Under the pieces are notes generated by a model, which saw only the letters and a list, made by a program, of their open reading frames with translations, did no database searches and was not told the origin of the DNA. Positions 1 through 42,230 of a stretch of DNA of 42,230 nt are shown here, one piece after another (the first letter of the stretch is position 1; each line of letters begins with the position of its first letter). The translations under genes and the position numbers were made by a program. The stretch is from Armatimonadota bacterium. Its GTDB lineage: Bacteria > Armatimonadota > Fimbriimonadia > Fimbriimonadales > ATM1. The stretch is taken from positions 1 through 42,230 of the forward strand of contig JAJPJR010000026.1 of the NCBI GenBank assembly GCA_021324165.1, written 5' to 3'.

Positions 1-110
1 CGTGCCACGGGCAACTTGTTGCCCGTGAGGTCGAGGAGATTGGGTTTGCCCACGCGGTACCATTTTGGTGGAAGTAGGCAGATGACCGCCGCGAATGCAA
101 TGACCAATGG
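1..110 (+). repeat. REP-like repeat unit, left-edge copy
   Basis: This stretch is nearly identical to the last unit of the tandem array at 1839-1948. Both open with a palindrome (CACGGGCAA, CTTG, TTGCCCGTG) and end in the same block that includes GGTGGAAGTAGGCAGATGAC. A few substitutions lie in the middle. It is the left of two direct repeats bounding about 1.8 kb of RHS-derived sequence. The unit may start before the window. What is seen is the repeat; a role as a recombination site is inference. Confidence 0.85.
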
Positions 111-987
111 TGTACACATACCCCAGCACAGGATTAAAGCGGGAAGCAATCTTCGCGCACACCAAAACGGCTCGTCACCTATCTCTTCGAGCTCACCCAA
201 TGACGATGCATGGAGCAGAATCTGCAGTGGGAACAAAGCCTTCACACTTTGGCGCATTAATCTGTTTAGCGATGCATCATCGGTTTCTGTTGTGCTTCCG
301 CTTTATGACGGTCACGGGAACATGATCGCGACGGTCGCACGGGATTCATCACCGCCGCATTATTCGATTGCAAATTCACGCACGTATGACGCGTGGGGAG
401 GAATCCGCACCGGCGCCTCCACCGGCAACCCGCAGCAGCGCTATTGCGCCTCCCTCGGCCACCGAGCAGACGACGAATCCGAAGGCCTCATCTACATGCG
501 CGCCCGCTACTACGAACCGTGGACGGGACGGTATCTCAGCGAGGACTCCCGGCGCCAAGGTTGGAATTGGTTCGCATACTGCAACAGTAATCCTCGAAAC
601 TACGTTGATCCGACAGGAACATCTGCCGTCTCTGATTTCTTAAATGTCCTCTATGTTTTGGATGTGATCAGTGGAATTGGAATGTACATGTGTCTGCATC
701 AGCTAGGCGATTCTCTGGCCGAAGGCATCCCCCTTACGGAAATGCCTAGTTTGGGCTGGGCTGGAGGGGCCGCATTTTTTGCAGCACTAGCGGTCGTCGG
801 AATTTTGCTCACGATAGAAGATCTCGTGGGACGAATAAACCAACTGGCGTATCTTGCGGCATCTCAAGGACACGGAGACGAAGTTCTTTCTATAGTGAAT
901 ACAATGAAGCAATGCAGACTTCTGGCGCCGCTCGCGCATTGCATAGAGATCTGCGCTTGGCTGGGCATGATTGACTGCGATGAGTAA
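16..987 (+). CDS. Orphan RHS-repeat core with variable C-terminal tip (5' end not genuine)
   Basis: The open frame gives 323 residues, but the first ~85 are repeat-derived and unlike any RHS protein. From about residue 97 it is a typical RHS-associated core: YDGHGN, then GLIYMRARYYEPWTGRYLSED at 158-177 and the NPRNYVDPTG end at 192-201. Residues 202-323 form a variable tip with two hydrophobic stretches (about 208-227 and 247-266). In RHS and polymorphic-toxin families the core encapsulates a strain-specific C-terminal effector. Here only the last part of the core is present, so this looks like a displaced tip cassette or the remnant of a larger gene upstream of the window. The next ORF starts 7 nt after the stop and could be a cognate immunity protein (inference). 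The tip matches no toxin I recognise. Confidence 0.6.
   Translation: MLPVRSRRLGLPTRYHFGGSRQMTAANAMTNGVHIPQHRIKAGSNLRAHQNGSSPISSSSPNDDAWSRICSGNKAFTLWRINLFSDASSVSVVLPLYDGHGNMIATVARDSSPPHYSIANSRTYDAWGGIRTGASTGNPQQRYCASLGHRADDESEGLIYMRARYYEPWTGRYLSEDSRRQGWNWFAYCNSNPRNYVDPTGTSAVSDFLNVLYVLDVISGIGMYMCLHQLGDSLAEGIPLTEMPSLGWAGGAAFFAALAVVGILLTIEDLVGRINQLAYLAASQGHGDEVLSIVNTMKQCRLLAPLAHCIEICAWLGMIDCDE
139..158. repeat. Degenerate palindromic repeat (GCGCGAAG family)
   Basis: Arms GCGGGAAG and CTTCGCGC are separated by 4 nt. It resembles better copies at 1979-1998 and 5204-5224. It sits shortly after the larger REP-like unit, as does the copy at 1979, so the two repeats may travel together. Confidence 0.5.
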
Positions 988-993
988 ACTGCA

Positions 994-1302
994 ATGCAAA
1001 CTCAAAACCTTATTTCGTCTTTCGTCCTATTTTCGTTTCTCGGAATACTAGGCGGTTCACTTGCCGCCAGGGCTCTACGAGTTAGCGGCACGTCCGCTCT
1101 CGCCAGTTGGGCGTTTTGGGTTGGCGCGGCCATTTTAGTCTCGGGCACAGTGATAGCTACGACTATCTCCTTCGTTCGCCACTTGTATCTGTCTGCGTCT
1201 ATTCCACTACTGGCAATAATCCTTGGGTTCTGTGTAGAAATAACTACGAAGTTCGGAGAGCAAAGCATTAGGAGCATCTTACGAACTGGCAAACGAAAGT
1301 GA
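994..1302 (+). CDS. Small membrane protein following the RHS tip (possible immunity protein)
   Basis: The 102-residue product has about three hydrophobic segments (roughly residues 6-25, 37-58, 64-85) and a basic tail ending RTGKRK, as expected of a small inner-membrane protein. I recognise no family. It begins 7 nt after the stop of the RHS tip ORF, where tip cassettes of polymorphic toxins usually carry an immunity gene, and the tip also has hydrophobic segments. Immunity function is inferred from position only. No strong ribosome-binding site precedes the ATG. Confidence 0.5.
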   Translation: MQTQNLISSFVLFSFLGILGGSLAARALRVSGTSALASWAFWVGAAILVSGTVIATTISFVRHLYLSASIPLLAIILGFCVEITTKFGEQSIRSILRTGKRK

Positions 1303-1315
1303 GTTTGAATGACTT

Positions 1316-1738
1316 TTGCAACTTATTCGTATCGAACCGGCGATATGCGCAGCATTGGGTTTAATTTTAGTGGGTTACGCGGACGACATAATGGATAAGA
1401 ATCTTCAACAAGGTATTCCGAAGGCACGGTTTTTGATCAACCAGGACAGGATGATGGGTTTCAAAGTTGGCGAAAGAGACGCTATGCTCAAAAACTTCGA
1501 TGAGTTCAAGCCTTATTTGAACAAGGAAATCTTATCGGCGGATATGCAACCGTGCCACGGGCAACTTGTTGCCGGTGCGTTGGATGGGTTCAGGGTTTGC
1601 CCTCGCGGTACTATTTTGGTGGAAGTAGGGCGATCACCGCCGCGAATGCGAGCGTGCCACGGGCAACTTGTTGCCCGTGCATTGGATGGGTTCAGGGCCT
1701 GGTCTCACGGTATCATTTTGGTGGACGTGGAAAGATGA
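1316..1738 (+). CDS. Hypothetical ORF running into the tandem repeats
   Basis: This frame opens with TTG (an ATG at 1391 is an alternative). Its unique part is about 78 residues, charged and helix-like, with KVGERDAMLKNFDEFKPYL near residues 51-69. From 1551 the frame runs through two copies of the 93-102 bp repeat, so its C-terminus is translated repeat (CHGQLVARALDG and similar). It is probably a real small gene whose 3' end was replaced by repeat insertion, or a gene fragment. No family recognised. Confidence 0.3.
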   Translation: MQLIRIEPAICAALGLILVGYADDIMDKNLQQGIPKARFLINQDRMMGFKVGERDAMLKNFDEFKPYLNKEILSADMQPCHGQLVAGALDGFRVCPRGTILVEVGRSPPRMRACHGQLVARALDGFRAWSHGIILVDVER

Positions 1739-1948
1739 CTGCAACCGTGCCACGGGCAACTTGTTGCCCGTGCGTTGGATGGGTTCAGGGTTTGCCCTCG
1801 CGGTGCTATTTTGGTGGATGTGGGAAGATGACAGCAACCGTGCCACGGGCAACTTGTTGCCCGTGAGATCTGGAGCGTTGGGGGTTTGCCCTCGCGGTAC
1901 TATTTTGGTGGAAGTAGGCAGATGACCGCCGCGAATGCAATGACCAAA
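1551..1948 (+). repeat. Tandem array of four REP-like units (93-102 bp)
   Basis: Units begin at 1551, 1653, 1746 and 1839, giving spacings of 102, 93 and 93 bp. Each starts CGTGCCACGGGCAACTTG with the palindrome CACGGGCAA/TTGCCCGTG (one mismatch in the first unit), then GTTGGATGGGTTCAGG in units 1-3, then a block ending near ATTTTGGTGGA. The last unit has a different middle and the longer 3' tail shared with the copy at 1-110. Each palindrome could form a 9-bp stem with a 4-nt loop. No open frame is clearly conserved across the units, so I read this as noncoding repeat DNA. Confidence 0.85.
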
Positions 1949-1978
1949 GGTGTGCTCGAACCGCAACGCGGGGTCAAC

Positions 1979-1998
1979 GCGCGAAGCAAGCCTCGCGC
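1979..1998. repeat. Palindromic repeat (GCGCGAAG family)
   Basis: Arms GCGCGAAG and CCTCGCGC with a 4-nt spacer follow the last REP-like unit. It is related to copies at 139-158 and 5204-5224. Confidence 0.5.
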
Positions 1999-2164
1999 TC
2001 GCCAGATTGCGCATTTCCGCTGCTTTTCGAATCATCGCCCGACGACGAACGCCTGAAACCGCGCGCTACTGCCTCGCAGAAAAGCACAAACTTCATCATT
2101 CGATTCTACAAAAAAAGTCCGACATCACACCAGCCAAAATCATCACAGGTACCCTCCACTGCAC

Positions 2165-2656
2165 ATGTCAAACCTTGCACCGCTCATCGCCGCCTGGGAC
2201 GAAGGCCACAGGGAACTCGCGATCTCACTCAGTGACTTTCCCGATCAAGATCTTTGGAAACGACCAAACCCGAAACTGCTAAGTGCCGGAGAACTCGCAG
2301 GCCACATCGCCTATTGGCAGGCCGTGTGGGTCGGCGCAGAAGGAGAAGATCGGCCCGAACTCGATTCGCTTTCAATCAAAAGTCCGCTCATCAATCACGC
2401 GTTCCGATACTACACGACGAATGTCGAAACAGCCGTCGCGCTGAATTTAAGTTCACAACAAGTTTTAGAAGAACTGATGCGGGTTCACAATGAAGTTAAA
2501 TCGGTTGTGCAATCCAAGCAGATTGATGAGCCATACCCCGGACAGTGGCGCACGTGGGGAAATCTGGTGCAATACCAGGTGTTTCACGTTGCGTATCACA
2601 CCGGCCAAATCTATTCTGTGCGACACCTTTTGGGACACGCAACCGAAGATAACTAA
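2165..2656 (+). CDS. DinB-fold family protein
   Basis: The 163-residue protein has the length and helical pattern of the DinB/YfiT superfamily, whose members are four-helix metalloenzymes, several of them thiol S-transferases. The likely metal-binding histidines are H47 in GHIAYW, and H141 and H145 in HVAYHTGQIYSVRHLLGH. The ATG at 2165 follows a 200-bp intergenic region after the repeats. It converges on the isomerase-like gene with an 18-bp gap. A second, unrelated-looking DinB gene lies at 4240-4698. Substrate unknown; the family assignment is confident from the histidine spacing. Confidence 0.85.
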   Translation: MSNLAPLIAAWDEGHRELAISLSDFPDQDLWKRPNPKLLSAGELAGHIAYWQAVWVGAEGEDRPELDSLSIKSPLINHAFRYYTTNVETAVALNLSSQQVLEELMRVHNEVKSVVQSKQIDEPYPGQWRTWGNLVQYQVFHVAYHTGQIYSVRHLLGHATEDN

Positions 2657-2674
2657 TCTCCGCAGATCTTGCAA

Positions 2675-3553
2675 TCAAACGTCGCAGATGCGAATCGCTT
2701 CGCGCAGCGATGTCATCGGATCGCGCGTCGGCACAAACTCGTGCGCAACAAACCCTTTGAAGCCCGAATCTACGATCGCCTTGCACACGCGCGCATAATT
2801 AATCTCCTGCGACGAATCTATTTCGTTGCGCCCGGGCACGCCCCCTGTGTGAAAGTGCGCAATATATTGAACGTTTTCTTTTATCGTGTCGCACAAATCG
2901 CCTTCCATAATCTGCATATGAAAAATGTCATAAAGCAGTTTCACGTGCGAAGAACCGACCTGTTTGCACATCTCCACACCCCATGCCGTGTGATCGCACA
3001 TATAGTCGGGGTGCGAGCGCTTGCTGTTCAAAAGTTCGCAGCAGATCATCACGTTGTTGTCCTCGGCAATTCTCGCAATGCGTTTCAAACCGGTTACACA
3101 GTTGCGAAGGCCCTCGGCGTCGCCCATCCCGTTTCGATTTCCAGAAAATGTAATAAGATTCGGAAACCCCGCTTTCGCAACCATCGGAATCAGCCGCTCG
3201 GCATCCTTCACCAATCGGTTATGGTTTTCCAAACGGTTCCAACCATCGGCGATTGTGCCAATTCCCAACACCATGCTGCAAATCAAACCGTTTTCTTGCG
3301 CAACTTTCCACTCGTTTTCTCCAAGCAGATCAACTGCCGTCAGCCCCATCGCCTTCACGTTTTTGCAAAGTTGTTCGAGCGGAATGCTGCCATAACACCA
3401 TCTGCACACCGACTGCTTTATTCTTCCTTTCAGTTTCAGATTCGTCTGCTCTTCGCCCATGTTCATTTTGTGCACTCCAAATGCTGCCGCGCTCGCGGCA
3501 CCGGCAAGGGAAGCGATGGCAGTGCGGCGCGAAATCTTATCGGGTTTCGACAT
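2675..3553 (-). CDS. Secreted TIM-barrel protein, hydroxypyruvate isomerase / sugar-phosphate epimerase family
   Basis: Starting at the ATG at 3553 the protein has 292 residues, opening with a twin-arginine-like leader (ISRRTAIASLAGAASAAAF, residues 7-25). The remainder resembles the Hyi/AP endonuclease 2 TIM-barrel family: SVCRWCYG near residue 48, VMICCELLNSKR, KLLYDIFHMQIMEGDL and the HTGGVPGRNEID stretch, where conserved acidic and histidine residues bind the metal. The family interconverts hydroxypyruvate/tartronate semialdehyde or epimerises keto sugars; the substrate here is unknown. The frame stays open upstream to 3835, but the extra residues look noncoding and the leader sets the start. 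A -10-like TACGAT lies 6 nt upstream of the ATG. Confidence 0.8.
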   Translation of the reverse strand: MSKPDKISRRTAIASLAGAASAAAFGVHKMNMGEEQTNLKLKGRIKQSVCRWCYGSIPLEQLCKNVKAMGLTAVDLLGENEWKVAQENGLICSMVLGIGTIADGWNRLENHNRLVKDAERLIPMVAKAGFPNLITFSGNRNGMGDAEGLRNCVTGLKRIARIAEDNNVMICCELLNSKRSHPDYMCDHTAWGVEMCKQVGSSHVKLLYDIFHMQIMEGDLCDTIKENVQYIAHFHTGGVPGRNEIDSSQEINYARVCKAIVDSGFKGFVAHEFVPTRDPMTSLREAIRICDV

Positions 3554-3559
3554 GTCCAA

Positions 3560-3565
3560 ATCGTA
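3560..3565 (-). promoter_or_regulatory. -10-like box for the isomerase-family gene, probable leaderless start
   Basis: TACGAT lies on the minus strand exactly 6 nt before the ATG at 3553. A TTCATC 17 nt further upstream is a weak -35. No Shine-Dalgarno sequence is visible. Transcription would begin at or next to the start codon. Confidence 0.4.
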
Positions 3566-4239
3566 CCTCGCAGCGGCACATTGATGAATGATCACTGGGG
3601 AGATCGGGAAGGATCGAAAAATAGAGGCGAAGGGTTCAAAAACCCGATCTTTTCGCCGTAAATGGCTGGGGATTCTATCCATTCTATTCATTCCGTCTTG
3701 ATCTGCCACATTCATTTTCTCTGTTCTCTCCATTCTCATGATTCCAGCGATTCTGGATCGTTGGCTTTGGAGAATTGAGTGACCGGGCGAAAAACGTTTG
3801 GCGTGAAGATAGTGTTCGGCAAGGCAGGTTTTCAACCAGCAGTTCGTCCCTGTGTATTCGTTCGGCTCATTCTCCTTAGATGGAACACGTGGACGCTACT
3901 GTTGCACCGCACACTCGATTCCGAATGCAACGATCTTCGTGGAGACGACGACGATCAAGGCGAAGATTAGGGCGAGAAGTGAACTGAATCGCGTCGCTCA
4001 CTGCCCCCTCCACCGACGGGCGGCCGGGGTGAAATCTGATTCTGGGGTGCCACGCTTTGTTCCAATGCGACCCGAAATAAGCGTGGACCCAAAAATGAAT
4101 TGTCGAAACTTCCGGCTGCATAACTCCTACGCAATTCCAATTTGGTATCTATGTTTATCATGAAAAAGACGACCAATCTGATTTCGCCGATCTTGGAATA
4201 GCGGCAGCGATGTTGTAGACCGCCAGACCCCGATCGGCC
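3566..4239. other. Intergenic region without a convincing gene
   Basis: About 670 bp lie between two minus-strand genes. Several short open frames exist but none has a ribosome-binding site or recognisable product. One minus-strand stretch near 3890-3995 would encode a hydrophobic segment (LLALIFALIVVVST) but has no start codon, so it may be a gene remnant. An 8-bp inverted repeat (CCACGCTT at 4050-4057, AAGCGTGG at 4079-4086) is the only structure I found. A pyrimidine-rich run lies near 3680-3740. Confidence 0.5.
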
Positions 4240-4698
4240 CTACTTCTTCGACCATTCCCAAAGGCCGTACAAGAACTTGTCATCGGGCTCGTGGCCGTTG
4301 ATGCGGAGTGCGATTTCTATCTGCGCTCGGTGGTGGGCTTCGTGCGCCACGCAGTACGCAAAAAACCGCAACGTTTTCAGGTCCGCATCAGGCTTTTTGG
4401 CGGCCGCATATTTTCTAAACAACTCCATCATCATCTCGCTGCTCAGCTGCAGCGCTTTTTTGATCTCCGACTTCTTTGCTGTTTTCCAATCCAGTTTCGG
4501 AATCAGCGCCGATTCCTTTTTCATTTTCTCTTCCATCCACATCTTTCGCACGCCGATCATGTGAACGAAGTTTGAGCGGATCGTTTTACCCTTTCCGGGC
4601 TTCAGTTCAAAGTGCAGTTTTTCGTCGCAGGCATCCAGCATCTCCAAATTGATGGCGTTGTTTATTCGCCACACTTCGCACAGCGCTTCGATATCCAT
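4240..4698 (-). CDS. DinB-fold family protein, coupled to the selenoprotein
   Basis: The 152-residue protein belongs to the DinB/YfiT superfamily, with candidate metal ligands H46 (NFVHMIGVRKMW) and the VAHEAHHRAQI cluster (H119, H122, H123). Its ATG shares one base with the TGA of the upstream redoxin (TGATG), which implies translational coupling; a GTG at 4701 in the same frame is an alternative start. Some DinB proteins use bacillithiol, mycothiol or glutathione as cofactor, so pairing with a thiol/selenol redoxin is suggestive, but its substrate is unknown. Confidence 0.85.
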   Translation of the reverse strand: MDIEALCEVWRINNAINLEMLDACDEKLHFELKPGKGKTIRSNFVHMIGVRKMWMEEKMKKESALIPKLDWKTAKKSEIKKALQLSSEMMMELFRKYAAAKKPDADLKTLRFFAYCVAHEAHHRAQIEIALRINGHEPDDKFLYGLWEWSKK

Positions 4699-5162
4699 CA
4701 CTCCTTCACCAGTTTCGAAACCACCGCCGACAGGTCTTCAATTCTCTCCAGACGAATGTTTCGCCGTTTGCCGGTCTTGTCAATGAACACAAATGAGAGT
4801 CGTTCACCGTTTTTTGGGAACAGTTTGTTCACATACGCTTCGTTCTCATCCAAGCCGATCGGCCACGTGATGTTCTGAGATTTCTTTGCTTCGGCCCACG
4901 CCGTCTTTTCATCTGCGGTGAAAGCGCCGGTGCTGATTCCTATGGCCGCCGCCTTGCCCGGAAACTTGTCGAGAGTCTTTCGCAGCAGACCTGCCGCGTA
5001 ATCATAACCTCAGCAAAACCCCGGATTCACGTGCAGAATCACCACCTTCCCGCGATAATCGCTCAGCTTTGGGGCTTTTTCGGCATTCAGCCATTTCGGA
5101 ATTTCGAACGCGGGAATCGCGTTTCCCTGCACGGCCAGCAGAAGGAGAGTCGTGGTCATCAT
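4698..5162 (-). CDS. Thioredoxin-fold selenoprotein with Cys-Sec pair (in-frame TGA)
   Basis: Reading from ATG 5162 gives about 50 residues of a TlpA/AhpC-like redoxin: a PAFEIPKWLN stretch, then KLSDYRGKVVILHV, then NPGFC. The next codon is TGA (5010-5012). The same frame continues for 103 codons to a TGA at 4698-4700, completing the fold: GYDYAAGLLRKTL, AAAIGIST, ITWPIGLDENEAYVNKLFP, then LSFVFIDKTGKRRNIRLERI. The TGA lies where redoxins carry their active-site cysteines, giving C50-U51. A SECIS-like hairpin begins 11 nt after it. A simple nonsense mutation is less likely because the downstream frame is intact and the hairpin matches. There is no other Cys in the protein. The N-terminus has a short hydrophobic run (TTTLLLLAV), perhaps a weak signal peptide. 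It requires selA, selB, selC and selD elsewhere, none of which are in this window. An automatic annotation would split this gene or call it a pseudogene. Confidence 0.82.
4981..5012 (-). promoter_or_regulatory. Bacterial SECIS element with its UGA codon
   Basis: After the UGA at 5012-5010, CGCGGCA (4998-4992) pairs with UGCUGCG (4987-4981), with one G-U, closing a GGUC loop (4991-4988). There are 18 nt between the UGA and the GGUC loop. From memory, E. coli fdhF also has exactly 18 nt and the same ten-base apical sequence GCAGGTCTGC, where the loop GU contacts SelB. The bulged U of the E. coli element is not present; a G-U pair occupies that region. Confidence 0.82.
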
Positions 5163-5168
5163 ATCGCC

Positions 5169-5174
5169 ATTATA
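5169..5174 (-). promoter_or_regulatory. Perfect -10 box for the selenoprotein gene, probable leaderless start
   Basis: TATAAT on the minus strand ends 6 nt before the ATG at 5162, with no Shine-Dalgarno between. The -35 region is poor (TTTGGC 16 nt upstream). The spacing predicts a transcript starting at or within a base or two of the AUG. This also supports 5162 rather than the longer open frame to 5345. Confidence 0.55.
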
Positions 5175-5203
5175 CGTTGCCGATGCAGCCGCCAAACCGC
5201 AAA

Positions 5204-5224
5204 GCGCGAAGCAAGACTTCGCGC
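5204..5224. repeat. Palindromic repeat, best copy (GCGCGAAG family)
   Basis: GCGCGAAG and CTTCGCGC are perfect 8-bp arms around a 5-nt spacer. Degenerate relatives lie at 139-158 and 1979-1998. It lies between the terminator of the upstream subtilase and the selenoprotein promoter. Confidence 0.6.
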
Positions 5225-5237
5225 CCTCCAAAAACAT

Positions 5238-5263
5238 CCCTCTCCCCCAAAAAGGGGAGAGGG
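5238..5263 (-). terminator. Terminator hairpin after the subtilase
   Basis: CCCTCTCCCC and GGGGAGAGGG are perfect 10-bp arms around a 6-nt loop, 12 bp beyond the subtilase stop. On the minus strand a GTTTTT run follows within two or three bases, as in an intrinsic terminator. It separates the subtilase from the downstream selenoprotein-DinB pair. Confidence 0.7.
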
Positions 5264-5274
5264 AGAACAATCCG

Positions 5275-7011
5275 TTAGTTCCTAACCGCCCAGCGGAACT
5301 GGTCAACCCGGCCCTGAAGCGGAGACGCCGCCGGCGAAGGATCAATGAACACGATCCGCGCGCGCATCGCTCCGTCCGACTGCCTAACGAACCGCGAAGG
5401 ATTCGAAGTCACCGTCACGCTCGACCACTGGTCGTTCGAATTCGCCTGACGCGAGTTCATCACTTCCCACTGACTGGTGTTCCAGTTCCACATATCCACG
5501 CGGCGGAACACGATCTCAGAAGTCTGCTCTTCGGCGATCATATCAATCCGCGAAGGACTCAGGTTCGGCGAGGTTCCGTCAATGATCAATCCCATGAACG
5601 GGTCGCCGGTCGCCTGCGAAGGCACCAGCGTGAAACTCACACGGTCATCGTCGCTGTATTTCAGGCTGTTCAGATTGCCGCCCGACTGCGTGCAATGATA
5701 GAACGACATGCTGTTGGGATAAACCAGCGGCGCGGCCACTTTCTGCATCGCGGTGAACGCATTGATGCGGCCCCAGCCGAACTTTTCATCCCAGCCGACA
5801 GGGCCTTTGTCATCGCACGTCGTGATGATCACATTCCACAGTTCGTCGCGGGTCAGGCTCCGGTCGAGCGACCACAGAAGAACGGCCAAGCCGCTCACGT
5901 GCGGACACGCCATTGAAGTTCCAGACAGCCAGGCGTAACTGTTCGTCGGATACGTCGAATACACCGTGTCGCCCGGCGCCGAAACGTCCACCTGCGGACC
6001 GTAGCTTGAAAAACTTGCGAAGGCGTCGGTCATCGTCGTGGCCGAAACCGCGTAGCAGTTCGCATACGCGGCTGGGTACAAAACGTTGCGCGAACCGGTG
6101 TTGCCGGCCGCCGCGATCAACAACACTCCGTTTCCGAAGGCGTAATCCACTGCGTTTTGAGCCTCGCTCGAACCGCCCGAACCGCCCAGGCTCATGGATT
6201 CAACCCACGCGCCGTGGTCAGCCGCCCAAATGATCGCCTGGGCGACGCTCGTCCATGTTCCGCCGCCTCCGTCATCGAGGCATTTCACCGGCATGATTCG
6301 GGTTCCCCAGCTCACGCCTGCGACGCCCTGGTTGTTGTTTCCGTTGGCAGCAGCGATTCCTGAGCAGTGGGTTCCGTGGCCGAAGCCGTCGTTCGTGTTG
6401 GTGTTGTTGCTCAGCGTGTTCCAGCCGGAAAGGAGTCTTCCGCTGAACTCGGGGTGGCTCGCCTGAATGCCGGTGTCCAAGACTGCCAGAACGGCCTGCG
6501 TGCCTCCCGTGTGAATGTCCCACGCCTCGAAGGCGTCAATGTCCGCATCGGGTGTGCCGCCGGTCTGCCCAGTGTTGTTGAGCGGCCAGCAGTTGCTGAT
6601 CAGGGAGTCGTTGGGTGTAAGAAGCGAATAAACCTTTCCATCTACGTGCGCCTCCTCCACGCCTTTTGCCGCCGCAAACTCGGCGGCCATCGCCTTCACG
6701 TCCGTGCCTTCGGGAACGTGGTAAACGAACACCCGGTCAAGCCCGAGTTTCTCGGCAAGCTCCCCGTTGCGAAAACCCGTGGGAGAAAGCGAAAGCGCCT
6801 GGCTTGAATGCCACTTTGCGCTGACAGTGTCAACCCCTTTGAGTCCGGTGACTGGCCCGAAAACCGGTGTGTTGTAGGGCACTGTGTGCCCCGAGAACCG
6901 AACGACAATCCGATCGGTGACGAAATCCTGCTTAGCCGCAACCTGGGAAAACCCCGAGGCGGCGGAAAGCGCGAGACACGAAAACATTGCTGGTAAGAGA
7001 TTTGCCTGCAT
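5275..7011 (-). CDS. Secreted S8 (subtilisin) family serine peptidase
   Basis: The 578-residue protein has a signal peptide (about 1-25), a propeptide-like region (30-125, TDRIVVRFSGHTVPY to VEEAHVDGKV) and a complete subtilase domain. The catalytic residues are D179 in AVLDTGI, H212 in GHGTHCSG and S366 in GTSMACPH; N304 in AAGN forms the oxyanion hole. A beta-rich tail of about 150 residues follows (from about 425). GGAGGG lies 6 nt before the ATG. Its paralogue at 9581-11332 has the same layout, including the shared NNTGQTGGTPDADIDAFEAWD motif. Likely a periplasmic or extracellular protease for nutrient acquisition. Confidence 0.95.
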   Translation of the reverse strand: MQANLLPAMFSCLALSAASGFSQVAAKQDFVTDRIVVRFSGHTVPYNTPVFGPVTGLKGVDTVSAKWHSSQALSLSPTGFRNGELAEKLGLDRVFVYHVPEGTDVKAMAAEFAAAKGVEEAHVDGKVYSLLTPNDSLISNCWPLNNTGQTGGTPDADIDAFEAWDIHTGGTQAVLAVLDTGIQASHPEFSGRLLSGWNTLSNNTNTNDGFGHGTHCSGIAAANGNNNQGVAGVSWGTRIMPVKCLDDGGGGTWTSVAQAIIWAADHGAWVESMSLGGSGGSSEAQNAVDYAFGNGVLLIAAAGNTGSRNVLYPAAYANCYAVSATTMTDAFASFSSYGPQVDVSAPGDTVYSTYPTNSYAWLSGTSMACPHVSGLAVLLWSLDRSLTRDELWNVIITTCDDKGPVGWDEKFGWGRINAFTAMQKVAAPLVYPNSMSFYHCTQSGGNLNSLKYSDDDRVSFTLVPSQATGDPFMGLIIDGTSPNLSPSRIDMIAEEQTSEIVFRRVDMWNWNTSQWEVMNSRQANSNDQWSSVTVTSNPSRFVRQSDGAMRARIVFIDPSPAASPLQGRVDQFRWAVRN

Positions 7012-7118
7012 GATTGCCCTCCTGAAAGTAGCCTTATTGTAGAACGGATTTCGCGCGGCCCGGGTTCGAGATGGAACTGACAGTTTCTGGCATTCGTAAC
7101 AGTCGGAGGGAGAGTAGG

Positions 7119-8130
7119 ATGAACAGACTCAAATGCGCCGCCCTCTTTGCGTTGCTGACGTGTTGCCTTCCGCTCAGCGCTTATCAGACATGGCTCGTCG
7201 TGGATGCGGGGAACGGTCAAATCAGTTACTCGTATCCATTGCGATGGGGTCAAAAAGAGGTCTCGCAGAGCCTCCTGGAAAACGTGAATACGAAGATTTG
7301 GGGCGATGTAACCGACGCTGACGGGAACACGGTCCATGATCGCTTCTGCTTCAAAACGGGCTCAAGGATTGGTGTGAAGCTGATTTGGGCGCAAGGCGAG
7401 CAGCAATCTGACTGGATTGTGGCCCAAGCCACCCTGTACGACCGCCACGATTCCTCCGTTTTGTGGACCGAGGACGACTGCGGAGCGGCACGGCTGGCAT
7501 GGGCCAAATGACATTCACTGGTTCGTGGATGATGCCAACTAGTGGCCGAGCTGGGCAGCGCACAATATTCCAGGTTACATAGCCAGAATGCGCTTGACAG
7601 GAGATATCGTAACTTCCAATGCCAACGACTCCAGCACACACGTTTCTGATTTGTACTCAGTTCTCGATACGCCAAAGTCTCCCATGAGTCCGGCTTGGGT
7701 AACGGTTCTCGAGAAATCGTGCGACTGGGCTCGCGGCCAGTACACAAATTCTGCCGCCGTGACCTCGGTCGGTGACTACCCTCTAAAGGCGCAGCGAAGT
7801 CACACGTTGGGGCTGGGCTACTATTTCGATTACAACACAATCGTTCCAGCCGGAACGACGTACGGCCCATCGAAGGGCACTTGGAACTATCATCAATTCG
7901 CCATTGATCCTACTGCGGGTGTCGTCCCGGTCGTGTGGGATGGTTGCCTGACATTCCATGATCCCACAAGTCCTACCGGTTACATCCTTGGCTTGGCCCG
8001 AGATTCAACTTACAAAGGCGGTGCGGCGGATACTGGGCTGGTTTACTCATACGGCTATGGCTCCTGGGGTCCGGCACCAGCAAGCGGTTTTTTGGCTGCT
8101 GTGACCACGCTGAGCCTCCCGGGGCAGTAG
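7119..8130 (+). pseudogene. Secreted protein gene broken by two apparent frameshifts
   Basis: An ATG at 7119 preceded by GGAGGGAGAG opens a secreted product (MNRLKCAALFALLTCCLPLSAYQ signal), readable to a TGA at 7509-7511. From about 7480 a second frame reads SGTAGMGQMTFTGSWMMP up to a TAG at about 7580. From about 7570 the third frame takes over (RMRLTGDIVTSNANDSS onward) and runs to 8130, including GYYFDYNTIVPAGTTYG and VWDGCLTFHD. Both shifts are -1, so two single-base losses (in the genome or the assembly) would explain the pattern. The rebuilt protein would be about 335 residues with no family I recognise. The long open frame on the opposite strand is a shadow. Alternatively these are separate small genes, but only the first has a good start. 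Confidence 0.5.
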
Positions 8131-8188
8131 ATGTCCACAACTACTTTGTTTCGCTGCAAAAATCAATACAGCAGGAGGAAATCGGAGA

Positions 8189-9142
8189 ATGGGCGGAATC
8201 ACGAACGTCATTTACGGACTGGTCTTGAGCAGCCAACTGCTTGTTCAAGATAACCGCCAAACTTTCGTCAAGGATGGCATTCTGGTACATCGCGAACAAA
8301 GGAGGAGCAGTCTGGGAATCAGCCACGCGGGATTGCTGGGCTTGGTCTTTGCCGCAGATGAGATTCCTCAAATGGAAGCCAAGTCGACCTATCACCCGGA
8401 ATACCATCAGAGGTATCACACTGTTGTAACCATAGATGCCTACAGCGACGGCACAGCGGAGGAACTCAACTCGAAGATAAACCGGGCATACGTTTCACGT
8501 TTCGACAAACGAGAGCAAGTCGGAGTTGACCTCACAATTCGTTCGTCCGCGCACCTGGCAGCCAGGTCTATGGACAGAATTATTGAGAACAGTTCAGCCC
8601 GTCTCGAGGAGCGCACGTACAGCGGCTTAAGGATTGGGCGGAGCGTTTCAAATCCTGTTGGCGGCGTCGAAATCGTACAGATCGGAAGATGCGTTATGAG
8701 AGTGGGCACAAACGATCGTTCGTCGATGCTTTGTGATGCACTTGCCCTGAGTCTTGAATACAAACTTCGCGCGCGCGACGACATGCAAGCGCCAAAAGAA
8801 GAACTCCCGCTCTACTTCGGCTCTAAGAAAATCAGCGGTTTCAACGCCTTGGAATACAACGGCAATTCGTGGGCACCTGTTGAAGCGTTCAAATCCGCAG
8901 GAATTGCCGTCGAATGGGACGGCAGTTCATATACGGCAGTGCTTAAACACAATGCCAAACGGGTTGTGATGAAATGTCTGCAGTACGGCGCATTCGTGAA
9001 CGGTGAATATCACAAATGGCGCATTCCCTGCCTGCTCGTGAACTATAAAATGGTGATTCCGTTGCGCGAAACGTGTCAGGAACTCGGCTTGAAGTTCGAA
9101 ACGCAGAACGGTCGCGTCACGATCACTCCCCAAGGATCTTGA
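8189..9142 (+). CDS. Stalk-domain protein (copper amine oxidase N1-like domain at C-terminus)
   Basis: The 317-residue protein ends in a domain like Cu_amine_oxidN1: [17 protein letters not shown] then [17 protein letters not shown] and VTITP (about residues 222-314). This stalk fold occurs in cell-surface proteins of Firmicutes and related bacteria. The N-terminal 215 residues (including [23 protein letters not shown]) match no family I recognise. No strong signal peptide is evident. AGGAGG lies about 10 nt before the ATG. The 3' end overlaps the convergent yjbQ by 20 bp. It shares the strand with the disrupted gene upstream. Confidence 0.7.
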
Positions 9143-9533
9143 TGATCACACGCTTTCGGCGCCTGCCATCGAATTCCGCATAGAAAACCTGCTGCCAAGG
9201 GCCGAGATCGAGTTCGCCGTCGGTGATGGGAAGGATCACCTGATGGTGCATCACAAGGTTTTTCAGATGCGCTTCACCATTATCCTCGCCAGTCCGATGA
9301 TGCCGGTAGTTCTTCTTCGGTGCTAGACCGTGCAGCCACTCGCTGATGTCTTCGATCAGGCCTTCTTCCCAATCGTTCACATACACCGCGGCAGTGATGT
9401 GCATTGCGCTCACAAGCGCGAACCCTTCTTTCACTCCCGATTTCGCGACCGCCGAGGCAACTTCATCCGTGATCCGAACAAACTCCTCGCGCTTTTGCGT
9501 ATTGAATGTCAGATACTCGGTATGCGATTTCAT
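9123..9533 (-). CDS. YjbQ/UPF0047 family protein
   Basis: Starting at the ATG at 9533 the product has 136 residues, the usual length of the YjbQ family (secondary thiamine-phosphate synthase activity reported for some members). Signature stretches are [35 protein letters not shown] and [20 protein letters not shown]45, H78, H79, N85 and H89 are in the conserved positions of the predicted active site. The open frame begins at 9572, but residues 1-13 overlap a terminator hairpin and look noncoding. The physiological role is uncertain. It lies 48 bp after the second subtilase gene, beyond a terminator. Confidence 0.9.
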
Positions 9534-9542
9534 AACGATAAA

Positions 9543-9569
9543 CCGGCGGAAGCAAAACGCTTCCGCCGG
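9543..9569 (-). terminator. Terminator hairpin after the second subtilase
   Basis: CCGGCGGAAGC and GCTTCCGCCGG are perfect 11-bp arms around a 5-nt loop, followed on the minus strand by TTTATCG. It lies 12 nt after the subtilase stop and 10 nt before the yjbQ start. Confidence 0.75.
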
Positions 9570-9580
9570 CAATGATCAGT

Positions 9581-11332
9581 TTACTGGCGCACCGACCAAC
9601 GCGCCTGGTCAATGTTCACGTTCAGAATCCCTGTTTGAGGATTCATATCATAAAACGAGATGCGCGCTTTCATCGCGCCTCCGTTTCCGATGAACCGGTT
9701 AGGGTTCGACGTTACGTTGATGATCGCAAGGTTATCGCTGCTGCTGATCGGCCTTGCGTCAACCAGTTCCCACTGGCCATTGGTCATATTCATCAGTTCG
9801 GTTCTTTGCATGCCTCCAGCCTTGTTCGCGCTGGTTACAAGAAGGAACTGAACTTTCGATGCGCTTCCATACGGGCTCGTTCCGTCCACCGTAACGCCCA
9901 CCGCGGGTGAAACGTTGGCGGGAGGCATCGTGCCGTTCGCCTTGTAATACGAACCGTCGGCATGATAAACATCCGCGGCGGTTCCGCTCACGTAATTTCC
10001 GCGGAACAGCGTGATGTTCGTCGGGAACGCCAGATCGAGCGTCGCTTTTTGCAGCGCATACCACGCGTTGATTCGTCCCCAGCCATAGAACTCGTCGAAT
10101 CCGGTTGAGCCTTTGTCCTCGGCCGTTGAACGGATGATTTCGAACACCTGATCGTTGGTCAATCCGCGGTCATACGACCAGATCAGCGAAGCCAGCCCCG
10201 AGGTATGCGGTGTGGCCATCGAGGTTCCCGAATAGTAGGCATAACCGTTATTCGGAACGCACGAATACACGTTCTCGCCAGGCGCCGAAACGTCAATTTC
10301 GGGGCCGTAGTTCGAAAAACTCGCCCTCGCGTCGGTGTGAGTGGTCGCACCCACCGCGTAGCAGTTCGCGAACTTTGCCGGAAATGCGATGCGCCTGCCC
10401 TGGTTATTCCCAGTGGCGGCGATCAGCAGCAATCCTTGGTCGTGCGCATAGTTGACGCTGGCTTCGAACGACGCAGCGCCGGTGTAGTACTGAAGGCTCA
10501 TCGTGCAGATGTTTGCGCCGTGATCTGCTGCCCAAACCATCGCCGCGCCGCACTGATCCTCGGTTCCGTTGCCGCCGTCGCTCAGACATTTCACCGGCAT
10601 GATCCGAACCCGCCAAGAGACGCCTGCCAACCCGATGCCGTTATTGCCGTTCGCTCCTGCCGTACCCGCAACGTGTGTGCCGTGCGCGTATCGGTCCATC
10701 GTGTCGCCGTTGTTGAGATAGGTGTTCCAGCCGGTAACCATCTTGCCTGCCATCTCGGGGTGGTTCGGGTCCACTCCGGTGTCAATCACCGCCAAGATGA
10801 TGTTGCCGTACCCGGTGAAGATGTCCCACGCTTCAAACGCATCAATGTCCGCATCCGGGGTTCCGCCGGTTTGTCCGGTGTTGTTCAACCCCCAGCAGTT
10901 GCTGATCGAAGGGTCGTTGGGAGTCAGTGCTACTCCTCCGATGCCGTCGAGTTCGGCGAGTTCAACCTTGTCGGCTTTCGAAAACTCGCGGATCATCGCT
11001 TTCACGTCGGTGCCTTTCGGCACATGAACCACGTAAGTTCGGCTCAGGCCCAGTTTGTCGGCCAACGCCTGATTCGCATAACCTTGCGGGCTGAATTCGA
11101 GCATGTCGTTGACGTGCCACTTCTCGGCCAGCGCGTTCAGCTGCGGGTTGCCGGTTTGAACTCCCAGCACGGGCACGGTTATCGGCACGACTCCTGGCGT
11201 TACTCGGACCAGTATCCGATCCGAGGCGTATCCGCCGAAAACGTCGGGTTTATCGAGCGCTCCTCGGTTCTGTGCAAATGCTGCGGCCGCTAATGCGAGG
11301 GTCAGGCATCCCACTCCTCTCCATCTGTTCAT
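9581..11332 (-). CDS. Secreted S8 (subtilisin) family serine peptidase, second paralogue
   Basis: The 583-residue protein has a signal peptide (1-20), a propeptide-like region (to about 135) and a subtilase domain with D184 (AVIDTGVD), H217 (AHGTHVAG), N309 (ATGNN) and S371 (GTSMATPH). All catalytic positions are intact. The C-terminal beta-rich part (about 430-583) resembles that of the paralogue at 5275-7011. AAGGAGGAG lies 6 nt before the ATG. The two share long motifs, including the TPDADIDAFEAWD run, so they arose by duplication, with a 2-kb plus-strand region between them. Likely extracellular degradation of protein. Confidence 0.95.
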   Translation of the reverse strand: MNRWRGVGCLTLALAAAAFAQNRGALDKPDVFGGYASDRILVRVTPGVVPITVPVLGVQTGNPQLNALAEKWHVNDMLEFSPQGYANQALADKLGLSRTYVVHVPKGTDVKAMIREFSKADKVELAELDGIGGVALTPNDPSISNCWGLNNTGQTGGTPDADIDAFEAWDIFTGYGNIILAVIDTGVDPNHPEMAGKMVTGWNTYLNNGDTMDRYAHGTHVAGTAGANGNNGIGLAGVSWRVRIMPVKCLSDGGNGTEDQCGAAMVWAADHGANICTMSLQYYTGAASFEASVNYAHDQGLLLIAATGNNQGRRIAFPAKFANCYAVGATTHTDARASFSNYGPEIDVSAPGENVYSCVPNNGYAYYSGTSMATPHTSGLASLIWSYDRGLTNDQVFEIIRSTAEDKGSTGFDEFYGWGRINAWYALQKATLDLAFPTNITLFRGNYVSGTAADVYHADGSYYKANGTMPPANVSPAVGVTVDGTSPYGSASKVQFLLVTSANKAGGMQRTELMNMTNGQWELVDARPISSSDNLAIINVTSNPNRFIGNGGAMKARISFYDMNPQTGILNVNIDQARWSVRQ

Positions 11333-11448
11333 TTCGATCTCCTCCTTCAGGAAAAACCTATGGGGTTTGCCAAGTATGCACCTTTGCGGGCCGCCATTTG
11401 AAGCGGAAAGATGCGAGGTTCGAGGCTTGTGCGATACTTCGCTGGCCG

Positions 11449-11985
11449 ATGGCGGAGCACGAACTCGAATGGAAGGTGCATTTGGCTCGGAACGAACCCC
11501 GCAAGGCCTTGGCCGTTTGGGTGGTCTGCCTTGCTGCCGGCTTCTTGGGGCTGTTTCTGCTTCGGGGTTGGGTTGGGTTCGTTTTGGGAGCGGGGGTGAT
11601 TTTTGCCTCAGCCGCCGAGTTCATTCTGCCCGTATATTTCAAACTGGACAAAAACGGCGCTACCAGACGATGCGGTTTGAGCGTCTCACATATCGAGTGG
11701 TGCAACGTCAAGAGGGTGTTGGAGGGGCAGGAGGGAATCAAACTGTCCCCATTGGCTTCAGCAGGCCGAACTGCGCCATTTCGGGGGGTGCTTCTGCGTC
11801 CAACTTCTGTGGGGCCGAACGGCAACGGGAAGGAGATTCTTGCATGCATCGCGTATTGGAGGGGGCAGAATGTTGAAAATGGGGGACAAGCCGCTGACCG
11901 AGGAGTCGAAGCAGCGCCTGATCGAGCAGGTGGCGGCCCGAGTGGGGAAGCACCGCCTGGAGATTCCCACGATCCTGTTCCTTGA
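11449..11985 (+). CDS. Hypothetical membrane-anchored protein, first gene of the membrane operon
   Basis: The ATG at 11449 gives a 178-residue protein (MAEHELEWKVHLARNEP) with a double hydrophobic segment (about residues 21-58) followed by a soluble domain (SVSHIEWCNVKRVLEGQEGIKLSPL). The arrangement resembles two-helix hairpin proteins with a small PH-like cytoplasmic domain (inference). The last ~35 residues, rich in Ala, Gly, Pro and Asp, overlap the next gene by 116 bp in another frame and may not be genuine; a frameshift near 11870 would explain this. No Shine-Dalgarno is obvious. No family recognised. Confidence 0.55.
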   Translation: MAEHELEWKVHLARNEPRKALAVWVVCLAAGFLGLFLLRGWVGFVLGAGVIFASAAEFILPVYFKLDKNGATRRCGLSVSHIEWCNVKRVLEGQEGIKLSPLASAGRTAPFRGVLLRPTSVGPNGNGKEILACIAYWRGQNVENGGQAADRGVEAAPDRAGGGPSGEAPPGDSHDPVP

Positions 11986-12166
11986 AATGCACAAGCCGCT
12001 TGCTAACCTGATCGGCCATGCCGCCATCGCCTTTTCGCCGTTCATGATTCCGTTCCTCGGCTTCAAAAACGTTGACGACTACTCCCAATTCTTTTCGAGC
12101 CGCGACAACATCGAGGCGCTGATCAGAAAACTTGAAGAGCAGGGCAAAGGAGCCGAAAAACGGTGA
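11870..12166 (+). CDS. Hypothetical protein, second gene of the membrane operon
   Basis: The 98-residue product from ATG 11870 has a charged start (LTEESKQRLIEQVAARV), a hydrophobic centre (LIGHAAIAFSPFMIPFLGF, about 47-66) and a charged helical tail ending QGKGAEKR. The open frame extends to 11840. Its TGA overlaps the GTG of the next gene (GTGA), which argues for translational coupling. No family recognised; it is likely a small membrane-associated partner of the next four proteins. Confidence 0.6.
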   Translation: MLKMGDKPLTEESKQRLIEQVAARVGKHRLEIPTILFLEMHKPLANLIGHAAIAFSPFMIPFLGFKNVDDYSQFFSSRDNIEALIRKLEEQGKGAEKR

Positions 12167-13875
12167 AGCTCAATTCGGCGCTCGGTTTGGCTTGCCTGGC
12201 GGTGCTCATGACGGGCTGCCAACACGTGTACAAGGATTATCCGGAGTATCGCACCGAGCGGCAGGTTGAACTGATCGGCCGCGAGCAGGGCGACGAGCCG
12301 GTTGATCTTCACGACGGCAAAAGCTGGCACGTTTGGAGGCTGGACTCCAGCCAATGCCTGCTCGACGAGCTGGGCGCAAAAAGCGCAGCCGGCGGGCGTT
12401 CGGAAGGGATCGTGGTGCTCAGAACCTTGTTTTTCGATTCCGACAACGAAGAAACGGGCGATTCCAAATTCAACAGCTACGTGCAGGAGCAGCTCAACAA
12501 GAACAAGCCGTCTCCCAACCCGATCGAGAAATACCGTGCCGATCGAGCGCTTCAGTTGGGCGCAGCCTCCGGACAGTTTCTGACCCCTTCAGCCGAAGGG
12601 CATTTTTATGCTTGGCAGATGCCCGACGGCACGTATACGGTGGACAGCGTGTCGAACGACGGCAAGGGCGGAGTGGTTGTGGATACATCGGCTTCGGCGT
12701 CGGTTCCCAACCTCGATGCGGCGTATACCGCCGCAGGCGGGGCGATGACCCCTAACCAGCTCGATTACATTCAAGCCAGGTCAGCAGAGCTTGGCGCGAC
12801 GCTCGATTGGGGCGAACTGCACAGGTTTTGGCTGCTCTTGGGGTTCAAAAAACGTGGAGGAGGCTACACGCTCGATTTTCTGAAGGCTGACACAAGCAAA
12901 GGCGTCGAACGACTCAGGTCGCAGGATTTTGATTCCCTAAACGCGCTGGCGCTTTGGGTTGATCAGAACGGCGTAAAGCAAGACGCGGCTTGGGCAGACA
13001 ACCTGCAATACCGATCGAACGGATGGATTTTGATCGGCGTGGTGCTGCTGGTGGTGGCATCGGTTCTGTTCAACATCGGCCGGGCGAAGGGCGCAAAAGG
13101 CGTAACTATCCGCCGCATCAACGGGTTGGACCAGATTGACGAGGCGGTTGGCAGAGCGACCGAGACCGCACGGCCGGTTCTGATGGTTCCGGGACTCTCG
13201 GCGCAGTTGGACGGCATCGCGGTTCAGGCGCTTACGGTATTCGCGTATGTGGTCCGCTCTGCGGCGCGGTTTCGCACGCCGATACGTTTGTTGAACTATA
13301 ACCCGGCTGTTTATGCGGTTGCGACGGAGATCGTGCGCGACGTTTATTTGAGCGAGGGCGTTCCCGAGCAGTTCGATCCCGACAGTGTTCGTTTCGTTAC
13401 CGACCGCCAGTTTGCATTCGCTGCCGCTGTGGCAGGGCTGATTCAGCGCGAGAAAGTTGCCGCGGCGTTCATGATGGGTGATTTTTATGCCGAGTCGCTG
13501 ATTTTTGCCGAAAACGCGAACCTTGTTGGAGCGATTCAGGTGGCGGCAACCACCCAGTTCACGCAAACCCCGTTTTTCATCGCGGCGTGCGACTACGTTT
13601 TGCTTGGCGATGAATTCTATGCGGCGAGCGCGTATCTGGGCCGTCAGCCCGTGCTGCTGGGAAGCATGGTGGGCATTGACTGGGCAAAAATGATGTTCAT
13701 GGCGTTCGTGGTTTTCGCAGTGATTGTCCATTCCTACCAGATGACGCAGAAAGTTGATCTTTCCAAACTGCCTCCCGAAACGCGCGCAAACTACGAGCGG
13801 CTGCACCAGGTGTATCCCGATCCTAACAAAGACGAGTTGTTCTTCGTGAAAATGACGAAGATGAAGAGGTTCTAA
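12163..13875 (+). CDS. Lipoprotein-like membrane protein with a domain like DUF6754
   Basis: The GTG at 12163 gives 570 residues, opening with a lipobox-like leader (LAVLMTGCQH, residues 13-22). Residues ~23-285 are a soluble extracytoplasmic region, followed by a membrane segment (WILIGVVLLVVASVLFNIG, about 287-305). The remainder contains a conserved-looking stretch (MVPGLSAQLDGIAVQALTVFAYV) and ends with another hydrophobic segment (about 510-525). It recalls a domain of unknown function that I believe is DUF6754; the name is from memory and should be confirmed. No catalytic motif is visible. It is the largest protein of a six-gene operon whose other members also appear to be membrane proteins or their partners. 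Confidence 0.65.
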   Translation: MKLNSALGLACLAVLMTGCQHVYKDYPEYRTERQVELIGREQGDEPVDLHDGKSWHVWRLDSSQCLLDELGAKSAAGGRSEGIVVLRTLFFDSDNEETGDSKFNSYVQEQLNKNKPSPNPIEKYRADRALQLGAASGQFLTPSAEGHFYAWQMPDGTYTVDSVSNDGKGGVVVDTSASASVPNLDAAYTAAGGAMTPNQLDYIQARSAELGATLDWGELHRFWLLLGFKKRGGGYTLDFLKADTSKGVERLRSQDFDSLNALALWVDQNGVKQDAAWADNLQYRSNGWILIGVVLLVVASVLFNIGRAKGAKGVTIRRINGLDQIDEAVGRATETARPVLMVPGLSAQLDGIAVQALTVFAYVVRSAARFRTPIRLLNYNPAVYAVATEIVRDVYLSEGVPEQFDPDSVRFVTDRQFAFAAAVAGLIQREKVAAAFMMGDFYAESLIFAENANLVGAIQVAATTQFTQTPFFIAACDYVLLGDEFYAASAYLGRQPVLLGSMVGIDWAKMMFMAFVVFAVIVHSYQMTQKVDLSKLPPETRANYERLHQVYPDPNKDELFFVKMTKMKRF

Positions 13876-13884
13876 GCCAACGCG

Positions 13885-15090
13885 ATGCTGAACTATTTAG
13901 CGCAAAACGAACCGCCGGAAACCAACTTTTGGTCAATCGAACGAACGACCGACCTTTTGTATCTGCAAAAACTCGGTTTGTGGATTCTGCTGGCGATGGT
14001 CGTTGCCGGTTTGATCTTCTTTCTTTTGGCGCGCATCCCCAGCAATTTTCGAAGGCCGGTGGTGGTCGGAATCACTTTCCTTTCGGGGCTGGTTTATGTT
14101 TTGCAATGGATTCTGCCGAAATCGAAGGCTGCGGACGGTTCAACCGTCGCGCTGATCGGGGGTTGGAATTTTTCGGAAGCGATTCCGGTGGTTTCTGGTG
14201 TTTCGCAAATCCTATCAGGAATGCTGCTCGCGATGGGCGTTTACAGCATCTTTCGGCTGCACTTCGGCCGCGTTTTTAAAGGACACAAGGATGCGTTTTT
14301 CAGCATCGTGCTGTTGGTGTCGCTTTTCGTGATGGTGGTGTTCGGGTTTATGGACAACGCGGCGCAGGAAAAGCAGAAAGACGATATGAATTTGATCGCC
14401 CGAGTGAAAAGTTTTAGAACTCGCGCAGTGGGCGGCAACACCCCGGAGTTTAGAGAGCTGGCGATGCAAAGCGCGAAACTTGTGCAATGGAAGCGGCTCG
14501 ATCTTTTCCAACGCGATCTTGAAGAAAAAATTCGGAAAGGCGAAAAAGACCCGTCGGTTTTCGAAGACGAAATGCGAGCCGAACGTGCCAAAGCCGAACA
14601 AGCCGTTCGCGACGAGCAGGCCCGAATCGCCGCCGAATACCAGCAAAACCAAACCTCGGACGAAACGCTTGCCACGGCGCGCGAAGGCGCGCAGATTATG
14701 CGCGAACGCTCGGTGGGCGCTCAACTTTTCAACCTGGTTTTCTTTGATATGTATCAGCCGCTGGAAACCGGCATGTTCAGCCTGATCGCGTTCTTTATTT
14801 TGTCCGCGGCGTTCCGGGCTTTCCGCATCCGTTCGATTGAAGCCACCATTCTCATGGCGACTGCGCTCGTCGTGCTGCTCAGTTTCATCCCGCTTGCCCT
14901 CGCGCTGACAAGCGGGATTGACCCGAACTCCTTCGCGGGAAACTTTCGGCTCGATTCGATCGGCAACTGGCTGCTTGGAACGCTCAACACATCCGCGATT
15001 CGCGGAATTGATTTGGGGCTTGGCTTAGGCGTGCTGGCGATGGCGTTGCGAATTCTTTTGGGATTGGAACGCGGGGTGGCGGTGGACTAA
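13885..15090 (+). CDS. Polytopic membrane protein with central coiled coil
   Basis: The 401-residue protein has about four N-terminal membrane segments (roughly 31-50, 59-76, 98-120, 133-152), a long charged middle part (155-290) rich in Glu, Arg and Ala that is likely a coiled coil (LFQRDLEEKIRKGEKDP), and about three C-terminal segments (near 301-317, 324-345, 372-394). The start is 9 bp after the preceding gene. I recognise no family. The helical middle could connect the membrane parts to partner proteins of the operon (inference). Confidence 0.65.
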   Translation: MLNYLAQNEPPETNFWSIERTTDLLYLQKLGLWILLAMVVAGLIFFLLARIPSNFRRPVVVGITFLSGLVYVLQWILPKSKAADGSTVALIGGWNFSEAIPVVSGVSQILSGMLLAMGVYSIFRLHFGRVFKGHKDAFFSIVLLVSLFVMVVFGFMDNAAQEKQKDDMNLIARVKSFRTRAVGGNTPEFRELAMQSAKLVQWKRLDLFQRDLEEKIRKGEKDPSVFEDEMRAERAKAEQAVRDEQARIAAEYQQNQTSDETLATAREGAQIMRERSVGAQLFNLVFFDMYQPLETGMFSLIAFFILSAAFRAFRIRSIEATILMATALVVLLSFIPLALALTSGIDPNSFAGNFRLDSIGNWLLGTLNTSAIRGIDLGLGLGVLAMALRILLGLERGVAVD

Positions 15091-15091
15091 T

Positions 15092-15946
15092 ATGAGTTGG
15101 GAAAAACTTTCGACGCTCGACCGCCGCTGGCTCTATCTTTGCCTGTTCGTGATTGTGCTGTGGCAGACGCTGATGCCCGTAGGCGTGAAAAATGTGGTGT
15201 CGCCGATGTCGTCGGGTTTGTTCGACTATCTGAATTCGCTGAAAGAAAACGATTTCGTGGTGGTGCAAAGCGACTGGACGATGAGCACTCAGGGCGAATC
15301 GCAAGGACAGTTTCAGGCGCTGATAAAACTGTTGGTGCGGAAAAAGATCCGATTCGTCGTAACTTCGGTCTCTGACGCGGCATGCCCGGACGTTGCCCAA
15401 GCGAACATCGAAGAGGTGTTGGAAAAGGAACCGAACGGCAAGGAGTTTCAAGAAAACCGGTACTGGAAAGTGGCCGGATATTTTCCCAACGCCGAAAACC
15501 ACACGTCAGGAATGGTGAACAACATTCGAAAAGAACTCGCTCCGAAAAAAGTGACCAAACTGCCCGTGATGAACGGCATAGATGACCTTTCCGATGCCAA
15601 AGCCGTGATCGTGGTAACCGGCACTGCATCCATTCGATTGTGGTACGAACGCATGAACAATAAAACGACGCTCGGCTTGATGTGCACTGCGGTGATGTCG
15701 GGCGAAAACATCCCGTATTGGCTCAGCCGTCAATCGGTAGGGATTGTGATCGGAGCCAAAGGCGCGTACGATTTTGAAACTGAACTACACGATGCGTTTC
15801 CCGACCCGAAATACCAAGGTCTCAACTATTCAACCGGACGGCAGTACATGAGCCCGCTGGCTTTTGCGCTGTTCTTTTTGGTGCTTGCGGTGGTCGTAGG
15901 CAACATCGCGATGTCGCAAGCGCGAAAGGCTGGTGAAAGGCAATGA
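15092..15946 (+). CDS. Single-pass membrane proteins flanking a soluble domain
   Basis: This 284-residue protein has an N-terminal membrane helix (about 12-32) and a C-terminal helix (about 254-275, LAFALFFLVLAVVVGNIAM) flanking a soluble domain of ~220 residues. The domain has alternating strand-helix pattern (DFVVVQSDW, IRFVVTSVSD, KAVIVVTGTA, VGIVIGAKG), suggesting a Rossmann-like sandwich outside the cytoplasm (inference). It starts one base after the previous stop and ends with a 4-bp overlap with the next gene. No family recognised. Confidence 0.65.
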   Translation: MSWEKLSTLDRRWLYLCLFVIVLWQTLMPVGVKNVVSPMSSGLFDYLNSLKENDFVVVQSDWTMSTQGESQGQFQALIKLLVRKKIRFVVTSVSDAACPDVAQANIEEVLEKEPNGKEFQENRYWKVAGYFPNAENHTSGMVNNIRKELAPKKVTKLPVMNGIDDLSDAKAVIVVTGTASIRLWYERMNNKTTLGLMCTAVMSGENIPYWLSRQSVGIVIGAKGAYDFETELHDAFPDPKYQGLNYSTGRQYMSPLAFALFFLVLAVVVGNIAMSQARKAGERQ

Positions 15947-16725
15947 TGTTCGCCGACCTCGCCAATCACAGCATCTTCAGCAGCGAATGGTTTCACGATT
16001 TGGGCCGAAAGTTCTCTTGGGAGTTGTTCACTCCTTTGGGCCGGATCACCGTCACCGCAATTCTTACGCTCGGTTTGTATTCGCTTTTATATCGTGAAAA
16101 CAAGTTTTATCGGCTGGTGGAGCACATCTTCGTGGGATTGGCCGCTGGATATTCGGTGGTCGCAATTTGGCAGGAGGTTCTGTTCCCGCAATGGTGGGAG
16201 CCGATGACCGGGAAGCCGCCCACTCCCGTGCAGGGCATGATGCCGGGGCATTGGGCTTGGGGCGTGGTGCTTCCTTTGTGCATCGTGGCGTTTTTGGCCT
16301 TTTCCAAAAACCACAGTTGGATGGCGCGGATTCCGCTTGGCATTATTGTGGGCCTTTGGGCAGGGCAGCAGTTCGGTGCGTTTATGAACACCTATCTCCC
16401 ACAACTTACTTCCACGGCGCAAGGGATCATTCCGAACAAAATGGGCCTTTCCTCGATCTCCGATCCGCCCGGAACGATCTCAATCTCTTCGGCAATCAAC
16501 AAACTGATCCTGGTGGTTGGCTTTTTGCTCGTGCTGAGCTACTTCTTATACAGTTTCGAACAGAAGAACAAGCTTGTGAGACGCGCTGCGCAGGGCGGCC
16601 GGTGGATTTTGATGATCGGTTTCGGAGTGATCTTCGGAACAACCATGATGACGCGATTCGTTTTCTTCATCGAACGGATGCACTTTCTGCTGGTTGATTG
16701 GCTGCGCTTCCAGCCGCCTTCCTAA
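15943..16725 (+). CDS. Polytopic membrane protein, fifth membrane gene of the operon
   Basis: The 260-residue protein has seven or eight hydrophobic segments, among them ITVTAILTLGLYSLLY, WGVVLPLCIVAFLAF, LILVVGFLLVLSYFLY and WILMIGFGVIFGTTMM. Its ATG overlaps the preceding stop by 4 bp. I recognise no family, and there is no transport or enzyme motif. It lies directly before recO (3-bp gap), which probably is only a co-transcription effect. Confidence 0.65.
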   Translation: MMFADLANHSIFSSEWFHDLGRKFSWELFTPLGRITVTAILTLGLYSLLYRENKFYRLVEHIFVGLAAGYSVVAIWQEVLFPQWWEPMTGKPPTPVQGMMPGHWAWGVVLPLCIVAFLAFSKNHSWMARIPLGIIVGLWAGQQFGAFMNTYLPQLTSTAQGIIPNKMGLSSISDPPGTISISSAINKLILVVGFLLVLSYFLYSFEQKNKLVRRAAQGGRWILMIGFGVIFGTTMMTRFVFFIERMHFLLVDWLRFQPPS

Positions 16726-16728
16726 ACT

Positions 16729-17439
16729 GTGTCAACGGTTACGGTTGATGCCGTTGTGCTTCGACGCTGGGATTGGGGCGAATCCGACCGCCGCCTTTCT
16801 CTTCTCAGCCGCGAACGCGGGAAGTTCTTGTGCATTGCCAGGGGAGCTCGCAAACCCAAATCATCTCTTGCGGGAGCAACCGAACCGCTTGCAGCAGGCA
16901 CGTTCGAGATCGCTTTCGGCAGACGCACGAACTACGTAACCCAAGCGCTGCCAAAACACCTGTTCAAACAGATTCGCGCCGACTTCACGCGCCTGAATTG
17001 CGCGCTCGCGTGGGCAGAACTGTTGGATGCCGCGCACGGTTTGGAAACACCATCTTCCGGCGCGTTCAACCTTTGCCTGTTGGGGCTCGCCGGAATCGAA
17101 ACGTCGCGTACGCCTCTCGGCGCGCTTGCGTGGGCCGAACTCAAACTGCTTGGTCAGCTTGGCTATGCGCCGGACTTTTCGGGCAGCAAACGGGGCAGGA
17201 ACTTTGTGAGTGCGGCGGCAGGCGGCGTTGTGAGTTCCAGCCAACTCGGTGACTTTTTCGACGCCCAGCCATGCAGTTGGGAAGTTTTGGTTTCGCTTGA
17301 CAAACTTCAATCGCTGCACGAGCCGCCCGCGTTCATCAAAAAGTCCGAGGATGTTTTGAGTGCGCTGCTGCCGTTTTGGCTGCACGTTTTGGGGCACGAT
17401 CTGCCCGCGCACAAATCGCTTTTCAAAAACGGCTCCTAA
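16729..17439 (+). CDS. recO: DNA repair protein RecO
   Basis: The GTG start gives 236 residues. The N-terminus is the RecO OB-fold (VTVDAVVLRRWDWGESDRRLSLLSRERGKFLCIARGARKPKSSLAGATEPL), followed by a helical domain. RecO helps RecR load RecA onto SSB-coated single-stranded DNA. The four-cysteine zinc site found in many RecO proteins is absent: no cysteine motif lies in the region around GRNFVSAAAGG. It starts 3 bp after the last membrane gene and its stop overlaps that of the convergent tgt by 4 bp. Confidence 0.85.
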   Translation: MSTVTVDAVVLRRWDWGESDRRLSLLSRERGKFLCIARGARKPKSSLAGATEPLAAGTFEIAFGRRTNYVTQALPKHLFKQIRADFTRLNCALAWAELLDAAHGLETPSSGAFNLCLLGLAGIETSRTPLGALAWAELKLLGQLGYAPDFSGSKRGRNFVSAAAGGVVSSSQLGDFFDAQPCSWEVLVSLDKLQSLHEPPAFIKKSEDVLSALLPFWLHVLGHDLPAHKSLFKNGS

Positions 17440-18524
17440 GCGTTGGCATAGCGCTCTTCCAGGGCGGGCCAGCTGTCATCTACAATCGCCTGCCGAATCT
17501 CGCGCATCAGCCTGTGATAAAAAGCAAGGTTGTGAATCGTCGCAAGGCGCGGCCCCAAAGGTTCGCCCGATTTGAACAGATGCCGAATGTAAGCGGCGGT
17601 GTATCTGCTCGTAACATCAAAAACGGATCGTTCGTCGAACGGCCCGTCATGTGTCTTCCATTTTTCATTCAAGATGTTCACGACGCCGTTCAATGTGTAT
17701 ACGCAGTTGTGCCTTGCCATCCGCGTCGGCAGCACACAATCGAACAGATCGCAGCCGTGCTTCACGGCATGAACAATATCTTTGGGTGTGCCAACTCCCA
17801 TCAAATACCGGGGTTGGTTTTCTGGCAGTTTCGGCGCGCAGAACTCCACAACCGGATGCTGCGACTCTTTCGGTTCGCCCACGCTTACGCCTCCGATTGC
17901 GAACCCATCGAACGGCAGGTGTGATATGAAGCCGATTGACTGTTCTCGAAGTTCTTCGCTCGTTCCGCCTTGAACAATTCCAAAAAGAATCTGATCGGAA
18001 TGTTTTGCCGCAAGAGATCGCTCGGCCCATGCGTGCGTCAGCTCCATCGCTTCGAGCATCTCATTTTGCGTGCAGGGAAGCGCCGGGCACACGTCCAGCG
18101 CCATCGAGATGTCCACACCCAACGCCCGCTGCGCTTCGACGGCTTTTTCGGGAGAAAGTTCCAGAACAGTTCCGTCAATGTGAGATTTGAAGCGCACTTT
18201 GTCGGGCAGAATCTTTCTTGCGAGCGCAAGGCTCATCACCTGGTAGCCGCCGCTGTCGGTAAGAATCGGACGGCTCCATCCCATAAACTTGTGAAGCCCG
18301 CCAATCTTCGAAATCGTTTCGATTCCTGGACGCAGAATCAGATGATACGTGTTCGAAAGAATCATCTGAAAGCCGATGCGCTCTAAATCTTCGGCGCCTG
18401 TCGTTTTTACGGCAGCCTGCGTTCCCACCGGCATAAATGCAGGCGTCTGCACCTCACCGTGGGGAAGTTTCAATATGCCTGCACGCGCTGAGCAGCCCGA
18501 GGCTTTGTGATGGATTTCAAACAC
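17436..18524 (-). CDS. tgt: tRNA-guanine transglycosylase lacking the zinc cysteines
   Basis: The 362-residue protein (GTG start) is a full-length bacterial Tgt, which exchanges guanine-34 for preQ1 in queuosine tRNAs. Substrate-binding features are present: D90 in LTDSGGYQV, SHIDGT, D144, GIVQGG at 182-187 and the nucleophile D262 in LFDCVLPTR. The normal C-x-C-x2-C zinc cluster is absent: aligned with E. coli ECDCYTC the protein reads RSVFDVT, so the three cysteines are S300, F302 and T305, while the fourth ligand H331 in TIHNLAFY remains. The surrounding sequence is well preserved, so it is not a frameshift. It lies 15 bp after the PDZ gene, in the same transcription unit. Confidence 0.92.
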   Translation of the reverse strand: MFEIHHKASGCSARAGILKLPHGEVQTPAFMPVGTQAAVKTTGAEDLERIGFQMILSNTYHLILRPGIETISKIGGLHKFMGWSRPILTDSGGYQVMSLALARKILPDKVRFKSHIDGTVLELSPEKAVEAQRALGVDISMALDVCPALPCTQNEMLEAMELTHAWAERSLAAKHSDQILFGIVQGGTSEELREQSIGFISHLPFDGFAIGGVSVGEPKESQHPVVEFCAPKLPENQPRYLMGVGTPKDIVHAVKHGCDLFDCVLPTRMARHNCVYTLNGVVNILNEKWKTHDGPFDERSVFDVTSRYTAAYIRHLFKSGEPLGPRLATIHNLAFYHRLMREIRQAIVDDSWPALEERYANA

Positions 18525-18539
18525 GCAGGAAAGTATCGC

Positions 18540-19580
18540 TCAAATCGGTTCGGGAAAGATTTTCAAGGTGAGGTCTTTGCCGTTGCGCGAGACTTTGAGC
18601 GTCGCCTGCACATAAGGCAGCGCAGCCGTAAGAACTTCGCTGAAATCTTCCACTCCGTCAATCTTGCGTCCGTTCCACTCCAAAATTCTGTCTCCGGGCT
18701 GAAGTCCCGCACGTGCGGCTGGAGACCCTTCGCTCACGCCATCGAGCAGCATTCCCGGGCCCGAATCGTTGTAATTGGGCATCGTTCCGAGGCGCACTCT
18801 TCGGCCGCTGGTGGGATCGCCGCCGCCGATCGCCGCGGCGGGCATCGCGCGCTGTTTCCCGTTGCTCAGCAGCGTGCGATTGCGTTCGGTCTCTTTCAAA
18901 AGTTGAAGCGCATACTCAGCCGCCATAGCCGCACCTTCGGCCGTCGGCTTCGATGTTTCGGGCGAATCGAGATACAAACTCGGATATCCGGCTGCAACCG
19001 CGCCCGAACCTATCTGAGTTGATGGGATCGCATCCACTTTGGAAATCTTCAACGGCGATTTTACAAGAGCCAACACTGCGCTCCAATCCGGCGAGCTGCC
19101 CACGCCAGCAATCTGAACCTGTTTGGAATCGCCCGCTGATCCAAAGTTTAGAGTGAAATCAATGCCAGAAGGAAGAATTGTCGGTTCTTTCGCCCAACTG
19201 TCAGCGCCCTGCGCGCCATCGAATAACGCAATCAGCACCGTGCGCTTGCTCTTCTGCGTTTGTGAAACGATCCGTGCAAACTCCAGCAGGCCGGCAATCG
19301 AATACGCATCTTTTGCCGCGCGATTCGCCGCAACAACTACGAACTGACCGCTCAGGCCGGCGTCTTCGCCAAACATCACGCCGATGACGTTCGACTTTTG
19401 TGCATAACTGCCCATTTCACCCGCCGGAAGAAAACCGTAGGATTTGAGGCGGTTCGCCGCCAACTCCGCGACGGCCTCGGGCGTCTTCAGCGCAGCGATC
19501 TCATCCGCAGCCTTTGCGATGTTCTGCGCAGAAACGGTCTGAAAAATGTCGAAAACAAAAAACAGATTCAACCCGATCAT
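18540..19580 (-). CDS. M28-like domain plus PDZ protein, probably catalytically inactive
   Basis: From the ATG at 19580 (AAGGAG 6 nt upstream) the product has 346 residues: an N-terminal hydrophobic leader (1-17), an M28-peptidase-like domain (about 20-240) and a PDZ domain at 262-345 (GMLLDGVSEGSPAARAGLQPG, DRILEWNGRKID). In M28 enzymes a His-x-Asp and a GANDN-like motif bind zinc; here the matching segment is VVVAANRAAKDAYSIAGLLEF, without the His. It thus looks like a binding rather than hydrolytic domain. The start is 3 bp after the stop of the PD40 gene (TAAACATG), so the two are co-transcribed. Some larger homologues carry both domain types in one chain (recollection). Confidence 0.75.
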   Translation of the reverse strand: MIGLNLFFVFDIFQTVSAQNIAKAADEIAALKTPEAVAELAANRLKSYGFLPAGEMGSYAQKSNVIGVMFGEDAGLSGQFVVVAANRAAKDAYSIAGLLEFARIVSQTQKSKRTVLIALFDGAQGADSWAKEPTILPSGIDFTLNFGSAGDSKQVQIAGVGSSPDWSAVLALVKSPLKISKVDAIPSTQIGSGAVAAGYPSLYLDSPETSKPTAEGAAMAAEYALQLLKETERNRTLLSNGKQRAMPAAAIGGGDPTSGRRVRLGTMPNYNDSGPGMLLDGVSEGSPAARAGLQPGDRILEWNGRKIDGVEDFSEVLTAALPYVQATLKVSRNGKDLTLKIFPEPI

Positions 19581-19582
19581 GT

Positions 19583-20611
19583 TTACTCCTTCCAGTCTGC
19601 CACAAAGATGTTGGTTTCGTGCGGCTGTCTGCCGTTCCGGTTCGATGCCCACACCAGTTTTTTGCCGTCGCGGGTGATCATCGGGAAGCCGTCGAATTCG
19701 GGTGTAAAGGTGATTCGTGTCAGCCCCTTGCCGTCAACACCAATCATCCATAGGTCAAATTCGCGCCCTTTCGGGTCACCATAATTGCTCGAGAAAATGA
19801 TCCGCTTGCCATCGGGAAGCAGAAACGGTGCAAACGAAGCGGCGCCAAGATGCGTAATCTGGCGTTTGCCCGATCCGTCGGCGTTCATTAACCAGATCTC
19901 CAGTTTTGTGGGCCGAACAAGGTTCATCGCAAGCAGCGAGGCATAATCCTGCCGCTCCTGCTCGGTTTCCAATGCATCTCTGCGATACACAATCTTTTTG
20001 CCGTCCCAACTGATGAAAGGGCCTCCGTCATATCCAACCTCACGGGTCAGCCTTTTCAAATTCGAACCATCGAGATTCGCTCGATAGATTTCGAGGTCGC
20101 CGTCGCGCGTGCTGGTGAACACCAAAAACTTTCCGTTTGGAGCAACGGTCGTTTCGGCGGCGTAGCCTTTTCCAAAATCGAGCATTTTTCTTTCACCGGT
20201 GCTCAAATCCTGAATGAACTGGTGATAGTTAGGGTTCACCATCCAAACGTATCCGTGCGACATGTCGGGCTTCGGCGCGGGGCCCGGGTCGGCCCAATCG
20301 GTCGAAGAATAAATCACGCGCCGATCGCCTTTCAAAAAATATCCGCACGTACAACGGCCCTTGCCTGTCGAAATCAGCCTTTTGTTCGAGCCGTCCGCAT
20401 TCATGATGAGAATCTGCTCGTCGGGCCAATCGGGCTGCGTGCTTTGGTAAATCAACTTGGTGCCCGCCTCGTTCCAATACGCTTCTGCGTTTTGGCCGCC
20501 AAACGTCAGTTGACGAATGTTCGCAAGATGCGTCTCTTTGGGGTTTTTAAGCAGGTCGTCGTTGGGCGCTCCAATCATCTGCTGCGCCGCAAAATAAGCC
20601 GTAATCAGCAT
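19583..20611 (-). CDS. PD40/TolB-like beta-propeller protein
   Basis: The product (342 residues from ATG 20611) consists of repeated WD40-like PD40 units: LIMNADGSNKRLIST, FVFTSTRDGDLEIYRANLDGSNLKRLT-type stretches, IWLMNADGSGKRQITHL and LWMIGVDGKGLTRITFT. The family, which includes TolB, forms a six-bladed propeller for protein or ligand binding. The start is uncertain: no clear Shine-Dalgarno lies before 20611 and the frame stays open to 20860, overlapping the 5' part of the divergent trpD. The short start (MLITAYFAAQQMIG) is not a normal signal peptide, so an alternative upstream start is possible. It heads the unit with the M28/PDZ protein and tgt. Confidence 0.8.
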   Translation of the reverse strand: MLITAYFAAQQMIGAPNDDLLKNPKETHLANIRQLTFGGQNAEAYWNEAGTKLIYQSTQPDWPDEQILIMNADGSNKRLISTGKGRCTCGYFLKGDRRVIYSSTDWADPGPAPKPDMSHGYVWMVNPNYHQFIQDLSTGERKMLDFGKGYAAETTVAPNGKFLVFTSTRDGDLEIYRANLDGSNLKRLTREVGYDGGPFISWDGKKIVYRRDALETEQERQDYASLLAMNLVRPTKLEIWLMNADGSGKRQITHLGAASFAPFLLPDGKRIIFSSNYGDPKGREFDLWMIGVDGKGLTRITFTPEFDGFPMITRDGKKLVWASNRNGRQPHETNIFVADWKE

Positions 20612-20720
20612 ATGGGTTTGTTCTACCTGATCGTTTTCGGCCTTCCTGGGCAGCGCCGGTTTTTTCGTTAGGCGCGCAAAATATTCGTTATCGTGGCGCT
20701 CCGAGTCATAATTCTGCGGA

Positions 20721-21743
20721 ATGGACGTGCAGCATGCTCTCGCCGCGCTCATCGCCCGCAAAAGCCTTTCGCAAACGCAGGCCGCGTCGCTGATGGCAAA
20801 AATAATGGAGGGGGAAGTTTCGCCCGCACAAATCGGAGCGATTCTTGCCGCCCTGCGCATGAAAGGCGAGACGGCGGCGGAACTCGCAGGATTTGCAAAC
20901 CAGATGCGGACAGGTGCAATGCGCGTGCACGCCCAATCTCAAAACATTGTGGATACATGCGGCACCGGCGGCGATTCCATCAAAACGTTCAACATCAGCA
21001 CGGCAGCCGCGATCATCGCCAGCGCCGCTGGAGTCACAATCGCAAAGCATGGAAACCGCGCCGTAACCAGCAAATGTGGGAGCGCCGACGTGCTCGAAGC
21101 GCTCGGAGTGCGGCTGTCGCAATCGCCTGAACAAGCCGCCGCGATGCTCGACAAAATCGGAATCGCGTTTCTTTTTGCTCCTGGTTATCATCCGGCAATG
21201 AAACACGCTGCCGCACCGCGCAAAGAACTCGGCTTTCGCACAGTTTTCAACCTCGTGGGTCCGCTCACAAATCCTGCAGGAGCAAAACGGCAGCTTGTCG
21301 GTGTCAACTCTCTTCAGCACGTGCGCAAAATCGCCCGCACATTGAAGCGCCTGCGCGCCGAACGCGCGGTGGTTGCTCACGGTCTGATCGGCCTCGATGA
21401 AATCTCCCCGATCGGCGCAACCAAAATCGCTGTCGTGGACGGCGGAAACATTCAAGAGCTCGAAATCCACGCGGTCCAATTCAACATCGCCGAACCGACC
21501 CTTGAAGAAATCGCAGCCGGCGAAACCGTTGAACAAAACGCACGCAAGCTGCTGCGATCCATCAGCGAACCCGAATCGCCCGAAGCGCGAGCCGCAATTC
21601 CAAGCGCAAGCGCCGCCATTTGGCTCAGCGGCCAAGCGGCAACCGTTTTTGAAGGCGCAGAAGCGGCCAAAAACGCGATCGCCAGCGGGAAAGCCAAGCG
21701 GCAACTCGAACGCCTGATCGAAATGAGCGGAGGCGGGACGTGA
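20721..21743 (+). CDS. trpD: Anthranilate phosphoribosyltransferase
   Basis: This 340-residue enzyme transfers phosphoribosyl from PRPP to anthranilate. Its PRPP-binding loop CGTGGDS (residues 80-86) is complete, followed by NISTAAAIIASAAG and KHGNRAVTSKCGSADVLEALG, all characteristic. It opens a trpD-trpC-trpF run and its stop overlaps the start of trpC by 4 bp. A CATAAT lies 8 nt upstream of the ATG and no Shine-Dalgarno is evident, so this too may be a nearly leaderless start. trpE, trpG, trpB and trpA are not in the window. Confidence 0.96.
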   Translation: MDVQHALAALIARKSLSQTQAASLMAKIMEGEVSPAQIGAILAALRMKGETAAELAGFANQMRTGAMRVHAQSQNIVDTCGTGGDSIKTFNISTAAAIIASAAGVTIAKHGNRAVTSKCGSADVLEALGVRLSQSPEQAAAMLDKIGIAFLFAPGYHPAMKHAAAPRKELGFRTVFNLVGPLTNPAGAKRQLVGVNSLQHVRKIARTLKRLRAERAVVAHGLIGLDEISPIGATKIAVVDGGNIQELEIHAVQFNIAEPTLEEIAAGETVEQNARKLLRSISEPESPEARAAIPSASAAIWLSGQAATVFEGAEAAKNAIASGKAKRQLERLIEMSGGGT

Positions 21744-22531
21744 GCATTTTGGGCCGGATTCTTGAACGCAAGCGCGAAGAGATTGAAGAAGCGAAGCGCC
21801 GCCGCTCCACCGCTGATTTGGAGCGCGAGATCGCTGCGTCGCCGCTTGCATCAAAAGGTTTCCGACGCGCCCTGGAAACATCGCCAAATGTTCCCGCCCT
21901 GATTGCCGAAGTGAAAAAAGCGAGCCCAAGCCGCGGCCAAATTCTGCACAGTTTTGATCCGGTTGCAATCGCCCAAGCGTATGTCGAAGGCGGGGCCGAC
22001 TGCGTCAGCGTTCTTACGGATCGCGATTTCTTTCAAGGTTCACCGGACGATTTTTCGGCCGTCAGAAACGCAATCGAGCTGTCCATGATTCGGAAAGATT
22101 TCATCATTGATGAATATCAGATTCTTGAAACAAAACTGATGGCCGCCGACTGCGTGCTGCTCATCGTCCGCGCGCTCGAGTGCGACCGCCATAAACTGCG
22201 CGACCTGCTTTGCGCAGTGCGTGAATGCGATTTGGACTGTTTGGTAGAAACCCACGACGAAAAAGAGATGGAATGTGCAATCGCCTGCGGGGCCGACCTG
22301 ATCGGCATCAACAACCGAAATCTCGACGACTTCGAGGTAGATTTGACGACGACCGCCCGATTGAGTAAAATCGCACCTAAAGAAGCGATCCTTGTGAGCG
22401 AGAGCGGAATTCAGAGCCGAGAGGACGCCGCGCTGCTAAGCTCGTGGGGGGCGCGCGCGATTTTGGTTGGTGAATCCCTCGAAACTCAGCCGGATATCGC
22501 TGCCGCGGTGCAAAAACTCATCAACCGATGA
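21740..22531 (+). CDS. trpC: Indole-3-glycerol-phosphate synthase
   Basis: The 263-residue TIM-barrel enzyme converts CdRP to indole-3-glycerol phosphate. The diagnostic PALIAEVKKASPSRG motif is present at 52-66, with ILVSESGIQSREDA and GARAILVGESL near the C-terminus. The length is normal. GTG start overlaps the trpD stop; its stop overlaps the trpF ATG, so the three trp genes are translationally coupled. Confidence 0.96.
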   Translation: MSILGRILERKREEIEEAKRRRSTADLEREIAASPLASKGFRRALETSPNVPALIAEVKKASPSRGQILHSFDPVAIAQAYVEGGADCVSVLTDRDFFQGSPDDFSAVRNAIELSMIRKDFIIDEYQILETKLMAADCVLLIVRALECDRHKLRDLLCAVRECDLDCLVETHDEKEMECAIACGADLIGINNRNLDDFEVDLTTTARLSKIAPKEAILVSESGIQSREDAALLSSWGARAILVGESLETQPDIAAAVQKLINR

Positions 22532-23121
22532 CCAGAATCAAGATTTGTGGAATTCGATCCTACGATCATGCGCTGATGTGCGCCGATTGCGGAGCGCACG
22601 CGATCGGTTTTGTGTTCGATGAAAACAGTCCGCGCTGCGTTCTGGGCGATTCTGCCCTCATCGAACGTTGTGCAAAGATTCCGTTTCTTTCGAAGGTCGC
22701 TGTGTTCGGACGGATTCCAACACCAATTCCATCCGAAGCATCTTTTTGTGATGCGATTCAGTGGGTGGAAGGAGAACCGACAGGCGGCTTCACACCGAGA
22801 ATCCACGCAATCAGAATCACGCCGACAACTGTGCCTTCACCGCATCCCAACGCCGATGCCATTCTGCTCGATGCGCTCCATGCCGAAAAAATGGGCGGCA
22901 CGGGAATGCCGATTGATTGGAACCTTGCGGCGGAAATCGTTCGCACCCAATCCCGACCTGTCATTCTGGCAGGAGGGCTCACGCCAAACAACGTCGCCGA
23001 AGCGGTCGCCATAGTCAAACCGTTCGGTGTTGATGTCAGCAGCGGTGTTGAATCTCAGCCAGGTCAAAAAGATTCTAAACTCATCGAAGCGTTTTGCAAG
23101 GCGGTGCTCGCGCACTCATGA
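22528..23121 (+). CDS. trpF: Phosphoribosylanthranilate isomerase
   Basis: At 197 residues this is a normal-length TrpF. It starts with TRIKICGIRS, the catalytic Cys motif; it retains AIGFVFDENSPR, GGTGMPIDWN (phosphate loop) and VILAGGLTPNNVAEAV and GVDVSSGVE. It isomerises PRA to CdRP, the step between trpD and trpC products. Its ATG overlaps the trpC stop and its own stop overlaps the biotin carboxylase start (ATGA). Confidence 0.95.
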   Translation: MTRIKICGIRSYDHALMCADCGAHAIGFVFDENSPRCVLGDSALIERCAKIPFLSKVAVFGRIPTPIPSEASFCDAIQWVEGEPTGGFTPRIHAIRITPTTVPSPHPNADAILLDALHAEKMGGTGMPIDWNLAAEIVRTQSRPVILAGGLTPNNVAEAVAIVKPFGVDVSSGVESQPGQKDSKLIEAFCKAVLAHS

Positions 23122-24545
23122 AACATCTGCCGAAAACGCTGCTCGTGGCAAACCGCGCCGAAATCGCATGCCGCGTTTTCAAAACCTGCCGCAAAATGAA
23201 CATCCGCACCCTTGCGGTCTACACCCCATCGGACATTGGATGTTCAAGGCACATGTTGGAAGCCGATGACGCCATCGAGATCTCCAACTATCTTTCGATA
23301 AACGAAATTGTAGATGCGGCCAAACGCACCAATGCGCAGGCAGTGCATCCGGGCTACGGATTTCTGTCCGAAAATCCGCAGTTCGCGGATCGGTGCAATG
23401 CAGAAGGGTTGGTTTTTATCGGACCATCGGGGGATTCGATGCGGGCAATCGGAGACAAATCCCGCGCAAGACAAACCGCAGACGCCGTCGGAGTGCCGAT
23501 CACATCCGGCCTCGGACCTTTTACGAACGTTGCGCAGGTTGTGCAGGCGGTGAAACAGATCGGACTGCCCGTTATGCTGAAAGCGGCCGCGGGCGGCGGC
23601 GGAAAAGGGATGAAACTCATCCAATCGTTCGAGAACATCGAAGATGTGGCCGAAGCGGCGCAGCGTGAAACGGCCTCCGCATTTGGCGATGATCGTCTGA
23701 TCGTGGAGCAGTATCTGAACCCGGTTCGGCACATCGAAGTTCAGCTCATGGCTGACGGCGAAAAGGCGATTGCGCTCGGCGAACGTGAATGCAGCCTGCA
23801 GCGGCGGCATCAAAAGCTGATCGAAGAGTCTCCCAGCATGGCGGTTTCAAACGAAACGCGCGAAAAACTGTTCGACTCCGCCCGCAGAATCGCCGAATCC
23901 GTTGGCTATAAGGGTGCGGGCACGTGTGAATTCCTTGTGACGTCCGACGAGCGGTTTTATTTTCTTGAAGTCAACGCTCGGCTGCAAGTGGAACATCCCG
24001 TTACCGAACTGTGCACGGGTCTCGATCTTGTTCAGATGCAGATCGAAACGGCATTCGGAAAACCTTTGCCGGCGCAAAACGCAGTCAACCGTACCGGATT
24101 CGCCATCGAAGCGCGGCTTTGCGCAGAAGATCCTTGGCACGGCTTTCTTCCCAGCGCAGGGCGCATTTTGTTCAAGCGGTTTTCGAACGAAGTGCGCGTT
24201 GACGAAGGAGTAGATTCAGCTGTAAGCCCTCACTACGATTCTTTGATCGCAAAAATGATCGCCTACGATTCCACCAGCCGCGAAGCGGCGCGGTTGAAGC
24301 TGATTCGCGCCCTGGAAGATTCCGCTGTCATCGGAGTGGCCACCAATCAAGAGTATCTGATCAAACTTCTGCAAAGCGTGGAGTTTCAAAAACACGAAAC
24401 CTACACAACCACGGTGGATGCATTTCAGACAGCTCCCGACCCGCCTTCGGAAACTGCGCTGCGCGCCGCCGCGCTGATCATGCGCGGCCCAACCAAGCCA
24501 AGCAATGCGGTGTTCGAGGCGTTGGGAACTTGGAGGCTTGCATGA
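23118..24545 (+). CDS. Biotin carboxylase subunit of an acyl-CoA or acetyl-CoA carboxylase
   Basis: The 475-residue protein is a full biotin carboxylase (ATP-grasp), which carboxylates biotin on a carrier with bicarbonate and ATP. It has VANRAEIACRVFKTCR at the start, AGCAAGGGGKGM-type glycine loop (MLKAAAGGGGKGMK), EVQLMADG, ERECSLQRRHQKLIEE and EVNARLQVEHPVTEL. The ATG at 23118 overlaps the trpF stop. The next gene is its biotin carrier and starts by a 4-bp overlap. The pair resembles a split alpha subunit of methylcrotonyl- or propionyl-CoA carboxylase as much as AccC; no carboxyltransferase gene is present nearby, so the acyl-CoA substrate is open. Confidence 0.9.
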   Translation: MKHLPKTLLVANRAEIACRVFKTCRKMNIRTLAVYTPSDIGCSRHMLEADDAIEISNYLSINEIVDAAKRTNAQAVHPGYGFLSENPQFADRCNAEGLVFIGPSGDSMRAIGDKSRARQTADAVGVPITSGLGPFTNVAQVVQAVKQIGLPVMLKAAAGGGGKGMKLIQSFENIEDVAEAAQRETASAFGDDRLIVEQYLNPVRHIEVQLMADGEKAIALGERECSLQRRHQKLIEESPSMAVSNETREKLFDSARRIAESVGYKGAGTCEFLVTSDERFYFLEVNARLQVEHPVTELCTGLDLVQMQIETAFGKPLPAQNAVNRTGFAIEARLCAEDPWHGFLPSAGRILFKRFSNEVRVDEGVDSAVSPHYDSLIAKMIAYDSTSREAARLKLIRALEDSAVIGVATNQEYLIKLLQSVEFQKHETYTTTVDAFQTAPDPPSETALRAAALIMRGPTKPSNAVFEALGTWRLA

Positions 24546-24976
24546 AACTTGTCTTTTCAAGCCGCCTGCTTGATGTGCACCTTCCGGCTGACGTTCGTCT
24601 TGAACAGGTTTCCGAGGGCGTTTACAAACTTTCCGATTCCGAAAGTTTAGTGTGCATCATGCGCGACGGCGTGAGCGTTTGGGTTTCGGAAAAGGGAAGA
24701 ACGTTCAGATTCGACCCAGCGTTCGCTGCGGCAGAAGAGTCCGACAAACTGCTTCGCGCGCCGATGACCGCGAAGGTCGTCAAACTCGCCGTTTCGAAAG
24801 GCGACGAACTGAACAAAGGCGATCTCGTCGCCATTTTAGAGGCGATGAAAATGGAGTACCGCCTCGAAGCGCAAACCGAAGGCGTGGTGGCCGAAGTCGG
24901 CTGCCAAGTCGGTGACCTTGTTGATCTGGGTCAAACCATCGCGCGGCTGAGCCCGCTCAAAACCGAAGATCCATAG
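24542..24976 (+). CDS. Biotin carboxyl carrier protein with acyl-CoA carboxylase linker domain
   Basis: The 144-residue protein ends in a biotinyl domain with the EAMKMEYRL motif, biotin being attached to K103. The first ~65 residues (RDGVSVWVSEKGRTFRFDP) resemble the BT/linker domain that follows the carboxylase in single-chain acyl-CoA carboxylase alpha subunits, rather than the Ala/Pro-rich region of E. coli AccB. It therefore looks like the C-terminal part of a split alpha subunit. Start overlaps the biotin carboxylase stop by 4 bp. The last 20 bp overlap the convergent next gene. Confidence 0.9.
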   Translation: MKLVFSSRLLDVHLPADVRLEQVSEGVYKLSDSESLVCIMRDGVSVWVSEKGRTFRFDPAFAAAEESDKLLRAPMTAKVVKLAVSKGDELNKGDLVAILEAMKMEYRLEAQTEGVVAEVGCQVGDLVDLGQTIARLSPLKTEDP

Positions 24977-26633
24977 AAAGCCGGTCAATGGAAAACTGCC
25001 AGTTTGGCAGCAGCGGCGGCTGAGTCGGCTTTGCGGTAATGCGCGCGCGAATCTCCATGCTGTCGGCATCAATAAAGCGCGACGCGCTGCCGAGCACGTT
25101 CACCACTCCCGTTCCCACACCACCGAGCGAAACCGTCTCCCACTTTCCTGTCGTGCGGTTCAACAGTTCAATCGTCTGCGAAAGATCGGCGCCGATTTCG
25201 CTGGTGTCGAACCCGATTTTCATTTGCGAAAAACTGGCCGTTGGCGCGTGATAACTCACTTCCACTGAAACTTGGTTCAACGAAAACCCCGGTCCGCGGC
25301 TGAACTGAATCACAAAATCGTTTCCGTCAGAACTCCAAAAACTCTGAACATCGCCCGATTCCAAAACGCCGCTGCCCACTTGAAATCCATCCGCATTCAC
25401 CGATTCCTGCACGGGCCGAATACGATAAATAATCGAATCTCCCAAATCAATCACGTACAAATACCCTTCGGGGCTCATTTTCAGATCGGTAACTAAGCCA
25501 AACCCGGTGCCGAAAAGGTACTCGTCTCTCTCGAACGCGGTGTCGGCGACTTTGTCTTCGGTTCCTGGCAGATAAACAATTTGATCGCGCGATGCGTTCA
25601 GCCGAAAGGCGTAAATCTGTCCATGATTCACATCGCCAACAAGCATAGATTCGGTGAGCGGCGATCCAAATTTCGGCGCGGTTGGAAAAGCGATGCTGGT
25701 GGGCCCGATCGTTTCAAGCCAGCTGAACTCTGGATCGCGATAAAACGCTCCGCCCAAATACGTCAGGTCGCTTGCATCGAAGGGCGTGTTGTTGTTTTCA
25801 TCATAAGTCGCATCACGCGAATCCGGCCCCATAATCTTCAGCCATCCCGAATTCATTCCTCCAAATCCGCGATTCAGTTCATCGTAGTTCGTGGAACCGT
25901 TTTCGGTAAACCAAAAGTTGCCGCTCAACGGATCGAATGCCATGCCAAAATTGTTCCGCATTCCATAGATCCAAATCCTACGAATCTCAGGAAACTGATA
26001 AAACGTGAACGGATTATCAAACGGAATCGTCCCATCCAAATTCAAACGATAGATTGCGCTTGTGCCCGATGGAAGCTGCTTGCCCGTGTTGGTTTCGATT
26101 CGTGGATTGTCCCACCTGCCGCGTCCGCCGTCGCCATAAGAAACGTACAGTTTGTCATCGGGGCCGATGACCATATACCCGCCATGATGCGACGATCCGT
26201 TGTTCTGAAGCGGATCATAGGGCAGCGTAAGCAGGTTCTGCACGAAGTTCAATCGCTCGCCGTCGTAAACGTATTTGTCTACGCGATCTTCGCGCCACTC
26301 GCCGCCATCGAAATCCGCCGCCGAATAAAAAACATAAACATACGGCGTCTGTTTGAAATTCGGATCAACGCAAATCCCGAGCAGCCCCAGCTCGCCGCTG
26401 ATCGCAACATTCACGTCCAAAACGTCGGCCAGCCACTTGCCGTGAAGCCGATGCTTCACAATCCCGGTGTTCTTTTCACAAATGAAAAACTCTTCGGGGC
26501 CGATGAACGCCATCGTGGTGGGCACCGCAATTCCGCGAGTGAACTCCTCGACCGCATACCCGCTCTGCAAAACCAGCTGGCCGAAACTGCTGGCGCACGC
26601 CGCGCCAAATAACAAAAACAAAGCCTTTCGCAT
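24957..26633 (-). CDS. Secreted PQQ-dependent sugar dehydrogenase family (Gdh/sorbosone-type propeller)
   Basis: Starting with the ATG at 26633 the protein has 558 residues and a signal peptide (MRKALFLLFGAACASSFGQ). Residues ~30-410 form the six-bladed propeller of the soluble glucose/sorbosone dehydrogenase family: VPTTMAFIGPEEFFICEKNTG, GLLGICVDPNF, SHHGGYMVIGPDDKLYVSYGDGG and GMRNNFGMAFDP. The first His of the SHHGG motif is the likely catalytic base. A beta-rich extra domain follows (about 420-558), of a type that also ends the two subtilases (VVTSNPSRF-like; inference). Substrate unknown; requires PQQ if active. GGGAG lies 7 nt before the ATG. Confidence 0.85.
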   Translation of the reverse strand: MRKALFLLFGAACASSFGQLVLQSGYAVEEFTRGIAVPTTMAFIGPEEFFICEKNTGIVKHRLHGKWLADVLDVNVAISGELGLLGICVDPNFKQTPYVYVFYSAADFDGGEWREDRVDKYVYDGERLNFVQNLLTLPYDPLQNNGSSHHGGYMVIGPDDKLYVSYGDGGRGRWDNPRIETNTGKQLPSGTSAIYRLNLDGTIPFDNPFTFYQFPEIRRIWIYGMRNNFGMAFDPLSGNFWFTENGSTNYDELNRGFGGMNSGWLKIMGPDSRDATYDENNNTPFDASDLTYLGGAFYRDPEFSWLETIGPTSIAFPTAPKFGSPLTESMLVGDVNHGQIYAFRLNASRDQIVYLPGTEDKVADTAFERDEYLFGTGFGLVTDLKMSPEGYLYVIDLGDSIIYRIRPVQESVNADGFQVGSGVLESGDVQSFWSSDGNDFVIQFSRGPGFSLNQVSVEVSYHAPTASFSQMKIGFDTSEIGADLSQTIELLNRTTGKWETVSLGGVGTGVVNVLGSASRFIDADSMEIRARITAKPTQPPLLPNWQFSIDRLSMDLRF

Positions 26634-26735
26634 CCTGTTCTCCCAGAAACAAACAAGCAGCCCGACTCTGCCCGATGGACGCAAACCAGCAGAGCAATCG
26701 TTTCTGCCGGCCAAAAAACCTCGAACTAATGGGAG

Positions 26736-27539
26736 TTAGAACTCTTCGGGATAGATGGACTTGTTGCACGAAAACATCGGCCGCTTCAGCTGAGAGTATT
26801 TCAGCCAGCTTGCGTGCCCGTCGCACCAAAGCGCATTCGTTCCCTTTCGGTGCAAAAAATTGAAATGGTTGCGCAGGTTGTCGTCGTCGGGCGGCGAATC
26901 GTACCAGTTGGGGGGCTCCAAAAAGTCGCACAGCGGCACAATCGCTTTATGTTCCCACATAAACAGCGTGTAAGAAGGCTGCGTGATTTCCGAATTGTTT
27001 GCGCCTCGGCCCACAAACAGCCCATCCTGCATCGTAACTTCACGGGCGGTCGGACCAAACTCCTGTCCCCGCGCCGAAGGGTTCACATTGTAATACTCCG
27101 AATCAATTCCGGGGTTGAACCAGTTAGCGGCGTAGGAAAGCTGCCATTCGTTCGGCATCACCGGACATTTTTTCACCGCTTCGTTGCCGATGTAAATGTC
27201 CAAAATCCCCGCGTGTACCGGATTCACCGCACGCTGCAAAACGTCGCCGCAAAACCCGCCCGCGCACGGAGCGTTGTTGTTGTCATAGCCAATCCACATC
27301 TGTTGCGGCGCAAAACCTTGCGTCTGATTCTCCACCGCAAACGGAAACCAGGTGTCTCCATTGTCCTCTAAATACATCATCGAAGCAAGCGAAACTTGTC
27401 GCATGTTGCTCAAACAAACGATCCGCTTCGCCGCGTTCTTCGCTTCGGCATAAACGGGAAACAAAATCGCTGCCAGCGTGGAGATGATCGCAATGACCAC
27501 CAACAGTTCAATCAGGGTGAATGCGGCTCGGTTTTTCAT
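26736..27539 (-). CDS. Prepilin-like protein with H-X9-DG motif, first copy
   Basis: The 267-residue protein starts with a type IV prepilin signal (AFTLIELLVVIAIIS; position -1 is Ala rather than Gly) with E5 present. It ends with the H-X9-DG signature (HRKGTNALWCDG). This class is expanded in Planctomycetes, Armatimonadota and Verrucomicrobia. The signal is cut and methylated by a prepilin peptidase. The function of individual members is usually unknown; they may be pseudopilins or surface proteins. The adjacent paralogue at 27556-28371 is clearly homologous, with the same order of motifs. Four cysteines lie in CAGGFC and CDFLEPP regions. Confidence 0.92.
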   Translation of the reverse strand: MKNRAAFTLIELLVVIAIISTLAAILFPVYAEAKNAAKRIVCLSNMRQVSLASMMYLEDNGDTWFPFAVENQTQGFAPQQMWIGYDNNNAPCAGGFCGDVLQRAVNPVHAGILDIYIGNEAVKKCPVMPNEWQLSYAANWFNPGIDSEYYNVNPSARGQEFGPTAREVTMQDGLFVGRGANNSEITQPSYTLFMWEHKAIVPLCDFLEPPNWYDSPPDDDNLRNHFNFLHRKGTNALWCDGHASWLKYSQLKRPMFSCNKSIYPEEF

Positions 27540-27555
27540 GGTCTACTCCATCAAA

Positions 27556-28371
27556 CTACTCTCCAGGATAGATATCTTTTCGGCACGAAAACATCGGTCG
27601 GCGCAGCTGCGTATACCGCATCCAACCCACGTGCCCATCGCACCACGCCACGTTCGTGCCGTTTCGGTGCAAAAAGTGAAAATGATCCTGCAAATAAGGA
27701 TCGTTGGGAGGCGATTCGAACCAGTTCGGCGCCTGCAAAAAGTTGCAAACCGGCACCCACGAATGGTGCTCCCACATGAACAGCGTATACGACGGCTGGT
27801 CTATCTCCGAAGTTTTTGCGCCCTTGCCGCAATAAAGCCCGTTGATATAATCCACTTCCTTCACCGTCGGCCCAAACTCTTTGCCGCGCGCATTCGGGTT
27901 CACATAATAATACGATGAACTCGTCGAAGGATTGAACCAGTTCGCCGCGAAAGTCAACTGCCACAAATCGGGCTTCATTGGGCACTGCTTGATCGGCTCG
28001 TTGCCCAAGTAATGATCCAAAATGCCAGGATGCACCGGGTTCTTCGCGGGCAGACCAACGTCTCCGCACCAGCCGCCGCCGCAATACGTGTTCCCGTTGT
28101 CATAGCCGATCCACATCTGCTGCGGCACATAACCTTGCATCGGATTCACCAGCGCATAAGGAAACCATGTCTCGTCGGCATCTTGAATATAAAGCATTGC
28201 AGCCAAGGAAACTTGGCGCATCCCGCTTAGGCACACAATCCTCTTTGCGCTCTTCTTCGCTTCCGCCATAACCGGAAACAGAATTCCCGCCAAAATCGCG
28301 ATGATCGCAATGACCACCAAAAGTTCGATAAGCGTAAAACCGCGGTCGAATCTACCGGACCCTCTTCGCAT
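27556..28371 (-). CDS. Prepilin-like protein with H-X9-DG motif, second copy
   Basis: The 271-residue protein has the canonical G|FTLIELLVVIAIIAILAG signal at residues 11-28 and the H-X9-DG signature HRNGTNVAWCDG. It is a tandem duplicate of the previous gene (16 bp apart): the shared stretches include CLSGMRQVSL/CLSNMRQVSL and SYTLFMWEH. GGGAGGA lies 5 nt before the ATG. A TACAAT lies 45 nt upstream and a 5-bp inverted repeat (GGCCC, TTTTT, GGGCC) is in the presumed leader. Confidence 0.92.
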   Translation of the reverse strand: MRRGSGRFDRGFTLIELLVVIAIIAILAGILFPVMAEAKKSAKRIVCLSGMRQVSLAAMLYIQDADETWFPYALVNPMQGYVPQQMWIGYDNGNTYCGGGWCGDVGLPAKNPVHPGILDHYLGNEPIKQCPMKPDLWQLTFAANWFNPSTSSSYYYVNPNARGKEFGPTVKEVDYINGLYCGKGAKTSEIDQPSYTLFMWEHHSWVPVCNFLQAPNWFESPPNDPYLQDHFHFLHRNGTNVAWCDGHVGWMRYTQLRRPMFSCRKDIYPGE

Positions 28372-28385
28372 CGGTTCCTCCCTCG

Positions 28386-28400
28386 GCCCAAAAAGGGCCT
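28386..28400 (-). promoter_or_regulatory. Leader hairpin and promoter region of the prepilin pair
   Basis: GGCCC and GGGCC around five T residues form a small perfect hairpin 16 nt before the ATG at 28371, adjoining the Shine-Dalgarno. A TACAAT (minus strand, about 28416-28421) further upstream is the likely -10. A regulatory role is inference. Confidence 0.35.
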
Positions 28401-28453
28401 CTCGTCCCTCTATTGTACATTCGACGGGAAAAGCCGAGCGCTCGGTGCGGGCC

Positions 28454-30439
28454 TTATTCCATGGTCAGCCTGATCGCAGCCGCCACGCGCTCCACATCGG
28501 GCAGCGCCGCGTACTCATAAATCGGGTTGTATCCGATGTGCACATCCCCTTTCGATACCAGTTGAGGAGGACTGATGAATGAGCCCCATGTCTCGGGGTC
28601 GCCGGTCATCGCCTGAATCACCATCTGCCCCACGCTGCAAGTCTCCGAATCCTCCTGAACCACAACCAGCCGGCCCGTCTTGGCGATCGAATCCGCCACC
28701 GACCGCCTGTCCCACGGAACGATCGTGCGCAGATCAATGATTTCCACCGAAACCTCATCCTTCAGCATCTCTGCAGCCTGCTCGGCCTGCTCGATGCAGT
28801 TGCCCCACGCAACCACCGTAACGTCCGTCCCTTCGCGGCGGACTGCCGCCGACCCGAACCCGACTGCGGAAATGTCGCTCGGTGTGTCCATCTGCTGCCG
28901 GAAAAGATGCTTGGGAATCAAGAAAACCGTCGGATCGTCGGCTTTCATCGCCGTCCACATCATTGCAGCGGCGTCCTGAGGCGTTGATGGAATCATCACG
29001 CGAAGCCCGGGCGTGTGCGCGATCGCCGATTCGTTCGCTTGGCTGTGCCACAACGAACCGCCGGGAAGATAAGCGCCATAAGGCGCGTAAACGATCACCG
29101 GACAAGGCCATTGTCCAAACGATCTCCACCGAATCGTCGCAATGTTGTTCACCAGCTGCGACCAGCCCGGACCGATAAAGTCCACAAACTGAAGTTCAAA
29201 AACGGGCCGCATTCCATAACAAGCCAAGCCGCAGGCGACGCCCAAAATCGTCGCCTCGGCAAGAGGAGAGTTGAAAACTCTGTCGGGATGCGCAGTCGAA
29301 AGTCCGTCGGTCAGTTTAAAAACCCCGCCCTTCGGGTCCTCGATGTCTTCGCCGAAAAACAGAACGCGGTTGTCTTTGTCGAGAGCCGCTTTGAAAACGG
29401 TGTTCAGCGCATCCACCATCCGCCATTTTTTTCCGCCTTCGATCGGCGGAGGCTCCGGAACGGGCAGTTCGCCATACAGATGCTCATTCAGCTCCGAAGC
29501 GATCGGATCATGGGCGTTTTCGGCCTCGATGTAGTCCCGATCCACTTGATCTTTAATCTCATCCTGAATCCGGCCCCATTCGTCTTCGGTCAATTCGCCG
29601 GATCGAATCAGTTCCTGCGCAACCACCACAATCGGATCGCGTTTGATCATCTCCGACAGGTCGGCCTCGGTGCGATAAACGCGGTGATCGTCGCTGCTGG
29701 TGTGACTGCTCAAACGATCGAGTTCGCACCACAAAACGGTGGGACCCAATCCCGATCGCGCTTTCTTAATCGCTTCGCCGCCTGCGCGGTACACATTGTC
29801 GGGATGCCTCGCATCAATCCGAACGATGTGCGACTCATTAAAAATCCCCAATTTGAAAGGGTTGAACTTTTCGGTGTTGGTGCTGATGCCGTACTGATTG
29901 TCCTCGATTACCAAAATATACGGAAGGTTTTCTTGAATCGCAAACGATATCGCTTCATAAACTTCGCCTTGGCGCGCCGCCGCATCTCCAACGGTGGCGA
30001 TCACCACGCTGTCTTTGCCTTCCAGTTTCATCCCCCACGCCGCGCCGCATCCCGGCAGCGCGTTGCCTCCCGTCGGCGTCGGCACGCTCCAAATGTTTTT
30101 CTCGCGGCTGCTGTAATGTCCTGGCATCTGTCTTCCGCCGCTGCTGCTGTCGCGTTTGGCAAAATATGCCAGCGCCAACTCCGCATTCGTGATCCCTTTT
30201 GCAAGCATCATCGCCCTGTCGCGGTAGTACGGAAAAATGTAATCGTCTTCGCGCAGATGCAAAGCAAGAGCGGCCAACGGTTCATGCCCCATCCCGCTCA
30301 CCTGAAACCACCCTTTCGATTGGCGAAGAAGCACGCCCTCGCGCCGATCTCCTTCGCGGCTGAGAAACATCAATCGAAGAAACTCCAGTTTGTTATAGGT
30401 GGTCGAAGGAGACTGCTGCTTGCCGGTCGCGGTTGCCAT
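28454..30439 (-). CDS. Fused 2-oxoacid dehydrogenase E1 alpha-beta
   Basis: The 661-residue chain joins the E1 alpha half (residues 15-335) to the E1 beta half (345-661) of a thiamine-diphosphate dehydrogenase. The cofactor motif reads GDAAARQGEVYEAISF up to N181. The beta half has GEDIEDPKGGVF, FNSPLAEATILG, YLPGGSLWHSQ and the C-terminal DLRTIVPWD. The family (pyruvate, branched-chain or other 2-oxoacid E1) decarboxylates the 2-oxoacid and passes the acyl group to E2 lipoyl; E2 and E3 are not in the window. No Shine-Dalgarno is clear. A TATTTC lies 6 nt upstream of the ATG, only a weak fit to a leaderless promoter. The beta-half architecture is closest to branched-chain or aceto-type enzymes (inference). 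Confidence 0.88.
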   Translation of the reverse strand: MATATGKQQSPSTTYNKLEFLRLMFLSREGDRREGVLLRQSKGWFQVSGMGHEPLAALALHLREDDYIFPYYRDRAMMLAKGITNAELALAYFAKRDSSSGGRQMPGHYSSREKNIWSVPTPTGGNALPGCGAAWGMKLEGKDSVVIATVGDAAARQGEVYEAISFAIQENLPYILVIEDNQYGISTNTEKFNPFKLGIFNESHIVRIDARHPDNVYRAGGEAIKKARSGLGPTVLWCELDRLSSHTSSDDHRVYRTEADLSEMIKRDPIVVVAQELIRSGELTEDEWGRIQDEIKDQVDRDYIEAENAHDPIASELNEHLYGELPVPEPPPIEGGKKWRMVDALNTVFKAALDKDNRVLFFGEDIEDPKGGVFKLTDGLSTAHPDRVFNSPLAEATILGVACGLACYGMRPVFELQFVDFIGPGWSQLVNNIATIRWRSFGQWPCPVIVYAPYGAYLPGGSLWHSQANESAIAHTPGLRVMIPSTPQDAAAMMWTAMKADDPTVFLIPKHLFRQQMDTPSDISAVGFGSAAVRREGTDVTVVAWGNCIEQAEQAAEMLKDEVSVEIIDLRTIVPWDRRSVADSIAKTGRLVVVQEDSETCSVGQMVIQAMTGDPETWGSFISPPQLVSKGDVHIGYNPIYEYAALPDVERVAAAIRLTME

Positions 30440-30487
30440 CGGTTGTGAAATACCTCGTCGTTGAGTTGCCAGGTTCCATTATCGGCT

Positions 30488-30502
30488 GGCTCGTTGCGAG
30501 CC
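30488..30502. repeat. Short inverted repeat between the WD40 and E1 genes
   Basis: GGCTCG and CGAGCC are perfect 6-bp arms with a 3-nt loop. It lies about 50 bp upstream of the E1 start on the minus strand. No U-run follows on either strand, so a terminator is unlikely. Confidence 0.35.
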
Positions 30503-30548
30503 CAGCCTTGGGCCCTCGATCATTCTACCTACCGCGGGCCGCTCACCC

Positions 30549-32447
30549 TCATTTCCCGATTCCCGGCGGCGAATTCGTCAGCAAAAACGGGTTATGAGCC
30601 GCAACAAACGTACCGTCATACAGCCCATAACCAAACATCCTTCCGTTCGGCGAAAACCGGATGCTCGTCGCCGCAAAACCCCCGTACCCGATGCCCTCCG
30701 TATAGTTCGCGAGCAGACTCCCATCCGAAACGCGCCAGATCTTAACGCTGCCATATTCGGTGGTCGCCAACAACTTCCCGTCGGGCGAAAAGTCCAACGC
30801 CTGCGCCATCGAGGTGGGCAGAGACCTCTGCAGACTCCAATCCGCAACGCGAAAAATTTTCGTTGTGTTGCCGGTCATCGCCAACAGTTGACCATCCGCC
30901 GAAAATCGGATCTGACCAGCGCCTTCGTTCGGATGAAACACCACTGCGCCGTCCGACAGCCGCCACACAGCGGGTGCACCCTCGCAAACCGCCGCCAAAT
31001 ACTGGCCGTTGGCAGAAAAACCGAGTGACACGAAAGGCCCAAACAGAAACGTCCCCGAAAGCTGCCCAACCTGAGCCCAATCCGAAGTTCTAAAAAGCCG
31101 CACTTTGTCGTCGGTCCCGTTGAAAAACGCGCCAGCCGCCAGCAGCGTTCCGTCCTTAGAAAACGCCGCACCCGTAACCTGCTCAGGAAATCCGCTCACG
31201 GTTTTCAAAAGCGCGCCATCCGAGATGCGATAAATCAACAGATCTTTGTTGAATCCTGGAACCGCGAGCAGCTGGCCGTCCGAACTGCACGCGATATTGG
31301 TCGCAGAACCGCTCATTGTTCGAATCGGGTTTCCGTACAAAACGTTCCACACCTTCGCGCTTCCAGCGGCGCTTACCGCATGGCGGTTGCCCGGCGCAAA
31401 CAGAACGTCCGTAACCGGAGCGTTATGGCTCGTAACATCCTGCACAAAGACGCCCAAATCCGCATCCCACATCTTCATCGTATAATCCGGATACCACGAT
31501 CCCGAAACCAGCGTTCGGTTGTCTTGAAGAAACGTCAGCGAAAGCACGGTGCCGGTGTGACCTGTAAGCGCGCGAATGAAACCTCCGGTCTGCCCGTTCC
31601 AAAGATTAATCACGCCGTTCGATCCGCCGCTTGCCAAATACGCGCCGTTTGCAGAAAAGGCCACCGATGCCGCACTCGATCCTTGATTCAGACTGTTCAG
31701 CAGCGCTCCGTCCGACAACCGCCAAACGCGCACAGTCTGATCCCAGCTCGCGCCGGCGATCCGCGTGCCATCAGGAGAAAACGCAATTCCCATCACAACG
31801 TTCGTCGGACCAGAAAGCGACCGCTCCAAACTCCAATCCGTCGTGCGCCAGATTTTCAACGCCGCGTCGTCGCCCGCGGATGCCAAACGCGAATCGTCCA
31901 TCGAAAAGGCGATCTGGCGGATCTGCGTTGAATGCGCGGTGAACGACGTTATCAGAGACCCGTTCGCAACGTTCCACACGCGAATCGTCTTATCGGCGCT
32001 TGAAGCCGCGATCAATCCTCCGTTGTGCGAAAACGCCACGCTCGATGCATCATTCATAAATCCCGACAGCGTGCGAATCATCGCGCCGTCCGAAAGCCTC
32101 CAAATCCGCACCGTCCCAAACTCCCGCTGTTGATGCGCGTTGTACTCACCAAACGCCGCAGCCAGCATCGAACCGTCCGGCGAAAACGCCGCGCCCTTCA
32201 CACCCAAAGTTTGATCGTCAATGTCATAAGGAATCGTGAACGTCCGAACATATCCGCCGTCGCCGGAACGCCATACTTTCAACGTGCGGTCATCGCTGGC
32301 AGATGCAAGCAGCGATCCGTCAGGTGAAGCCGCCACACAGTTCACGCCTCCCGAATGTCCCGCGCGCACCCACGCGATCGGCGCGCTCTGGCAAAAAGCC
32401 AGTCCGGGGATGCCCAAAACCACGAGCGTCAAAGTTCGTTCCAGCAT
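30549..32447 (-). CDS. Secreted WD40-repeat beta-propeller protein
   Basis: From the ATG at 32447 (GAGAGGAGAG upstream) the product is 632 residues with a signal peptide (MLERTLTLVVLGIPGLAFCQ). The remainder is WD40 repeats, about thirteen or fourteen, of the pattern GHSGGVNCVAASPDGSLLASASDDRTLKVWR, enough for two propellers. Repeats of the form FSPDGxxLA occur throughout. Such proteins are binding scaffolds; no catalytic domain is visible. The open frame extends 120 residues further upstream but that part lacks coding character and overlaps the neighbouring GYF gene in another frame. Confidence 0.88.
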   Translation of the reverse strand: MLERTLTLVVLGIPGLAFCQSAPIAWVRAGHSGGVNCVAASPDGSLLASASDDRTLKVWRSGDGGYVRTFTIPYDIDDQTLGVKGAAFSPDGSMLAAAFGEYNAHQQREFGTVRIWRLSDGAMIRTLSGFMNDASSVAFSHNGGLIAASSADKTIRVWNVANGSLITSFTAHSTQIRQIAFSMDDSRLASAGDDAALKIWRTTDWSLERSLSGPTNVVMGIAFSPDGTRIAGASWDQTVRVWRLSDGALLNSLNQGSSAASVAFSANGAYLASGGSNGVINLWNGQTGGFIRALTGHTGTVLSLTFLQDNRTLVSGSWYPDYTMKMWDADLGVFVQDVTSHNAPVTDVLFAPGNRHAVSAAGSAKVWNVLYGNPIRTMSGSATNIACSSDGQLLAVPGFNKDLLIYRISDGALLKTVSGFPEQVTGAAFSKDGTLLAAGAFFNGTDDKVRLFRTSDWAQVGQLSGTFLFGPFVSLGFSANGQYLAAVCEGAPAVWRLSDGAVVFHPNEGAGQIRFSADGQLLAMTGNTTKIFRVADWSLQRSLPTSMAQALDFSPDGKLLATTEYGSVKIWRVSDGSLLANYTEGIGYGGFAATSIRFSPNGRMFGYGLYDGTFVAAHNPFLLTNSPPGIGK

Positions 32448-32509
32448 CGCTCTCTCCTCTCTTTGAATAGGGATTCGATAGTGAGACGTGAACGCAGACC
32501 CAGTTTGTC

Positions 32510-32989
32510 CTAAACGGCTGCGCCTTTCAGCCGCAAAACCCATCCAACGCACACGGCGGCCATCGCCAGCAGCGATACGATCAACGCCACGGCTCCAAGC
32601 TTGTGCCCGCTCCGCACACACTGAATGCCCGAATACACGGCGTAGCCTCCAAAGACCAACCCCAGGCCGTGCAGGACGAAAAACAACAAAACCGCCAGCC
32701 CGGATTGCACGATGGCTCCCCAGAACTTTCCCCAGTCGCCGTGCGCGCGGGCTTCGCTTGTCGCCCCGACTCTTGGAACAGCATAGGGAGGCTCGTGAGA
32801 GGCACATCGCGGCGGCGGTTCAGCCGCGAACAGCCACGGAAGTTGGCTCGCCGTGAGGTCTCTTCCTCCCGGATCTTCGATCAGTTTCGAATCGGGAAGA
32901 ATCCGCTTTTCGTCAGCCCACCTGCGCAAAGTCTGGTCATCCACCGGTCCATACTTTGAACCGTCGTTCGCAACGAAAAAGTAGCGCAT
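32510..32989 (-). CDS. GYF-type domain protein with two membrane segments
   Basis: The 159-residue protein starts with a GYF_2-like domain: YFFVANDGSKYGPVDDQTLRRWADEKRILPDSKLIED (2-39). Then come a proline-rich linker and two hydrophobic segments (about 95-118 and 133-152), in the style of DUF4190-type membrane tails. GYF domains bind proline-rich peptides in other proteins. It is 62 bp upstream of the WD40 gene on the same strand. No distinct Shine-Dalgarno. Confidence 0.75.
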   Translation of the reverse strand: MRYFFVANDGSKYGPVDDQTLRRWADEKRILPDSKLIEDPGGRDLTASQLPWLFAAEPPPRCASHEPPYAVPRVGATSEARAHGDWGKFWGAIVQSGLAVLLFFVLHGLGLVFGGYAVYSGIQCVRSGHKLGAVALIVSLLAMAAVCVGWVLRLKGAAV

Positions 32990-33002
32990 GTTTTCTTAAA
33001 GA

Positions 33003-33040
33003 ATCGAGCGCGCCTCGCACAGTTCCAAAGCGCGCTCGAT
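33003..33040. terminator. Terminator hairpin between the Spy-like and GYF genes
   Basis: ATCGAGCGCGC (33003-33013) and GCGCGCTCGAT (33030-33040) are perfect 11-bp arms with a 16-nt loop. On the minus strand the stem is followed by TCTTTAAG. It ends the Spy-like gene and lies before the GYF gene. Confidence 0.65.
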
Positions 33041-33056
33041 CATTTCACACACAGGC

Positions 33057-33719
33057 TCAGCCTCCGACTCCCGTCTTCTGTTTGAACTCTTTGCCGCCCA
33101 TCTCTTTCAGTTTCTTGGCCTGCTCGGCAGTAAGAACTTTTCCAAGCTCTTCGCTCAACTTGTCGTTGCGCTTTTTCATCTCTGCCTGAATCGCGTCGCG
33201 GTCGAATGATCCGCTGTTGCGCATCTCTTCGAAATATGCCTGCATATCCGCTTGCGATTTCGCCTGGATATCCGCAATTTTTTTCTTCTGCTCGTCGGTA
33301 ATGCCAAGGTCCTTCTGAATGTCGGCCCGAAGGATCGAACGGTTTCCATCCACCTGAATGCCGATCTCTTTCACCCTCTTCTGTTGGGCGGGCGTCAGAA
33401 TCTCATTCGCCTGCTTCTCGGCGCCGTCTTGAAGTTTGGTCATCTGCTCGCGCACGGAATTGAAATCGCCTCCGTTGTCACGAGCCTCCTGGATCATCTC
33501 GCGGCGCTTGTCTTGCAGATTCTGCAAAAGCGTTTGCAGTTTGCTTTTCTGGTCGCCGGTCAGTGCAAGGTCGGTTTGCACATCGTCGCGCTGCAGCAAC
33601 GCCAATGTATTGCTGCGCCCCATCATCATCATTCCGCCAAAACCTTGCGCCATGCAAAGCGAGGCGGTCAGCAGCACAGCCGCCGCAACGGCTGCTCTAA
33701 AGATCGCTTTTGAATTCAT
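33057..33719 (-). CDS. Periplasmic Spy/CpxP-like protein with LTXXQ motifs
   Basis: The ATG at 33719, with GGAGG 5 nt upstream, gives 220 residues with a signal peptide (AAVAAAVLLTASLCMAQG). It is highly charged and helical, with the LTxxQ pattern three times in related form: DLALTGDQKSKLQTLLQ, ILTPAQQKRVKEI and DLGITDEQKKKIADI. Spy and CpxP are stress-induced periplasmic chaperones or metal-responsive sensors; which applies here is unknown. Met-rich GGMMMMGRS follows the signal peptide and might bind metal (inference). Confidence 0.85.
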   Translation of the reverse strand: MNSKAIFRAAVAAAVLLTASLCMAQGFGGMMMMGRSNTLALLQRDDVQTDLALTGDQKSKLQTLLQNLQDKRREMIQEARDNGGDFNSVREQMTKLQDGAEKQANEILTPAQQKRVKEIGIQVDGNRSILRADIQKDLGITDEQKKKIADIQAKSQADMQAYFEEMRNSGSFDRDAIQAEMKKRNDKLSEELGKVLTAEQAKKLKEMGGKEFKQKTGVGG

Positions 33720-33814
33720 GAATACCTCCATACTGTCGCCTTTCGCGGCTCGCGCCGTTGCGGCTCAAACACGATAAGAATACGTCCCGCCGCCCTCCAA
33801 TTGCGCCCGCAGCC

Positions 33815-35551
33815 TCAATCCGACGCCTTCGAACTCAAAAACTCATTCAGCGCCGAAAGGTCTCCGGTTTGTCGAAACTTCTCCAACTCTTCCCGCCGCT
33901 TCCGCTCCTCGCGCAAAATCTCGATCGCCGATGCGATCTCCGACGGCCTCAGTTCGCCCTCCGCTGGCCGGTCATAAATATGATCAGCCGGGCGGTCGAG
34001 CGCCCGCGCAACCTCCAGCGCCTCGCCCTCGAGGCACGAAACAACCTGGCTCTCATCCCCCTTGGGAGGCTCCTCGAACTGTTCTAACAGAGCGTCGGCC
34101 AGTTTCCGCCCCGGCTCCGAAACGATCAATCCCGGCTCCGCCAGCGCCTCCCAAACCATCTCCCGATACTCCTCGTGCAGCGCAGCGCGCAAGACCGGCC
34201 TCTCAGGCCCGACCGGCAGATCCAAGCTCCGGGCCGACTGCACATTCCGCGGGGCTTTCATCTTCTTCGGCTTGGGTCGAAGCCGCTCGACCTCCAAACG
34301 AACTGCCCTCGACGCCGCATTCCGATCATGCGCCGCCGAGGGGTGCCGAGCCGAAATCTCAACGATCAGCATCTCGGCCTCGATCGGGTCGCCGTGAGCA
34401 AGCACCCTCGCGACCTGCTTCCAAAACGCCGGGTCTTCGATGAACGGTCCGCCACCGGCCTTCCCAGTCATCATCTCCACCTCGAACCTCAGCGGAGACC
34501 GTGCCTGCGAAACGATCTGGCGGAGGTGCTCAGCGCCAAAAGAGCGCAGAACCCCATCTGGGTCCTGCCCTTCGGGCATCCTCGCGATTCTCACCGCTAA
34601 CTGTTCACCCGCGCAAAGGTCGGCGGTTCGAACCGCTGCGCTGACTCCCGGCCCGTCGCCGTCAAACGCCAGGATCACCGTTTCGCACATCCGCTTCAGC
34701 CGCCGCGCATGATGAGTGGTGAAACTCGTTCCGAGAGGCGCCACAGCGTGGGTGATTCCCGCTTTGTGACACGCGATCACATCCATGTACCCTTCGCAGA
34801 TCACCGCTTCGTGAATCTCAGCGATGCGCGGCTTCGCTTTGTTCAAACCGTAAAGCGTCCGGTTCTTTGCAAAAACGCCCGCGATCTCCCGAGAGTTCAG
34901 GTATTTCGGTTCGCCGGTTCCAATCAGCCGCCCGCCGAATGCCGACAGCCTCCCTTTTTCATCTCGGATCGGAAACATCAGCCGGCGGTTGAAAAAGTCG
35001 CGGTAGCCTTGCGATTCATCGCCGCTCACCAAACCGGCGGTCTGTGCGATTGCAAGCGGCACCCTCGCCGCGCGCAGATGGCGGATCAGCCCTTCATCAA
35101 ACTCCGGCGCGAACCCTATCTCCCATTTCAAGCAGGTTTCAAAGTCCAATCCACGCGATTCGGCAAACGCCTTCGCTTCGTGGCTCGATTCGAACTGAGA
35201 CCGAAAGAACGCCTGTGCCGCTTCCAGCGCCTCCCGAATGCGCTGATCATCCGACGAAGCCGCTGGCCGGCCTCCTGTCAGCGCAACGCCTGCGATGTCC
35301 GCAAGAATCTTGAGAGCGTCAACGAACGGCACGTGCTCGGTCTGCATCACCCAGTCGAATGCGTTGCCTTTCGCCTTGCAGCCGAAACAGAAATATCGCT
35401 GGTCGTCGAACACAAAAAAAGAAGGGGAGCGGTCGTCGTGAAACGGACAGCGCCCCTTCCAATGTCTGCCGGATTTTGTCAGCCGAACTCTTTCGCGAAC
35501 AAGTTCCGCTAAATCAATCCGCTCTTTTATCAGTTCGACGTCGGTCTGCAT
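33815..35551 (-). CDS. dnaG: DNA primase
   Basis: The 578-residue protein synthesises RNA primers for replication. The N-terminal CHC2 zinc finger has C35, H38, C55 and C58 (GRCPFHDDRSPSFF, YFCFGCKAKG). The TOPRIM core follows (VICEGYMDVIACHKAGITHAVAPLGTS, AFDGDGPG). The C-terminal ~180 residues are helical, as in the helicase-binding domain. Start is the ATG at 35549-35551; a CATAAT lies 11 nt upstream. Upstream is the Gly-rich protein, 12 bp away, on the same strand. In many bacteria dnaG neighbours rpoD, but here it does not, within the window. Confidence 0.96.
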   Translation of the reverse strand: MQTDVELIKERIDLAELVRERVRLTKSGRHWKGRCPFHDDRSPSFFVFDDQRYFCFGCKAKGNAFDWVMQTEHVPFVDALKILADIAGVALTGGRPAASSDDQRIREALEAAQAFFRSQFESSHEAKAFAESRGLDFETCLKWEIGFAPEFDEGLIRHLRAARVPLAIAQTAGLVSGDESQGYRDFFNRRLMFPIRDEKGRLSAFGGRLIGTGEPKYLNSREIAGVFAKNRTLYGLNKAKPRIAEIHEAVICEGYMDVIACHKAGITHAVAPLGTSFTTHHARRLKRMCETVILAFDGDGPGVSAAVRTADLCAGEQLAVRIARMPEGQDPDGVLRSFGAEHLRQIVSQARSPLRFEVEMMTGKAGGGPFIEDPAFWKQVARVLAHGDPIEAEMLIVEISARHPSAAHDRNAASRAVRLEVERLRPKPKKMKAPRNVQSARSLDLPVGPERPVLRAALHEEYREMVWEALAEPGLIVSEPGRKLADALLEQFEEPPKGDESQVVSCLEGEALEVARALDRPADHIYDRPAEGELRPSEIASAIEILREERKRREELEKFRQTGDLSALNEFLSSKASD

Positions 35552-35563
35552 CCTTCGAGCCGA

Positions 35564-36310
35564 TTATGCACGGCCCGCCGAAACGATGATGGATGTGATC
35601 CGATACGGAGTTTTTTCGGTTTCGCGGGTCAGCCTGAAAGCGACCTTGTATTTGCTCAAAAACTTCACCATGAAGTAGTCGCTTCCCACATCGTAGCTTT
35701 CAGGATCGCTGTACAGCTTGATGACCTGAGCGAGGCTGGATCCCAGGGTGATTCCTTTTGCGGTGCGGACTCTTCCGTCCACCACGCCGATCGCTTCGAT
35801 CTGAACCACCTTGTTGAACTTGTTCAGCACGAAGTTCACACTCGAGCCTGCGCCCCGCCGATAGATCCAGCGGACATACTGCACGTTGTCGGCTCCCTGC
35901 GTGCCGGCTCCTCCGCCAGAGGATCCCGCGCCGCCGGCTGGCCTCGGCGCTCCACCGCTTTCTCCACCAGGGCCGCCTGCGACCTGCGGACGCCTCACCT
36001 GATCAATTCCCAGCGGCGGAACCACAAACTCGGCGCCTCCCGCCGCGCCTCGGCCCCCGCCGCCCGCGGGCGGTGCGCCGACACCCGATGGACCGCGGCT
36101 GCCGCCGCCTCCGCCTCCCATCGCGTTGTTCTGGCTGAACGTCACTGCCTGAACGTCCGTGGGAGAGCCGAACTTCTTCACCACGGTCACGCCCGTGTCA
36201 TACAATCTGATTCCCAGCAGGCCGACTTCGGCCTTGGGAGCCTGCGCGGGCATGGCGCCCATGAACGTGGCGCCTGCCGCAAGCACACTAATCTTGAGTA
36301 AATCCTTCAC
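35564..36310 (-). CDS. Secreted protein with two repeat units split by a Gly-rich insert
   Basis: The GTG start gives 248 residues, GGAGG lying 10 nt upstream. After an N-terminal hydrophobic stretch (6-22) there is GIRLYDTGVTVVKKFGSP (33-50) and a related GITLGSSLAQVIKLYSDP at 187-204. Both resemble the short repeat G-x2-L-x4-VxxxfGxP found in several bacterial secreted lipoprotein-like proteins (recollection). Between them lies a Gly/Pro/Ala-rich stretch (65-140), which looks like an expanded low-complexity linker. It is divergent from trxA. No function assigned. Confidence 0.6.
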   Translation of the reverse strand: MKDLLKISVLAAGATFMGAMPAQAPKAEVGLLGIRLYDTGVTVVKKFGSPTDVQAVTFSQNNAMGGGGGGSRGPSGVGAPPAGGGGRGAAGGAEFVVPPLGIDQVRRPQVAGGPGGESGGAPRPAGGAGSSGGGAGTQGADNVQYVRWIYRRGAGSSVNFVLNKFNKVVQIEAIGVVDGRVRTAKGITLGSSLAQVIKLYSDPESYDVGSDYFMVKFLSKYKVAFRLTRETEKTPYRITSIIVSAGRA

Positions 36311-36427
36311 GCGAACTGTTCCTCCTTGCAGGATCGTTTCCGACCGCAGCGTCTCGGCTATTTTGACGCAATCCTGCCGTTTTTGTTACGGGCCCCAGGA
36401 ACACGAACCGGGGTAACCTGCCTTACA

Positions 36428-36441
36428 ATTAGTATACTAAT
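36428..36441. promoter_or_regulatory. 14-bp perfect palindrome over the trxA -10 box (candidate operator)
   Basis: ATTAGTATACTAAT is self-complementary throughout, contains a -10-like TATACT (36433-36438) and ends just before the GGAGG ribosome-binding site (36443-36447) of trxA. It may equally act on the divergent gene at 36310. Such symmetric AT-rich sites are typical of repressors, for example HxlR or MarR types, but no regulator gene is in the window. Confidence 0.5.
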
Positions 36442-36457
36442 CGGAGGTTTTGATCGA

Positions 36458-36784
36458 ATGGCAACAGCCGCGCCGCTTTCGGCGAACGAATTTCAAGAGA
36501 AAATTGCTAACAGCCCCACTCCCGTGCTGGTGGACTTCTGGGCCGAATGGTGCGGCCCCTGCAAGGCGATCGCGCCCCACGTCGAAGAGATCGCAAAACA
36601 GTACGAAGGAAGGCTCAAGGTGTTCAAAGTAGACGTGGATCAAGAGGCCGAGTTCGCAGGCTCGTTCGGCGTACTCAGCATCCCCACGCTCATCATTTTC
36701 AAAAACGGAAAAGTGTTCGACACCATCGTAGGATTCACCTCGCAAGAACTGATCGCCAAGGCCGTAGACCGGGCCCTCGCCTAA
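36458..36784 (+). CDS. trxA: Thioredoxin
   Basis: The 108-residue protein is a complete thioredoxin with the active site WCGPC (C32, C35), the WAEWCGPCK context, DVDQEAEFAGSFGVLSIPTLIIF containing the cis-proline, and a normal end. It reduces protein disulfides in the cytoplasm with thioredoxin reductase. GGAGG lies 10 nt before the ATG. The palindrome over its promoter suggests redox or other control. murJ follows after 9 bp, and the open frame upstream of 36458 is not coding. Confidence 0.96.
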   Translation: MATAAPLSANEFQEKIANSPTPVLVDFWAEWCGPCKAIAPHVEEIAKQYEGRLKVFKVDVDQEAEFAGSFGVLSIPTLIIFKNGKVFDTIVGFTSQELIAKAVDRALA

Positions 36785-36793
36785 CCAAACTCA

Positions 36794-38407
36794 GTGCCGC
36801 AAGCGCCCAAGCAGATGACCCTCTCCCAAGCGGGAGGCTGCATGGCGCTTGCGATCTTTCTTTCGCGCATTCTCGGTTTTGTGCGCGATGCGGCGATCTC
36901 CTACCGGTTCGGACTTAGTCTCGAACGCGATGCGTACGTCGCGGCGTTCACTCTTCCCGACATTCTGTATTTCCTGATCGCAGGAGGAGCGCTAAGCAGC
37001 GCAATCATCCCGATTTTTACGCGCTACGTTGAAGAAGGCAAACCGGATGAAGCGTGGAGAGTGTTCTCTTCGATCGTCTGCGTGCTTGGCGCGATCGTAA
37101 CCGCGTTCGTAATCGCGGCGTGGATCTTCGCCGATCCGATCGTTTCGATCATCTTCAAAGACCTCGATCCTTCGATTCAGCCGCTCACCGCAAACCTCGC
37201 GCGCGTGCTTCTTCCCAGCCAGATCGCGTTTTTCATCGGCGGCCTGATCTTTGGAACGATGTACGCCCAGCGCCACTTCGTGATTCCCGCGATGGCGCCC
37301 AACGTTTATAACGTAGGAATCATCTGCGGCGCGATGTTTTTCGCGCCCCTTATCTCGCCGGCGATCTTCGGCCCGGCTTGGGGCGCGCTGATCGGCGCGG
37401 TTGTCGGCAACCTGGTGATTCCGATCTTCGCGCTCAAAAAGTTTGGTGCCAAATTCGAACTCCGGTTTGACTTCAACCATCCAGGCGTTCGGCGAATCCT
37501 CCGATTGATGGTTCCCGTGATTTTTGGATTGGGGCTGCCGGGAATCTACGCGATCTTTCTTCGATGGTTCGGTTCACACTATCCTCAGCACGCGATCTCC
37601 GCGCTCGATATCGGCAACAAAATCATGCAGGCTCCGCTTGGAATTTTCGGGCAGTCGCTTGCGATCGCCGTTTATCCTGTGCTCTCTTCGTTCCATTCAC
37701 AATCCAAATCCGCGCAGTTTCTCAGCACCGTTGGCAAAACAACACGCACCGCGCTGTTCGTCGGCCTGATTCTTTCCGCGCTCATCGTCGCGCTTTCGAC
37801 CGACATCGTGCGCGTGCAGAACCAGTACGGCAAGTTTTCTTCGGCAGACACGGCGTTCGTGGCCAAATGCGCGGCGATGTACGGCATCGGCGTTTTCGCT
37901 TGGTGCGCTCATCCGATTCTCACGCGCGCGTTTTTCGCCATGGAAGATGCTTGGACGCCCGTCATTCTCGGAACCATCACCACGTTTCTGTTCGTGGCAG
38001 GCTGCGGGGTGGTGCAGCGTCTCGATCTCGGCTATGAGTGGCTCGCGTTCTGGCTTTCGATCTGCGCGATCATCCTGGTCATTCTGCTTTTCATCAGCCT
38101 GCGGAGCCGGCTCGGCCGAATCGAAGGCAGCGAAACCCTCCGACTGATTCTTGCCGCCCTGCCCCTTGCCGTTGGCATTGCGGCGCTCATCAGGCTTGCT
38201 GGAGCCGCCGTACCGGTTCCCGCGGCAAAGCACAGCCTGGCGTTTTCGGTCGTCCGCCTGCTGCTCCTCGGCGGCTCGGGCTTTTTGGCGTTCGTGTTTG
38301 TGGGAACCCGGCTCGGGATCAAAGAGGCCCAGTACGTTTGGAAAGCCCTCGCCCGCCGCCTGATGGGAAAGGAGCAGGGTTCACAACCGCCCGGCGGAAG
38401 CCGATAA
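36794..38407 (+). CDS. murJ: Lipid II flippase MurJ
   Basis: The 537-residue polytopic protein (GTG start, 9 bp after trxA) has the MurJ/MviN pattern of about 14 membrane helices: SRILGFVRDAAISYRFG with the conserved Arg and Asp, then AYVAAFTLPDILYFLIAGGALSSAIIPIFT. It moves lipid II across the cytoplasmic membrane for peptidoglycan synthesis. The C-terminus is positively charged. Essential in many bacteria. Confidence 0.95.
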   Translation: MPQAPKQMTLSQAGGCMALAIFLSRILGFVRDAAISYRFGLSLERDAYVAAFTLPDILYFLIAGGALSSAIIPIFTRYVEEGKPDEAWRVFSSIVCVLGAIVTAFVIAAWIFADPIVSIIFKDLDPSIQPLTANLARVLLPSQIAFFIGGLIFGTMYAQRHFVIPAMAPNVYNVGIICGAMFFAPLISPAIFGPAWGALIGAVVGNLVIPIFALKKFGAKFELRFDFNHPGVRRILRLMVPVIFGLGLPGIYAIFLRWFGSHYPQHAISALDIGNKIMQAPLGIFGQSLAIAVYPVLSSFHSQSKSAQFLSTVGKTTRTALFVGLILSALIVALSTDIVRVQNQYGKFSSADTAFVAKCAAMYGIGVFAWCAHPILTRAFFAMEDAWTPVILGTITTFLFVAGCGVVQRLDLGYEWLAFWLSICAIILVILLFISLRSRLGRIEGSETLRLILAALPLAVGIAALIRLAGAAVPVPAAKHSLAFSVVRLLLLGGSGFLAFVFVGTRLGIKEAQYVWKALARRLMGKEQGSQPPGGSR

Positions 38408-38446
38408 TCCTTTCCAAACCACTCTTCAGTTTGCGCGAGGTTTCAC

Positions 38447-39064
38447 ATGGTACGCACTGGAAGCACCGTTCTCATCGTCAACTCGACCCCCAGCGGGGCG
38501 GCCCGCCGGACGGGCAAAATCCTTTCGGTCAACCCGTTTTTGATCGAGGGGCTCAACGCCGACCAGCCCCTTGGGCTGCAAGCCGGCGAACGGGTTTCGC
38601 TCATCTATTCGAGCCCCGATCTTCAGCTGCACTCGCCTTCGACGATTGTGGATGCAAAATCGGGCCCCGATGGGTGGCTCGCCGAACTGCAGCCGATTGA
38701 CTGGACGGAACTCGAAAGGCGCCGCGCGATCCGATACCCGGCTTCCCTGGAAGGCGACATCTCGGTCGTGCTGGAAGCGGGATCGGCGCCGCAGATCATC
38801 AGTGCGCCGCTGAAGATCGAAAACATCAGCGAAACCGGCTGTTTTCTCACCGCCCAAGTTCCGTTGATCCGCGGCGATCTTGTTTCGATCGCCCTCACCG
38901 ACCCGCTCACGTCGGGATGCCACAAACTTTTCGGAATCGTCGCGCGCGCCGTTGAACCGAACGGATATGGCGTGGAGTTTTTCGACTATTCGCAGAATTC
39001 GCACGCGTGGCTCGCAGATCTGGTCGAGAGCATTAAAACGCACTCGAGCCGCGGAGTCGCATAA
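38447..39064 (+). CDS. PilZ domain protein (c-di-GMP binding)
   Basis: This 205-residue protein has a YcgR-like N-terminal barrel (residues ~5-85) and a PilZ domain with both signatures: R91-R-R-A-I-R96 and N126-I-S-E-T-G131, the positions that bind cyclic di-GMP. Such proteins regulate motility, polysaccharide secretion or pili in response to c-di-GMP. It follows murJ after 39 bp and converges on dapF with a 3-bp gap. Together with the prepilin-like genes it suggests surface or pilus-related control, which is inference. Confidence 0.9.
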   Translation: MVRTGSTVLIVNSTPSGAARRTGKILSVNPFLIEGLNADQPLGLQAGERVSLIYSSPDLQLHSPSTIVDAKSGPDGWLAELQPIDWTELERRRAIRYPASLEGDISVVLEAGSAPQIISAPLKIENISETGCFLTAQVPLIRGDLVSIALTDPLTSGCHKLFGIVARAVEPNGYGVEFFDYSQNSHAWLADLVESIKTHSSRGVA

Positions 39065-39067
39065 CGA

Positions 39068-39922
39068 TCACGCAGGCCAAACGCCTTCAAAAACGGTAAC
39101 CGCCGGGCCGGTCATCAACACCCGCCCGTCTTCACGATATTCGATTTTCAGATCGCCTCCAGGAAGATGCGTCGTAACTTCACGTTCGGTTAACCCGTTT
39201 TCGAAAGCCGCAACGGCGACGGCGCACGCTCCAGTTCCGCATGCGAGCGTTGCTCCCGCTCCGCGCTCCCAAGTGCGCATTTTAATTTCGGTGCGCGAAA
39301 CGATTTGAGCGAACTGCGCGTTCACCCGATTCGGAAACTCCGGCGCGTTTTCGATCCCTGGTCCCCAAACTTCGAGCGGCACTGCGTCCACGTTTTCGAC
39401 AAATATCACGCAGTGCGGATTCCCCATCGAAACCGCGGCCGCTTCGAACGTCTGCCCAGCCGCGTTCAACGCGAAGCGGATCGCTTTTTCGGCGGCAGGG
39501 CCGGTCATCGGAATCTGCCCCCGCTCCAGCCTCGCCACGCCCATATCCACCTTCACCCAGTCCACGGTGCCGTTGCCCGTTCGGCTTCCCGTTTCCAAAC
39601 TCAGCAAACCGTTTCCGGTGCGCATGGCGATCGGGTTTTCGTTTGCGATCTTCCGCTCGCGAACGAGTTTGGCGGCGCACCTTACGCCGTTGCCGCACAT
39701 CTCCGCTTCGCTTCCATCGGGGTTCAGCATGCGCATGCGCAAAACGCCGTCGGGGTCTCGAACGATCAGGATCAGACCGTCGCCGCCTACCCCCGCTCGC
39801 CGGTCGTTGATCGCGATCGCCAGCTTGCGCAGATCGTCGTTCGGCGCAGGCGTTGTAACCCCATCAATCACAATGAAATCGTTTCCGATTCCGTGCATTT
39901 TCGTGAAGCGGATCGCGTTCAA
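39068..39922 (-). CDS. dapF: Diaminopimelate epimerase
   Basis: The 284-residue enzyme interconverts LL- and meso-diaminopimelate for lysine and peptidoglycan. Its two catalytic cysteines are C76 in MCGNGVRC and C228 in ACGTGAC; HGIGNDFIVID marks the N-terminus. The TTG start overlaps the stop of hfq by 4 bp; an ATG eight codons downstream would lose the first beta strand. Third gene of the miaA-hfq-dapF unit. Confidence 0.95.
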   Translation of the reverse strand: MNAIRFTKMHGIGNDFIVIDGVTTPAPNDDLRKLAIAINDRRAGVGGDGLILIVRDPDGVLRMRMLNPDGSEAEMCGNGVRCAAKLVRERKIANENPIAMRTGNGLLSLETGSRTGNGTVDWVKVDMGVARLERGQIPMTGPAAEKAIRFALNAAGQTFEAAAVSMGNPHCVIFVENVDAVPLEVWGPGIENAPEFPNRVNAQFAQIVSRTEIKMRTWERGAGATLACGTGACAVAVAAFENGLTEREVTTHLPGGDLKIEYREDGRVLMTGPAVTVFEGVWPA

Positions 39923-40179
39923 GAGTGCTCCTCGGCGTGCACCTTGCCGGCCTGCGGGCGATATGCCGCCACAGCCTCGGCAGGCAGAATCGCAAGAACG
40001 GCGTGCTTGTAAATTAACTGCACCGGCTTTCCGGGCGATTCGAAAAGAATGCTGAACGCGTCGAACCCGCGGACGTATCCTTTGAGTTGAACGTTGCCAT
40101 TCAAATAGATCGTAACACCCACGTTTTCCTTTCGCAGTTGGTTCAGAAACGTATCTTGTAAGTTCATCGCCTTACTCAT
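39919..40179 (-). CDS. hfq: RNA chaperone Hfq
   Basis: The 86-residue Hfq has both Sm motifs: NLQDTFLNQLRKENVGVTIYLNGNVQLKGYVRGFDAFSILF and the YKHA box (Y57, K58, H59) that forms the proximal RNA-binding site. Hexameric Hfq promotes pairing of small RNAs with mRNAs. GGGAGG lies 6 nt before ATG 40179. It follows miaA after 20 bp, the same arrangement as in many bacteria. C-terminal tail is short (about 20 residues). Confidence 0.95.
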   Translation of the reverse strand: MSKAMNLQDTFLNQLRKENVGVTIYLNGNVQLKGYVRGFDAFSILFESPGKPVQLIYKHAVLAILPAEAVAAYRPQAGKVHAEEHS

Positions 40180-40199
40180 GCCGGTTCCTCCCAAGTTTT

Positions 40200-41096
40200 T
40201 TAACTTTCATCGGACTTGCGCTCCAATAACATCGCATGCACATCCCGCCACCTGACGGGCCATTCCAAACGTACGGCGTCGGGCTCCATTCGAAGCCAAC
40301 TCGCCTGCCTTTTCGCATATCTGCGCGTCCTTGTGATTATCCTATCCGTTGCGTCTTGAATTGTCAAGTTTCCCAGAACGCACTGGGCAAGTTCGGCATA
40401 CCCGATCGCCCGAAACGCGGGCGAATTGAGCTGCACACCCATCTTCATTAACGACCGAACCTCCTCGATCCATCCGCTTTCGATCTGAAAAATCACTCTT
40501 TGGGCGATCCGATCTCGCAGCACCTGCCTTGGCGGATCGAGAACAAGTTTGAGCGTGGAGGCTTCGCGAACCGCCTGGCGGCCGGCGGCGGGAAGGCGCG
40601 TCCGCTCGATCATCCTTACCAGGTGCCTCGGATTGTTCAGCGTGCTGTTCGAGAGGCTCGCCGCGTCCAATCCGGCTTCTTGGGCAAGCCGCATTCCTCC
40701 GACCTCTTTGAACCGCAGGGTAAGCCGCTCCCTCTCGGCTTGATCTCCGGGCGGGGAAGGCATGAACCCTTCGAGCAGCGCCCGGGCGTAAAGCCCCGAA
40801 CCGCCGGCTACCACGACGCTCGACGTCCGCTCCAGTTCGGATCGCATCAACGGCCGCGCTTCGGCCAGGAATCTGCCGACCGTGTACGACGTTTCCGGCG
40901 GCAGAAAATCGAGCATCAGGTACCTGCTTCGGTCCACCGGCTTGGCGGTTCCGATGTCCAGCCCGCGGTACATCTGGAACGCGTCGGCGTTCAGGATTTT
41001 GCAGTCCAGGGTGTCGGCGATCTTTTCTGCCAGCTCGGTTTTGCCCGATGCCGTCGGGCCGAGCACTCCCACGATCAGCCTTGCATCCGGTGCCAC
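40200..41096 (-). CDS. miaA: tRNA dimethylallyltransferase
   Basis: MiaA prenylates adenosine 37 of tRNAs that read codons starting with U. The P-loop GPTASGKTELAEKIADTL, NADAFQMYRGLDIGTAKP (the usual D-S-x-Q is A-D-A-F-Q here), VVAGGSGLYARALLEG and the C-terminal RTRRYAKRQASWLRM motif are present. The start is uncertain: GTG 41096 (298 residues) is used here because it leaves room for gcvT; a TTG at 41147 would add 17 residues and overlap gcvT's 5' end. Divergent from gcvT. Confidence 0.9.
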   Translation of the reverse strand: MAPDARLIVGVLGPTASGKTELAEKIADTLDCKILNADAFQMYRGLDIGTAKPVDRSRYLMLDFLPPETSYTVGRFLAEARPLMRSELERTSSVVVAGGSGLYARALLEGFMPSPPGDQAERERLTLRFKEVGGMRLAQEAGLDAASLSNSTLNNPRHLVRMIERTRLPAAGRQAVREASTLKLVLDPPRQVLRDRIAQRVIFQIESGWIEEVRSLMKMGVQLNSPAFRAIGYAELAQCVLGNLTIQDATDRIITRTRRYAKRQASWLRMEPDAVRLEWPVRWRDVHAMLLERKSDES

Positions 41097-41125
41097 AGTT
41101 TTCTGATGATGAATCAGATCGCCGG

Positions 41126-41131
41126 TAAACT
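41126..41131 (+). promoter_or_regulatory. -10-like box for gcvT, probable leaderless start
   Basis: TAAACT lies exactly 6 nt before the GTG at 41138, with a partial -35 match (CTGATG) 17 nt upstream. There is no Shine-Dalgarno between. Same spacing as at the selenoprotein and isomerase-family genes. Confidence 0.4.
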
Positions 41132-41137
41132 TCCCGC

Positions 41138-42230
41138 GTGGAGCCAAAACGAACCTCTTTGTATCCGTGTCATCTGGAATCGAACGCGCGCATTGTGGAG
41201 TATGCGGGCTGGCAGATGCCGGTGCAGTATTCCGGCGTGATCGCGGAGTGCAAAGCGGTGCGGTCGTCGGCAGGGATGTTCGATGTGTCGCACATGGGCA
41301 GAACCAGGTTCTTGGGGGAAGGTGCGTTCGATCTGCTCGAAAACCTCACCACCAACGACGTTTCGAACCTTGCCGATCACGGTTCGCAATATTCGATGCT
41401 CTGCTATCCGGACGGAACGGTTGTTGACGATATCTACGTGTACCGGATCGCGCGTGATGAGTTTCGGGTGATTATCAACGCCGCAAACCGCGAAAAAGAC
41501 GTCGCGTGGTTTTTGGAGCACGGCGCTGACGAAACCGGTTTCGAAGATGAAACCGAATTCACGGCGATGATCGCGGTGCAGGGCCCTTCGGCGCGCGAAA
41601 AAGTGCAGGCCGTTGCATCCGAAGACCTGATGCGGATCGAAAAATATCACTCCGCGGAATGCGCCATCGGCGGCGTGCGCACGTTTGTGGGCAGAACGGG
41701 ATACACGGGCGAAGACGGCTTCGAACTGGTGATGCCTTCCGACTTTGCTCCCGACATCTGGCGCGCTCTGATCAAGCAGGGCGTCGTTCCGTGCGGGCTC
41801 GCGGCGCGCGACGCGCTGCGGGTGGAGGCAGGGCTCCCGTTATATGGTCATGAGATCAGCGACAAAATCAACCCGATCGAGGCGGGGCTCGGGTGGGTGT
41901 GCTCAAAAACCAAAACGTTCATCGGTTCGGATGCGATCAACAAGATGCGCGCAGAACGGCCTTCCAAAAAACTTGTTGGCGTGAAAATGAAAAGCAAGAT
42001 GATTCCGCGCGAAGGCTACGAACTGTATCGCGGCGGGCAGAGAATCGGTGTGATGACCAGCGGCGTTTTTTCGCCGTTGTTGGATTGCGGAATCGGTTTT
42101 GCTTTCGCTGCCTCCGAGCATTCTGCGCCGGGAGAGTGCGAACTTCTGGTCCGCGGCGCGATGGTTCCGGCTCAGATCGTTGGCAAACGTTTTTTGGCGG
42201 ATTCGAGGGCCGCGCAGGAAGCAGCCAAGA
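41138..42230 (+). CDS. gcvT: Aminomethyltransferase of the glycine cleavage system (3' end beyond the window)
   Basis: The frame opens with GTG at 41138 after a TAA at 41126-41128 and remains open to the window end, 364 codons, close to the usual length. GcvT (T protein) passes the methylene of the aminomethyl lipoyl-H protein to tetrahydrofolate. Signature stretches: RIVEYAGWQMPVQYSGVIAE, GMFDVSHMG, LTTNDVSNL, GYTGEDGFELVM and LRVEAGLPLYGHE. No Shine-Dalgarno precedes the start; see the -10-like box 6 nt upstream. The downstream gcv genes cannot be seen. Confidence 0.94.
   Translation, partial: MEPKRTSLYPCHLESNARIVEYAGWQMPVQYSGVIAECKAVRSSAGMFDVSHMGRTRFLGEGAFDLLENLTTNDVSNLADHGSQYSMLCYPDGTVVDDIYVYRIARDEFRVIINAANREKDVAWFLEHGADETGFEDETEFTAMIAVQGPSAREKVQAVASEDLMRIEKYHSAECAIGGVRTFVGRTGYTGEDGFELVMPSDFAPDIWRALIKQGVVPCGLAARDALRVEAGLPLYGHEISDKINPIEAGLGWVCSKTKTFIGSDAINKMRAERPSKKLVGVKMKSKMIPREGYELYRGGQRIGVMTSGVFSPLLDCGIGFAFAASEHSAPGECELLVRGAMVPAQIVGKRFLADSRAAQEAAK

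What the first reader, a model, noticed from the sequence alone, without database searches (positions are those of the whole stretch)
4698..5162. Overlooked selenoprotein with a SECIS element closely matching the E. coli fdhF pattern
Seen: an in-frame TGA directly after an active-site-like Cys, a complete redoxin C-terminus in the same frame after it, and a hairpin with a GGUC loop 18 nt after the TGA. Known: bacterial SECIS elements sit just 3' of the UGA and present a G-U in the apical loop to SelB; from memory, fdhF has the same ten apical bases and the same 18-nt distance. Inference: the UGA encodes selenocysteine in a Cys-Sec pair. Gene callers would truncate this ORF at the TGA and drop the second half.
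Basis: partly seen in the sequence, partly recalled or inferred. Interest (0 to 1): 0.92.

Follow-up and report, generated by a model that had tools for sequence, protein, structure and literature searches.

The report
Selenocysteine redoxin with Cys-Sec pair
A small bacterial redox gene that ordinary gene callers cut in half at a TGA 'stop' almost certainly reads that TGA as selenocysteine, giving a neighbouring cysteine-selenocysteine active-site pair that is not in the current published list of prokaryotic selenoprotein families.

Summary
On the minus strand (5162→4698) lies one open frame with an in-frame TGA at codon 51 (5012–5010), right after Cys50: NPGFC-U-GYDYAAGLL. It is an AhpC/TSA-type thioredoxin-fold protein with coding signal on both sides of the TGA. 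The same genome (Armatimonadota MAG, 97% complete) encodes SelA, SelB with its winged helix, SelD and tRNA-Sec(UCA). The three closest homologues (29–35% identity, same order) carry Cys exactly at this site (FCCG/LCCG). The hairpin meets the published bacterial SECIS model and shares its ten apical bases and 18-nt spacing with E. coli fdhF; this combination occurs once in the genome. Hairpin energy alone is weak evidence (z = −1; 8–21% of TGAs in the window pass the generic rules), so the case rests on Cys/Sec pairing, machinery and the sequence-specific apex. Novel part: an adjacent Cys-Sec at the CxxC site of a PF00578 redoxin is absent from the 119-family table of a 2026 review and from NCBIfam. 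Only one Sec-containing member was found; there are no expression, selenium or activity data. New variant of a known kind.

The parts
4698..5162 (-). Selenoprotein ORF: AhpC/TSA (thioredoxin-fold) redoxin, 154 aa, short hydrophobic N-terminus, active-site motif NPGF-C50-U51-G
5010..5012 (-). In-frame TGA, codon 51, read as selenocysteine; aligned Cys in all three close homologues
5013..5015 (-). TGC, Cys50, aligned with the first Cys of CPGC in PDB 3eyt/3lor
4981..4998 (-). SECIS hairpin: 7-bp stem, GGUC apical loop (4991-4988), loop starts 18 nt after UGA
4698..4700 (-). True stop codon (TGA), overlapping the ATG of the downstream gene (TGATG)
4240..4698 (-). Downstream DinB-family gene whose ATG (4698-4696) overlaps the redoxin stop; coupling implies translation runs past codon 51
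   Evidence: Pfam match computed on 4240-4701

Best explanation
The gene encodes a selenocysteine-containing, probably exported, thioredoxin-fold oxidoreductase. SelB loaded with Sec-tRNA(UCA) binds the GGUC-capped hairpin just 3' of UGA codon 51 and inserts Sec there. The mature protein then carries adjacent Cys50 and Sec51 at the N-terminus of the active-site helix, where ordinary relatives have CxxC. Cys50 sits at the nucleophilic Cys position, the usual resolving Cys is replaced by Tyr53, and Cys50 and Sec51 cycle between selenol/thiol and a selenenylsulfide to reduce a disulfide or peroxide substrate. Shown: the frame, homologue Cys pairing, Sec machinery, SECIS match, predicted fold. Inferred: actual Sec insertion, the vicinal bond, export, and the substrate.
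For: Full Sec machinery in the same genome: selB 390 bits over its cut-off with the SelB-wing_3 winged helix, selA 471.5 bits, selD 369 bits, tRNA-Sec 80.2 bits with TCA anticodon. Cys at residue 51 in all three close homologues, invariant C50-C51-G52. Those three genomes also carry selA, so Cys/Sec exchange happens among Sec users. bSECIS rules of the 2026 review all met; apex and spacing identical to E. coli fdhF and unique in the genome. Coding signal continues after the TGA. Stop/start overlap with the next gene. Another redoxin in the same genome, WUGPC TlpA-type, also uses TGA, with TGA-bearing homologues at 70-82% identity in five other genomes of the order. Confident thioredoxin fold with residues 50-51 just before helix 53-66 (pLDDT 88); best matches DipZ, SPOA0173, ResA.
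Against: Only one Sec-containing member is known; no second genome shows TGA at this site. The hairpin energy is not exceptional (z -0.99) and generic SECIS rules are loose. The bulged U of the E. coli upper stem is absent. The source is a metagenome assembly, so a base error cannot be excluded from the sequence alone. The mechanism (vicinal selenenylsulfide) is inferred.
Confidence: 0.95

Rival explanations
1. Pseudogene or assembly error: a Cys codon (TGC/TGT) became TGA by mutation or miscalling, and the downstream half is a relic.
For: MAG assembly in 83 contigs; the aligned codon is TGT/TGC in homologues, one base from TGA; only one TGA-bearing member.
Against: Coding signal after the TGA is intact with no frameshift or other stop; it would require the single nonsense change to fall exactly on a conserved redox Cys, 15 nt before a ten-base match to the fdhF SECIS apex that is unique in the genome, in an organism with complete Sec machinery.
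Confidence: 0.04
2. TGA is reassigned (for example to Trp) in this organism.
For: The frame is open under such a code.
Against: 8 of 15 inspected ORFs in the window end in TGA; homologues have Cys, never Trp, at the site; a dedicated tRNA-Sec with UCA anticodon is present.
Confidence: 0.003
3. A real 50-residue truncated protein followed by an unrelated frame.
For: A gene caller would give an ORF ending at 5010.
Against: The Pfam AhpC-TSA match spans residues 13-131 across the TGA, and alignment with homologues is continuous.
Confidence: 0.007

Closest known systems
E. coli fdhF SECIS (formate dehydrogenase H)
   Same: Ten apical bases GCAGGUCUGC and 18-nt UGA-to-loop distance identical.
   Different: Stem below the apex differs in sequence; uninterrupted 7-bp stem without the bulged U; the gene is an unrelated redoxin. 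Identity of the apex is likely shared SelB recognition, not descent.
Prx-like thiol:disulfide oxidoreductase selenoproteins (PF00578, UxxC/UxxU) and UxxC/UGC TlpA-type selenoproteins (cd02966), Table 1 of PMC13188914
   Same: Same fold superfamily, Sec at the active site, Cys-containing homologues.
   Different: There Sec is in UxxC, UxxU or UGC; here Sec is the residue directly after the Cys (CU), and the usual second Cys of CxxC is Tyr.
Peroxiredoxin-U (TxxU), NCBIfam NF040737 PrxU
   Same: AhpC/TSA domain selenoprotein.
   Different: Only 14.2 bits against a cut-off of 270; no PxxxTxxU motif.
SPOA0173 (PDB 3eyt), C. glutamicum 3lor, M. tuberculosis DipZ C-terminal domain (2hyx)
   Same: Closest solved structures by sequence profile and by fold.
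   Different: 3eyt and 3lor have a CPGC-type CxxC and no Sec in the printed alignment; here C-U-G-Y.
Known CU-motif selenoproteins (SaoL, SaoC, SaoB, HgcA, MbdU, KCU-star, Csac_0668) and mammalian thioredoxin reductase GCUG (the latter from general knowledge)
   Same: Adjacent Cys-Sec pair.
   Different: Listed CU families carry other domain assignments; none is listed as AhpC/TSA.

Membership tests
Bacterial selenoprotein (SelB/SECIS-decoded Sec) | In-frame UGA with coding continuing after it | tested here: met
Bacterial selenoprotein (SelB/SECIS-decoded Sec) | Cys homologues aligned at the UGA | tested here: met
   Cys in 3 of 3 close homologues
Bacterial selenoprotein (SelB/SECIS-decoded Sec) | bSECIS: 3-9 nt loop, 4-16 bp stem, G in first two loop positions, 16-37 nt spacing, MFE <= -7.5 | tested here: met
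   4-nt GGUC loop, 7 bp, 18 nt, -10.8 kcal/mol; criteria are loose
Bacterial selenoprotein (SelB/SECIS-decoded Sec) | selA, selB, selC, selD in the genome | tested here: met
Bacterial selenoprotein (SelB/SECIS-decoded Sec) | UGA-containing orthologue in another genome (customary support, not strictly defining) | tested here: not met
   None among 291 genomes of the phylum
Bacterial selenoprotein (SelB/SECIS-decoded Sec) | Selenium in the purified protein | not testable with these tools
   needs 75Se or mass spectrometry
AhpC/TSA (PF00578) thioredoxin-fold redoxin | Profile match above the gathering score | tested here: met
   32.7 bits against 26
AhpC/TSA (PF00578) thioredoxin-fold redoxin | Thioredoxin fold with active site before the first long helix | tested here: met
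TlpA/ResA-type CxxC oxidoreductase | CxxC (or UxxC) motif | tested here: not met
   C-U-G-Y; homologues C-C-G-Y/F
Peroxiredoxin (PxxxTxxC/U) | PxxxTxxC/U motif | tested here: not met
   NPGFCUG

The most novel reading that the evidence does not exclude
A new selenoprotein subfamily: a thioredoxin-fold AhpC/TSA protein in which the catalytic pair is an adjacent Cys-Sec (CUG, Cys form CCG) replacing CxxC, making a strained eight-membered selenenylsulfide ring inside a redoxin active site, a chemistry otherwise associated with the GCUG tail of mammalian thioredoxin reductase.
Probability: 0.6. Interest if true: 0.6.

Novelty: new variant of a known kind. Interest (0 to 1): 0.5.

Why it matters
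It adds a selenoprotein subfamily with a Sec position not listed for its fold, in a phylum (Armatimonadota) for whose selenoproteins no paper was found in the library searched. Standard annotation loses two thirds of the protein. The Cys form in sister genomes and the Sec form here give a natural pair for asking why a redoxin would adopt a vicinal Cys-Sec motif. The fdhF-identical SECIS apex in a distant phylum also suggests that the SelB-apex recognition code is old or re-evolved.

Tried and rejected
TGA as Trp or other reassignment: rejected (TGA is a common stop, homologues have Cys). Hairpin stability as proof: rejected, z-score only -0.99 and generic SECIS rules pass many TGAs. Rfam scan of the window: no SECIS family hit. 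Formate dehydrogenase as a Sec protein in this genome: the two PF00384 hits have no internal stop. Wider search for members: genome contigs gave only the known Cys homologues plus distant redoxins, though that scan used a single peptide pattern; viral contigs and plasmids gave none. Looking for the same SECIS apex in the WUGPC redoxins of the order: not found; their hairpins differ and have no obvious shared apex.

Full report
OBSERVATION. The feature is on the minus strand. Reading 5162 to 4698 gives MMTTTLLLLAVQGNAIPAFEIPKWLNAEKAPKLSDYRGKVVILHVNPGFC-U-GYDYAAGLLRKTL..., 154 residues with one in-frame TGA at codon 51 (5012-5010) and a natural stop at 4700-4698. Codon-usage scoring favours the same frame on both sides of the TGA (+15.1 bits over 50 codons before, +40.6 over 103 after; the other frames are negative) and GC by codon position is similar on both sides. 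The AhpC/TSA match runs from residue 13 to 131, straight across the TGA.

HAIRPIN. After the TGA come 18 nt and then the loop GGUC, closed by an uninterrupted 7-bp stem (4998-4981; -10.8 kcal/mol). All constraints of the published bacterial SECIS model (quoted in PMC13188914) are met. These rules are loose: 276 of 1,321 TGAs in the window meet them in my implementation, 107 with the GG/GU loop, and a quarter to two fifths of synonymous recodings of the same peptide still do; the energy z-score is only -0.99. What is not loose is the match to E. coli fdhF. The fdhF letters were confirmed against E. coli genomes; the window shares its ten apical bases GCAGGUCUGC at the identical distance. TGA-N15-GCAGGTCTGC occurs once in the 2.33-Mb genome, at this site. 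The three Cys homologues do not fold into this hairpin. The homologues have Lys or Asn, and other residues, where this protein has the Gly-Leu encoded by GGUCUG, as expected if the RNA constrains the peptide here (inference).

MACHINERY. The window lies in a 2.33-Mb, 97%-complete genome whose nearest named relatives are Armatimonadetes/Fimbriimonas MAGs (placement in Fimbriimonadales is inferred). It encodes SelB (390 bits, over cut-off; EF-Tu domains, SelB beta-barrel and the C-terminal winged helix), SelA (471.5 bits), SelD (369 bits) and a tRNA-Sec with anticodon TCA (80.2 bits). SelA is present in 61 of 113 genomes of the order (60 over the cut-off).

HOMOLOGUES. In the order, three genomes encode clear homologues without a stop, and their residue at the TGA is Cys: TFCCGYDH, SFCCGYEF, VLCCGFDV. 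Invariant columns include Pro47, Cys50, position 51 and Gly52. All three genomes carry selA. Profile search of 291 genomes of the phylum gave these four at 230-241 bits and then nothing above 55 bits, so this is a small, distinct family. The genome-wide collection returned two of the same Cys homologues plus distant redoxins. No second TGA-bearing member was found.

FOLD AND ACTIVE SITE. AlphaFold2 on the four-row alignment gives a confident thioredoxin fold (pLDDT 88, pTM 0.83; modelled with Cys for Sec); residues 50-51 lie just before helix 53-66. Best solved relatives are DipZ C-terminal domain, SPOA0173 (3eyt), 3lor and ResA. The profile alignment places Cys50 on the first Cys of CPGC in 3eyt and 3lor, residue 51 on Pro, Gly52 on Gly and residue 53 (Tyr) on the second Cys. 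The motif is therefore CxxC-like with the partner moved next to the nucleophile: C-U-G-Y. The mechanism proposed (Cys50/Sec51 selenenylsulfide) is inference from this alignment. The hydrophobic N-termini of all four proteins suggest export (sequence inspection).

CONTEXT. The redoxin stop overlaps the start of a DinB-family gene (TGATG), an arrangement typical of translational coupling, which makes most sense if ribosomes pass codon 51. No DinB gene was recognised beside the homologue in L091 (by inspection). TGA is an ordinary stop in this genome: 8 of 15 inspected ORFs. A second redoxin of the genome, TlpA-type with WUGPC, also needs TGA read-through, and the motif was read in ten genomes of the order.

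COMPARISON WITH THE KNOWN. The 2026 inventory of 119 prokaryotic selenoprotein families (PMC13188914 Table 1) lists PF00578 members with TxxU, UxxC or UxxU, cd02966 members with UxxC or UGC, a cd02970 member with UxxS, and a Redoxin PF08534 member with UxxC. CU motifs are listed only under other domain assignments (SaoL, SaoC, SaoB, HgcA, MbdU, KCU-star, Csac_0668). NCBIfam, which holds many selenoprotein models, has no model that claims this protein (best 14.2 bits against a cut-off of 270). No open paper found links Armatimonadota or Fimbriimonas with selenoproteins in a relevant way (only three incidental papers, judged from titles and abstracts). By that review's own rule (different Sec position means a different subfamily) this is a new subfamily, if real.

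VERDICT. The kind (a bacterial selenoredoxin) is known; the variant (vicinal Cys-Sec at a PF00578 active site) appears unlisted. Weak points: one Sec member, a metagenome assembly, no biochemistry.

Noticed in passing
L051 (G000:C39:4195-4551), also L098-L102, L113, L040, L045, L070: TlpA-type redoxins with WUGPC (TGA at the first Cys of CGPC) in this genome and nine others of the order; their downstream hairpins do not share the fdhF-like GGUC apex, so their SECIS type is unclear.
   Followed up: partly
window 5163-5175 (minus strand): TATAAT ends about 6 nt upstream of the redoxin ATG, with no clear Shine-Dalgarno sequence, suggesting a leaderless or nearly leaderless transcript.
   Followed up: no
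window 5230-5265: An inverted repeat (CCCTCTCCCC-AAAAA-GGGGAGAGGG) between the upstream gene and the redoxin, probably the terminator of the upstream subtilase gene.
   Followed up: no
window 5275-7011 and 9581-11332 (minus strand): Two subtilase-family (Peptidase_S8) proteins encoded near each other.
   Followed up: no
G033 (L040): A WUGPC redoxin gene in a genome where selA was not found; the genome is only 74% complete.
   Followed up: no
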